In this document: in pieces, positions 1 through 64,000 of the stretch
Layout: every line of letters begins with the position of its first letter
Position numbering within the stretch: position 1 is the stretch's first letter
NCBI GenBank assembly: GCA_037179385.1
Contig: CM074187.1
Location: 50,316,879-50,380,878 of the forward strand
Origin: Holothuria scabra
Taxonomy: Eukaryota > Echinodermata > Holothuroidea > Aspidochirotida > Holothuriidae
Reading direction: 5' to 3'
Length of the DNA stretch: 64,000 nucleotides
Program-made: the position numbers and the translations under genes
Notes under the pieces: model-generated
Told to the model about the DNA's origin: nothing
The model's database searches: none
The model's input: only the letters and a program-made list of their open reading frames with translations

Positions 1-2200
1 ATAAGCACTTTCATGGGATCGTGCAGTGTCAGAAATAGCCATTTAACATGAGAATGGTCACTTGAAGAAAAGCAAAATGGAAGCTGCTCATTAAAACTCT
101 TAAACCATTACCACTATGATAACATTTTAATTTTATTTTAACCTGAATGTTCTATTTCAATGATTTTGAAAAATGTTGTGGAAGCTGTTTTGGTATATCT
201 TTACAAACTTTTTATTGTCTATGTTGACAATTATCCACGACAAAAAGAGGGCCATTTGCACTACAATTATTGTTGCACCCTTTGCAACATCTTTTATAGG
301 CAGGGAGGGTGAATTTAATGTCAGTCTGTGTATTTCATAAGCTAGTAATCACGCTTGGTGGGGGAGCAAATTAACTTAGCACAGCAACAACATTCATTAG
401 TGCATATAAAGCATGAAGATATGTATCAGCAAAAACTACCCCTATATTACAGAAGATGACCCTTTGCATCTGAAAAAAGTGCAGATGGTACAGTTACTGG
501 TGGCTGTTTGGGCATTTTGTTATCTGGGCCATAAAACAAAGCTATTAACTTATGTCTTTGCCAATAATGGTGCACCAGAAAAGTATGTTAAAAACCTTAA
601 AAGGGGGCCGACAGAAGATTTTGGCCTGTCAGGGGGGGAGGACGGCCCCCCCTGACCATATGGCAGCTCCGTCACTGAGAGGGTGCATGCAACAGTTGAT
701 AAGTGCATAAGTGTCCTGCTGCAAAAATCCGGTCTGGCCCGACAGTTTGTGCTGTCTGGTAAAATCCAGTATGGCCAGATCTTAAAATTCACATGAAGAT
801 TCTGCATATCCCTACAATTAAAGCCATCAATCTGAGGTCAACCAAACTGAAGAGGAGTAGTTGAGTAACAACTGACACTTTCGCATACTGTATCTGATCC
901 CATAAAAAACTTGCAATGTTTTTCAACTAGCCTTGGCCTTGGCCTAGCTACTGGCAAGTTGTCTGTTATGTTTCTTGCTATTAAACATGAATAACTTAAG
1001 TTCCAAGTTATTTTTGGCTTATCTCTAGCCCACATAGTCACATTATAGGTCTGAGGTCAAGCCAGCACTAATTTTTAAAGATTAGCCTACGCAGTATGTT
1101 ATGTAGGCCTAGCCTTCTAAGCCTAGGCCTACTGGCTGTTACTTTTCAGGCTAAGGCCCTTGCCACAGGTGCCCCATACGTTGCTGTATATACACCATAC
1201 ACTATATATTGCATGGTTGTATCATGAGATGGTCACTCAGTGGAAATTTGCTAAAAATGTATTTATTTAAAGGAAATATTCAATTCATATTTTAACCCAT
1301 GTTCTAACAAACCTTCCTTCTAATAATCCTCGAAGTGAGGGTGTATTTTTTGTAAAAAATTTTTAAGAAATGAAGAGATTCCTAACACAAGCGTTGGGTG
1401 CGTTTAGTTTGGCAAGTGTACTTTGAGTCAGTCACCCAAACATATTGTGCGCCCATAGGAGTGAATCTGAAATATTTTGAATAAAATTAGCTACATTGTC
1501 AAAATAAAGAAAAAACAGGAAACTATGGAAGAATATTACTATCAGTGTACCATAGAAATTAGAAACATTTTTAGTAATTTTTGCAACTATTTTGAGTCAT
1601 GTCTGAAGCCAAATTAGATGGGTGATATAGGATAAAGGCTTGGCTGGGCAAATTTCCTTGTAAAACGGGACCGAATTTTTATCTTTGACAGATACTGAGC
1701 TGTGGTAATTTTATTCTAGAGTTTCTCAAGTAGATTTTTTTTTCATTTCAAATGGCAGAAAATCCTAGATGATACCTTTCATAGGCAGTGACCAACTCAA
1801 GGTACTGACTGACTCAAGGTGCAGTCACTACATATACAACAGGTTATTGGTATTACAGCCTGGGACCATGCAAGCATAAGCCTAGACCCCTACAGTACTC
1901 CCTAGCCTAAGTTAGGCCAGTATGCTAAAATGGTCAAAATTACCAATCACTGAAAAAATGTTACACATAGATCTCCAGGAAGTCTTTGAATTGATACTAT
2001 AAGAAACTGGGCCGATCTAGATATGCACGACATGGTGGGCCGATGTGTAGGCTACGTTTTCCTGGCACAGAGCGAAGTGCTGTAACACTGCAGTAGCACT
2101 GCCAAACAAAAACAAATACAAAACAGGCCTAACGTTAGGCCTAACGTTAAGTTAGGCCTAACTTACACTCCAACCTGTGCCACCGTGGCTATGCATGAAT
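1..2200. other. Intergenic, no gene seen
   Basis: I see no supported coding region here; the short open frames lack domains and splice context. A hAT-like terminus (reads CAGTGACGGAGCTGCC on the minus strand) ends near 679, with a G/C-rich flank at 600-655, but I could not pair it with a second end. Around 2128-2165 there is a short palindromic cluster of GGCCTAACGTTA motifs. Confidence 0.5.
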
Positions 2201-2600
2201 TAATTAGTATAATTCATCTCCTCCAAGTTCACGTTCACTACAACTAAAAAGGTCGCCATTCTATCGATTACACAGAAATGAAAACGTATAAGAATTTGAC
2301 ATACAACAGGCAGACGAAGGTACGTACTAATGCTTCCGGTCATCCAGCTGTTTCTGACACCTGTTGTTCACTGTCCAGTACACACTGTGGGGAGTCATCT
2401 CCGCGATGTGCTGTGCATGTATTACGTAATAATTTTCCGCCACTGGATTGGTCGAAAGTAGAGAGAGCAGCAAGTACTGCCAAAGAACAGGCTGCGGCTG
2501 TGCTGGTCTTCAAACAAAAATGTAACCACGAAAACGCTGATAAAGTGTACCTCAAGTAGAATTTTCAAAATAAAAGCCTACATAATATTTTACAGGCTGC
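2201..2600. promoter_or_regulatory. Possible promoter or first-exon island
   Basis: This 400-bp block has a more balanced base composition than its flanks. It contains an inverted CCAAT box (ATTGG near 2447) and an open frame of 93 codons on the + strand from 2278, with a donor-like GGTACGT at 2319. A 71-codon frame overlaps on the minus strand. No domain is recognisable in either protein and I find no partner exons nearby. It may be a first exon of a gene outside the window or simply non-coding DNA. Confidence 0.2.
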
Positions 2601-2660
2601 AAAATGAAACTTATTCTCTTTGCCACAGCTTGTTTCATTTCTGAGATCAAATGTTGAAAT

Positions 2661-2893
2661 ATATAGAGCAGTCACCCCGTCACTCCAACTTGAAGTAGTG
2701 TAGTAGACTGTCCTGTTTCATGATAGGATGTTAAGAGTCATGAGACAACATTGTTTCCCTTCAAATGTGAAATTTACTGCTTGGTTGGTCTCACATGATG
2801 AAAGATACTTTTTGAAGAGAAATGAATTAAAGAAAATTGAAATGTTAGTTGTTGGTTGAAAATAAGTTTGGGAGGACTGCTCTTGCCCTTTAA
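2661..2893. repeat. MITE-like repeat, family B, copy 1
   Basis: The sequence begins with GAGCAGTCACCCC and ends with the near-complementary GGACTGCTCTTGCCC followed by TTTAAA. A second copy lies at 27679-27970 (same order, including the motif TGAAGTAGTGTAGTAG and the TTTGAAGAGAAAT block), and a partial third copy at about 13588-13767. Imperfect terminal inverted repeats and lack of coding capacity fit a miniature inverted-repeat element. Confidence 0.6.
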
Positions 2894-4404
2894 AACCTTA
2901 AAACAACAACAACGAAAAAAAATCCATTGCGCAATAATTTGATACTTTATTGTTGTACCACTCACATTATCCCTGGTTTCTCTTTGAAATCCAAATAGGT
3001 TATGTGACCTTGAATTCTTGTTTTCTTACATATCAATTCATTTTGTGTAGAGAACGCCTGTTTAATCACACTCACCCCATAATTGTACAACTGCCATCAC
3101 GCTTTGGCACAATGTGATGTAACATTAAGTAAAATCAGAAAAATAAAGGCTGTAATTTGAGAAGTACAACAATGGCATCACAAATTATTGCGCAATGTAC
3201 CATTTTAAAAAACGGCGTGGAGTCCAGAGGCCGGACTTGGGGCCCCTGGTGGGGTTCAGGGGGCAAAGCCCCGTTGGGGTCCAGGGGGTGAAGCCCCCTT
3301 AAGCTCTGAGGTATTTACGAAATTGGAGGATTTAAAATAAAGCATTTTAGGTTCAACTTCAAAACATAAAAGGCGGCCACAAAAATCACACATAAACCTT
3401 TGTAATCATATTCCTATTCCGTATGAATAACAGTCGTCCCGGATTGTGCAAGAGGATGTGGGGAGTAAGGCAGAAAGAAACTAAGAAGAGAAATGTGAAG
3501 AAATTTTCGAGATCTAGCTGTTCAATAAGTTTAGGATGATTGCTTATGCCTCAAAAAAGTTGTTCCTTCGAGCGAAGTCGGTTTGACGTGAGACCTAGGC
3601 AAACCTACTACTACATGGTCTCAGTCCGACCACTTTTACAAAAAAACGACGTCCTACCGACGGCAAAATGTGCACATGGTATGCATTTTTATCATACCTT
3701 TCATTCACATCCAGGTTCATTCAAATTCCTATTCAAGACCCCTGCAGAACGTCTTTCAGAGTCAACACACAGCCGTGATTGCGTTACGTTCTATTTTTAA
3801 TGCGCCATAGCCAAGGAATGTAGGCTACCTAGTTTTCAGTAAAAACATGCAAAGTAGATTCACATTTAAAATGGAATGAAAACCAAGACTGCACACGACT
3901 ATGGCTCTACTCTTTCAAAAAGAAAGAGTTGTTCGGTCATTTACATAGCCTGTGTAAAGGTAAACAATTTTGTTAAAGCAGAGAGATGCAGTTCCCTTGT
4001 TAATTTATCACTCGATTGGCCCAATCAGTTATAAATTAGTATTGGTGTGGCAAGTAACAGCCAGAGTGAGTCGTATAAAAAACCTAATCACAGGAAAAAA
4101 GTGGATGGAAGTGCCCCTGCCCCCACCCCGTAATCCCGCCTATGCTGGAATGTTTTCAATTGCCAAATAATTCATTCAACGGACAGACGGGGGGGGGGGT
4201 TGTTAAGGTGCAGTACCCAATAGTTTTCCATCTATCCTGCCCGTAGGAGCCAAATTCGGACCGTGTTATGAAAACTGGGGAATTTGTCCTCTATGTAATA
4301 CTATAATAATAATACAGTGTGAGATTGTCTCCCCATAAGTCTGCTTGAAAACTCATTGAAACCCACCTCGTAAGGTGACTTATTCTTCTGTATGTGTTAA
4401 GCTA
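2894..4404. other. Intergenic, no gene seen
   Basis: No coding region is supported. At 3225-3325 there is a G/C-rich block with tandem GGGGTCCAGGGGG / GAAGCCCC motifs. The same motif recurs inside the element at 16060-16994, so this is probably a fragment of the same repeat family. A poly-G run sits at 4189-4199. Confidence 0.5.
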
Positions 4405-4612
4405 GCCGCACACTACACGACTTTGCATACCGCAACTAAACTCCATCGTCGGATCTCCAACAGTCGTGTAGTCGTTCTTCCCGACTGAAGTTGGCGCGAC
4501 TTCAAACTGGTCTTGCAACTGCCAATAGCACTCAATCTCACGCACAATACACGACTGTTGGATATCCGACGATCGAGTTGAATTATGGTGTGCAAAGTCG
4601 TGTAAGTTCTGC
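4405..4612. repeat. Foldback (long inverted-repeat) element
   Basis: Two arms of about 60 bp are near-perfect reverse complements. The left arm (about 4411-4471) runs from TACACGACTTTGCAT through CGTCGGAT to CCAACAGTCGTGTA. The right arm (about 4547-4606) carries TACACGACTGTTGGAT, CCGACGAT and GCAAAGTCGTGTA. About 75 bp separate them. There is no coding capacity. The structure is that of a MITE or foldback transposon; I did not find a clear target duplication. Confidence 0.7.
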
Positions 4613-5390
4613 CGCTTGCTTTATAATAGAAGTCAAATCTTTTTATCGGCCAGTCACATGGACGATTGCATCAATTCAATATACATTGAATTTAGCCAAG
4701 AGTTGCAATAGAGTAAAAACAGCATGTTTTCAGTTCCGTATATTTTCCCTACGAAAAAATAAAAGACCATTTAATTTTATCTGGAAATTTTCTGATCAAA
4801 ATAGCGACTGCATAGATCCTGGCTGTCTTAAAGGGGCCCGATTTTTTCAAAATTTTCTGTGAGTTCCGGACCATCTAACGGTGATGCTCCGCTTACATAG
4901 TCTTCTATTCCTAGAGGAATTTTCGTTTCAAGTGAACATTTCTTGCAAACAAAAACTCTAAAAGCGACTGCATGCTTGGATCTCCCTTATAAGTAAGGAA
5001 AATGTCATTTTCTGTCCGCGCCACGCCAGTCAATGATGGAGCTCTGCTTAGCCAGTCTTTCGTGCAGAAGTAAATTTTTCAGGAAAAAAAATGTTCTGCC
5101 ACCAAACTGAAACGCTGTCGTACGCCACGTTCATGTGAAAGAACAATATCTTAATTATGGAACTATACCTTTGTGCAACCAATATATCTGAAACTGGTGT
5201 TAACAGTAAACCTTTAGTCAAAGATGTAACTTAAGATAAATGGGCGCAAAGCGCGCGGAAGTTTCTGCATTTCTTTCTTTTTTTTTCTTTTTCTTTTTGT
5301 AAATTCTGTTGACCATTATTATGCGTGAGTTTGATTGCGTTATACGCATGGGAAAATTTTCCCAAAGTCCGTCCTGGACGTATATACCGA
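4613..5390. repeat. Fragments of the 6.6-9.1 kb repeat family
   Basis: Blocks near 4800-5060 carry the motif 'gctccgcttacatagtctt', followed by sequence resembling the interior of the element at 6629-9067 (the GGCGCTCCGCTTAG / TCTTTCGGGC module). They are diverged and have no coding capacity. A polypyrimidine stretch is at 5270-5297. Confidence 0.45.
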
Positions 5391-5394
5391 CAAA

Positions 5395-5720
5395 ACATCT
5401 CAAAAGCATGACCCCTGTCCGCGTACTGCACGCTAGTGCGAAACAGGGAGATACACTGAGTCACAGTACGATCACTGCAATACCTAATACGGTTAAGGAT
5501 TGGAACAGTCTCCCAGTTGGTCTCATCGATCGTACCCAGGGTCATAAAGACCCGTTTAATCTTATCACTAGCTTTGTAAGGGCTTAAGAGCCACTTTCGA
5601 CGCATGTGTGGTGAGGGAATGTCCGAGCTTACGGATGGGTCACCATTTCCGGAAAGAAGTAGGGGGCATTGGGCCATGCCCTCCCCCTCACGGATGACAT
5701 TTTTTATTATTATTTATTTT
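5395..5720 (+). pseudogene. 3' fragment of a non-LTR retrotransposon ORF
   Basis: The frame ending at 5587 contains 'IPNTVKDWNSLPVGLI' and then a short Phe/Leu-bearing tail. This is the usual C-terminal signature of Jockey/CR1-type LINE proteins (the form 'fPrTi.dWNsLP'). The RT domain is absent, so this is a 5'-truncated copy. It ends in an AT-rich TTATTATTATTTATTTTATTT tail near 5700-5720, which fits the LINE 3' end. The assignment rests on a short motif only. Confidence 0.5.
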
Positions 5721-6628
5721 ATTTGAAGATCCTAAAAATACGTAGCCATACTTTGGTAACACAGATTTTACTTCAAAAGATAGCATATGTGGCACCAGAT
5801 TGCATGTAAGGACACGCAATTTCTAAAAGTTTTCAAAGGGGGAAGGATTGTCTCTTTGCATGAAAACGCAGGATTCGGCCATCAGAGTGGTAGCGTTCAT
5901 TTTCAAAATTTTCACTACGCAGGTTGCGCGAACAAATGGTGGCGCTCCACTTAGACAGTCTTTCGGGCAAAATTACATTTTTCGGGTCAAAGTATTTTTT
6001 TAATACGTTTCTGATCACTTTGCAGTTTGCAAACATATTTTGTAGTGAGCATTTTATTGGAAACGACAAAAGAAGATAGTGAATCAATAGATTCTTCGTA
6101 TAAGTCTGGAAAATGCTATATCCGGCCATTTGAAGGGTCTGATTTTTCGAAATTTTCTCTACGCTCCGAGCGGTGGCGCTCCGCTTAGATAGTCTTTACG
6201 GAAGAATAACGTTTTTTGGCCAAGAAAAGCACGCAAACTAAAATGCTTTCTTTCACCTATATCGATCGATGCTATTTTATTTTGACTCCTAATAGTATTC
6301 AAATTTAATGGCAAGTTTTACTTCGAAAGGTAGCGTAAATGGCATTAGGTTGCGTGTAAAGACACAAAAGTTTCAGTTTTATCCTAATGAACTACCATCT
6401 TCAACTTTTAACACTGTTCCTGTCAAAGTCGAAAATCTTGCACCATTTTGTATCTAGGCTCCTTGAAAACGTCAGACAATTTTTCAAAGGGGAGAGGGAC
6501 ACCCACTCATCTTAGACCAAACCCTCCCCCAGGCCGGCGATCACGCAAGATGCTGCATGCCCCAGCTCCCTTCAGAGAAATCCTGCGTACGCCACTGAGC
6601 ACAATCTTAGTCATGGCAGTTTCAAAAA
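5721..6628. repeat. Diverged copies of the 6.6-9.1 kb family plus a hAT-like end
   Basis: The stretches 5860-6060 and 6130-6240 repeat the 'tggtggcgctccacttagacagtctttcgggc' type module and are diverged copies of the large repeat that follows. At 6575-6597 the sequence ends ATCCTGCGTACGCCACTG, which is a typical right terminus of hAT-like MITEs. I could not identify its left end. Confidence 0.45.
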
Positions 6629-9067
6629 CAGGGGTGGCGCCAGGATTTCGCTGACAGGGGGGCCAAGCTCCCCGACAGGGGGGCCAGCATTTCAAGGTCC
6701 CGACAAAGGCTTTGAGTTAGTCCCGGTGGGACGTGAATTGACAGATTTTGAGGCGCGCACAGGGCGCGAAATTTTTGGCCTTCTTTTTAACAAATACTTA
6801 AAAATCTGGAGTTTATTTTGAAGACAAAATTTAAAAATTTTAAAGATATTTTACTTTTGTGAGGACCATTAAAAAGTTGGGGTGTTTATTAAAGGATCTG
6901 TCCTCCATATGGGAAAAATAAAAAACGTTATATAGGTGACAGCTGTAAATATTTTGGGGTTACGCATTTAATCGTACTAGGCCTACGTACTAAGGCTTCA
7001 ACATGAGACTAGGTTGCCCCATTTTTTTTCCTTTTTTGAACGAGGATTTAAAAATTTAGAGCTAAATTTTGGAATTTAATGGAAGAAGATTTGGTTTGGG
7101 GGTACAGTTATTATGAAATATTTGGGTTATTTATTAAGTGACATAGCTTTCAAGAGCGAAATTAGGCAGAATGTTGGGATGATTAACAGAGTTGGCTTTG
7201 GTTACTTATTGTACGAAATTGGAAAATTTTGCCACTTTAAACAATCTGAAGCTTATACTGGAGAAAACTTTTAATTTTGTGACAGATTTACCGGTTTTAT
7301 AGACGAATATAAACTTTTTACAAGAAAATCAAGTAGGGCGTGATCTGTACTTTGGTTGGGGTTACTGAGTATCATCATGCAGATTTAGGCCCTCGGACCT
7401 TATTGGGAAAATTCTCCCTCGGAAACAGCTTGGCTCTCCATTCATTTGAAGTTTTATACTTTATATATTGATATAGACGTACGGGAACGTTTCAGTTTGG
7501 GAGGGGCAGAATTGTCTCTTTTGTCAGAATAATGCAATTTTTCCAGAAAAATTAACAAAGTGCAGAACACAGATTTTTTTTTTAAATTGAGAACCTCCAG
7601 ACAGCAGGAAATGGCATTTCCCGGGATCGTACCTAAAAACAAATCAGTCATTATTTTGATTTTTCTTTCGCAATGAAATTTTCAACTTCATAATATTTTC
7701 CCAAAACGAGTAACAATTTGCAAGCTTGCAATGTTCTGTTAAGTAATCTGTTCGACCAAAACACTCTTTCTAAGCGGAGCGCCACCATCAGTTGGCGCGG
7801 GGCGTACAGAAAATTGTTAAAAATTCTAACCCCTCAGACAGCCGGAACAGGCATTTCCCAGACTTGTAACTAGTAATGAAGCAGTCGATATTTTGAGCTT
7901 TCCTTTAAGTGGAAAGTTTCACTTCAATGGAAAAAAACCCAGCTTGCTAAGTGATCGGAAAATTACCAGATAAACGGGTACTGCTGCAATTAATTAGATG
8001 TAATGTTCTTGTCTCTTTTCGGGAAAAACTCTGCAACGGAATTGAAAACACACTAGTGTTTTTGCCTCTACTAGGAATCGTCGTTGTAGTCCATTGCAAG
8101 GTCCGCTAAAAATATGAGAAATTTCTACGTGACTTCCCGAACTCCACATTATAAATGATTTTTCTTTCTATGTATTTGAATTCTTGAAATATGTCACGTT
8201 ACAAAGTGGCTTCAAATGAATTTTCTGTCAGACTTATTGGGGGACATTTTCACACTACTGTTTATCATCAGCCTATGTGTAGCTGAAACGACCTGTCTGA
8301 TTTTCATTACCGTTATTAGAATTCGGCTGTCGGGGCAGGCCAGGTGGCAGAACATTGGTCACCGCATGCACCTGAACAACCTCTCGTCTGTTTTTGTCAG
8401 GAAACTTCGGAATTATGAGTTTCCATGAAGAATATTGTCTTCCAGTGAGCAAAATCAAGAAGACCGTCCGGATGACCCGTACCTTTTATCAGTTTAACGT
8501 GGGTATGCAGATGAAGGCTCCCCGACGAAATTGGGTTTTCTCAACAACAGGGGGAAGGACAGGGGATGAGGGATAACACAGCGAGTGAGAAGTGATTAAA
8601 ACCAGGGAGGTGTTATTAGACATCTCCCTGTTAAAACAGATTCGGATAGGCATTAAAATACCGTTACAAAAAAATGAAATAGTTCAAAAAGAAAAAAATC
8701 ATGATCATCCATCCAGTAACTTCAGTCCTTTACGTTCATTGTTAGGCCTCCCCGAAGGAAATTGCCGTCCTTCCACGACAGGGGAGGAGATAGGACAAGG
8801 TACATGAAATGAGGTTTAACCGAGGAAAGAAGAAATGATTGAAAATCGATTGCGATATGTATTAAAATAGTATTTCAAAACAAAAAGTATGCTCACCCAT
8901 CCATTAATTTCGGTCCTTGTAGGTTTTTTTTTCTTTTTTTTTTATTTATCAATTTTTGATTTTAAGACCTCCCCGACGAAACCGACGACCTTCCCCGACG
9001 GGGGGCCCAGTGGTCCCCGACGGGGGGCATGGCCCCCCGCCCCCCCCCCCCGCTGGCGCCATCCCTG
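6629..9067. mobile_element. Non-autonomous hAT-like DNA transposon, 2.4 kb
   Basis: The left end reads CAGGGGTGGCGCCAGG and the right end, read on the minus strand, CAGGGATGGCGCCAGC, so the terminal inverted repeats match at 14 of 16 positions. The 8 bases outside each end are identical: TTCAAAAA at 6621-6628 and 9068-9075. An 8-bp duplication with CAGGG-type ends is the hallmark of hAT elements. No open frame inside resembles a transposase, so it is non-autonomous. Internal features include a tandem triplication with about 234-bp spacing near 8515, 8748 and 8983 (each with CTCCCCGA). A rearranged inverted sister copy lies at 45180-46485. Confidence 0.8.
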
Positions 9068-9075
9068 TTCAAAAA

Positions 9076-11929
9076 ATTGCATTGTCTCATTTGTTACACA
9101 ATATATACCATTCCCCCTTCACAGGTGGTCCTATTAAAATAAATTTAAATTGTCTATATTTGAACTAAACAGATAAAAAACGACCATTCATAAGTTTTGA
9201 ATTTGTACGATCATCATTCAAGATTTTATTCGAAAAAGAGCCAAAGACAAGATACATTACAAAGGGAAAAACATGGAATTTAATCACTGTAAGATGTACA
9301 TTTTTGCATGTAGAAATCAAAATATTTTCACAATTGAAAACCATCAAATTAATTTAAATAATACCACCTATTTGATATATTGTATACTGCCACTTCTTAA
9401 GTACTTTAAAAGAAATGATTACGATGAAAGGTTTACTTGTCCCTCTCAAGGCCGTACGGGATTCTCTCTCTCTCTCTCAGGGGTGGTGACTTTTTGTTTT
9501 TGCCCGACTCTAGACACCAACGAAGGCTCAATATCCGTCCGACTCCCTTCCCTTCGGTACTTTTGTCTGGATACGGCCCCATAGCTTTGTGTCTTCAGGA
9601 GGAGGTAAAGGAGAGGGGTACATATAGCGGCGAATTTGTTGAAAGAAATCAAAACTGCCTGGAATGAGAACAATCTCTATGGAATCTCTAATGGAAGAAC
9701 AGAGTGGCAGAGACACATCCACTTCCTAGTTGAAGCTTGGGCAAACTTATCCTGTTCTTGAAGTCCTTACTTGTTACATAACTGACAAAACCAACATTGT
9801 TGCACATTACATGTCCAGTGACGGCCTATTGGTGTATGCGGTTTCCTTTTGTACAAAAATCGGTCAAGTCGTTACACTATCGACCAAGTCATGACATCCA
9901 CTTTCGAGAGACTGAGTTATTTGTTTTTTTTTTAATGAAAATCAAGTGCGGCTTTATCAGGGAGGTCCCTGGTTTTACGTACCTTTCTCAGTCAATCGGA
10001 CTCGAAAAGTAATCAGTATTATTACTACAAGGTGTTTGTAACCTAATTTTTCCTCTTTAACTTTTTTGGGGACCCTACTGTTTCGGTTCTGGCCAAACTC
10101 ATTGGAGGTCATGTAAAAGTGTGAGAACTTGTGTAGATGGCATATTTTCCAGGTGAACCAAGAACTTTCAAAGGCACGACATATTTTCAGAGGCCGCGGG
10201 CGATTGGGTAACTAAGCAACGCTGTATATTTGAAGGTATAGGTCATAGGCATTGATGAAGAAGAGGATTATGAAACCCTCAACAACAACAAGAACAACAA
10301 CAACGAAAAGAAAACAACTTTTTTTAAGCGGAGGGCAACTAACAGTTAACGGGGAGCATAGAGAAAATTTATTGAAAATATCGCTCCTTCAGGCAGCCAG
10401 AAATGACATTTCGTGGGCTTATAATTGAGTAGAATCTATAAATTGTCTTTGAGTTTCTTATTTGTAATAAAATGTTTACTCTAAAGGTCTAAAGCTCTCG
10501 CCCCAAACAGTTCCATTTTTTTTTTTGGGGGGGGGGGGGCAGATAACAAGTGGGGGGGGGGGGCTGGTACCCCCGAGGGTCAGGCACGGCAAGACTATCT
10601 CAGCGGAGCGCCACCATCAGTTGGCGCGGAGCGTACAAGAAAACTTGGGGCTTTAAAACCCCTCCAGATGGCCGGCAACGGCACTTCCCCTGTGCTTTAA
10701 GCTGGATGTACCCAGCCTTGAAATACAAATTTCATGCCCTGCGACTTCTCAAATAATGAGAATAAAAAACAATCTATAAAAATGGTAATACATACACTTT
10801 TTAGGCACCCCCAAACTGGGCACTTCTGATCTGTGGCCTGGGCGATGAGACTAAAGGGAACCGGTATCTCCCTTTCCCTTTGGAAAAATTGTAAACTTCA
10901 GAAAGACGTAGATCACAAATGCGGCAATATTTGAATCTAAGCGGAGCGCCACCATCAGTTGGCGCGGAGCGTAGAAGAAAAATTTGGGCTTTAACCCCCT
11001 CCAGATGGCCGAAAACGGCACTTCCCACGTGTTTTAAACTGGATGTACCCAGCCGAAAATGCGGCAATATGTGAGTGGATTTCAGCTTAACTAAGGCAGT
11101 ACCTTACCCTTAAACAGGAAAACCAAAAGTAGTTGTGTTCCCCTCTGAGAAGCTTTCTTTGCGTTAGATTTCCTAGGTGCAAAATGGTGCTATGTTTGGC
11201 AAAACTTTGAACTGATTATAGGACTAAGTTTTAGGATTTTCCCTTTTTGGGGAGCATTAAAAATATTCAAATACTTTTAGTTTTTGTAGAGATTTTTCAA
11301 GTGACATACATACTACCAAAGAAACAATGTGCAAAATGGTGCAGTATTTGTTCATCGGTACATTACGTAGTTATTATTAAAATACTACGAATAAATCTCT
11401 CAAAATAATTGAACCGCAAAGCAGAAGTATGGACCATGTGCGAAACACGTGAAATCCGGACCTTGTGGACATTTTACAAATCCCCCGGACGCTAGTGCCA
11501 AATAGTAAAAAGAGGACTTGTCGAAAAATCGTCCTACAGTGGCACTTGTCATGGGCAAGTGTGAGGCACGACATAGGCCTACTTGATAAAGATGGAAGGG
11601 AAGAATTATCCGAATGCAGTACCTTACCCTTATCTGCTTACGGCATATTTTGTGTATGTTAAAGTATTGGAATGGTCGTGTAAGAGTGGTCTCCAGTGTA
11701 CGATTGCCTTATTTTCAGTAAATCAATCAGCCATCCGAAAGGCAGAAAGGGTCTTAACCTAACAAAGTCGCATTAGAGTTTGTCGTCAGGACTTTCGTTT
11801 CATCTAGGCCCTAGGCCCCCAGCCCCCCCCCCCCCCCATCGTGGCTAAGCCACTGCGACCATTTCAAAAAAGAAATACAAACATTTCGGTGTGCTTGAAC
11901 GCTTTCATCTTCAGTTTCGCTTCACTTGG
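9076..11929. repeat. Intergenic DNA with copies of a GGCGCGGAGCGT repeat
   Basis: No gene is supported. Two close copies of a 120-bp module lie at 10597-10716 and 10936-11057; both begin GCGGAGCGCCACCATCAG and end near CTGGATGTACCCAGCC. A shorter piece is at 10325-10420. The same module occurs inside the hAT-like element near 7770-7870, so these are probably relics of that family. A (CT)n run is at 9463-9478 and a C-run at 11824-11837. Confidence 0.5.
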
Positions 11930-13560
11930 AGTAGCCTTCGTCTCAGATTTTTTTCAATTCAATTTCATAGAACTTTATTTCAGTCTTTCATATAGAGAAG
12001 TATGTAATGAATTATTTGTATGTACAGGGTACTGAAGAGACTGAGGAGTGACAACAAGAAGCTCCAGGGAGCTTATGTACGTTGACACCCCTTTACAGAG
12101 ACTTATATTCACAAAAAACAATTACCACAAAACACATATATAATACAGAAAAAGAAACACAAAAACACACATAAATGGAACAGATAGCAAAGAATTAAAA
12201 TAATTCAAAGGTAGTTGGTGATAAAATGATCTTTTAATCGCTTCTTAAATGTACTTAACAGTTTGCACTCTTGAAAATCATTGGGAAACGAGTTCTATAA
12301 TTTGGGACCATTATACCGAATTCCAAACTGGGAGGATCTAAGTCCAAAAAAGGTATTGTTATGTGGTTCCGATGTCGACAGGGGTAGGAATATGTGCCAG
12401 TACGCAATTCAAACTTAGTAAGTTTTAAATATTGACGGAAGTGAGTCACTTAACCAGTTGAATATGAAAATACCAGTATAATAACGATAAATATCATAAA
12501 TATTAAGGATATTGAGATTGGCAAAGAGAGGTTTTGTATATTGCAGATGGACTTCATTACAAATGTGGCGCAGAGCTCGCTTTTGAAGAATGAAAAGAGG
12601 TTGAATTCTAGAAGTATATGTGCTACACCAAATGACATTACAATAAGTAAAGTACGGAAGGATAAGGGTATTATACAAGGTAATTCTGCGAGGTAACAGT
12701 CCTCGAATCTCATTTAAAACTCCAACACCTCGTGAGACTTTCATACATACATGCTGGATGTGATTTTTCCATGTAAGATTCTTATCAATATAAACTCCGA
12801 GAAATTTGGTAGCATCACAAAAAATAACTTTAACACCACAAAAGTGGACACAATCTATGTCTGCACTGAGATACTTGGATGGTGAACGGAATACAATAGC
12901 AGTAGTCTTCTTTACTTATTTGTTTGCATAAAACCAGTTTTGTATATAGACAAAATCATTTTGAATATTACGTATCAGATCTTTAATATCATAGCTAGAA
13001 TGAAAGAGGCTTGTATCGTCAGCATATGAGGTTATACTGAAAGTATCACTGGCTGTGTGAAGGTCGTTGACATAAATAATAAAAAGCAATGGCCCTAATA
13101 TAGATCCTTGAGGGACACCATATGAAATTGACTTAGAGACCGATTTAATGTTATTAATAACCACAAACTGACGACGATCAGTCAGGTAGCTTCTAAACCA
13201 ACCCAGAACATTACCACGGACGCCGTAGTACTCAAGCTTATTAAGTAAAATATTATGGTCAAGAGTATCAAATGCCTTCGAAAGATCAAGAAATATGCCA
13301 GAAGCAAAATGATTCTTTTCGAAGGCTTCCATTACTTTATTGGTAAAGTGTAAAATAGCATGTACAGTGGAATGACCAGGACGAAAACCAAACTGATAGT
13401 CGTAAATTAATTTACGTTTCTCAAGATAGGAATGTAATCTTGAGAACATAAGTTTTTCAATTACTTTTGAGAAGCATGGGAGGACAGAAATAGGTCTATA
13501 CTGATTATGTAGGTTGTATAAGGGTAAAGGTTCCAAAGTTTGTGGTAATTCTAGAAAAAC
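11930..13560 (-). mobile_element. 5'-truncated non-LTR (LINE) retrotransposon
   Basis: The minus strand carries the reverse transcriptase region of a LINE, then the post-RT C-terminal region, then a 3' tail. The 5' end (near 13555) cuts into the protein upstream of the first RT motif, so the endonuclease half is missing. The 3' end is near 11930-11960, where a T-rich stretch on the + strand represents the A-rich tail. It abuts a MITE-B fragment at 13588-13767. Confidence 0.8.
12415..13536 (-). pseudogene. Broken LINE reverse transcriptase (Jockey/CR1-like)
   Basis: The frame from 13536 shows successive RT motifs: 'QYRPISVLPCFSKVIEKL', 'YQFGFRPGHSTVHAI', 'FLDLSKAFDTLDH', 'GVPQGSILGPLLF' and the catalytic 'SYADDT'. 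A single in-frame TAA (12916-12918) interrupts it, and the same frame then resumes with 'KFLGVYIDKNLTWKNHI', the usual post-RT region, on to 12415. A frame change near 12430-12450 is needed to continue into the last 60 codons (to 12255). The protein would have copied the element RNA at a nicked target. It is now inactive through the stop, the frameshift and the 5' truncation. The clade assignment (Jockey/CR1 group) is from motif style only. Confidence 0.85.
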
Positions 13561-13587
13561 AATATGGAATAGATAAAAAGTTCGATA

Positions 13588-13767
13588 AAATATACTTTGA
13601 AGAGAAAAAGAAGAAAATTGTTACATTGAGCTACTGCTTTAAAATTAGTTTGAGGGACTGGTGTAATTTATTTACAGAATTCTATGTACTGCTGAGATGA
13701 TTATTTTTTGAACTATTTATATACATGGAGGAAAAAGGTTTGAGGGACTGCTCTTGACCTTTACACA
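13588..13767. repeat. MITE-B fragment
   Basis: It shares the TTTGAAGAGAAA...AGTTTGAGGGACTGCTCTTGACC order with the copies at 2661-2893 and 27679-27970, but lacks their left half and contains an internal duplication of the 'gtttgagggactg' block. Confidence 0.45.
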
Positions 13768-13789
13768 TTTCAATACCGAGTACGGGGTA

Positions 13790-16050
13790 GTGAGAGGTTT
13801 TTACCCATCTTGGACCTTTTGGTATGACACCAAAGTCAAAAGGAACAATGTACTAGCTCACATTATACCACATGAACAGAGGGCATTTTGATATCAGTTA
13901 TGACCTGGATATACAATGCTAGCTCTGGATATGAACAATGTAATAGGGTTTGCATCTTGACTTTAACTTGGGGCTCTTGGCAGTTTTGAGGGTAGGAATA
14001 ATCAGTTGGGAAAACTGAAATTGATGGAATCGGAATGAGAACATTCTTCCATAATCCCTATTTGTCTAACTTTCCTTATAATATTCTCAATGTTTCTTTA
14101 ACACAGTCTCATTTCTGTTCAGCGTGCTTCGAGTCTTTTCGTTCTGCATTCATTTGGCAAACCGTCGCAACCAAAGGGTTGCTGGTTGTTTAATCCCTTA
14201 CGGAAGCTTTACCCGGGTCCCTGCCCGCGAACTTATTCAGGTCTTGCAAAATTTAGATGAATACCAGCATACCTTTTGAATAGAAAAGTCTGTGACTACA
14301 CACAGGTCTGACAATTTGTTCAATGGTAGCGCAGGGACAGTAACAATTATTTCCAGCGATTTCCGGCAATCAGGTATTTTTTATTAAAAAATTATGGTTC
14401 GCTCCGCGCCAACCGATCGTGACGCTAATCTTCCCACAATTCTTCTCAGCCCCCTCAAGACTAGTCTTGGTCAAGGCGTTAGTGACCAAACTATTTTGAA
14501 ATAGTGAGGGTGCTTGTCAACCAGACTGTACGTACTCGATTATCTCTGTGAGGGCTGATAAAGGGCGTGTTCACAATTGTTTTTGAACTGTACAGACGAA
14601 ATGTACTGTGCACAAATAGTGTATTGCTAATTATACCCGCTTGAGCAAGAGTACCTCAAGAACCAAATCCTAGGGCTGAACAGGAGGTCCCCATCAAATA
14701 GCAGGATATCCTGCTCTATGGTCCCCATACAGTACAAGGTAGCATACCATTATTTTTTCTATCGATCTCCTTACATACTAAATGCAAAATTAAACTGGCT
14801 TCTAACAGCCTAGCTCGTCGAAGTTTTCGTCAAGTGCAAGCTAGCTACCACTCATTTGAAACCTGACGAGTTCGGATAACTGTTTAGATATTTTACTATT
14901 TCAGCTCAAATTTCAATCACCCTGACCCAAGCCTTGATTCCCTCTTTAAGGCGTGGTATACCTCCGCCAGCATCTAAAGTCCACTATTTCCTCAAAAATT
15001 GCTTGAATCGAGCCCATTTTTTCAGCACTGGTGTTTCATAACATAGTCATATCAAAGACCCCATCTCATTTCATAGCACATCGGAAAAGAGTTCCTTTGA
15101 GGGACTATCTGACCGAGGCGAACAAGGACGCTCAACCAGGATTTTGTCAGGGTTTGGGGGTTGATGATGAAATGGGGGAAGGGATCCAAGGACAGAGGGT
15201 CTCCCTCCGGACCCTCCCCAGTGACGAAGCTAGCCTCCCTCAAGGGACACGAACACCCAAATTTTCCCGTTTTTCAAGTGTAAATACCACTGTATTAACG
15301 AAATTTGAAGCAGCCGAAATTTTTCCTTTTTTGAAAGCTGGAAAATATGTATTGCAGAAACTGTTGGATATGCGTGAATTTTCTGTAAAGAAATTTGAAA
15401 CAAGGGCGTCGATCCTCAGTGGGGCAGTGGGAAATAGCCCCAATAAGGAAAATACTGGGGGCGAACATATCGTTTTCCCACAATAATTGAGGTAGATTTA
15501 AAAATAACAGGCAAAATAAACGAAATATAACATTAAGTTGTGGCATACAGATGACTTTAAGGCTTCTATAAAACGCTAATTTAATTGAACTTTTTAAAAA
15601 GGGCGCAGCACCCAAACTTATTTTAAAGGCAACAGCCAATTCTCATAATTTTCGTCTCATTTCTCTTCAAAGTATCTTCCATGATATTGTAGGACGTAAA
15701 TATTGCATATTCAAGACAGGGAGTTGCAACTCCCTTGTTCAAGGTAAAACCAAGCAGTGACTCCCACTAAATTTCACATTTGAGGAGAAAAAAGCTGTCA
15801 CATGACCGGATCAGAGCCAATCATGAAAGACAACAATTTACTACGCTGCTTCAAAGTAAAGAGACTTCCCTTTCCCTTTAAGTGTAATAATAAAAAATAC
15901 TGCATTTCTAATGCATCGTCCATGTTTTTTGTATATGCGATTCGATGTAAGTGTGTATGCATGCATGTTCTTTTCTCTTTCTCCCCTGCTTATAGACGAA
16001 TCCGGTCTCCTAGACACGTTCAAGGGCCCGTCTTTGGGAATATTTTTGCC
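13790..16050. other. Intergenic, no gene seen
   Basis: No coding region is supported. The 151-codon open frame at 15031-15486 lacks recognisable domains and overlaps equally long frames on the other strand. Near 14395-14480 there is another small copy of the 'cgctccgcgccaac' repeat module. Confidence 0.4.
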
Positions 16051-16059
16051 ACCCAATCC

Positions 16060-16994
16060 CAGTGGCATCACCAGACTTTTCATTCTAGGGGGCATCGGAA
16101 GGTACAAAAATTTTACACTGCAGATGGCGCTGCTAGGCTCCACTAATGGCGCCGGAGGTGCCATCGAGCACGATGTGCCAGGTTCAACGGGTGGGGTCCA
16201 GGGGCCAACTTTCACTGGTGGGGTCCAGAGCAGAGCGACGTTGGGGGTGCAGGGGACGAAGCCCCCGGAAGCTCCTTGGTTGTAGCGTGTCTGTGAGGTA
16301 TTAAAGTCGTTATTTAAGGGTAATTTTATTGACTTAATTAACACTGGTCTAGTACCTCCAGAGTATTAACTTCATGTAAGACTTTCGGTAAGAAAAACAC
16401 TTATTCAATTACCAAGAGCGCATGCGACTGACTCCATTTTGTAAAGAGGTAGATGAACTAAAGAGAAAGAAGTTGATGGACAGTCCACTTTGAGTCTTGG
16501 TCGGGGTCCAGGGACGAAGCTCCCAGAAGGTCACGGGTCTTAGCGTGTTTTTGAGGTATTAAAATTGTTTTTAAGGGTTGTCTTTACCCCGGTCTAAAAT
16601 TACTTACAGGGCAACTTCAAGTAAGATTTTATTTTTGGTAACAATACTAACGTTAGTGGTAGGCCCCTACTACTATCAAGGATGGATCCGATTCATTTAG
16701 AAGAAGGCGAGCTGAACTAGAAAGAGCAAGAGAAGGGAGTTAATGGGCAGTTAGGTGTGATTCTCTTAAGGAAAAATGTAGGCCTAATCCTGCTTGAAAG
16801 TAGCCTACGTTACCTGAGCTGTGCGCCACATTCAATTGACGTTGTCAACAGAGGACTCGAATCCTAAAAATTTCACACCCTGCCTATATAGAGGACCTAT
16901 TTTTTATGAAAATCTCAAATCTCATTTGGGGGACGTACGGTTTTTCAGGGGGAACGTTCCCCCTCCCCCCTCCCCATCCTTGGCGACGCCACTG
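16060..16994. mobile_element. Non-autonomous hAT-like element, 0.94 kb
   Basis: The left end is CAGTGGCATCACCAGA and the right end, read on the minus strand, is CAGTGGCGTCGCCAAGGA, so the termini match closely. The flanking octamers are CCCAATCC (16052-16059) and TTCAATCC (16995-17002), matching at 6 of 8 positions, as expected for an aged hAT target duplication. Inside are repeated GGGGTCCAGGG...GACGAAGC modules near 16190-16270 and 16500-16530, each followed by TTAGCGTGT/TGTAGCGTGT and GAGGTATTAAA. No transposase is encoded. Confidence 0.6.
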
Positions 16995-17002
16995 TTCAAT
17001 CC

Positions 17003-20000
17003 ACAAGCAAGATCGACGCCCCTGAAGTTCAGGGTTATTGAAGAAACTCAGTGTACTTCCTATCAGCAAACCTAAGATGGCACTGCGTCTGATATGAAGG
17101 TCGTGTTGTTACACAATGTTATTTAATTACGACCTGCGGATTGAATCTAGGCTCTTTGATGACATAAGTGCTTCCCGTGATTATTTTATTTTTTAATTTG
17201 GGGGTTTGAACCACAACCCTCTTCCCATTGGTTATGCCAACGGACGAACAACCACATTAATACACGTAGTAAAATACCTAACTTCCGAAGCTCACATTTA
17301 AACATCCAGGGCAGAAAAATGATTACGTAATACCTTTAGTTTGACTACAGAATCGTCCGAAGTTTATTGTCCATTTCGTGCCATCAAAGGAAAACCCGGC
17401 AGTCATGGAGGCGTTACGCAGGCTAGAGAGAGGAACTTGCAAACGAACGTCACCTTGGAGCCCAAGGCACTTGACTCGGCTTTACGTTAGACATCGAACC
17501 GATGACGGTTAGGAAAGTAATATCATCCGCATTCCGTAAGTGCTCCAAATTTCATACGAGATGATATACATTTCTGTGGCGTCTCCACAATTTTTACCAC
17601 AACGAGATTTTTAGGTTCGGTGAAAATTGAACTTGGACGAATGAAACCAGCGGTGGTACTGGTAGTACTGCTACTGTAGTAGTAGTAGTATGTGCACAAC
17701 TTATTCACATTATACAGTATCCACTAACATGAATGCTTAGCCAGGTAGAATTAGGGGCATAGGCTGGGGCCTAACACCAGGCCTGAACGTAAAGTTCTAT
17801 GGTGTGTATACAAGCCTAGCCTAACGTTCGGTCTTACTTAGCCGCCTACAATCTCCGACAAAATAAATGAAACGAAATCGCTGTAACAGTGACAAAATGC
17901 ACTAATAATCCCTTAAACTTAATCTGGAACCTCTCTCCCTTTTGATGCATATTTCAATATTGAAGAAAACAAATGTGAAATGAATGTATCAGGTGCCCTG
18001 GCTAGGCCTAGGCCTAGCCAGGGCACCTGACTCATTAGTCTTCGAACAGGGCTGTGCGTTCTTTACATGGCCAAGGCTCATTCCTTTCACAGCACAGCCC
18101 TAGCTTGCATGGATAATGTTAATATACATACCCACAAGCCAGGAAGCTCGTGGACCGTAACACCTAATCATACCTCCCAGTCCCAATTAGTGACCCACAT
18201 TTCACAGGTGTGACCCGCATTTGAACACCCAAACCCCATGGACCCAGTATACACGCAGCTGTGTAGTTAATGAAGTCAATTGACCACTTCTCTAGCATTC
18301 CCGCCTTTTTTAGATCTGCGCAAATGAGATTTCGCGGAACTGTGACTGACAAGTGGTCTCCCTCTATATGTTGAATAATGTATAAGTAGGCGTATAAATG
18401 GCGACAATGACACGGTAAGTGGGTATTTTTATCTTTCCTCCTCTTAGAAATCAAAGATTTATTAGTTTTTTCCAAACATATCATACAAAAATATGCTCCC
18501 GAAAAGAGGCAGTCGATTCTTATGTATCAAATAAGGACCTCAAACTTTGCGAGTACCTGACTCATTTAGCGATTGAAAGTGATGTTTTTCTATCACTGTT
18601 TGTAGATTACAGCATAGGCTTTCAGCCAATACTAAAATCACGTAGTTTAATTTACGAATTTGTTTGTAAACACCGATAAACCCGGAGCAATATTTACTGT
18701 ACAATATGTATGTGAGTGTAGTGTATACAATAAGTGTATACACATATACTGTACAGCACAACAGCATGCATAGTCACACACACGTAACGTTGCTTGATCA
18801 TTGTAATTTGTAGTAACGTTAGTACTAACTAAGGCCAAAATTGTTCGAAAACCATTTATTTCGTAGGTCATCATCACATTTACAATTGAGAATATTGGAG
18901 TAGCTTTCTTCATGAAGTTTAAGATGCATAAGTGCAGTTATATACAAGTCAAGCAACGAAGGACGTGAGATTTAATGTGGACAATACTAGTATTAGTATT
19001 ATATTAGTATTATAGTAATGTACAGTGGCCTACTGTAAATTAGTTTTAGGCCCATATATCAATCATGTTTTCAGTACCATTTCTCAGCTGCTAGGCTACT
19101 GTAAGATTATATAAAGCAGACTAATTCTTAGATGAAATATATAGTTTAGCTTTAGGTTCCTCTTCAGTCTAGCTTATTAAACTGTAGGGCTTCTCTTTCA
19201 CTGGTGCATGCTGCATGGAAAAGATATGGCCAGAAACTAAACCCTGTCTCCAAAAATGCTGTTTAATTGTATATTTTGTACATTTTGTTATGTACCGGTA
19301 TTCAAGTCAAGCCATAATTAGAGCATCTCACTAATGCTGAGAGTATAAAATTAGTCGTGGACTTGAAAAAGGATTTCACATTGATATTTCTCAGCTTTCT
19401 TGCATGGGCATTGTAGTGACATGGTACCTCAGTCATCATTTTCACTTCTGTCAGGCCTATGATTTGAGCCTGCAGGGAGTTTTGCTGGTCTCAGAGGCTG
19501 CAAGATCTCTTTGAAGAATTAATTAGTCAACTATTATTGGTGCATGCACACTGTGCACAGTTCATGTTGTTAGTGTACTGATATATTGTAGGTTAGTTGC
19601 ATAGGACTCTTAATTCTGTTCACAAAAGTTGTGACATTAAATTTTCAATGTTTATGAAATACTGTACTGTATGTTTAGTACACTTGTACAGTGCTAGTCT
19701 ATTGGCTATATTCATGTAATCAAAATTTCACCCAGTTTTAAAATTACATGTTGTTTACAAACTGGAGATCAATTAAGATGTCTGTTGTGTATGCTATGTG
19801 GGAACTTTCAGTGCTTCTGTCACTCAGTACTTCCACTGATATGTTTTCTTTCAAACATACCTTTAAATTTTGTAACTTATTTTTCTCCTTCATGGATACT
19901 ATATGGCAATTTTACAGCAAAAGTTTATGTGTTATATTTGAAGAAACTTATTGCACAGAAGTGAAACGTAGCCATTTGATGTATGATACCATATGTTTCA

Positions 20001-22260
20001 TGATTTTAAATACTGCACAGTACATGTCACTGGAATGTTTAGCCCATGCATGCATGCTCATTGCTCTGTGACGGTGTATTGTATGTAAACTAGCTGGTAT
20101 CCATGCAGGCTTGTGTACCAACTACCAAGAACAACATAATGTTCCTTTAACTTTATTTACTCTGGCTTTAAGTCCCAAAAGCTGACCTCAACGTGGTGCT
20201 AGAGTGGCAACTACTGATTATCAGGAATAAGCTGTGTCTGTTGACTTAAACACACACTTCCACGTGCACACTGTGGTAGCCTGGCTGCTTTCTAAAATTA
20301 TTTTTGTGCATGATCTTAAAGATATGAAAATTCTGTACATTCATGCCGGGACACTTTCAATTGTATCGTCAATGGACTGGCCAATTTTCTGATGTTCAGG
20401 AGGCTAACAAGCTTATTGGGCAACATATACATGTACATGGTTTAATTTCTGCATTATTCTTTATATTGATTACTGAGGACCTATCAACATACTTGTAATG
20501 ATGATATGAGGTCTGCTGTCAGTGATACAAGTTAATTATATAGGTTTCCATAGCATGCAGTCCAAATTAGCGCTGTACTTTCTTAAGACCATACAGGAGC
20601 ATGCATGATAAACTTGGGTAAGTGGGGTAGTACCACCTTCAAACTGCTACACAATATAATTCCCTTTCTTCCGACATTGCGGTGTCCGAGTCGGTCTAGA
20701 AGGGCCTGCAATTTATCATACTCCTAGTAAAGCATTGCTTCCCTGTGTAAATTGGCTGGAATTTACAAGTAAATGTAAATAATAATTAGCAAAGTAGGCT
20801 GGTGGGTATGCCTGGCTGGTATGGCATTCCCATTCACACAGCTCAAGTTTTTTTTTAAATTAACATTTGACTGGAGTGCCACAATTTTCAAGTAAGGTGA
20901 TAAATTAACACTTAGGTTTAAACAAGTCTCAGCTGCCTTAGTTTTTTCCTTTTCCTTTTTCCTTTTTATGCAAGCAGATACAATTTTGAGAGGTAGGCAT
21001 ACAGCAGTTTGTATTTTGCCCACTAGTTACACTATGACATGTGCACAGTATACAGCCCACCACACTATATTATGCCCCTTCAAGTACACACTTTCTTGTT
21101 AAATTTGTATCTGGCATTGGTTCAAATATTTACGAAGTGGCATAGACCAAAACCAAAATCTGTCGATAAAACAGTACATTTCGAGCAAGGGAATGTTTCT
21201 AAACGTTGCTAACGTAAATGGCTTTAATTTAACGTTACATGTATACAGATGACCAGTAGTCATTTCGCGTAAATAGGCCTGCTATATGTGTATGTTCTCT
21301 GGACGCCCCAGTCGATTCGCCGACGCTTTTACCGAGTACCTGACTCATTTACGAGAGTTTTCCGTACAAAAGTGGTACCAATAGAAAGAAAACAAAATTT
21401 TTCTTCAATATAAGTAAAAACTGTGTAGTTTTAAGTAACATATAAACAAATCTGGACAATTTTACGGAACATTGAAAACCCATTTTAGACGTTCCATAAA
21501 TCGGCAAAAAATTCACACTTTTACTTACTCTCGTAACCAAAACTGTACTCAGGGAGTATTTTTGATATCTTCTCCAGTAGTTTTTATGGATTTGATAATT
21601 TATTAGTCAGTAATTGATGAGATAATTGGCTTGTAAAATCATAACTTTTAGCTTATTAGTATTCGCAGCCCTATGACGTCATGAAACGTCATGCATAAAA
21701 TGTAAGAGAAGGAAGCTCTTTCCGAGCAGTTGCGATCCGACTGGACCCACCCAGTCCTCTGAAAAACCTTCATTTCAAATCCCCAAAGTGCACATTCAAC
21801 TACAGGCCTGCATAGTTCTAGGTATGCAACATCACATCACTATTGGCCAACCTTCATAGTAGGTATAGAATATGTTCCTGTGACTGTGTAAATAGTGCAA
21901 TAACATCGTGCAACACTGCGTTCAGTAGCAAAAATTAAGGCCCACTTTGGGAGTTAGAGGAAGGGCTTCTCCCACAGTTTTCCAGCAAACAAATGTTCTG
22001 GCCTGTCTTGACAGTTCTTCACATTCTTAACTGTGTGTTTTCATAGCTAGACCGCCATGCGAAATGCACAAAGTTATATATTGGACGTCACTTGCAGCAT
22101 GGTACGACGATCCGTGATATATATCCAGTTGATGACGTTTGCAAACTGTATCGGTAGTTAGGTACAGCACCAAAATTCATGGCAAAATGAATGAATATTG
22201 TGATTAGGAGATGTTTTAGTAAATGCCTGTTTGTGGGTACCTGTATGACTAGTGTAATTT
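17003..22260. other. 5 kb intergenic stretch, no gene seen
   Basis: No coding region is supported; open frames are short and AT-driven. A (TAG/GTA)n microsatellite is near 17672-17692. A perfect 42-bp palindrome at 17989-18030 is listed separately. The phrase GAGTACCTGACTCATTTA/AC appears at 18550 and 21334, and a related CACCTGACTCATTAG flanks the palindrome, so a small dispersed repeat is likely. Confidence 0.45.
17989..18030. repeat. Perfect 42-bp palindrome
   Basis: The block starts TCAGGTGCCCTGGCTAGGCC and its second half is the exact reverse complement with no spacer (centre at CCTAGG). It has 21-bp arms and could form a cruciform. No function is visible. Confidence 0.9.
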
Positions 22261-22261
22261 G

Positions 22262-22345
22262 TATGTTGTTTTTGTGAAGCGCTTTGAACTATTCTTTCAA
22301 GCAATTGGATTTAGCGCTATATAAGATTATTATTATTATTATAAA
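22262..22345 (+). repeat. SINE/LINE 3' tail with (TTA)n end
   Basis: It contains TGTGAAGCGCTTTGAACTAT, then AGCGCTATATAAGATTATTATTATTATTAT. This 'GCGCTTTGA...AGCGCTATATAA(N)TTATTATT' pattern is a widespread 3' end of retroposons in marine invertebrates. Only the tail is recognised here. Confidence 0.6.
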
Positions 22346-23100
22346 ACTATTTTGGCAAATCTCTCAATACAATATTTTTCTGCATTACCACAAAAAATTC
22401 AGTACTTTTTTGGCGGTAACCTATTGTGTTGACTGATTTGCCCAAAAAAGTGCCACCATTTTTCATGTATACACTTTAAAATTCAAAAATTACCCCCTCC
22501 CCAAGGTCGGCAATCCACCAATGGACAGATCAGTTGGACCCCCATCAAGCCTCTCGGAACTTGAGAACTATGCTCTTGTGTCCCCAAATAATAAAAAATT
22601 GTCACCAAACTTCACACAGTTGATCTAGATCTGGTACCCTATTTACCTCTCTGCAAAAGATGTTCACAAAGTTTCATCAAAGGATGGCCAAATTTTCACT
22701 ATCAATTTTGACAGCAACAGTAAGTCAGTGTGCCATATGTTTGAGTTCTCCACAACTGTTCTGGGTAAAGGTCAAAGGTCACAACCCTGAAATTTGTCAA
22801 AACTTGATGCTTCAGCTGCCTAGGCATCTTCATGATACCATCTTTGATTTAGTAACGATAAGAAGTGAATATTATTCAGATTTCTACATAGGCCCAGGCA
22901 AATTGCTCTTATCACCTAGCAACTGAATTCCCTTCCCATCATACACCAAAAGACAATGGCTGCTACTCATGCAGAGGACAACACAATGCAATGCCAGATT
23001 TTGCTTAAAATCTTGTTCCAAATCCTCATTTGCCACATAGGAATTATTTGGGATTTTTTTTTTATAAGTGGGTGCATAATAAAAAGAGTAGTCATAGAAG

Positions 23101-24163
23101 CAGGCTTGAGGTAATCGTAATCAGTAATCGTAATCGATTGCAATCGATTACACATTTTGAAGTAGCTGTAATCGCAATTGATTACTTTTGTGAAAATCGC
23201 AAAGTAATTGCAATCGTAATCGATTACAATGGCAAAGTAATCGCAATCGTGGTTTCATTTCTGATTACATTGAAATTGAATTGAACAAAGAAGTAAAGTT
23301 ACTAAACAATTTTTTCAGTGCTTGGTTCTTCTGTTGGAATGACAAAATTGAATTGTCCCTCTTTCTTGGATGTTCCAGCTTAAAATGAGTGAGAAGTGCA
23401 TGGGTTCAATATTCTCTACTTTGGGAGGACTTGGTTCTGTTTTGGTACTCTGCAGGGATTTGTTTTTAGTTGCACAATTTGTTTATTTAGCTCCCCCACT
23501 CAACCTGAACATATCCTTGTTACACAACTGGTTGATTTGATATTAAACACTCCATGAAGTAGTAACCATCAACCTGACAAAATGCTACATCTAAAAGTAA
23601 CTAAGTTTAATTAATAGCTCCGTTGATAAAAACTTCCATGGGCAATGGACCAGGAGACTCCTATAGTAGTAGCAGCTATTGAAAGTGTACTATTGATACC
23701 TTTAGTCTATTGTTCTAATTTCCTGTTTACCTGAAGTGTCAGTCTCAAATGTAAGGCCTGGCTGAGAAAGTTAATGTTCTTTAAGAGATGATAGAAGAAA
23801 TTGTTGAAAGGAAATGTTACATCATTCTCTAGAGGTATACTTTTTGCAAAAGAAAATGTTAGAAACAAAATGTAGTTAGTTAGATAGAGTTTTATGCCTC
23901 AACCTGTATCCTTCCGGGCTTATCTAGGGCAATGTCCATGGCCTTTTTTCCAGTTGTGGGCACTGGATTGTTTTGCCTACTCCATTGTTTATGTGGAAAC
24001 AAAATGTAATCACGATTGCAATCATGATTACATTGCAATGTTATCGCAATCGTAATCAATTACTTTCAATTTTAGCTGAAATGGTTATCATAATCGCAAT
24101 CGTAAAATATGAAGTAATCGCAATCGTAATCGATTACATTGAGATGTAATCGCCCCAAGCCTG
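23101..24163. mobile_element. hAT-like element with TAATCG subterminal arrays
   Basis: The ends are CAGGCTTG and CAAGCCTG (perfect 8-bp inverted repeats), and the flanking octamer CATAGAAG is identical on both sides (23093-23100 and 24164-24171). Both subterminal zones (23110-23250 and 24005-24155) are packed with permutations of GTAATCGCAATCGTAATCGATTAC. hAT transposases are known to bind repeated subterminal motifs, so these arrays are plausible binding sites. No transposase frame is present. A minus-strand SINE piece (about 23874-23996) sits inside. The element lies about 130 bp upstream of the first coding exon of the dehydrogenase gene. Confidence 0.8.
23874..23996 (-). repeat. tRNA-type SINE fragment
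   Basis: Read on the minus strand it matches the part of the SINE at 25507-25740 that contains 'GGAAAAAAGGC' and the 3' end 'AACTCTATCTAACTAAC'. It is nested inside the hAT-like element. Confidence 0.45.
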
Positions 24164-24295
24164 CATAGAAGTGTGTCTTTTTTATGAGCATCCTCCATAT
24201 GATAAAATTTTTAAATCTGCCACAAATAATCTGTTTCTTCTTTGTGTCATCTCCGAATAATTTTGTTTTTTTGCTTTTGCTTTTGTTTTTTTCAG

Positions 24296-24469
24296 GCATT
24301 CATCCTCGGTTTAAAATGACTTCAACAAATTTACCATCAGTGCTGCTGTTTACTACTGATATAAAGCTGAAGGGGATTCCTGAATTTCTCACCTATAAAT
24401 TTGGTGAGACATTGAAACAGGCATTTCCTTCAGTGTCAGTAAAATTGGTTGATCCAGATACTGACCCTG
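24296..24469 (+). CDS. Dehydrogenase coding exon 1
   Basis: The acceptor TTTTTTTCAG ends at 24295, followed by a 20-nt leader and the ATG at 24316. It encodes residues 1-51 (begins MTSTNLPSVLLF) and ends on donor GTAAGG with one base carried over. The acceptor before the start codon implies an untranslated upstream exon that I could not locate. Confidence 0.8.
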
Positions 24470-27400
24470 GTAAGGACTTTTCAATAGATTTGTTTCTTTG
24501 AGTTGCTTATATCAATGCTCATACTGGTTAATAAGTGTGAAAAGGATTACATTTGCAAAGTATTTCCAGGTGAGGAATAAATTTTGACAACACTAGTAAA
24601 AGCGAAAGAAGAACATTTTGTAGCAGAATCATTAGTAAATCCCTTCTTAACTAGCTGCTGTGCAGAACAAACAGCATGCTGTACTGTAAATGCTTATTAG
24701 CCTGCTAAAGTAAGAAGCTTAGGAGAATTGGTACTGTTTGGGGTGAGAGAATTGGGCCTTTAAATACCAACAAATCACCTTGACTTATTTGTTGTGTGCT
24801 CTGTATATTTACATTTGTTCCTTGTTTTCAACAAGAGAGGCACCTCCACCCAGGTATATTCAGGAACTTGTTTCTGGTAGTGTCAGTCGTTACTGATGAT
24901 CAACTAACAATCTAGGCAACATTATCAGGAAGCCCTAAAGGGATGAATTCCAAGCACTTCATGACTTACCAATTATGGCAATTGCAAACATCATTCCCCC
25001 AGTTAATTGTGTTTTGTAGCACTTGTGTAGAAGTGCTATGAATGAACAGTGAGTATTCTTACTTGTTCACTGTTAGAAACATCGAAAGTGTGAATACTTG
25101 CAAAGAAGCATTTCACTCCACTCTTCAGATATTTTGCAAGTTATGTGACATCTCAAAATTACTGTATCTTTATCAAACAAGTACTAGTTACTTTACACAT
25201 ACTAGAAACAAAACAGAAACTGACTGTAAATTTGCAGTCTGTCAAAGAAAATATATCAGCCATAAGACAAGATGAGAAGGTAGCTAACATGATATAAACT
25301 TAATGGGACTTCCATTGAGAAAATGCACACAAAATTTGTTTTGGACAATACACAAGTTGTTATTGACTGGTGCCAAAACTCAATCTACAAAACAGTTTCC
25401 CTCATCTTGCACAAATTGACAGCAAATGCAGCATTCTGAAATAGTTATCTTGCTACAATTAGTTCCCCCTGCCAAAATTTTAGATGTTAGCCATCATTTA
25501 GAATATTCAATATTCATTTGCAAAAAGGTTGCAAATACTTGTATTCCCAAGTCGAGTCATACCAAAGACTCTAAAAATGGAACCTACTGCCCTTATGCGT
25601 GATGCTCCGCATAAGCAATGGAGTAGGGGAAACAAGCCAGTGAGCCACGACTGGAAAAAAGGCTGTTGCTGGCTTGACTTGAACCAGTAGGTTGGAAACT
25701 GGGGCATAAAAATCCATCTAACTAACAAACTAACCTACCTGCATGTAACTTGTGCTTCTTACTGGTATTTTTTTTTGGTTCCTTGTGTAACAAAGGAACC
25801 TATGCAGTCACCTTGGCGTATGTATGTGTGTGTGTGTGTGTGTATGTGTGTGTGTGTGTGTATGTGACAGATTGGAATGCGAGGTATGTGGTGCAATAAC
25901 TCAATAACCGAGTGATCAATTTTTTTCAAACTTGGTATGTATGTAGATGTTGTGGAGTAGATGTGCCCTATCGTTTTTGGTGGAGGTCAAACTTCACTGG
26001 TGATCACCAGAGGCCACAAACTGAATTTCTGTTAGTAGCTGTAACTCAGTAGCCGTTGTTCAAGCAGTGGCATCATTTTAGGATAAGTTAGATTGGTAGG
26101 AGGTGAAAATGTTGGTACATTAACCAAAATAATTGGAAAGGGTCAAAAGGTCAAAAAGTAATGTTTTATTGATATCTTGCCACTGAAACATTTTAGAGGG
26201 GTGGTGTAATGGAGATTTGTGTTCGTCTAAGTGATATGCACGTGATGACCCCCCTTGACCTCACTTGACCTCATTTGACCTTTGTGACTTTTTTGCGACT
26301 TTTTTGTGACGTCAAGATTTGTCTTGATCAGACGAACCAAAAAGGCTATTACACTACCCTCCTACAATGTTCGTTACTTGAGTTACTGACATTTAAATGA
26401 CAGGCTAGTGTGTACATGTAGGTCATATGTAGGCCTATTGCAATGCCAGGTATGCGGTGCAATTACTCAATAACCAAGTAACATAGTGGAAATAATGGAA
26501 AGTTGTGTTCGTCTAAGTAAAGTGCACGTGAAGACTCTTTGGGTCTTTGTTCAATTGGTTTAAAAGTCCAGCTGAAATTTAATGCCTTTAGACAAATGCA
26601 ATGTATAAAAGAAAAGAAGAACTATAACCCCCTCTCAGTCTAAAAGCAGTTTAGTTAACAATCAGGACAGTAATGCAATTATTATTAAAAACAACCTTTT
26701 CCTCACATACAGTATTGAATAAAGTTATTCACAGTGCAAGCTAAGATTCCAATTTCAATAGTAAAATATGAAAGCAGTTTCTCTTCTTTACCTCTGCTTT
26801 TACCCTAGGGACTACAATGCTGTTTCTAACACCCTCTTTAGGTTAAAAGGTCAAGTTGAAAGTCATTTATTAGATTCTACAGAGCTATGTTTGTTTCTTG
26901 GTCTTCTAGCCAAATTGTGAAGAAGTAATTGGTGGTAATAAATCACTATCGGGCTGCCTTTAGTAGCAGAATTGTGGGCTTTTCCTTATTTTTGCTTTTC
27001 AGGCAAACACATTGGGTAGTCTAAAGGACAACCATGACATAATTTCTAGTCATCCATCATAAATTTTGGTGGTCAGGAATGACCAGATGACTGTTAAATT
27101 TCTTTGGTGCAGAAGAGACTGTGTTTATTTAAAATCAGGTTTGATCTACTTTGACTGTATTTGACCTTTGTGACTTCTTTTTAAGGTCTGGATTTGAATT
27201 GTTGAGATTGACCAAAAAGGCAATTAACTAACCTCCTTTACTACCCCAAACTCAAGTAAATGACATTTTAGTGAAAGGTGATGAATGTATTTGTCGCATG
27301 GAAGTGGGCAGTGTGCAGTGTGATAATTTGAAAAGTTTAGTGTTCCATTTCTCTCAAACGGCAAGTGCTTGTATGATTTTGAAATTTAATGTGCCCCTAT

Positions 27401-30400
27401 GTTTTTGGGTGATGGCCAAAAGTCATTGGGGTTAAAGGTGCAAATTATGCCTTACCTTGGGACTACCTTAATACAATATCATCTTTAATGCAAGGAACCA
27501 TAGTGCCCTTGGGCTCTTGTTTTGATTGTATTTTTTATTTTCTGCAGTTGCTCATTATTGCCTTTGTCTGAAGCTTTCCCTATGAATTTTAGCTGTCTCA
27601 AAGATGGTAAGATGTATCGTTGGTGAAAGAACTGCCCCATCCTGCATCACTGGGATGTGGATTTGCTGATTCTTTTGGTTTAAAGGCCGGCAAGAGCAGT
27701 CACCCCAACTTGAAGTAGTGTAGTAGTAGTAGACTGTCCTGTTTCATGATTGGCTGTTGGGAGTCTTGTGACAACAAATTTTCTCTTCAAATGTGAGATT
27801 TACTAGAAATAACAGCTTCTCTTCAAATGTGAGGTTTACTAGAAATAACAGCTTGGTTTGCTTTGATTATGCAATATTGAATGAAACATAATTTGAAGAG
27901 AAATAAGAAAATTGTGATATTTAGCTGGTGCTTTCAAAATAAGTTTGGAGGGACTCCTGTTGACTTTTAGAGAGTTGATTTTGTCTTAACTTCTGTCAAT
28001 TTCAGGTTGTCTAGTACATTTTGGTACCTTAGAAAGGTTTAAAATTTGTTTCTTTTTAATTTCAGAAGAAAGAAAGAAACACTTGAAGGAGGCAGAAATT
28101 GTGGTAGCAAAGCCTTTACACTTTGTAGATATTGTAGATAATGTTCCAAACTTAAAATGGGTCCATTTTACCTATGCAGGTAATTTTATCATCAGCATGA
28201 ATTAGGCTTCATTTGTGTAAAATGTTATAAGAGGCAACATATTTGGGTATTTACATTTCAGAAGGTTGGTATAGAAACAAAACTAGTAGTGCTTAAGTAA
28301 TCTAATCTTATTAATTAATTCTGTAGCAGTGCCATAGGGTAGACTTCTGGTTAGTGTTGGGGGATATACCCAATTTTACTATTATTACAATAATTTTTGC
28401 TTGACACGATATGATGTTAACAATGGAAACATGACAATAACTTCTTGCGAAAAAGTGTGAAAAAAGTATGATGTCTATTTTTCTTCTTCTTTCTGTTTGT
28501 TGTTTTCTTTGTATTTTCTCATTTGCAAATTTTTATCTTTACCTTACAGTACACTAATCTCACAGTAGTGCCAGGAAAGCACCTGCATTCTGTCACCATT
28601 TTCATTCACTCTTTTTAAGTGACTGCTCTGGTTCCGCACTCTCTTAGTCTACTTAGAGTAGAGGAAACTTACATGAAATGTTTCAGGAAAATAATTGTTG
28701 TTATCGTATTATTGGATAATTTTTTTATGATTATAGTAAGGATTAAAAGTGAATATTGCCCAACACTCCTTCTGGTATTTATAGACCAATTTGTTTCCAT
28801 GACGTATACAGGATATGAACCATTTGCAAATCTCATCAAACAAACAGAAAAAGTCCCACCTTATAAAGTGACAAGGCAAGGTGGCACATTTGGAGTAGCT
28901 ATGGCAGAATATGTGCTGGCTTATATTATTGCAAAAGAAAGGAAGTTTGAAGAAATCCGAGAAGATGGGAAAGTGAAAAATTGGTAAGGAATTACTTCTT
29001 ATTGTCGAATATAAGTAATATTGAGTCTCATTTGTAACAGATATATCACGAGTAACAATTTAGTAAAGACTCAGATGTCATATCCAATCTCCGTCTTCTG
29101 GTATCTTGTTTTAAAGGGCTAATCCTCTCACCCTAAACCACAATTTTTGTAGTAGTCCACAGAAATTTTCAATTGGCAAAGCTCTTTGATTGAAAGCAAG
29201 TTCAAAAAATGCAGAGTACCAAAGTTCATACTACACAGTATGTACAGCACCCTACAGAGTGTGCTTTGATTATACATGAGGGTCTTATTTGCTCACCCTG
29301 AAGCAATTAACTAAGATTGTGGCTGAATTAATATGAATTTTAGACAGTTGTGGGAGCTTAAGTAAGTAGGTAAGCAGAATTTTAACTGTTGGAGGTAAGA
29401 GGGTCAGGTCTTTAAATTAGCTGGATACCTTGTGTAGTTGGTTGAGTCGTACTATCATGTCAGTTTATGAACAGAACCAAGTTTTGGCTAAAGGGTACAC
29501 CTGCTTTGGAAAATTTTTCCTCAGGATGGGGTCTACATGCAAAATGATAGTATCATTTTCGTTTCTCCAGTATGTTAATACACTAAAAATGACCACTTTT
29601 GTGGAAATATAGACTTCAGCAAAAACATATGGTGTTAAGTGTATGGATGGCACAATAGAAAGTCTTGAAAATAGGAACTTTACATGTGAGTGAACGAGGT
29701 TACCATGGTGTCTGCTCCGTGTGTTTAATGGTCTGGCCCCACTCCAATTACTTTGTGATCAGATATGCTTTAAACAGTCCGCTATCAAGAGAAGTCAGTC
29801 TGGTCTGCAGGTTGCAGTCATGTCAGTGCTCTCTATCACTGGCAAAATGCAGTGTGCACTTGAATGAAATTAAGGAATAAAACATGTCCCTATCTGATAG
29901 TGTGTGTTCAACCACAAGTGTATGCCTATGGCTGCAGGCAGTGGCAGGAGAGCAGACCACTAGTGTGTGCCTGTGGCTGCAGATAGGGGTAGGAGAGCAG
30001 ACCACAAGTGTATGCCTGTGGCTGCAGATAGGAGTAGGAAAGCAGAACACACATGCCTGTGGCTGCAGATAGGCGTGGGAGAGCAGACCACAAGTGTTTG
30101 CCTCTGACTGCAGATAGGGGTAGGAAAACAGACTACAAGTAATTGCCTGTAGCTACAGATAGGGGAAGGAGAGCAGACCACAAGTGTATGTCTGTGGCTG
30201 CTGGAAGGGGTAGGAGAGCAGACGACAAGTGTATGCCTGTGGCTGCAGATAGGAGTAGGAAAGCAGAACACACATGCCTGTGGCTGCAGATAGGGGTGGG
30301 AGAGTAGACCACAAGTGTTTGCCTTTGGCTGCAGATAGGGGTAGGAAAGCAGACCAAAAGTAAATGCCTGTGGCTACAGATAGCGGTAGGAGATCAGATG

Positions 30401-33400
30401 ACAAGTGTATGCCTGTGGCTGCTTGCAGGGGTAGGAGAGCAGACGACAAGTGTATGCCTGTGGCTACAGATAGGGGTAGGAGAGCAGACCACAAGTGTAT
30501 GCCTGTGGCTGCAGATAGGAGTAGGAAAGCAGAACACACATGCCTGTGGCTGCAGATAGGCGTGGGAGAGCAGACCACAAGTGTTTGCCTCTGACTGCAG
30601 ATAGGGGTAGGAAAACAGACTACAAGTAATTGCCTGTAGCTACAGATAGGGGTAGGAGAGCAGACCACAAGTGTATGTCTGTGGCTGCTGGAAGGGGTAG
30701 GAGAGCAGACGACAAGTGTATGCCTGTGGCTGCAGATAGGAGTAGGAAAGCAGAACACACATGCCTGTGGCTGCAGATAGGGGTGGGAGAGTAGACCACA
30801 AGTGTTTGCCTTTGGCTGCAGATAGGGGTAGGAAAGCAGACCAAAAGTAAATGCCTGTGGCTACAGATAGGGGTAGGAGATCAGACGACAAGTGTATGCC
30901 TGTGGCTGCTTGCAGGGGTAGGAGAGCAGACGACAAGTGTATGCCTGTGGCTTCAAATAGGGGTGGGAGAGCAGACCACAAGTGTATGCCTGTGGCTGCA
31001 GATAGGAGTAGGAAAGCAGAACACACATGCCTGTGGCTGCAGATAGGAGTGGGAGAGCAGACCACAAGTGTTTGCCTCTGACTGCAGATAGGGGTAGGAA
31101 AACAGACTACAAGTAATTGCCTGTAGCTACAGATAGGCGTGGGAGAGCAGACCACAAGTGTTTGCCTCTGACTGCAGATAGGGGTAGGAGAGCAGACGAC
31201 ATGTGTATGCCTGTGGCTGCAGATAGGAGTAGGAAAGCAGAACACACATGCCTGTGGCTGCAGATAGGGGTGGGAGAGCAGACCACAAGTGTTTGCCTTT
31301 GGCTGCAGATAGGGGTAGGAAAGCAGGCCACAAGTAAATGCCTGTGGCTACAGATAGGGGTAGGAGATCAGACGACAAGTGTATGCCTGTGGCTGCTTGC
31401 AGGGGTAGGAGAGCAGACGACAAGTGTATGCCTGTGGCTACAGATAGGGGTAGGAAAGCAGACTACAAGTGTATGCCTGTGGCTGCAGATAGGAGTAGGA
31501 AAGCAGAACACACATGCCTGTGGCTGCAGATAGGGGTGGGAGAGTAGACCACAAGTGTTTGCCTTTGGCTGCAGATAGGGGTAGGAAAGCAGACCAAAAG
31601 TAAATGCCTGTGGCTACAGATAGGGGTAGGAGATCAGACGACAAGTGTATGCCTGTGGCTGCTTGCAGGGGTAGGAGAGCAGACGACAAGTGTATGCCTG
31701 TGGCTACAGATAGGGGTAGGAAAGCAGACTACAAGTGTATGCCTGTCGCTGCAGGTAGCAGTAGGGGGAAACAGACAATAGATAAGCTGCATTGTTAACT
31801 ATAAAATTAAGTCTTTGTGATATCATTCATCTCCTTGTTTACATGCCAAGGAATGCATTTGTTTATTCACAGGAGGGAAAATTACTTCAGTCGGTTCCGA
31901 GTGTTGTCTCAACTTACCATTGGCATTGTTGGAGCTGGTGATATTGGCTGTGAAGGTATTGTGAGTCGTGCTCAGTTATGAAAATGTTGCTCAGTTTTCA
32001 TTATGTGATACATCAGTAGAACAGAATAATGTAACAACTTCATCACTACTTAGTTGATTGCATCTTAAAATATTTTGGAGACTTCCTACCAGAATAGTAA
32101 CTGTTTAGTAATTTACCAGTGGGAGAATGGGCAGAGGATGGGACATGACCCCCCCCACTTCAACTTGTGATTGAGCGATCTGCAGATGAAATTCCATCTA
32201 TCACTTAGTTACCATTGAGTTCCACTTGTCAGTTTGGGCAGAAGCATTTTGTTTCCAATGGTGCATTACTATCGATTCAATTTTGAAAATGTAGCATCAT
32301 TTAAACATTTGAAAAATGATTTTTTTTTTTTCTTTTTTGAAAATTAAGGTCACCCATTAACTATATTTTAATTTCAATATCTTCCATGTATTATTTATAA
32401 ATAAATTTGTGAATGTGTTAGGAACCTTTGTTTTTTATATATTAAGGGTGTCAATTCTCATCCCAAAGTACAGTTTCTGTAGTAGTCTACAGAAATTCTC
32501 AATTGGCACAGCTCTTTGATTAACAGCAAATTCAACTGTGAAAAAAATTATTACACAGCATGCAATTACTGACAGTGTTTAGATTACACATTTGGTCTTG
32601 TATACTGTTACCTTGAAGCAATAAACTGAGATTATGTCTGGATAAGGATGAGTTTTAGATAATTGAGAAGTGGAACTGTTTGGGGTGAGAAGATTTAGCC
32701 TTTAATGTAATGTTTTCCATAAAGCTGACTACTGAGAGTTTCCATTATCTGTGTGTTATTTTTCAGTTGCTAGATTATGCAAAGCATTTGGAATGAGAAC
32801 AATTGGCCTGGTTAGAACACCAAGGTCACAAGAAACTAGGTCAGAGTACATTGATGAATACAGGTGAGTTCTAACTGTATCAAAAATAAGTAGCTGCTTG
32901 ACTGTAGTTTTAATTACTGTGATTAAGACTGGACCTAATGCATATGACATTTCAGAGCAAAATCCATTCCCCCCCCCCGCCCTTCATGTGTATTGCTGCT
33001 AGTTACATAAACAAATGTATAGATATAGCTTACTCTTCAACCAATGGGATGTATTCTAAAGTCAGCTACATATGGTGGGGGGGGGGGGGATTTTCCTGCA
33101 TGCCAAACATGCTTGTTGTTCCCTTCCAGAAGTATATCGGTCTAAAATGAGGGAAGTATAGACCTATTACCAAAGGAACCATCTGATGGTGAGACTTGTC
33201 AGGGATTACTGGAGAGCAAACATCATCGTTCTTTTCATTTCTTTAGTTGCATCTAACACAAAACTTGCTCATAATCTAGTTTTGTTGAGATTTTGGATAA
33301 TTTACAGTAGTCATCTGTGGGCCAGGTTAACAACAGAATTATATACATTAAGGTTGGTTGGTGACCCCCAGCAATGGCTGAATAATGTGACCATCACTTG

Positions 33401-36400
33401 CTTGTTTGGATAGATCTATAGCAACAAGCTCAACCCAGTAGCGTGCTTGAAGGGGGACCAAGGGGGAACAGGCCTCCCACCTTCGAAGTCAGTTGGGGGA
33501 AATCACTCAGTCCGGGGGTTTACGGGTTCGAAGAAGAGGAAAAGTTTGAAGAGACACACTGAGCATTCAAACCGTAACCACACACCAGCCCCTTTTGGGG
33601 CAGAAAAATGGTTGTCAAAGCAAAAAAAAAAGGTCCTGGAAAAATTGGATAGGACAAGTATGCCGATGTAAGTCAGTTACCAACAGCTGAAGTGCAGAAA
33701 AGAAAAAAAATTATCAGTTTCCATGCAAGTGGGGAGGATCACTGGTTCTGCCCCCCACCTTCGAAATCCTGCACACACCACTGGCTCAATTACTAAGTCA
33801 TTCTGTATATTTTAAGCTCATTTGAGGCACATGCTATAGTATGTTAGGGTTGAGTTGCTTGAAAGGCAGCCCTACTGCAGCCCTACTGACAGTCTGACAC
33901 ATGCAAACTCTGTTTGTTGCAGTGATGTGGGAAAGAAAACTTAGATTGGTTGTTCTTTGGAGGCTCACCGTCATGGAGCAACCTTTGGCACTGAAAAAAA
34001 TTTGCATTTTTTGTTTGTTTGCACATACCAGACTAGAGCTTCTTTTCAATTTTCACCTCCATAGTAAAGTTTCTCATTGGAACTTTGCTTTAGGTTTTTA
34101 GTGAGGGAGCTAGGGAGTTTGTTTAGGGGTCGAGAATGTCCTGCAGGAGCATGACTGTTGCTGACTGAAGCTGACTGTTGAAAAACTGACAAGGGTACTG
34201 ACAGGCAACTTTGGTCCATGGGGGGGGGGGGTTGCTTCCTTCGACCACATGAGTGCTCTGTCCCTGCAGGTGTGTGTATACCACCTTTATTAGCACCTGT
34301 GCATACAAATTCATGAAAAACTGAGCCATTAATAGTAGCTCAAATCTTTTGTTAGTTAAAATAATGACTGCCGCTAGAAATGTGTGAGGAGCAGTTTAAT
34401 GTTTACTAAATGAAGTTTTTCATATAATGCTAAAGGAAAGTTATTCAATTGTCAGATGCAGGGAAGAAATTTATGGTCAATTGGATTAAATGGTATGACA
34501 ATGTCAGCATTCTTCATTACAGGCTTACATCAGATCTACCATACATGTTAGCAGCGAGTGATGTCATTTGTAATATACTTCCCAGTCTACCAGAAACTAA
34601 GAATTTTTTTCATGAAAATACATTTCAGCATTGTACCAAGGTAATCCTTTGTCAGTATATACAAAATGTGGTTAGTAAAATATATCAGAATTTATATCAA
34701 GTTCATAGAATGGAGGAAGTTGGTTAAGTACTATAAAACCAATATTTTAATGAGCAGCTTTACTCCTGTATCTCTGTTCTACCAAGGGTATGGTACTGTA
34801 CAGCTGGGGCAGTCCTTACATACTTTTTCTTAAGTCCTCCCAACCCTCTGGCAAAGGGCCATTCAGCAAAACCAGACTTTAAAGTTCTCCCCTAAGAAGC
34901 TTTATGTCCACTGAAGCACAACATTTGACCAACCTCACGGCCCTCACACCATTTACATCATTGGTCTGTCATGTATGGCTACATTCTAGACTGGATGAAA
35001 AGAATAGATACTACACAAGATCTTAGCCAAAAGGCAGAGAAGCAATCCTGCAGTCCTTACATAAGGGACCTTGGATAAGGCACAATCTGCATAGTGCAAT
35101 CCACTGCATAGACTTGAAAATGGCAGCTGGTATTACAACTTGACAGCAAATACATATTAGAGACATGTAAATGAGCTCTTAAAGGGAAATATTGTGTTAA
35201 AAATGCTCCAAAAAAGAGTACAAAGATAATGGCTCAGACACTATCCAACATTTCAGTTTTAATCCTAAACCTCAGGAAATAGCTACATCTCTTCAAAATA
35301 CTATGTGCGAGAAGAACCATGGACATTGCATTATTTGAAATGTTGAAAGTTTGGTTAAAGGCATATTTTCATCATCCCAAGCAGTTCCAATTCTTCCAAT
35401 CTACTTACTTCTAGCCCCTCCCACATTTATCTAAAACTCATCTTTATCCAGACACAATCCTAGTTTATTGCTTCATGGCTTGCCCCAGTGGCCATATTAG
35501 TCCATAATGTGTAATCAAGGCACTCTCAGTGCCCATGCTGTGTAATTTAGCTATGATGCATTGTTTGAATGTGATGCCAATCAAAGAGCTGTACCAATTG
35601 AGAGTTTTGATTTATGCATACTGAAACTGTAGTTTGGGGTGATGAATGACTGCCTTTAAACAAATTATTCTTGAGCAACAAACAACTGAGTTTCTATACA
35701 TGGGAAACTTATTTCTTTAAAAGAAGGTTACCATACTACCTTATTTTTGACAATCTATCAACCTGTTTCAATGAATAGTAGTTTTAAGGATGAATTTTTC
35801 TTGCAAAACAAACACAACATTTCCCTTTAAACCTGTTTTGGTGTGTACAAATTAGAGAAATTCATAGTGTGCACAATTCAGCTTAAAGCAGCAATCATAA
35901 TTTGTTTTTACAATTTTGTCACAACTTAAGTTCTGCACTTCATTTGTACGTTGACTTAAAACTAAGAAAAAATGATCCCTGATCATAGTCTAACATCATG
36001 ATTCGTTAAAGTGTAGTGGAGTCTGTCTAGTCGTGCATCTGTGTGGAATTTTGTTATCATACATATATTCAGAAATTTCGTTTAACAGTAATTAACTCAA
36101 AGTTAACAAATTTTTCTTCTAATGTGAAAGACCTCTTAAATGTTCCTATATTCTGGTTAACAATCAGCACAGAAGGGCAAACAAGGTGCTGGAACAAAAA
36201 GGTTAATATTTTCTGTCAAACTCTGATTGTCCCTTTAACTTAATATTTTGTTACTTATTGGAATGCTAACATCAGTTTTGAATATGAGAAAAAGAAGTAA
36301 AGGGGGGGTGGGAGTAGGGGATTCATTCAAGCCAAGCAGTTTTATGCATTTATTAGTCTCGTATTCATTTGTCACATTTAGGCGTGTTGCAATGGGTGTT

Positions 36401-39400
36401 TCAGTACTTTTATTCCTGGATTCATTAAACTGTATAAATGCAGACAATATTTATCTCTTGAACATTTTGCTTTCTTAGAATCCAGATATGAAACATCATT
36501 ACAATGCAAGAAATTAAACACTTAAACACAAACAATATTTTTCATTACAGAAACCACTATTTATAAATATTGGTCGAGGAGATTGTGTGAAGGAGAGCAC
36601 CATAGTCAAAGCTATAGAGTAAGGTACCATTTTGAATTCATTTTGTAGTTTCAGGTGTAAGATTATAACTTAATCAAGGATTCTGTAAAGAATTGCTAGA
36701 ATACCAGCAACTCTTTTTCTGGGCCCAGTCTGACTCGAGCCCTGCATCAAAGCAGAGGGGGCTTTGAATGAGGGAAGTGGCCAAGTCATGGTCCCTATGG
36801 GGTAAGATGTTGGCCCCAAATTTGTTGATAAAGGTATAGACTCTGACAAAGGCGAATGAACCTGATGATCTTCGTTATGCTCCTGAAGGTAGCTTTCTTC
36901 ACACTTGTTAAATTAAGTTGGCATATTTAAGTTGCATGATAATGTCTGCTAATGACACAATTTCTGTCAGTACCATGCATATTCATTATTTCATAAGGTC
37001 TACATAACATGGACATGTCCTTTGAAGTTTAAAACCATGATTAATCTAAAATAGCCCCCTGTGATTCTCTGCTTTCTCTTATCAGCTAGCAGGAAGATTT
37101 TCTGCTTCAGGTAGCAGAACAATAGATTTTCTTATCTTTGCTTAAGTGTGGGGTGACTTCCAGCTGTATTTTGTAATTGATACTAATCCAAATGCCTGAT
37201 TTGTTGGGGATGTGGTTAAAGCATCTGTCTTTCTGTATAAGTAGTCAGTCAAATCATGGAAGTACTACCTCGGAAAATTATGACAACATTGAGAAAGAAG
37301 AAGATGTGAGTGGAATGTCTGTTTTGAATTTTGCAACAAGTAATTTTGCTAATTTTAGATTTTAATTTACACTGTAATTACATTTTTTCTGTCAGTGCAT
37401 GGATATTCATAAGGTCTATAAGTCATCATGTTCTAGTGGTCAATCAGACTATGATGGCACTGAGGAATAAAATGTGAAGATGCAAGTTGAATGCCTGTTT
37501 TAAATTTTGCAACAAATTATTTGCAATTGTAGATATTAAGTTAATAACATTTGTTTTTGGTTTCGATGATAAGAAAAACCTATGCAATCATGATGGCGTG
37601 TGTATGTATATGTGTATGTGTGTGTGTGTGTGTGTTTGTCACACTTTGCTTGTTAGCACGATATCTCAAGATAGGAATGTCTGACAGTTTTCAAACTTGA
37701 TACATGGATGTGCCAAATTGAGAGGAAGAACCCTATTGTTTTTGGCGGAGGTCAAAGGTCATCTGGGGTCACCAGGGGTCAATTTCTGAAAACTTTGTTA
37801 GCACAATATCTCAAGATAGGAAACTTGGATAGATTTCATATTTGGTATGTGGATACCTTATGGTCAGAAGACGGTCCCATTGTTTTTGATGGAGGTCAAA
37901 GGTCATGTGGGGTCACCAGGGGTCAAAGTCTGAAAATCTTATAATTTCAAGATAGGGAACTTGGATAGATTTCATATTTGGTATGTGGATGTGTTATGGT
38001 CAGAAGATGGTCCATATTGTTTTCGGTGGAGGTCAAAGGTCATCTGGGGTCACCGGGGGTCAAAGTCTGAAAATCTTGTCAACACAATATCTCAAGGGAG
38101 GAAACTTGCATAGGTTTCATATTTGGTTTGGGGATGCGTTATGGTCAGAAAATGGTCCTTATTGGTTTTTGGTGGAGGTCAGAGGTCATCTGGGGTCACC
38201 ATGGGTCAAAGTCTGAAAATCTTAGTAGCATGACATTTCAAGGTAGGGAACATGGATAGATTTCATATTTGATGTGTGGATGTGTTATGGTCAGAAGATG
38301 GTCCCTATTGTTTTCGATGGAGGTCAAAGGTCATCTGGGGTCACCGGGGGTCAAAGTCTGTGAATCTTGTTAGCATGATATTTCAAGATAGGGAACTTGG
38401 ATAGATTTCATATTTGGTATATGGATGTGTTATTGTCAGAAGATGGTCCATATTATTTTGCGTGGAGGTCAAAGGTCATCTGGGGTCACTGGTGCTCAAA
38501 GTCTGAAAATCTTGTCAACGCAATATCTCAAGGGTGGAAACGTGGATAGATTTCATATTTGGTTTGGGGATGCATTATAGTCAGAGGATGGTCCCTATTC
38601 GTTTTGGTGAAGGTCAGAGGTCATCTGGGGTCACCAGGGGTCAAAGTTTGAAAATCTTGTTAGCACAATATTTCAAGGTAGGGAACTTGGATAGATTTCA
38701 TATTTGATATGTGGATGTGTTATTGTTAGGAGATGGTTCATATTGTTTTTGGTGGAGGTCAAAGGTCATCTGGGGTCACTGGGGGTCAAAGTCTGAAAAT
38801 CTTGTCAACACAATATTCAAGGGAGGAAATTTGAATAGATTTCATATTTGGTTTGTGGATGCATTATAGTCAAAGGATGGTCCCTATTGGTTTTGGTAAA
38901 GGTCAAAGGTCATCTGGGGTCACCGGGGAGTTAACAATATCTCAAGGTAGGGAACTTGGATAGATTTTATATTTGGAATGTGAATTGGTTAAAGTTAGGA
39001 GATGGTCCCTACAGACATGCCAAGTATCTTGATTTAGGTGGAGTAATTACCATTTCCACCCTCGATTCTGCAATTACGAATATCCTCCAAAAATTGCTCT
39101 TTTCACACGTTAAGGATCTTTGTTGAAATCTCAAAGTGTTTAGCTCCCTTAACTGAAAAGTTCAGGCCAAAATTGTATGGTTGGATTGAGCAAGTGGGCT
39201 AGTACTTTCTGCCTAGGCTTAACGTAGGCCTGAGTTAGGCCTAGCCAACGCTACATCTTTCACAAAGCAGAATCGAGTACTGAAAATGATCAACAGATAT
39301 CCACTTGGCCAAGAACATAAAAAATATTTAAAAGGCATTGGTAAAAAACCCTTATACAACAATCTGCAGTACTTTTGTGAGCTTTAGGTGTAAAGTTTTT

Positions 39401-42400
39401 CCCTGCGATGTTATTTTCTTCATCATGTCTAATGTCTTGGCACTTTTGCCATTGCCTAATGTATAGCATATATGTACATTATGAACCTATTCTACACTTG
39501 TATGTTTCTGTGTAATATCCTTAGGCTAGCCTACTGGGAAATTTAGCTTTCCTACCAATATTTTAGTTGTTCTAGAACATGATATAAAGCATGCAGCAGC
39601 ATATTTTGGTAGCAGGGTGGTATCTGCAGCGGGTGAAAACTTACAAACTCTCCCATTTAGTGTTACGAGAAGCTGTTCAAAAGTTCTCCCATTTATATTA
39701 GTGTTACGAAGTGTCATTTCAAAATAGTGTCTCGACTCTGCAGTATTTATGGGGTTGGTTCAAACCTCTGCACTGAAATCTAACCCTCATTAAAGTCTTA
39801 AAAGTATTATTAAACTTTTCAGCTGGAAAGGATGGGGAGAGGGTCCTTAATTTAGAGTGTTGTGAACTCTCAAGACTTTTTGCAGGTAATTATACAAAAC
39901 CATCAAAACCATCATTATGTCATTTCTTAATTGTACCATGGTTTTTTAGGGTTGCCCTAGCATGAGAGGGGTCCACTTTTAAAGAAGGTTTGCATGACTC
40001 CTATTTTTCATTTCTTGAAGTCAGCTTGAAGCCTTTTGAAATTGCAATATGTAGAGGTTAAAGGTTTTGTAGGGTCACTGGTGGTCAAAATGTGAATGAC
40101 AACCTTGTTTAATAGGTGTGAACACATCTTAAAGTGGGAGACTTAAATAGATTTCACATGTGGTTTGTGAATGCTTATGGTAAGAAGATGATCCCTGTTT
40201 TTGGTGGTGGGGACAAAGGTCATGTGGGATAACAAAATTATTTTTTGAACATGTAAGTATAACATTTGAATGAGAAGATAATGGTACATGATGGGATTAT
40301 TTGAAATGAAACATTTGTGTATCATCGAAACCTCAATGCAGTTTTGCATTCTGGTTAAGTGGATAAATCTTATGCATTAATGTCATGTGATGTCATTCAC
40401 TAGGGCCAACTGTGGAGCTGTTCTAAACAGGTATACATCCACTTATACTTAAGGGCTTGTCCTACCTCTGTACAAATCACCTATCCATGTCGGTGTAAGT
40501 TGTATTGTTATATGCTCACCTCAATGAAGGTGTGCTTTTCTCTTTTGTGCAAAGATATTACAAGCATAGATTCTAAGCTTAAAATGACGTGGGGGCTCTG
40601 CATGGAGACCAAAGTGATAGGCAGAAGTGCTGATCACCACCAGTTATTTTGGAAACCAAGAAGTAAATGAATGTCCAAAGTGATTTCAAAGCACTGCAAA
40701 TCTTACAAATATCACTCTTCCATACATTTCACTCAAATGGAACAGTTCTTTGACTCTTGGAAGCTATCCAAAATAGCACTTAAAAATGGATGGACATTGC
40801 CTAGTTTGAAGTTCATGGACATACTGATTGGCAGACAGCATTTAAACAATACAGACACACTGATCTGTAGTCACCATGGAATATTGTTGGTTACTCATCC
40901 TTGATTATGTGCAGAGATCATGGAATAGAACAGTGTGCATGCCAAATCAACACCTCTGCCCCTCAGTTTGAGCCTCTGTGAGGAGTTGGCATGCTTAACA
41001 GTGTGGGAATAGTAGTTTGGATTCCATCATGTTAAATATCTTTACTTCTATGACTACATATGTACATTACATATATATATATGTATGTATGTATGTTATG
41101 ACATGATACCATGGCACAAGCTTACTTGTTTTGACTTTTTCAAACAGGAAAGGATGGTTGTCCAACGTAGTTCTCGACACAACAGATCCAGAACCACTTC
41201 CTAAAGACAGTCCGTTGTGGAACATTTCTGAGGTATGAGATTTCCAAGTTGCTATGAAAATGATTCTTTGTCATGCATGGCGTGTACATTCTCATTAGGG
41301 AATTGAGATCCTCCTCCCTGGAATTTCATTGGAAAGCCCATGGAGGTTATCTTGGCTCAATCTTTACCTGCACTCACACTGGATAATTGATTCATTTTGT
41401 CAGCTGATAGGCATCAAGTTTCTGACTGTAAATTGAAGGGCACACACTGCATCTACCTATGTTGCTTTGTAATAGATTCCTCTGCCATGTTACAGTCTTG
41501 AAAAGACTGCTTACGAAGTCAGGCAACAGTTGGCTAATTGTCCATTCCCAAGATTAATCTATCAGTTTCACAGGCCTGTTCTTTGTGTACTTTATGGACC
41601 TGTGTGACAATCAGTAGGGTTAAGTTTGGTGATTGACAGGGAGAGACTACCTTTCAGTGTCTACCAAGGTGTTCACCCAATGTCACTCATGCTGTCCTTT
41701 CCAACCTCATAGCTTTACCAAATCTACTGTAGGTAGAAGAAAAATGTTTTTTTTTTCAAGAATTTTGTATCAGACCAACATAATTATTACTTGCTATATT
41801 TTTATTGCAAGTGATTCTCTGGTGTTGTGAAGAAATACATCTTTATTTATATCTCATTTGTACTTTTTTCAGGTTACCATAACACCCCATGTGAGTGGCT
41901 ATGTTCCAGAAGAATTGGTGAGTCATTAAAAACATTGCTTAAAGTAAAAAGAAAATAATTCAAATTTGACATTAGGGAAAATATAAAATATTGTGTAGTA
42001 TTTTTGGCAGTTGGGGAAAGTGAAGTGGCTTCTACTGTAGCAATTTTTTTTCCAAAGTGACTTATTGTCTCCAAAGGCTGGTTTAAATTTTTAATCTGTT
42101 GGTGGCCAATTTACATCTAAATGCCATTGAGCTCATATCACCACAAACAAATGCACTGAAGGTTTGAAGTAACAGAACATACAATATGAGATAATGCTTT
42201 GAGGGATATAAAATTGGGTAGATTTGAGCAATGCCCTTCATGTACAAACCACCCAAGTTGTCACCAACTGCACAGCCAAACGTTAGAACATTCAACTTGC
42301 ATCAGGGAGGTCTGGAGTTTGACTCCAGGCTGGACCATGCCGAAGACTTGAAAAATGGAACCTACTGCCATTGTGCTTGGTGCTTAGCATAAACATTAGG

Positions 42401-43060
42401 GTTGGAAAAATGGAACCAGTGAACCCTCCTGGAAAAAAGGCCACGGCTGGCCCAGCTTACACTGGTTAGAAACTAAGCTGTAAAATCTGATCTTACTAAC
42501 TCACTCACTTACTGGTGAATGGACTAGAAGTAAACACAGTTGAGGTTGGATAGTTAGTTAGACAGAGTTTTGCTGCTTGATTTCTAACCAATTGTTTTAA
42601 TTTAATTAATAAACTTGCTTATTCACATTTATTTGAAGCAGCAGGAGACTTGATAAAAGGATACCAAATTCCAATATTTTTTATTCTTGGACTTTGCCAA
42701 AAAGGTAGCATTATACACAAACATCAGTACCATGACATCACCTATGCCATGCAGTTGACTTGCCTCTGTCACTCATGTAAGCCTGGGCTTCTATATACTA
42801 TAGTGTTGTCAGGCAATAAGAAAATTACTGAAAACAAGTGTGAAAAAAATCCGACAGCGGTTGTACTCAGAACTTTAATGAACTTGAAAGAAAGGTCAAA
42901 GTTCAGTGGAAAAGCTAAACAAATCTGTTACTGTTTGATGATGAGAATTAATGTTTCGTTTTTCTTTTTTCAGATGGGTGAAATTTTTGCACGGAACTAT
43001 CAAAAGTTTGTCAAGGGGGAAAGTCTGGAGTATGAAGTTGATGTAGCTAAGCTGGTTTGA
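24316..43060 (+). CDS. D-isomer 2-hydroxyacid dehydrogenase (10 coding exons)
   Basis: The exons join without frame break to a 340-residue protein, the usual size of the family (glyoxylate/hydroxypyruvate reductase, phosphoglycerate dehydrogenase relatives). These enzymes reduce 2-oxoacids to D-2-hydroxyacids with NAD(P)H. Coding exons: 24316-24469, 28066-28179, 28812-28983, 31873-31955, 32767-32863, 34523-34640, 36551-36618, 41148-41232, 41873-41917, 42974-43060. All introns are GT-AG. The Rossmann motif GAGDIG is at residues 167-172. The catalytic triad is intact: R255 (NIGRG), E284 (DPEPLP), H303 (TPH). The position after the second beta strand reads LVRTPRS (R191) with no acidic residue, which suggests NADP(H) rather than NAD(H); this is inference. 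The start ATG follows an acceptor at 24295, so a 5' UTR exon probably lies upstream. The substrate cannot be read from sequence, and 'D-2-hydroxyacid' may be broader than the true role. Confidence 0.9.
24700..24764 (+). repeat. MITE family A, right-end fragment (intron 1)
   Basis: It ends GTACTGTTTGGGGTGAGAGA...GGGCCTTTAA, the right terminus of the family whose fuller copies are at 29111-29415 and 32442-32704. Confidence 0.55.
25507..25740 (+). repeat. tRNA-derived SINE (intron 1)
   Basis: It has a degenerate B-box-like AGTCGAGTCATACC, then 'AAAATGGAACCTACTGCC', 'CTGGAAAAAAGGC' and a 3' end 'AAAATCCATCTAACTAAC'. The same order recurs at 42290-42512, on the minus strand at 23874-23996, and in part at 63880-63966. 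A shared order of dispersed copies with a B-box start supports a tRNA-type SINE family. Confidence 0.6.
25775..27515 (+). repeat. Dispersed AGGTCA-type repeat with (TG)n (intron 1)
   Basis: It opens GGTTCCTTGTGTAACAAAGG, includes a (TG)n tract at 25825-25864, then 'AACTTGGTATGTATG', 'TTTTTGGTGGAGGTCAAAC', and closes with GCAAGGAACCATAGTGCCC near 27490. GGTTCCTTG at the start and CAAGGAACC at the end are inverted. The repeat family is the same as the tandem array at 37570-38960 (same opening 'ACCTATGCAxTCA' and AGGTCA blocks), and is non-coding. Confidence 0.55.
27679..27970. repeat. MITE family B, copy 2 (intron 1)
   Basis: It starts TTTAAAGGCCGGCAAGAGCAGTC and ends AGTTTGGAGGGACTCCTGTTGACTTTTA, so the ends are roughly inverted. 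It matches 2661-2893 block by block. An internal 42-bp segment (CTTCTCTTCAAATGTGAG...) is duplicated. Confidence 0.6.
28066..28179 (+). CDS. Dehydrogenase coding exon 2
   Basis: It encodes residues 52-89, 'AEIVVAKPLHFVDIV' then 'NLKWVHFTYAG'. This is the N-terminal substrate-binding half, where the family typically has '...vp.LkwV...aG'. Acceptor TTTCAG, donor GTAATT. The exon is entered and left in phase 1. Confidence 0.9.
28812..28983 (+). CDS. Dehydrogenase coding exon 3
   Basis: It encodes residues 90-146 with 'GTFGVAMAEYVLAYIIA', the conserved helix that precedes the Rossmann fold in this family ('...vaE.vla..l'). Acceptor ACAG at 28811, donor GTAAGG at 28984. The Trp codon is split across the junction. 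Confidence 0.9.
29111..29415 (+). repeat. MITE family A with TTAA ends (intron 3)
   Basis: It starts TTAAAGGGCTAATCCTCTCA and ends AGAGGGTCAGGTCTTTAA. Between them is the family landmark 'GTAGTAGTCCACAGAAATT' and 'CAAAGCTCTTTGATTGA'. Similar copies are at 32442-32704, 35355-35659 (reverse) and 63713-64000. TTAA at both ends suggests a piggyBac-like target, which is an inference. Confidence 0.65.
29911..31775. repeat. 45-bp minisatellite with 487-bp higher-order period (intron 3)
   Basis: About 42 tandem units follow the pattern GTGTATGCCTGTGGCTGCAG + ATAGGGGTAGGAGAGCAGAC + CACAA. Most units are 45 bp; a recurring short variant lacking 4 bp (…AACAC|ACATGCC…) is 41 bp. Identical variant orders recur 487 bp apart (for example 30364, 30851 and 31338), which equals nine 45-bp plus two 41-bp units, so blocks of eleven units were duplicated. 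Because 45 is divisible by 3, long open frames appear in several frames on both strands, up to 201 codons on the minus strand. They are repeats, not evidence of a gene. The array lies wholly within intron 3 of the dehydrogenase. Confidence 0.95.
31873..31955 (+). CDS. Dehydrogenase coding exon 4 (Rossmann motif)
   Basis: It encodes residues 147-174, including 'LTIGIVGAGDIGCE', the first strand and glycine-rich loop of the nucleotide-binding fold (GxGxxG). It begins about 100 bp after the minisatellite. Acceptor CACAG, donor GTATTG. Confidence 0.92.
32442..32704 (+). repeat. MITE family A (intron 4)
   Basis: It opens TTAAGGGTGTCAATTCTCAT and closes TTTGGGGTGAGAAGATTTAG-CCTTTAA, with the landmark 'GTAGTAGTCTACAGAAATTCTC' and 'GGCACAGCTCTTTGAT' inside. 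The ends are imperfect inverted repeats. Confidence 0.65.
32767..32863 (+). CDS. Dehydrogenase coding exon 5
   Basis: It encodes residues 175-206, 'VARLCKAFGMRTIGLVRTPRS'-type sequence (helix and second strand of the Rossmann fold), then 'SEYIDEY'. R191 stands where NAD-specific members have an acidic residue. Acceptor TTTTTCAG, donor GTGAGT. Confidence 0.92.
33436..33783. mobile_element. hAT-like MITE, 348 bp (intron 5)
   Basis: The left end is CAGTAGCGTGCTTGAAGGGG. The right end, read on the minus strand, is CAGTGGTGTGTGCAGGATTT. The flanking octamers GCTCAACC (33428-33435) and GCTCAATT (33784-33791) agree at 6 of 8 positions. It has the length and ends of a hAT-derived MITE, and no coding. 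Confidence 0.6.
34523..34640 (+). CDS. Dehydrogenase coding exon 6
   Basis: It encodes residues 207-246, 'LPYMLAASDVICNILPSLPET', the conserved 'd...h.plt..T' region in which the substrate-proximal loop sits, then 'NFFHENTFQHCTK'. Acceptor TACAG, donor GTAATC; ends in phase 0. Confidence 0.92.
35001..35046 (-). pseudogene. U2 snRNA 5'-end fragment
   Basis: Read on the minus strand the sequence begins ATTGCTTCTCTGCCTTTTGG and continues CTAAGATCTTGTGTAGTATC. This matches the conserved 5' end of U2 snRNA (…CGCUUCUCGGCCUUUUGGCUAAGAUCAAGUGUAGUAUC…) with a few changes. After about 46 nt the match stops; the Sm site and 3' domains are absent. It is a truncated retroposed copy, not a functional U2 gene, and lies in intron 6. 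Confidence 0.8.
35355..35659 (-). repeat. MITE family A, reverse copy (intron 6)
   Basis: It starts TTAAAGGCATATTTTCATCA and ends GGGGTGATGAATGACTGCCTTTAA, i.e. inverted ends. The middle holds the reverse complement of the landmark 'CTCTCAATTGGTACAGCTCTTTGATTGG'-type sequence. Confidence 0.65.
36551..36618 (+). CDS. Dehydrogenase coding exon 7 (catalytic Arg)
   Basis: It encodes residues 247-268, 'KPLFINIGRGDCVKESTIV'. R255 in 'NIGRG' corresponds to the substrate-carboxylate-binding Arg of the family ('NvaRG'). Acceptor TTACAG; the donor is GTAAGG after 'GCTATAGA', leaving two bases of the next codon. Confidence 0.92.
37570..38960 (+). repeat. ~145-bp tandem repeat, nine DR1-type motifs (intron 7)
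   Basis: Nine units of 138-147 bp each carry AGGTCA-N-AGGTCA followed by TCTGGGGTCAC. The first is at about 37749; the others start near 37888, 38028, 38175, 38320, 38463, 38609, 38754 and 38897. The unit also contains TAGATTTCATATTTGGTATG and a 'GGTCAGAAGATGGTCC' block. A (TG)n tract at 37608-37637 precedes it. Two more diverged units lie at 40050-40235. AGGTCA spaced by one base is the known DR1 response element of RXR/HNF4/PPAR receptors; any regulatory role here is inference. Confidence 0.85.
41148..41232 (+). CDS. Dehydrogenase coding exon 8 (catalytic Glu)
   Basis: It encodes residues 269-297, 'KGWLSNVVLDTTDPEPLPKD' then 'SPLWNIS'. E284 in 'DPEPLP' is the conserved Glu that pairs with the catalytic His. 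The family usually has 'GAALDVFE' where this protein has 'NVVLDTTD', a modest divergence. Acceptor AACAG, donor GTATGA. Confidence 0.92.
41873..41917 (+). CDS. Dehydrogenase coding exon 9 (catalytic His)
   Basis: A 45-nt exon encoding 'VTITPHVSGYVPEEL' (residues 298-312). H303 in 'TPHVSG' is the acid/base of the reaction. Both boundaries are in phase 0, with acceptor TTTTTTCAG and donor GTGAGT. Confidence 0.92.
42290..42512 (+). repeat. tRNA-derived SINE (intron 9)
   Basis: It contains a B-box-like GAGTTTGACTCCAGGC, then 'AAAATGGAACCTACTGCC', 'CTGGAAAAAAGGCC' and an end of 'CTAACTCACTCACTTA'. It is the closest relative in the window of the repeat at 25507-25740. Confidence 0.6.
42974..43060 (+). 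CDS. Dehydrogenase coding exon 10 and stop
   Basis: It encodes residues 313-340, 'MGEIFARNYQKFVKGESLEY' then 'EVDVAKLV' and TGA at 43058. This is the C-terminal helix that folds back onto the substrate domain in the family. Acceptor TTTTTTCAG. Putative poly(A) signals AATAAA are at 43445-43450 and 43559-43564, so the 3' UTR is about 0.4-0.5 kb. Confidence 0.92.
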   Translation: MGEIFARNYQKFVKGESLEYEVDVAKLV

Positions 43061-43444
43061 TGAAGTCATAATTCTGGATGTTGCTGGAGAGTGATGGCAT
43101 TTTTAAAAAAAAAAGTCAAGTTAGAATTATCCAGGATTCAAAATAATTACAGCTTTTAGATAGAATCATGATCTCAATTAGAAATTTACCTTAATCTGCT
43201 CTGGAATTGGAGTACAGTGTTTGCCAGTTGAGAAGGAAGATGTCAAATTATTTTGCCTTATTTTATGCCTGTAGACGAATCCGGACAGCAATTGATGGTC
43301 TGATTGTAGTCAGGCATAACTGGGGTCTATCACCTTTTAATCTTTCAATTTCCTTGCCTACCTGTACCATGGATGGTTGTACACTGAAGTGTATCTAAGT
43401 TTCTTCAATTTCACTGAATATGATGGTTAGAAATTCATGTAGAC

Positions 43445-43564
43445 AATAAATGAAGATTATTTGGGGCTGATGGACCCCACTTATGGCTGCCTAAAGTCAC
43501 TTAACACAAGTGTTGATCGGATTTGTCTATAGAAATGATTCTGTTTTGCCCTGCCAGCAATAAA
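43445..43564 (+). terminator. Candidate poly(A) signals of the dehydrogenase gene
   Basis: Two AATAAA hexamers lie 385 and 499 nt after the stop codon, in AT-rich DNA. Either could serve; no cleavage site can be proved from sequence alone. Confidence 0.45.
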
Positions 43565-43599
43565 AAATTAATAAATCTTTTAAATGTTATCGTATTCAG

Positions 43600-45170
43600 T
43601 ATTAATTAAAGTGAAACAACAAAAAATGCTTTAAATTTCATATCAACAAGTAAATTGGTATTTATTCAATGTGGTGTAGATTTGTGCCTGTTTTGTATTC
43701 ACTACATAGCTTTAATTGCTTTTGGTTTGGACCCAAAGGCACCGGCTATAACTGTAGTCTTTTACTGACCATTGATTCTTCAGGCAGTTGGTACCAAGTC
43801 CTCCAGTATCAGTGGTAATGTATTGTAATTATAGTAATATATTTTAATTATGCATTAAATGACTTTTGGCTAAAGGGTAAAGGGGGTGTGACAAATGGGC
43901 TGTAGGACTTAATTAATTTACTGGTAACTGAATGACTGATTAGAAACCAGCTAGGAACCATGGGACAGTTCCATCAGAAACACTGAAAGATTGCATTATA
44001 GTAGTCAGTGACAGAGATTTGTGTCAAAATATGCTGATGGACCTTTGAGAGAAAACATAGGGTGTGAAAAAGTGCAAGTGGATAGGAGCCTTTCCAAAAA
44101 GGGGGGGGGGGGGAGGGGAAGGAATTAGAAAAAAACAAAGAGTTGTACAAATGAAATTTCATCTTGAAAAGGGGTTAAGAAGCACAAACTTTGCATGCAC
44201 AGGCCCAACATTTGCATGCATGCACAAAGCAAGTATTGCATGAACTTGTGTTTGTCAAACCCCTATATTTCAAACACTGGGAAGGGGTGGGGGAAGAATG
44301 GAACCCCACCTCACCTCACGGAAGAATTCTGCCTATGAGAGGAAATAAATTGTCTATTTGATAAAAAATTTGTAATGTTTAAAGCTTTCCCTATGGCTGA
44401 TATGCACTGGTTAACAAGGTGTTTCTTGATTGGATGTTGTTGCCATTGTATTGTATTGCTTGTATTCTTTGTTAGGGTTAGGGATTAGGTTAGGAATTAT
44501 GGCTTTTATAAGCCATATAGGAAATTCTTGTTAAGCAGTGCATATTCCTTTTCTTGCCATGCTCATAAAAGCACCAAGTAGCATTGGGGATAAATACATT
44601 AGTGTAGAGTGTGATACATTTATTATTGAAAAGCCTTTGTTGCAACTTTGCCAAATACTCCTACATTACCAACTATGAATGCCTTGTGAATGTACTATTA
44701 TTATCCCTATAATGTCCGTTAATTTAAATATTTAGTTTGAAAATATTTGATCAACTTAGTAAGCAACAAAGTTGCTTTTGCTGGAGAAATTTTTACCTTC
44801 TACACATCAGATGTAATTTATTTCTATTCCCAATGATTTTGTAACTACTAGTTCTGCAGCTGAGAGTTAATAAAACTTTAGAATTAAAAAAATTAACAAT
44901 ATTTATCATGATTTTGTGTTATTATGCATAAATTTGAAATGTCTACACCCTCTTCATATAATTATAATCTCCATTGGAACAGCTCCATCTCAGTTAGATT
45001 TCAAGCCACAAATGCACAAGTCGCAAGTAAAAACAGGAAGGTTGTTAACCAGCAATGGACTAAGCCAGCTGAGAGTGTGGAGGTCTAGTCAGACTCAGAG
45101 TCTACAAAGCCTAGCTGCCCAATTTAAATAATCATTCTTATCCAGCTCCCTTATAAAATTGGATAAAAAT
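43600..45170. other. Intergenic, no gene seen
   Basis: AT-rich DNA with no supported coding region. It has a poly-G run at 44101-44112 and two telomere-like GTTAGGGTTAGGGATTAGG motifs near 44473-44492, which are too short to be a telomeric array. Confidence 0.5.
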
Positions 45171-45179
45171 CTTCAAGAA

Positions 45180-46485
45180 TTTCATCGGGCAGTATTTTGA
45201 AGTGAAAATTTTATTGCGAAAGAAATCTGTAAGTAATGACTTCTTTAATTCTAGTTACGAGCCCGGGGAATGCTTGCCATTTCCTGATGTCTGGGGGTTC
45301 TCAGTTTTTCCAAAAATTCTGTGCGCTCGACTTAGATAGTCTTTCGGGCAGAACTACATTTTTTGGAAAAAAAACCAATTATGCCCCTCTCAAACCGAAA
45401 CACTCTGGTACGCCTATGACAATAAAGAAAATAAAGAAATTCAAATATATGCAAAGCCAAACTTTTTTCCTCAGGAGAATGTTCCAATATGGTCCGAGGG
45501 CCTGAATTTCGATATTCAGTAACCTTAAACTACAGATCACCCTCTACTTGATTTTCTCATGAGAACATCAGGTTTTTCCATAAAACCCCCAAACTGTCAT
45601 AAAAATTACAGTTTTTCTCCAGTGTGAGCTTTAGATTGTTGAAAGTGGCAAAATTTTCCAATTTCAATGGATGCTCCATACAATAAATAAAGCCAACTCT
45701 GTTAATCATCTGGCATACTACCTAATTTTGCTCTTGAAAGACATATCACTAAATGGAAAAAACAAATTTTTCATTATAAATTTACCAATAAACCAAATTT
45801 TCTTTCATTAAAGTAAAAAATTTCTCCAATAAAATAAACCCTTAATTTTCAAATCTTCGTTCAAAAAAGGGGAAAAACTTTTGGGCAAACTTCTAGTCTC
45901 TTCTTAAAGCCTTAGTATGTAGGTCTAGTACGATTTAATGCCTTACCCCACAAGAATTTCAGCTGTCCCCTATATAACGTTTTTGATTTTTCCCTTTTGA
46001 AGGACAAATTCTTCAATAAACACCCAAACTTTTTTTTAACAAAAGCCAAATTTCTTTCAAAAATTTTAATTTTTCCTTAAAAAAAATTCAGATTTTTTAG
46101 GTTACTGGTATATGATAAAAAGAAAGCCAAAACTCTCGGGCATGCTCCCCGCGCCTCGAATTCTGCCAAGTCACATTTTACCGGGACATAACATCGCCTT
46201 TGTCTGGGCCTTGAAATTCTGGTTCCCCTGTCGCGGTGGTTTGACGGACTACAACTGCCTGTCAGCGCCCTTTTTACTGTATTGAGACATATGTTTCTAC
46301 CTACATAAAAGCACCCATACAGACTATCCCCCCCCCCCCCCCACTCTGATTTTAATCTTCTTGTCCTACAAACTTTGAAACTTTCCTACAGGGCATTCTT
46401 GCCCCCTCTGACTGCATTCCCTTCCTCCGCCACTGCCCTGTCGGGAAGCTTGGCCCCCCTGTCTGGCAAATCCTGTGTGTGTTAT
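45180..46485 (-). mobile_element. Inverted, shortened copy of the 6.6-9.1 kb hAT-like element
   Basis: Read on the minus strand, the sequence follows 6645-7960 block by block: AGGATTTGCCAGACAGGGGG, GGGGCCAAGCTTCCCGACAG, TTTCAAGGCCCAGACAAAGG, the GAAAACT/TTTT module, and the 'ATCAAGTAGAGGGTGATCTG' block. It lacks the right third of the element and its left terminus is degenerate. A 202-bp MITE (46234-46435) is nested inside it. Confidence 0.65.
46234..46435. mobile_element. Nested hAT-like MITE, 202 bp, perfect 8-bp duplication
   Basis: The octamer CCCTGTCG occurs at 46226-46233 and 46436-46443. The insert starts CGGTGGTTTGACGG and ends CTCCGCCACTG. Removing the insert and one octamer restores continuous alignment with 6645-6700 of the intact sister element, so the insertion is supported both by the target duplication and by the interrupted host repeat. 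A C-run sits at 46327-46342. Confidence 0.75.
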
Positions 46486-46830
46486 CCAACTATTTGCTTG
46501 AGAAAAATACTTAAATACACACAAATTTCCCAAACATTTCTCTCCAAAACTTTGAGTAACCAGGCCCTTAACCATGAAGGGACTGGGCTGCCAGGGGATC
46601 GAATCCATCACCCTGAATAATTTTTCACTACCTTCTAAAACCTGAAATTTGCCATTATTACTAACATTAATTTATACACATTTGGCCAACCGGTAAGCCT
46701 TGAAAAATATTCGCCCTTTGGAAAGGTTGTGGCTCTTCTTCAGTGCCTTGTCTGGGCACGGGCGTTGATCCTAAGAATAACCCAAGAAGCTGCTACTGGA
46801 CAGTTCCCTGACAACCAAAGCCCTTGTACC

Positions 46831-46863
46831 ATGGAGTTACCACGTCGGAGGTGGTAACTCCAT
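46831..46863. repeat. 13-bp stem hairpin beside the BEL element
   Basis: ATGGAGTTACCAC, a 7-nt loop GTCGGAG, then GTGGTAACTCCAT. It is a perfect inverted repeat 27 bp outside the left target duplication of the BEL/Pao element. Confidence 0.85.
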
Positions 46864-46894
46864 GCTTGTACACAGCTCTGCTGGCAACAGTGCT

Positions 46895-47070
46895 TGTAAA
46901 TGACGTCAGCTTGTGCGCACGTTGCGCGTTGTTTTTATTTTCTAAGCTTCTTGTTGTTTATGACGTCACAATAACTTCGCTTGTGCGAAGTTATTGTGAC
47001 GTCATAAACAACAAGAAGCTTAGAAAATAAAAACAACGCGCAACGTGCGCACAAGCTGACGTCATTTACA
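46895..47070. repeat. Perfect 86-bp inverted repeat made of LTR start
   Basis: 46895-46980 equals the first 85 bases of the LTR at 52647 plus one base. 46985-47070 is its exact reverse complement, and the loop is TTGT. Four CRE octamers TGACGTCA lie in it (46901, 46961, 46997, 47057). The normal 5' LTR would continue for about 465 bp more; instead the sequence turns back into the reverse complement of the 3' end of the element. Confidence 0.95.
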
Positions 47071-47162
47071 CTCCCTCCTGTAAAATTACAAATATTTTAC
47101 ACATGTAGTCGTGAAATTAACCAAATATAATTTGAAACAAATTTAAATTCCTTTAGTAATAA

Positions 47163-47999
47163 CTACTCAGAGGCCTTTTGTACCACACACAATTTTGTGA
47201 TCGGCCTTCTTAGTAACTTGGTACGGACCTTGACTTCAACACTTCTTACTTTCCCGTCATTGCTTTTGAAAACGTTTGACACTCTTGCTAAAGGCCATTT
47301 TCCACGCGGAATAGTTTCATCAGTTAATAGTACTAAGTCACCAATTTTGACGTTTTCTTTGGGGGTATTCCACTTATTTCGTTTTTGGAGGAGAGGAAGA
47401 TATTCCTTTCGCCATCTTTTCCAAAACAGGGATGCAAGATATTGCACCTGCAACCACCTTTTTCGACCATAAGATTCTTCTGTGTTCACCGGGCTGTCAG
47501 GCCCCCCTCTCATTAATAAGAGATGGTTTGGAGTAAGAGGCTCCTCGTCCTTTGGGTCTTACGAGAAGTCAGTTAGAGGCCTAGAGTTGAGAATTGATTC
47601 AACTTCAGCGAGAACAGTAGTCAGAACTTCATCGGTTACTACTTGTTGTCTCAGAACGCCACGAAGAATTCTTCTGACTGACCTGATCAGTCTTTCCCAA
47701 GATCCCCCAAAATGACTCGCGGTGGGTGGATTAAAATGCCACTCGCAGCCTTTACCATGGAGAAATGCTTCAACATCGTCTTTATTCATTGCTTTGAAGG
47801 CATTTCTCAAGTCTTTTTCACCAGCTATGAAATTTGACCCATTATCACTGTACAACCTTTCTGGTTGTCCCCTTCTTGCCACAAAACGTCTGAAAGCATT
47901 TAGAAATGAATCGGCGTTTAGGGATTCTGACACTTCTAAATGGACGGCCCTAGAGGATAAACAAGTAAATATACAACCGTATCTTTTAACGGTGGAACG
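47163..47999 (-). pseudogene. BEL/Pao integrase fragment (inverted arm)
   Basis: This is the reverse complement of 51718-52554, which encodes the integrase core after its first Asp region and the C-terminal domain. It shows 'YSDNGSNFIAGEKDL', 'PPTASHFGGSWERL' and the C-terminal 'WRKEYLPLLQKRNKW' (DUF5641-type). A single base change turns a Ser codon into TAA at 47559-47561 (the intact arm has TCA). It breaks off at 47999, in the middle of 'RSTVKRYG', and joins a tRNA-like sequence. Near-identity of the arms implies a recent duplication or ongoing gene conversion. Confidence 0.88.
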
Positions 48000-48033
48000 G
48001 AAGACCGGGGTTCGATTCCCCGCCGGGGAACCA
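48000..48033 (+). other. Mature-tRNA-like 3' half ending in CCA
   Basis: The sequence GACCGGGGTTCGATTCCCCG forms a 5-bp T stem with TTCGATT loop, followed by CCGGGGA, a discriminator A and CCA. It resembles tRNA-Asp 3' halves. Animal tRNA genes do not encode CCA, so this looks like a copy of a mature tRNA. Retrotransposons prime with tRNA 3' ends, but the match is longer (about 34 nt) than a usual 18-nt primer site, and no LTR end precedes it. It sits at the junction between inverted integrase and gag-protease. Confidence 0.7.
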
Positions 48034-48047
48034 GAGAGCGTGAGTGG

Positions 48048-50080
48048 CCGTCGCTCGCAAGTAAAGTTGTCGATTTTAAGATCTCCTTGGCTCTTTTGTC
48101 TTGAACAGATTCCCCTTCGCCAAACCCTTTATCATCTACTGACCAAGACCTTTCAAGAAAATCTAAAATTTCCCCGTTTGAGCAACAAGAAAGTCGATGA
48201 AATTGTTTTCGGTCGCTGCGATCGCTAAATCCACCAGGTCCCATTACAGACCAGCCAAGAGGGGTTTTGACCGCATATGGATCTCCCGAGCTGCCGCGCT
48301 TCTCTTCCTTAACCCAGAATGCTTCGGGAACATCAGCACCGATGAGAAGACCGAGTTCGTATCCTGATATATCTTTCCACGGAATGGATTTCAAATGCTG
48401 CCAACCTTCAAGATCTCGCGCTGAAGGGACGCTATCACCACTGTATGGTAGATCAGGAATGGAAAGAATATTAACTGACAATTCGTCAGTTTCATTTTCA
48501 CCCTTGACAGTGATATCAAATGTCAAACCGGTTCTAGTTTTATCTCCATTGATTGTCGTCGACGTATACGACTTAGATTTCCCTTTAATGCCTAACTTGC
48601 GTCTAAGGGATTCACTGCATAGACTGGTGTCCGAACCACTATCTAGCATAGCGAGAGTATTAACTCTATTACCGTTCTCCGCAGTCACTGTAACTGGGAG
48701 GATTCTCAAGAAAACTTTGCCACCCAAAACAGCAGTGTTTGAAGTAACTGGCGCATTTTCGGTTTGGGGCGGTTCATGAAGCATAGTGTGGTGCCTGTTA
48801 GACTGGCAATACGAGCACACTGCATCCCGTCGGCATTTAGCAACCGAATGACCTGGAAATAGGCACTTATAACACAGTCGCTTTGTCTTAACAATATCTA
48901 GTTTCTGGTCATAGGACATACTAGTTAACAATTCACAGTCAAAAACCTTGTGTTCACCATCACATGCAAAACACTTTAATGATTTACCTTTCACAAAGTT
49001 GACCTTCACACGGGGTTTCTCCTCTTTTGAAACTCCACACAATTTACCTACATTCCTACCAAACATATTACACGAAACTTCCGCTTGACTTTCCAAATAT
49101 ATAAGTAAGTCTCTGAACTGCGGTTCCCTCGTTTGAAGAATACCTTGAGCTGTTTGAGCCCACCCTGTCTGAAGGTAAATAGGTAACAGACCTTGTATCT
49201 TTAGAAGATTACTCGTAGCATTTAAGTCATTAACATACCCCATTTGTGTTAAGGTAACATAACACCTTTGCATGTAGGATATAAGATCCCATAGGCTTTC
49301 TCCATCATTAGCCTTTACAGGTTTGCGATTAACCATGTTATTCATCAAAGAATTCAGAATAAGATGCGGTTGACCGAACTGCCGCTTCAAAATTGACTTC
49401 GCGCGCTCGTAACCTTCACCGCCTAGAAGCGTACAACTTTCGATACAAGAACGCGCTTTTCCTTTACACAGCTGTAGGAGATATTGAAGGCGCGCAGCGT
49501 CATCACTTAGCTTACTGGCTACGTTGATTTCAAAATTAGAAATGAAAGACCAGTAATCAACTGGGTCTCCATTAAACTCAGCTATTTCAGCCTTTGGTAA
49601 TTCAAGCGCTAACTTAAGTTCGTTGAAACCGAAATATCTTTCAGTCTGATTGTCGGGAATAGGCCTAAATGTAGGCCTAGCCCTATCTAAAATCGAACGG
49701 CCCTGACGTACATTAGAGTCGTTATATTCACTAAACCTACTATCAACTTGATTGTCAATTACATTACCCACATTTTGGTCATAATTTGCATCATAGAAGA
49801 CATCATTCTGTCGGCCGACTGTCTCTTCGGTCCAGCCTTGACTCCCTGTGTTACTGTTCTTTTCATTGTTCGTTTTCTCTGTATTACTGTTTTCTCCGTC
49901 ACCGCTGGAGTTCACTTCCGATACGACATTTCGTTTACTCATAAGTCCATTTAAGTACTTTTCTACTGCGATTCTTACCGACAGGTACCTATTCTCTACA
50001 TCAGCCATCCACTCCTCTTCACACTCAAATCTCCCTCCGTCTTCTACAGCCTCGACTACGGCTTGATGAGCTGACTCCAC
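48048..50080 (-). pseudogene. BEL/Pao gag-protease and RT start (inverted, truncated)
   Basis: An open frame of about 680 codons, with order: N-terminal Asp/Asn-rich segment; gag domain (DUF1759-type) with 'LPKAEIAEFNGDPVDYWSF' near residue 160; three Cys/His knuckles near 370-440 ('CFACDGEHKVFDC', 'CYKCLFPGHSVAKC', 'CSYCQSNRHH'); aspartic protease (DUF1758-type) with active-site 'AMLDSGSDTSLC' near 477-488; then 'KTPLGWSVMGPGG' and 'EILKSTTLLASDGH', the first residues of the RT domain. It stops being homologous exactly where RT should begin its fingers. The 5' end is also cut: a stop lies directly upstream of the first GTG codon at 50080 and no natural start remains. Gag would package RNA, and protease would cleave the polyprotein. 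Confidence 0.85.
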
Positions 50081-50090
50081 TCACGCTCTC

Positions 50091-51009
50091 CCCGCAGCAA
50101 GTCTGATTGTTGAGCGTCTAAGAAACATTTTGCGCAAAGGTGGCTTTAGACTTACCAAGTGGATAAGTAATAATCGTGAGGTTTTGGAGAGCATCCCGGA
50201 ATCTGAAAGAGGGCCAAATATTCCCAGCAGCCTAGAAACCCTTCCTATAGAGAGAACACTAGGAGTTAGTTGGAACGCCGAAAACGACAATTTCGTGTTT
50301 CAAGTGTCACTGCCTGATAAACCCTTCACGAGAAGAGGGTTACTTTCTGTTTCAAGTTCGATTTTTGACCCCTTGGGTTTCGCAGCTCCTTTTATTCTCA
50401 TTGCACGTTCTCTTCTGCAAGCGGTGTGTCGTAAGGGTTCAGACTGGGACATGCCCCTAACAGACGAAGAACTCGCGACGTGGAAAGAATGGCTTCAAAA
50501 TGTTTCTTTGCTTTCCTCTGTTAGGATTCCTAGGTGGCTAAAATTGAGTAAGTCACAACGCGTTCAACTTCACATATTTTGTGACGCGTCTCAAAAGGGG
50601 TATGCTGCTGTGGCATATCTGCGCGCGGTAAATTGTGACAACGAAATTAGTTGTTCATTCGTTCAAGGTAAGGCAAAGGTAAGTCCGATGAAATCCATAT
50701 CAATTCCGAGACTCGAACTGATGGCTGCCGTTCTTGCAGTAGAATTGTACGCGATAATTAAACGAGAGATAAAATTTGACGTTGATGACACAATGTTTTG
50801 GACAGACTCTATGATTGTGCTTGGATACATCCGTAACGAAGAAAAACGTTTCAAAACGTTCGTTGCTAATAGAGTCTCCAAAGTTCGTGAAAGTTCTTCT
50901 CCAAATCAGTGGAGACATGTGGGTTCAAAGGAAAACCCAGCCGATCATGGGTCAAGAGGTACTCATGATTTAGCGATGTGGCTTTCAGGACCAAAGTTCT
51001 TGCTACGGG
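50091..51009 (+). pseudogene. BEL/Pao RT tail and RNase H
   Basis: An open frame that begins mid-domain with 'SLIVERLRNILRKGGFRLTKW', the segment just after the RT catalytic YxDD motif, which itself is absent. Next come 'RRGLLSVSSSIFDPLGFAAP' (Pao-type, Peptidase_A17 family), the RNase H-like segment 'VQLHIFCDASQKGYAAVAYL', 'SIPRLELMAAVLA', 'FWTDSMIVLGYI' and 'NPADHGSRG'. It ends at the junction sequence GGGGAGAGCGTGAGTG. Together with the gag-protease block it shows that about 300 residues of RT are deleted. Confidence 0.88.
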
Positions 51010-51019
51010 GAGAGCGTGA

Positions 51020-52554
51020 GTGATGGCCGCAATCGAAATTTAATGAAATCGAATTGTCTGGGGATCCCGAGGTTAAAAAATCTGTTTTTCTTAACATAAC
51101 TACCTCAGTCGCTGACCATTTTTTCGAGGGGTTAACGTCAAAGTTCTCGAGCTGGCCCAAGTTGGTCAAAGTTCTAGCCTGGATTCTTCGCTTCGTTAAT
51201 AGGTCTAGACGTGTATTGTCGAGTTCTACAAAAAAATCTGTCCTTATCGGAAATTGAGACAAGTGAAACTACAATACTTAAGTGGGTCCAAAATTCAGCA
51301 TTCAAGTCTTGGCAGAGCGACCAGCGGTTAGTAAAACTCAAACCCGTAGTTGTGGGAGATTTACTCAGAGTAGGCGGTCGCCTCGATTATGCAAATGTAA
51401 ACAATGACGTCAAACATCCAATTATTCTACCCTCTAAAGGTAATGTAAGCACTCTTATTATAAGACATTACCATGGAAGCGTAGGTCATGGTGGTTTGGC
51501 CATGACATTGAGTGCGATTCGTCAAAGATTTTGGCTTCTAAATGGTCGAACAGCAGTCAAAAGTGCACTAAGTAAGTGTGTTCTATGCCGTTAGTTAATT
51601 GCAAGGCCAGCTCAGCAGGTAATGGCTGCCCTCCCCCTAGAGAGAGTTTCATCAGACAAACCCCCGTTTAGTTTTGTTGGCGTTGACTTCTTTGGGCCGT
51701 TTGAGGTGAAAAGAAGTCGTTCCACCGTTAAAAGATACGGTTGTATATTTACTTGTTTATCCTCTAGGGCCGTCCATTTAGAAGTGTCAGAATCCCTAAA
51801 CGCCGATTCATTTCTAAATGCTTTCAGACGTTTTGTGGCAAGAAGGGGACAACCAGAAAGGTTGTACAGTGATAATGGGTCAAATTTCATAGCTGGTGAA
51901 AAAGACTTGAGAAATGCCTTCAAAGCAATGAATAAAGACGATGTTGAAGCATTTCTCCATGGTAAAGGCTGCGAGTGGCATTTTAATCCACCCACCGCGA
52001 GTCATTTTGGGGGATCTTGGGAAAGACTGATCAGGTCAGTCAGAAGAATTCTTCGTGGCGTTCTGAGACAACAAGTAGTAACCGATGAAGTTCTGACTAC
52101 TGTTCTCGCTGAAGTTGAATCAATTCTCAACTCTAGGCCTCTAACTGACTTCTCGTCAGACCCAAAGGACGAGGAGCCTCTTACTCCAAACCATCTCTTA
52201 TTAATGAGAGGGGGGCCTGACAGCCCGGTGAACACAGAAGAATCTTATGGTCGAAAAAGGTGGTTGCAGGTGCAATATCTTGCATCCCTGTTTTGGAAAA
52301 GATGGCGAAAGGAATATCTTCCTCTCCTCCAAAAACGAAATAAGTGGAATACCCCCAAAGAAAACGTCAAAATTGGTGACTTAGTACTATTAACTGATGA
52401 AACTATTCCGCGTGGAAAATGGCCTTTAGCAAGAGTGTCAAACGTTTTCAAAAGCAATGACGGGAAAGTAAGAAGTGTTGAAGTCAAGGTCCGTACCAAG
52501 TTACTAAGAAGGCCAATCACAAAATTGTGTGTGGTACAAAAGGCATCTGAGTAG
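51020..52554 (+). pseudogene. BEL/Pao RNase H end and integrase
   Basis: The first part (to about 51230) encodes 'FNEIELSGDPEVKK' and 'KLVKVLAWILRFVNR'. A frame shift at a run of seven A's (51230-51236) leads into the integrase zinc-binding region, with 'IIRHYHGSVGHGG' and 'SKCVLCR'. A TAG stop follows (51592-51594). The same frame continues with the catalytic core: 'FVGVDFFGPF' (first Asp), 'LYSDNGSNF' (second Asp), 'ASHFGGSWERL' (Glu, about 49 residues later), then a C-terminal domain 'KIGDLVLLTDETIPRGKWPL'. The enzyme would insert the cDNA. One stop and one frameshift make it inactive as written. Confidence 0.88.
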
Positions 52555-52637
52555 TTATTACTAAAGGAATTTAAATTTGTTTCAAATTATATTTGGTTAA
52601 TTTCACGACTACATATGTAAAATATTTGTAATTTTAC

Positions 52638-52646
52638 AGGAGGGAG
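52638..52646 (+). promoter_or_regulatory. Polypurine tract of BEL/Pao element
   Basis: AGGAGGGAG lies directly before the LTR start TGTAAATG. Plus-strand synthesis is primed here in LTR elements. The same tract occurs in reverse beside the hairpin at 47071-47079. Confidence 0.75.
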
Positions 52647-53196
52647 TGTAAATGACGTCAGCTTGTGCGCACGTTGCGCGTTGTTTTTATTTTCTAAGCT
52701 TCTTGTTGTTTATGACGTCACAATAACTTCGGTTGTTGAGCACAAGCGGACATTGCGCGTTGTTTCGATTTTCTCCTTAATTTAAGCGCATTTAATTTGA
52801 ATTGATTTATTGTTATGACCGTTAATCGTTACCTGATCGTCAAGCTGATTAGACCTAATAAGACCATCAAAGGTTCATGTGAGTAATTGTTAATGATTTC
52901 GTAAAGTTAAATTTAGGATAATCAATTGCTAATTGAATATAATCAAACAATTGTAATATTTTGTAATTGTGAACTGATTAAAGATAAGTGGTTATTTCTG
53001 TTATTCCTATTTTCATTAATGTATTGTTTGTTTCTACATTCAGTCACCAGACAGACATGATTTGAGGATTTTAGTTGTGGACACAGATTTAGTGATTTGA
53101 TATGGACCACAGACGTTACGAAATAGATTGTTGAATATAGAACTTGTCTGCGTGAAATGTTTTTTGATGGTCTTAATAAATTCGGAGGAATTTACA
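52647..53196 (+). repeat. 3' LTR, 550 bp
   Basis: It starts TGTAAATGACGTCAGC and ends GGAGGAATTTACA. It carries two CRE octamers TGACGTCA (52653 and 52713) near its start, and an AATAAA at 53175-53180. It is followed by the target duplication GTGCT. Confidence 0.88.
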
Positions 53197-53201
53197 GTGC
53201 T

Positions 53202-53860
53202 CACCCAGCTACCAGCTGCAAGTAAATTATTGCATCACTGGGAAATTCCCCACACTATTAAGAGCGACTTGGTCAAGTTTAAACGTTGCTGCTACGTTTC
53301 AGACATTGAATTTATATAGAAAGAATACGTCATTACGAACCAATGAAAACTTCCTGCTTTTGTCACTTAATAAGCTCCAGCCAATCACGTAGCGTTATTC
53401 ATTGTCATATAGCTGTACATTATGCAAAAGAGTTCCATTACCTTGCGAGTTACCACAAGGGTTGGACGTAAAACTCTGACTTCGTGAAATTTTTGAAGTG
53501 TCCGCCGATTTTGGTTACCTTTTTCACTGGATTTCCAAGAAGATTTCTGGTATGGTGCTAAGCTGTTATTTTGGTAGAGGAGACTAGCCTACCAACTTCT
53601 ACATACTTCAAGTAAATATTGGAACATTTAGGTTTATTGGGTAACGTCTCGGTTTGGCTAGTCCATATTCCCATTCACCAACATATCGCGCTACTGCGGC
53701 CTAATGCTAGCACAGGTTAGGCGTTCCGTGTTCTATTTTAGTGTTGTCCAGCCTATACTACACTAGTACTGAGCGCCTGTGGCCTAACACAGTAACACAA
53801 AATGTCACATGCAGTTACAATTGCGGTACTGACGTCAAATTACACAGAGTTTAGAGTACC
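53202..53860 (+). promoter_or_regulatory. Candidate promoter region of the CREBZF-like gene
   Basis: Two CCAAT boxes on the + strand (53340-53344 and 53381-53385) lie about 40 bp apart. A consensus CRE TGACGTCA is at 53830-53837. The coding exon downstream opens after a splice acceptor (55938), so a 5' UTR exon should lie upstream, plausibly in this region. No TATA box or exon donor is convincing. Confidence 0.35.
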
Positions 53861-54560
53861 TCTGTTACAACTAAAAAAGTCAGTTATACTTCATGCCATA
53901 ATATTTTTAATAATGAAAAGACTCATTGTCAGGAGAAGAATGATTTGGTTCTATTTGTCGTTGGCACTTTTAGCTGTTTTAACTTCAGGCTTCCCAAATC
54001 ATACCACTCAATGTTGTCAAATGTTGCATGAAATGTGTATCAGTACCTCAAAGATGATAAGGGAATTGCTTCTCAAGCATTCAGTCAAACTGATTGTAGC
54101 ATTCATCCAGAGATGCATAATTTCAAATTCACTCCAAGAAAAGTGCTTAGAACAAAAACAGGGAAGTCTTTGGAAGTACATCAAGAATTTGATGCACAGA
54201 GTATTTGTTGTCAACTTTTTAAAATTTGTCATTGGACTTGTCATGAAAGCTACCAATGTAGATGCATTCATTAGGCTCATATTGATATTGATACTGAAAA
54301 ACGTCATTCTGACCTGGCATAGATTTGTGACGATGTTGATACCATTACCATTACTTCTAATTTTGATATTGTCTTGGCACATTCAAGGTAACAAGAAATT
54401 TTGGGTAAATTTTGGGCCTAGATTTGTGTGCCATTGCATTTTGCGGTCAACCTTAAAGCTAGTCTTTTCATCAGTTAAGAAAATTTTCCTGGGTTATACA
54501 CTTCAAATTTTCAAAAGACACATGATAAATTTTGCCCAAAGTTTACATTTAACTGCTTAA
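53802..54560 (+). CDS. Unassigned 252-codon open frame
   Basis: I do not recognise this. The frame is strongly hydrophobic; an internal Met near 53914 is followed by a signal-like stretch 'WFYLSLALLAVLTSG' and then Cys-containing 'TTQCCQMLHEMC'. In a neighbouring frame, 54029-54391 reads as polar, Cys/His-bearing protein ('FTPRKVLRTKTGKSLEVHQE', 'CCQLFKICHWTCHESYQCRC') with two TAG stops and a donor-like AAGGTAAC at its end. It is either a decayed exon in that other frame or a chance open frame in AT-rich DNA. No second exon is evident. Confidence 0.2.
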   Translation: MSHAVTIAVLTSNYTEFRVPLLQLKKSVILHAIIFLIMKRLIVRRRMIWFYLSLALLAVLTSGFPNHTTQCCQMLHEMCISTSKMIRELLLKHSVKLIVAFIQRCIISNSLQEKCLEQKQGSLWKYIKNLMHRVFVVNFLKFVIGLVMKATNVDAFIRLILILILKNVILTWHRFVTMLIPLPLLLILILSWHIQGNKKFWVNFGPRFVCHCILRSTLKLVFSSVKKIFLGYTLQIFKRHMINFAQSLHLTA

Positions 54561-55938
54561 TTTTCTGTCAACTCTCTCTTAAATTCATCGGAGGCTATAT
54601 TTTGGCAAGGGCTGTAAATGTGTAGCCATTAATCGCTAAATGGTCGCATGTGGAATAAACGTTTAGAACAAAGGTACAAGTGATTAATCACAAAACTTGT
54701 TTTTGACATTTTTCTGTATCCATTTGTATGTACTCTGATGATCCCTGGTCTTTGTTATTTTAATGGAACAGCCTTGGCATATTTGAAACTTGTGGGCTTC
54801 AAAGTTTCAGAATAATGTCATTTTACCATGCAAGATAACAACTGTTGTTATTTCTGCATTTCATTCAGTATCAGTCACTACATACTGAAATTATTTTATT
54901 TATTTGTGATAAGGTAATCGCGACTAATGGCTAAATGATTGCAAATTTTTGAGGTAAAATATTTACCTGTTTAAAGGTTAAATGCCTGCTAAACGTTCAC
55001 AGCCCTAATTATGAGCTGTGGGACATGAAGTGATATAAGATCATGCTAAAGGAGGTGAAGTGATTGCTATCATAATGCATTCATTCTCATTGCTATTGGA
55101 GGTGAAACTCAAATCATCTTATGCCATAAATCAAGATTCATTCCATGTTAAGCCTACGCCAAGGTTTTCGAGATTGTACGCCGAGATTTTCTATGCACAT
55201 ACAATACCACATAATAATCTGCAGGCATGCGCACATATGTACAGTTTATGTATATGTGATGTATAAATGATCATCGTACATTGGCAATGCATGTAAAACT
55301 ATAAGGTACACAGACAGTAAGTAGCAATGGGTATGCGATCGTACATGCTTATGTATACATGTACGTAATGCATACACCATTCATGAGCAATACAAGTATT
55401 GTATAGCACAGTATGCTGTACTTTCATTATACGTCGTGAACGAACCAGCGCGCCAGGAGTACAGCTTGCCTGCTGCTGTGCCAAGAAGGAGTCGGTGCTC
55501 ATGCCGATCTTCGTGTTGGAGTGCACAAAATTCAGACTGGGCAATAAAGAAGTTCAGAATTAGGGTACATAGTAATTTTTCTTGCCAAGAGGTTGCTGAA
55601 GGAGTTCAACTTTCTTTGCATGGAAAAGTCACAGTGGAATTTGGAAAGCAGGCCAGAATATCCAGACGTTCTTTCCCCTTCTGAATGAAGTTGAGATATA
55701 TTTAGTAAGATGCTGGAGGAGGTTATGTAGAGTTGTCTGCAATTCAAGAAATTCAATGTCTCAAAAAGTCAAAATGACATGTTTCACAGTGTTATAAATA
55801 GCAGGATCAAGGCCTATGTCCACTGTGCTTATAAAGAACATGTTGTCCTTGGGTTGTTCCTTCCTTCAAATGCTAGAACCAACACACATTGCAACTGCGT
55901 TGAAATTTAACCACTTATTTTCTTTTCATCTAATGCAG
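54561..55938. other. Upstream intronic/intergenic DNA
   Basis: No coding region is supported. The small frame at 55436-55684 has no domain. The acceptor CTAATGCAG at 55930-55938 marks the 5' boundary of the CREBZF coding exon. Confidence 0.45.
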
Positions 55939-55979
55939 ACCCAGGTTCAACAGCTTCACTCCTTATCTGAAAGAGCATC

Positions 55980-56975
55980 ATGGAGGAGTCTTCCTTTGAT
56001 TTTGATTTCAGTTTTGCAGAAAATAACCTTGCAGAGATGCAGGACATCCTGGAAGACATGGAAGAATCACTGAAAGAGAGTCACATACCTTTTGGAGAGG
56101 AGAGTATGGCTCCAAAGAAAAGTTCTGATGTACCTCATGAACATAACTATGCTTTCAGGGCCAAGAGAGATGACCCACTTTGGTCTCAGCATGTCCCCAT
56201 GGCAAGCACTCAGAATAGTGACCAACGAATCAATAAATGTTTGATGGAAAGTGACACCAGTGTTCTCAGTAAAGAAGATGAAGAATGGGCAGATCAGTTT
56301 TTAAATTTTAACAAGCAAGGTGACTCTTCAAACTCTTTGACAGGCAATTCCCATTCTGAGCCTCAACAGCAGCTGTCATCTCTATCATGTACACAGAACC
56401 CTATACATACTTCAGTAGTGGCTAGTACAAAGAATTCAACAAAGTCTTTAGCAGTGGATAATTCACCAGATAGTACCATATCATCTACCTCAAAGAAAAA
56501 CAGAAAAAGGAAGATATCAGGGAATTCAAGTTATTCAACAGAATCAGATAATGTAACTGTATTGGACAGAAATACCAAAAATGCCATCGCTGCCAGGGAG
56601 AACAGACTAAAAAAGAAACAATATATAGAAGGATTAGAAAAGAAAAACCAGGAACTTGAAAAGGCTAATAAAGTTATGCAAGATAAGACTGAGGAACAGG
56701 AGGAGAGAATTGATAATCTAGAACGAGAGGTTGCATACCTCAAAAATATACTCCACAACCAGAGTGCATTGTCATCATTACTCGGAAATCTTGATCCAGA
56801 TGCTGGCGTGAGGCTCTCTATTTCAGGACAAGGGGGCAAGCGGAGGCGAGGTGGTGGTGGATCTAAGGAGGTAATACCCATGAGTAAAGGGGTGTGTTTG
56901 CATGTTGATGGGCAAACTGCTTCATTGGAGTTTTGTTCCCTTTGTGCCATGAAGGCAAAAGGAGGATCTATATGA
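55980..56975 (+). CDS. CREBZF: CREBZF/Zhangfei-like bZIP transcription factor
   Basis: A 331-residue protein from one coding exon. The start ATG follows an acceptor at 55938, so only the 5' UTR is split off. The N-terminus is acidic. EHNY at residues 54-57 fits the HCF-1 binding motif (D/E)HxY, found in CREBZF and its CREB3 relatives. A basic region at 197-215 ('RNTKNAIAARENRLKKKQYI') leads into a leucine zipper to about 255. An LxxLL-type 'LSSLL' follows the zipper, then a Gly/Arg patch. The C-terminal 'GVCLHVDGQTASLEFCSLCA' (about 304-323) is a strong match to the Cys-containing tail of vertebrate CREBZF. CREBZF is a nuclear regulator that works mostly as a partner of other bZIP factors and HCF-1. 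It is complete, with no break. Orthology is clear from basic region plus tail. Confidence 0.9.
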   Translation: MEESSFDFDFSFAENNLAEMQDILEDMEESLKESHIPFGEESMAPKKSSDVPHEHNYAFRAKRDDPLWSQHVPMASTQNSDQRINKCLMESDTSVLSKEDEEWADQFLNFNKQGDSSNSLTGNSHSEPQQQLSSLSCTQNPIHTSVVASTKNSTKSLAVDNSPDSTISSTSKKNRKRKISGNSSYSTESDNVTVLDRNTKNAIAARENRLKKKQYIEGLEKKNQELEKANKVMQDKTEEQEERIDNLEREVAYLKNILHNQSALSSLLGNLDPDAGVRLSISGQGGKRRRGGGGSKEVIPMSKGVCLHVDGQTASLEFCSLCAMKAKGGSI

Positions 56976-58200
56976 TAACAACTGGAGTGATGAAGCAATG
57001 AACGACAAATTACTGATAGAGTCTTCAGGTCTTACTGCATTTGACCCACAGTTTGACTTACTGGCTAGAAGTACTGCGCCTCTGTACTGTACCAATATGT
57101 TATACTGTACAATATTATACTGGTTTTAAAAGTTAGTTTTGGCTCAATTGTTTGGAGTCATTAATTGGCTCGCAAAACCATAGCAATGTAGAAAAAACTT
57201 ACCAAAAAGAAACAAAACTTCTGCATAAAAGCAAGAAAGACCAGACAATGTAACTTTAGCAGTGGAATGTACATTTGGTTCAAACTTAAAAAAAAAAAGT
57301 TGGAAAAAATTGTACAGTGTACATATGACTTGTATAGTATGAAGTTGTGTCATAGCCTTCTTCTGGCAGAGAAGTTACATGTAAGGCCATGGTTCAGAAA
57401 TTCATGCAAACAGTCAAAAACATAATTTAGAGGTTGTGATGTAAGGTTCAGTCTGACGAAAAAATATAAAGACGGGCTGAAATCAACTTGCAAAAACTTG
57501 TTATAATTTTGACATGAAGTCAGAACTTGTAAAATTGGTTTAGGAAAAAGTATTGTTTGTTGCAAAATAATTTAAAGAGGTCAGTCTTTCTTTTCTGTTG
57601 TTTTGATGCTGCAAACACTGCCTTTTTTCAACTGAGAACCCTGTTGACCTGAATTGTTCACTTTTGATTGGAAGAAAATGCTGATGGTAACTTTGTGTTC
57701 AGCTTTCTTGGTACCTTCATTCTTCAAGACCAACATACCAGTGCCCGGAAGAGGCAGGGAGGTGACACAGCCATTTGTTTTAGATAATTTGTGATTCCTT
57801 GTTTAGTATCACTGTTATCAACTTTTTAAACATAATTTCTTAATGTATAGCACAAACAGTTTGTACACCAAGGAATTTTTAGACTAAGTTGTAAAGCACT
57901 TGGTATTCTGGAATGCTTCTGAAACATAAGTGAACAATCAACTATCATTTTTCTGCTAGTTGCATCAAAGAAAGGTTATGAAAGTAACTGAGGAGAATGT
58001 GCTCCAGAAATGAATATTAGTTCAATCATTCAACTGTATCATAAAATTACAAGTATTAAAATATCTTAGCCTGTTACAGAATGTGGCATGGACAAAAAAC
58101 CAAAATATTTTATTGTCAGAAAATTGATAGTTGCCATGTGTCATACACTGTCATGTCTTTTTTAAACATTTTAATGAATTACATGCTTTAAGCCTAAGCT
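56976..58200 (+). other. Probable 3' UTR of the CREBZF-like gene and flank
   Basis: AT-rich non-coding sequence after the TGA stop; no further domain-bearing frame is present. I found no clear AATAAA in the first kilobase, so the end of the transcript is undefined. At 58784-58899 an acceptor-like TTTCCAG and a donor-like GAGGTGAGT bracket a possible 116-bp exon without a recognisable product. Confidence 0.4.
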
Positions 58201-61200
58201 GTGAGATTCTTTGGAATTTTTCACTTTCTTAGAGAAAGGTAGCTGTAAATAAGTGAGTTTGCCAATTCATTACACCATGAGATTGTAAGGGAACAGGGTG
58301 GAGAAACACAGACAGAGCCTGGCTTGTAGTAAACTGCTTCCGCTTGTTTTGAGATGACACAACCTAACTGTATGGAAAAACAGGTTTTAGCCCTGTAGTC
58401 CCTACTGTACAGCAGATTAACATGTACAGTTTTCCTTAAAAAAGGAAATTTAGTTACATTTGACACCTCATAGTTTAGATGGATTAAGAAAGAGTTTTTC
58501 CATGAATTTGTCAAGTAATGGAATATGTGTTGTAGGGGCAGAAACATTTTATTCACCAGTGACTATTTGAAGGATGTGTGCGTATGCAAAGCCCCCAAGT
58601 CGAATTACCAAGCTTGCTTATTTACAAATGTACAGTATTGTATTTAACATGCAATATGTATTTCTGCAATTGTCTTAACTAGTATGTAAGTCACTGTTTG
58701 AGTCATGCATGAATATTTATCAGAATATATTGTGGTAACTTGAAACACTGAGTATGGATACTAATTTCTAGTTTTCTTTCCAGATGCATTCTTCCAGACA
58801 TTGAGACTACTTTGTTGCTGTTTAGGTACCTGTGGTTGTCCTGGGTCATGGCTCATTTGGGGGGACTCCCATGGAGAAGTCAGCAGTCCAGAAATGAGGT
58901 GAGTCCAAAAGAAGCAAATCTGGTTTTAGTGTCTTTTGATTTTTGGCATGTTTTCAACTGAGTGTGTCTGTTAAATTGTCGTACCTTTTTCTCCAACCCA
59001 CATAGCAGTTGTTGGGCAAGATCAATTTAAACCCACAGGTACTATACTTGGGACACAGAGGGAGGAGACTGTGATGAAGATCTTCAGGATTTTAAGAGGA
59101 GGAGGAGATGTATGATGTGTTCAAGAAAGAGTGCCTAGGAGCGAATGCAAGTTTTGCTGTTTACAGTGGTGTATACTTGCTTGAGTCTTGGGACTCGGAT
59201 TTGAGTCATAGCTCACGTGAAGTGAGTCCTGACTGACAGTTGTCTGAGTTGACTTGCAACTTGACTCTGAGACTTCACTTACTTTGAAGAGATGACTTGT
59301 TTTAAGTAAAAGTTGTAAGGTGAAGAAATGACTCAAAAACAAAGGGGCAAAAAAGCCAAGTTGAACCAACTTGAAGATAGTTCCTGAGTAAAAAATCTTG
59401 TCAGCTGTGAACAGTGGTGGACTGTTACTATTGAATTTTGCAAAATGATTTTGAAAATTCAGAAAATGCAGTAAATACTGGCAAATAGTATGTGACTTGA
59501 CTTGGGCTTGCACTAAATGAACTTTGTCCTGGTTTTTGAAACTTTGGAAGTATACCAAATGTCAAATGACTTATATTGGACTTGCTACTTGCCAGTTTGG
59601 TGCCACATTGCACTTAAGATGACTCAAGTTCCAGCTGATTGTATGACTGGAGACTCTGTTTTGGACTTGCAAGAAATGACTTGGTCCAGATGTCTTGTCG
59701 TTTTTGGGAAAACAAATTTAACTTTGAATTGACGTTCGTTTTGTGCATGTTTCTTGCATACTTAGGCTGTATATGATCAGCCTTGTATGGTGCAGTCATA
59801 ACCCTCTGTACATTATGAATTATATTTAGCTTGATACAGCTGTCAAAGATATTAATATTCAGAAAATTTCCTGATTTCAGAAGAGTCAAAACTGTGAGCA
59901 AAATATATTTTGTTGGACAAAAGTTGTGTTCTCTGTGGTTGAAATGACCAAGGGTGGGCAAATTCATAGGTTATACAGAATTTTTCTGCAATACATAAAT
60001 ATAGTTTTACCTCATTATAAGCTAACTTAATCAGAAATAGATGCCACCATTACAAGTAGGCCTTCTCCTTTTCTCAAATGGGAACTCTCCTCTTGGCTCA
60101 CGGTTGTGGATGTTGTTCAGGAAATGGACCTCTACTCGACTAAGATCTCTGGTTCTTCTTCATAGAATTTATGAGCAGATATCTTTTGGTACACAGTTTG
60201 AGTTGAAACAGGTGCTGGTAAATTTGCATCATTCACTTCACAGGTATATACTTACCCCTAGCTACATCTACTTCACATTTTTCTTGCACTTTGCGTACTG
60301 CTCTTGAGACGTTCTGACACTGTGACCCCTATTCTGCCATGTTTAAGTACTGTACATGCTCAGTCTCAAGCTCTTCTGCAACGAAGTTGTGTATTCAGAA
60401 GTTGATCTTTCAATTGGGTTTATATTAAGTAATTGTCATGCACTAATCTGAAGTCCCCTTCATGAGTGTGTGGAAGGTTTTGTGGGAGTGTGGGATTTTG
60501 TGTGGACATAAGTGACATTAAGTGCCCCTCATTGTAGTAATCAAATACTAGCACCTCAACCTTTTTGTTCTTTTTCCAGTAAGTCCTGCACCTCTCGGTA
60601 GCAGGACTTGATCCTGCAACTCATCGTAGCAGGATGTTCAACTCCGGGGATGATCGTTCTGTATTTTGGGGGGCTTGCTCATTTCAGGTGAGGAGTATGA
60701 TGATGTATGTTGCATTTTCAATATGAGTAATCAATACTTGGTTTTAATGGTTGAAAAGGTATTCTCTGAATTATTTCTGAGGAAACAAGTAAAATTTCCT
60801 TCCAGATGCTTAAATTTCCTGGCAAGCCTCCCAGCTTTTTCCACCTATGAAGATATTTATGACCTTCCGAATTCAGGACTTGCAAGTTACAACATTGTTC
60901 TACATGTACCCCCACCCTTTTTCCTTCCGTTCAGGAAAAATTGTAATACAAGTCACCTTTTGAACTGGAATCTTGATAAGACAGGTGTTTGCTGAGATTT
61001 GCATTCAAACAAAAGTAACCTTTGTAAAGAAAATTTTTCTCCAAGTCAGGCTCATTTATAATGAGTTTCAACTTTCTATTGCATGAAGTATTATTGTAAA
61101 TAGAACGATCTTGAAAGATAAATGATAATTACAGTATAAGAAAGAAAATGGGAGAACAAATATGTGGGGATGTATTGCATACTTTTGGCCAATCTTGACT

Positions 61201-63280
61201 CTACTAAGTGCTACATATGTTGGTTGGGGTCACTCTTTGCCATGCTGGTTCTCATTTCAATTGATGCTCCACTGTTTGTTAATAGTGCCTGTACTGTAAC
61301 CTCTAAGGCAGCCCCTTTAAGATAGCCTCTTTAAGTAAGAGTCAAATTATTTGCTATGAAATACTCAGGATTTTTTAAAACTTTTCGTTCCTTTTCAGGA
61401 TCTGCTGGTTCCACTTCCCAATATTTCCTTTGCCCAACCCTACTGATCACAGTAGCAACATTATCTTACTTGAGCTGGAAAAATGCATCTGGTTTTGTGT
61501 GTCAGACAAATATTAAGAGAGCTCCAGCCTACCCAGACTTGATTTGTAGCAAACAGTGGGTTGGCATCATGATGTTGGAAAGGCAGAAGTGATGAGGTTG
61601 GGATTTGGGAGATGACCTCTAGAGACTGTTTTTATTCTCTGCAGAGAAATGGTAGGGGTCAAACATCTATTTTTCAAAACTGACAACAGTTTCTAGTCTG
61701 CTTATTCCAGAATGATACCATTGTGGGACCAAATAATATGGACAAGTTTAAATAGCAGCAGAGAGAATAAGCTCGCAATGGAGAAATTACCTGGCTAAAT
61801 CATTTCACACATTGCTTTTAGTTGGTAAAAGAGTCAATTATATTGGGAAGTTAAAAGCCAAAGTTTTAGTTCAATTTACATATTTGTGGACAGTTCGTAC
61901 AAAAAAAAAAAGTCATCCTGAATTTGTTCCATTAGATAGCGATTAATGGTCACCTGTCTTTCTAAGATAGACTACATCTTTTACTTTAAGATTTGCTGGA
62001 AGGAATTCTTTGTTGGAAGAACAAAATATGACAAAACTAAAAGCATAGCTCTTTTCAAAAAATAACAAACATTTAAATATGCCAATTTCACCCCAAATTC
62101 CCAGTGTGTTCCTTGTGCCTCTGTTTGTAAGATCCAAAATGAAAATGTGCTAAATGATTATTTGCACTAATTACTTGTGTTGTAGTTGAGGCCAGCCTCA
62201 AACAGAGGCATTTTACGCTACATGTATATTTATGCTTAAATGGAGGCTGAAAAGCCCAAGGATGGTCTTGACTTAACACTGTAAATTGCTGTTTATGTGA
62301 TGCAATGGATTTCAGTGAATGTTTCCTTCAGTTTAAATGTAAATTAATTGCCATCATTGTTTAAAGGCAATCATCCATAGAGAGAATTATTAAACTGATT
62401 TTTTTTTGTGTTTATTTTCTTAAGGTGGTGTTGGTGTGGCTATAAGGGGAGGATGGAGGCCACACTTTAGGATAAATTTCATTCTTTGAATAATTTTATG
62501 TACACTTAAGCATATAAAGGGTAAAGCAAGGTATAGGGATAACACAGAAAATTCTGGCCAGCAGACTCAATTTTCTCTGGTCTCTGAAGAGCTGTACTAA
62601 AACCTTGTCACTCAAACTTTACAGGAAACTGTACTGTTTCCATTATGTGTGTCAGTAATGATCAAAGATTGTATCCAGGCATTGTCATAGTGGGACCGGT
62701 TTTACCAGAATTTTTTGAATAGGTGGTGGAAAGAACAGAAATCATGAGAAATGTAAAATATACAGCATTTTATTTTTAGCAGGAACATTTTTCCTTAGAT
62801 TCCAGTTATGGGCAGAAATAGTGGGACGTAGTTCATTTAAAGCAAAATATAAGAATGAATATAAATACTACATTTGTAAGCCAGTTTTGTATCCTTGCGA
62901 ATTAAGAATTGACAATTGGAGAATGTTTGGAGCTTGTTTGATGAAGGGAATGTATTCAGAAACTAGCTGGAAGGTATTCTACTGGTTTAATTAGAATATT
63001 TGTGAAAAATTTCTGTTTTGACAAACTGACAATAATACACACTTTGAGTAAACAACTTGGTTTTCTGGGGTTGGTCAATTGCTCATGACAGTGTGAACAT
63101 TTCAGGATACCGTGTTTTTTAGGGATCGGGAAAATATGTTAGTTTCCTAGCATTATTTCACACTTATACTAAAGATGTAAACAAAAATTAATATTGGCCT
63201 CTTTTGTTGCAGTTTATTTAACCTCTTATTATGTTATAGAAATTTTGATTTCAGGTTATCATCTTTTGACTTATATTACT
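58200..63280. other. 5 kb AT-rich stretch, no gene seen
   Basis: Open frames are short and shared between strands. Around 59170-59720 there is a region with repeated 'GACTTGxxACTT'-type words (ACTTGACT, GACTTGC), suggesting a diffuse low-complexity repeat. No RNA gene or transposon termini are recognised. Confidence 0.45.
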
Positions 63281-63287
63281 TCTAACG

Positions 63288-63697
63288 CAGTGCTTCTCAA
63301 CCAGGGTCCAAGTGCACCCCCAGGGGGGAATTCAAAATGCTCCGGGGTGAAATTTGGAAATTGGGGAATTGGGGGTGAATTATACACAAAGGGGGGAATT
63401 TTGTGAATAGGGGAAAATTTGCATGAATTGAGTTTTCATACTCAGAATTGAAAACTCATAGGTTCATCTGACCGGTAGCCATCAGTCAGAATATAGCGTG
63501 TATAACTGTACATAGTTGGTGTTTAGAGAGGTATTCTAAACGTCAGCTCTCTAGTTGTATGAATGGATGGTTACGGATGGCAATGATCGTCTACGAATCT
63601 AGTTTTTAGAAATTTGATGTTTTATATTACTAGGGGTGAATGGCGGAAAAAAATTTTCCCAAGTGGGGAAGTGGATCATAAAGGTTGACAAGCACTG
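63288..63697. mobile_element. hAT-like MITE, 410 bp
   Basis: The left end is CAGTGCTTCTCAACCAGGG. The right end, read on the minus strand, is CAGTGCTTGTCAACCTTTA. The octamers TTCTAACG (63280-63287) and TTCTAACC (63698-63705) match at 7 of 8 positions. CAGTGnTTCTCAACC termini are characteristic of hAT-derived repeats in many animals. The interior has 'GGGGGAATTC' and 'TGGGGAATTGGGGG' blocks and no coding capacity. Confidence 0.78.
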
Positions 63698-63712
63698 TTC
63701 TAACCTGTTATT

Positions 63713-64000
63713 TTAATGGACTAATTCTCTCAACCCCAAAATATAATTTTTGTAGTAGTCCATAGAAATTCTCAATTGGCACAGCTCTTGGATGGACAGC
63801 TAGTGCAATAAATGTAGAGTACTAAAGCTCACATTACACAACATGTACTGCACTGAAAGTGTTTAGCCACTGAGCTGCAACTGCACAAAAAAAAAAAAAA
63901 CTGTTGCCAGCTTGACTTGAACCAAGTGGTTGGCAACAGGGCAGTAAAACTCCATCTAACCAACTACACATTGGGGTCTTGTATACTCACACTGAAGCAG
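63713..64000 (+). repeat. MITE family A with nested SINE fragment, cut by window end
   Basis: It begins TTAATGGACTAATTCTCTCA, has the landmark GTAGTAGTCCATAGAAATTC, and carries at about 63875-63966 an inserted piece with an A-run, 'CTTGACTTGAACCA' and 'AAACTCCATCTAACCAACT', which is the 3' half of the SINE at 25507-25740. MITE sequence resumes at 'GGGGTCTTGTATACTCAC' and runs off the window. Confidence 0.6.

Follow-up and report, generated by a model that had tools for sequence, protein, structure and literature searches.

A Scrambled BEL/Pao Retrotransposon Copy in Holothuria scabra and Its Probable Origin by Template Switching Before Integration

Introduction

The DNA analyzed here, referred to as the window, is a stretch of 64,000 nucleotides (C9:50316879-50380878) of the 1.19-Gb Holothuria scabra genome, which is assembled in 31 contigs. 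Between window positions 46895 and 53196 it contains an LTR retrotransposon with the borders of an ordinary insertion and an interior out of order. The question raised by this locus is at which stage, and in which molecule, the interior was rearranged. Our preferred reading, to which we assign a probability of about 80%, is that repeated template switching of the reverse transcriptase scrambled the cDNA of a BEL/Pao element and that the product, now a young insertion, was integrated in the normal way.

Results

Identity and Segment Map of the Element

The copy at 46895-53196 is a scrambled derivative of a BEL/Pao LTR retrotransposon and not a canonical member of the group. It encodes the Pao-type protein set of Peptidase_A17, DUF1759, DUF5641 and integrase, with matches to PF05380 (E 1.6e-49), PF03564 (2e-9), PF18701 (9e-32) and PF17921 (7.6e-10); additional matches to PF00665 (3.3e-6) and PF13650 (1.8e-4) fall under the Pfam cut-offs. 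The outer LTR termini (TGTAAA at 46895, TTTACA at 53196) and the identical GTGCT flanks, which form a 5-bp target duplication, could be read off exactly as an earlier note on this DNA had claimed. Two complete LTRs around a colinear gag-pro-RT-RH-IN region were not found at 46895-53196: the left LTR is reduced to 85 nt, gag-protease is inverted and the RT core is absent. The segments were mapped with four canonical copies as references (L009, L010, L011 and L012/L013), and all element coordinates are those of L009.

46890..46894: target duplication, left copy GTGCT
46895..46979 (+): S1, truncated left LTR, nt 1-85 only
46980..46985: J1, 6-nt filler CTTGTG, centre of a palindrome with 86-nt arms
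46986..47999 (-): S2 (left arm), inverted C-terminal part of integrase, PPT and LTR nt 85-1; L009 6606-5593 reversed, 99.5%
47998..48033 (+): S3, tRNA-Asp(GTC) from linear position 40 to the 3' end, A for discriminator G, then CCA
48034..48050 (+): S4, short 17-nt piece GAGAGCGTGAGTGGCCG; L009 4888-4904
48043..50080 (-): S5, inverted gag-protease with DUF1759 and a weak aspartyl protease match; L009 3301-1264 reversed
50077..50094 (-): S6, the short piece of S4, inverted; L009 about 4901-4884
50093..53196 (+): S7, colinear RT end, Peptidase_A17 region, integrase, PPT and full 3' LTR; L009 3971-7071, 99.26%
51021..51025 (+; placement ambiguous within 5 bases): private 3-bp insertion at the source site of S4 and S6
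52647..53196 (+): complete 3' LTR
53197..53201: target duplication, right copy GTGCT

With the exception of the 6-nt filler, the base preceding CCA and the 3-bp insertion, the interior could be assigned completely to the element or to a tRNA, and no flanking host DNA was found in it. The inversion of gag-protease claimed earlier was confirmed at 99.07% identity to L009. The RT core is missing, as had also been noted: L009 3302-3970 has no counterpart in the scrambled copy, and part of this region belongs to a weak RVT_1 match (L009 3483-3971, 17.8 bits, E 0.0028, under the Pfam cut-off), while L009 3304-3552 gave no RVT_1 match. The mapping on L009 further revealed that the 5' leader and the start of gag are lacking. 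A separate reverse transcriptase fragment (RVT_1, 1.7e-29) lies outside the scrambled element at window 12916-13536 (-).

The stretch 51010-51022, listed in the earlier note among the internal junctions, turned out to be the element's own sequence in its native place, followed by the private 3-bp insertion. Copies of this short piece sit at the true junctions 48034-48050 and 50077-50094, so that one site was involved three times. The polypurine tract GGGGAGAG (L009 4885-4892) lies at this site. As 12 purine tracts were listed for the element, it may be no more than a candidate second plus-strand primer.

Related Copies in the Genome

Canonical order was found in L009 (C15), L010 (C13), L011 (C6) and L012 with L013 (C20). 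These copies are about 97-99% identical to the segments of the scrambled copy, have the same LTR termini and, like it, are enclosed by 5-bp target duplications (ACCTA, AGGTG, CATTG and CAGCC, respectively); their segments stand in colinear order between two LTRs, whereas those of the scrambled copy do not. L012/L013 (C20:4225896-4239744) has kept its order and its CAGCC duplication in spite of deletions and a several-kb nested insertion which splits the left LTR. Since the scrambled copy shares its LTR termini with the canonical copies and has GTGCT on either side, it most simply entered the genome by ordinary integration.

Two of the 12 interior-bearing loci found at 87% identity or more, a lower bound for the number of loci, are scrambled; the other ten are in canonical order, some of them truncated, deleted or with nested insertions. 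For the divergent loci at C1:74.89, C11:48.46, C11:49.85 and C21:14.03 Mb, canonical order was judged mainly from the order of the matches. The count covers neither matches below about 77% identity (e.g., C12:42.8 Mb) nor LTR-only loci. The second scrambled locus, L014 (C11:23634500-23637500), consists of LTR nt 1-120, an inverted 110-bp integrase piece and L009 6172-7071, in the same polarity as at 46895-53196. It has a CATGT target duplication of its own and microhomologies of 4 and 6 nt, and its LTR fragments differ at 4 of 120 positions. L014 is an older and independent scramble, and at both loci a single target duplication encloses the abnormal structure.

The arrangement of 46895-53196 itself is absent from the other 11 interior-bearing loci. 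A foldback family would be represented by several copies with the same junctions; only one copy was found, and the earlier suggestion of a multi-copy, non-autonomous foldback element is not supported. Two junction patterns were compared with the whole genome, and neither recurs at another copy: the J5/J6 pattern, with up to two mismatches allowed, and the tRNA-CCA pattern described below, with no mismatch allowed, were each found only once.

Inverted Arms and Timing

The integrase-to-LTR end had been described as doubled in 1-kb inverted arms without indels. This was borne out by 46986-47999 and 51718-52731, which are 1014 nt long each and differ by four mismatches and no indel, although the automated repeat search had given 100%. 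Chance is not an explanation for arms of this length. Over the 1003 sites that are comparable with L009-L012, each arm carries two private mutations and none is common to both; at every one of these private sites, the base in the four other copies is that of the opposite arm. The arm duplication is therefore not measurably younger than the copy. This timing bound is loose, since the mutation test also accommodates a scrambling event dated at up to about 70% of the age of the insertion. In the single-copy parts, private changes, determined against L009, L010 and L011 only, amount to 5/2015 and 5/1605, a similar rate.

The Captured tRNA-Asp Piece

S3, which the earlier note did not recognize as tRNA-derived, is identical to tRNA-Asp(GTC) over 32 nt that begin at linear position 40 and end just before the discriminator; an A and then CCA come next. 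A 30-mer of this piece occurs at eight genomic places, namely in this copy and in seven tRNA-Asp genes on C16, C17, C20, C21 and C22, none of them on C9. All seven genes have G as discriminator and no CCA after it. The tRNA-CCA pattern GATTCCCCGCCGGGGANCCA is found without mismatch at a single genomic place, the scrambled copy, and with one mismatch at three places, which are two tRNA-Asp genes without CCA and the locus L038 with CCA. L038 was rejected as a CCA-ended tRNA as ARAGORN finds no tRNA there; likewise, a local tRNA gene was rejected for S3, where the program finds none. The piece is also not the element's own primer site: the longest match to the tRNA-Asp complement in L009 has 9 nt, vs. 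an average of 8.4 nt in random windows of host DNA, and the sequence directly after the LTR has no likeness to tRNA-Asp.

Nuclear tRNA genes of eukaryotes do not encode the CCA end. Because CCA is present here, a mature, CCA-ended tRNA-Asp was probably the template, that is, a molecule existing only as RNA; the agreement includes one mismatch at the discriminator base. For the A in place of G before CCA, one change must be assumed, either an error of the reverse transcriptase or a later mutation. If ACCA were filler, the argument for a mature tRNA would be lost.

Junctions

The junctions are of mixed type. Shared bases amount to 4 nt at J5, to 8 nt at J4 and 9 nt at J6, with one mismatch each, and to 2 nt at J2; J3 is without microhomology and J1 carries the filler. 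At random junctions, 2 nt are shared in 16.8%, four exact nt in 1.9% and six in 0.16% of cases. Such a mixture of microhomology, its absence and filler suits template switching and repair equally. None of the internal junctions involves an LTR terminus; J1 falls at LTR nt 85.

Discussion

A Proposed Course of Template Switching

From the segment order we infer a course of events in the particle that would account for all segments. Ordinary minus-strand DNA would have been started at the right-hand LTR and extended normally via the LTR, PPT, integrase and RNase H region to L009 3971 (S7). The enzyme would next have switched to the short site near L009 4900 and made sense strand there (S6), and a further jump to gag would have been followed by sense synthesis through protease (S5). 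The enzyme would then have returned to the short site near L009 4900 and copied it in antisense direction (S4), before jumping to a mature tRNA-Asp that was not the primer, entering it at the 3' CCA end and copying it to about nt 40 (S3). After a jump to minus-strand integrase, sense synthesis would have continued into the LTR (S2), where snapping back at LTR nt 85 and further synthesis as far as LTR nt 1 would have produced S1. LTR nt 1 is the start of plus-strand strong-stop DNA, and run-off at this position would leave the U3 end blunt. Integrase could then insert the scrambled molecule, which had both its U3 and U5 termini, and generate the 5-bp duplication. Only in the proposed direction of synthesis would the tRNA itself be a template entered at its CCA end, and the same direction would supply both termini that integrase requires.

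Against template switching stand J3 without microhomology and J2 with only 2 nt. In addition, the tRNA copy runs past A58 down to nt 40. Methylation at A58 usually halts reverse transcriptase, and HIV-1 reverse transcriptase is described as normally stopping at m1A58 of its primer and reading through if the methylating enzyme is mutated (PMC13191261); passage of this position would thus count against the reading. The presence of some cellular tRNAs in retroviral particles is mentioned in PMC5086612.

Alternative Explanations

The main rival is a rearrangement after insertion, in which repair of a replication-based or end-joining type that inserts templated sequence (MMBIR, polymerase theta) rebuilt the interior of a canonical element, while the outer LTR ends and the duplication were left in place. 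Microhomology, the reuse of small template pieces and short insertions are known traits of such repair, and several junctions with microhomology as well as one small site reused twice, with a 3-bp insertion, agree with it. The retained termini are likewise compatible with repair in situ, the same topology could be produced there, and the timing test leaves room for it. We nevertheless regard this explanation as unlikely: repair would have to acquire a CCA-ended tRNA sequence that is seen nowhere else in the genome and whose gene copies lie on other contigs, it would have to stay within the element borders twice, here and at L014, and no flanking DNA is present in the interior. The lack of any private mutation common to both arms also speaks against it.

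An assembly artefact, i.e., a fold-back or chimeric read or collapsed copies, had been named earlier as a third possibility and is very improbable. The palindrome and the 1-kb inverted arms are difficult to assemble, but the arms carry independent private differences, with the four other copies siding with the opposite arm, which renders a mis-assembly or fold-back read unlikely. Moreover, the tRNA piece and S4/S6 are not explicable as fold-back products, the target duplication is intact and L014 represents the same structural class elsewhere. Integrase-driven autointegration of cDNA is a known process in retroviruses and retrotransposons (outlined in PMC2644782), but it joins LTR termini to internal sites, a connection found at none of the internal junctions, and has no way to supply a tRNA, so that we give it hardly any weight.

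Of the earlier proposal of one insertion with a cDNA rearranged before integration, template switching is consequently the part that is best supported, by the CCA-ended tRNA, L014 and the arm mutations, and autointegration the part that is disfavored.

Relation to Known Systems

Internal inversions or scrambled gene regions have been described in defective HIV-1 proviruses (PMC11219899, PMC9278108); one survey gives six internal inversions among 575 proviral genomes (PMC11219899). Such proviruses resemble the present copy as integrated LTR elements with an inverted or scrambled interior, a small class in HIV-1. They differ in that HIV-1 is a retrovirus in patients' cells, whereas the present copy stands in a genome assembly, where its target duplication, the captured tRNA and canonical sister copies can all be seen. 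Template-switched complex LTR retrotransposons were reported from Triticeae (Sabot and Schulman, 2007; PMC1950507). There, too, one 5-bp duplication enclosing an abnormal LTR element argues for an origin before integration; the Triticeae complexes consist of two elements with a common LTR, and the excerpted text of that report describes neither inversion nor tRNA capture. Retroviral deletions with inserted sequence, formed by intramolecular template switching within one replication cycle, are a further parallel (Pathak and Temin, 1990; Parthasarathi et al., 1995; as cited in PMC3187697 and PMC5086612), although these arose, by the citing accounts, in experimental vectors. Among the literature matches listed, none combined inversion, target duplication and tRNA in an LTR retrotransposon in its title or the beginning of its abstract. 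Given the HIV-1 inversions and the Triticeae elements, the scrambled copy would best be regarded as a variant of a known phenomenon, not as a new kind of element.

It is conceivable, if somewhat doubtful, that scrambled but integration-competent cDNA is a recurrent product of reverse transcription in BEL/Pao elements, arising by DNA-templated jumps, with CCA ends of non-primer tRNAs as acceptors and the U3 terminus rescued by plus-strand strong-stop run-off. If so, copies that retain only the first 85-120 nt of the left LTR, contain an inverted internal segment and are intact in their right half would form a general structural class (two of the 12 interior-bearing loci found here), which annotation geared to elements with two LTRs would have overlooked. 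Most of what is known about scrambled proviruses comes from infected cells, in which the timing and the molecule of the rearrangement are difficult to tell. A genomic copy which retains its target duplication, sisters for the mapping of junctions and a tRNA whose CCA marks an RNA template is an unusually readable record of the scrambling steps. Its signature, a left LTR reduced to a short stretch of U3, an inverted piece, an intact right half and a captured small RNA, is searchable, and such searches in genomes could reveal how frequently LTR elements integrate scrambled cDNA.

Other Features of the Window

An open frame of 331 aa that contains a bZIP domain (PF00170, 2.1e-7) is located at window 55980-56975 (+), about 2.8 kb downstream of the insertion. 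Long tandem arrays occupy window 29911-31765 (periods of 221-487 bp) and 37731-38928 (145-436 bp). A U2 snRNA match at window 34880-35046 (-) scores 46.6 vs. the Rfam gathering score of 46 and is perhaps a pseudogene or diverged copy.
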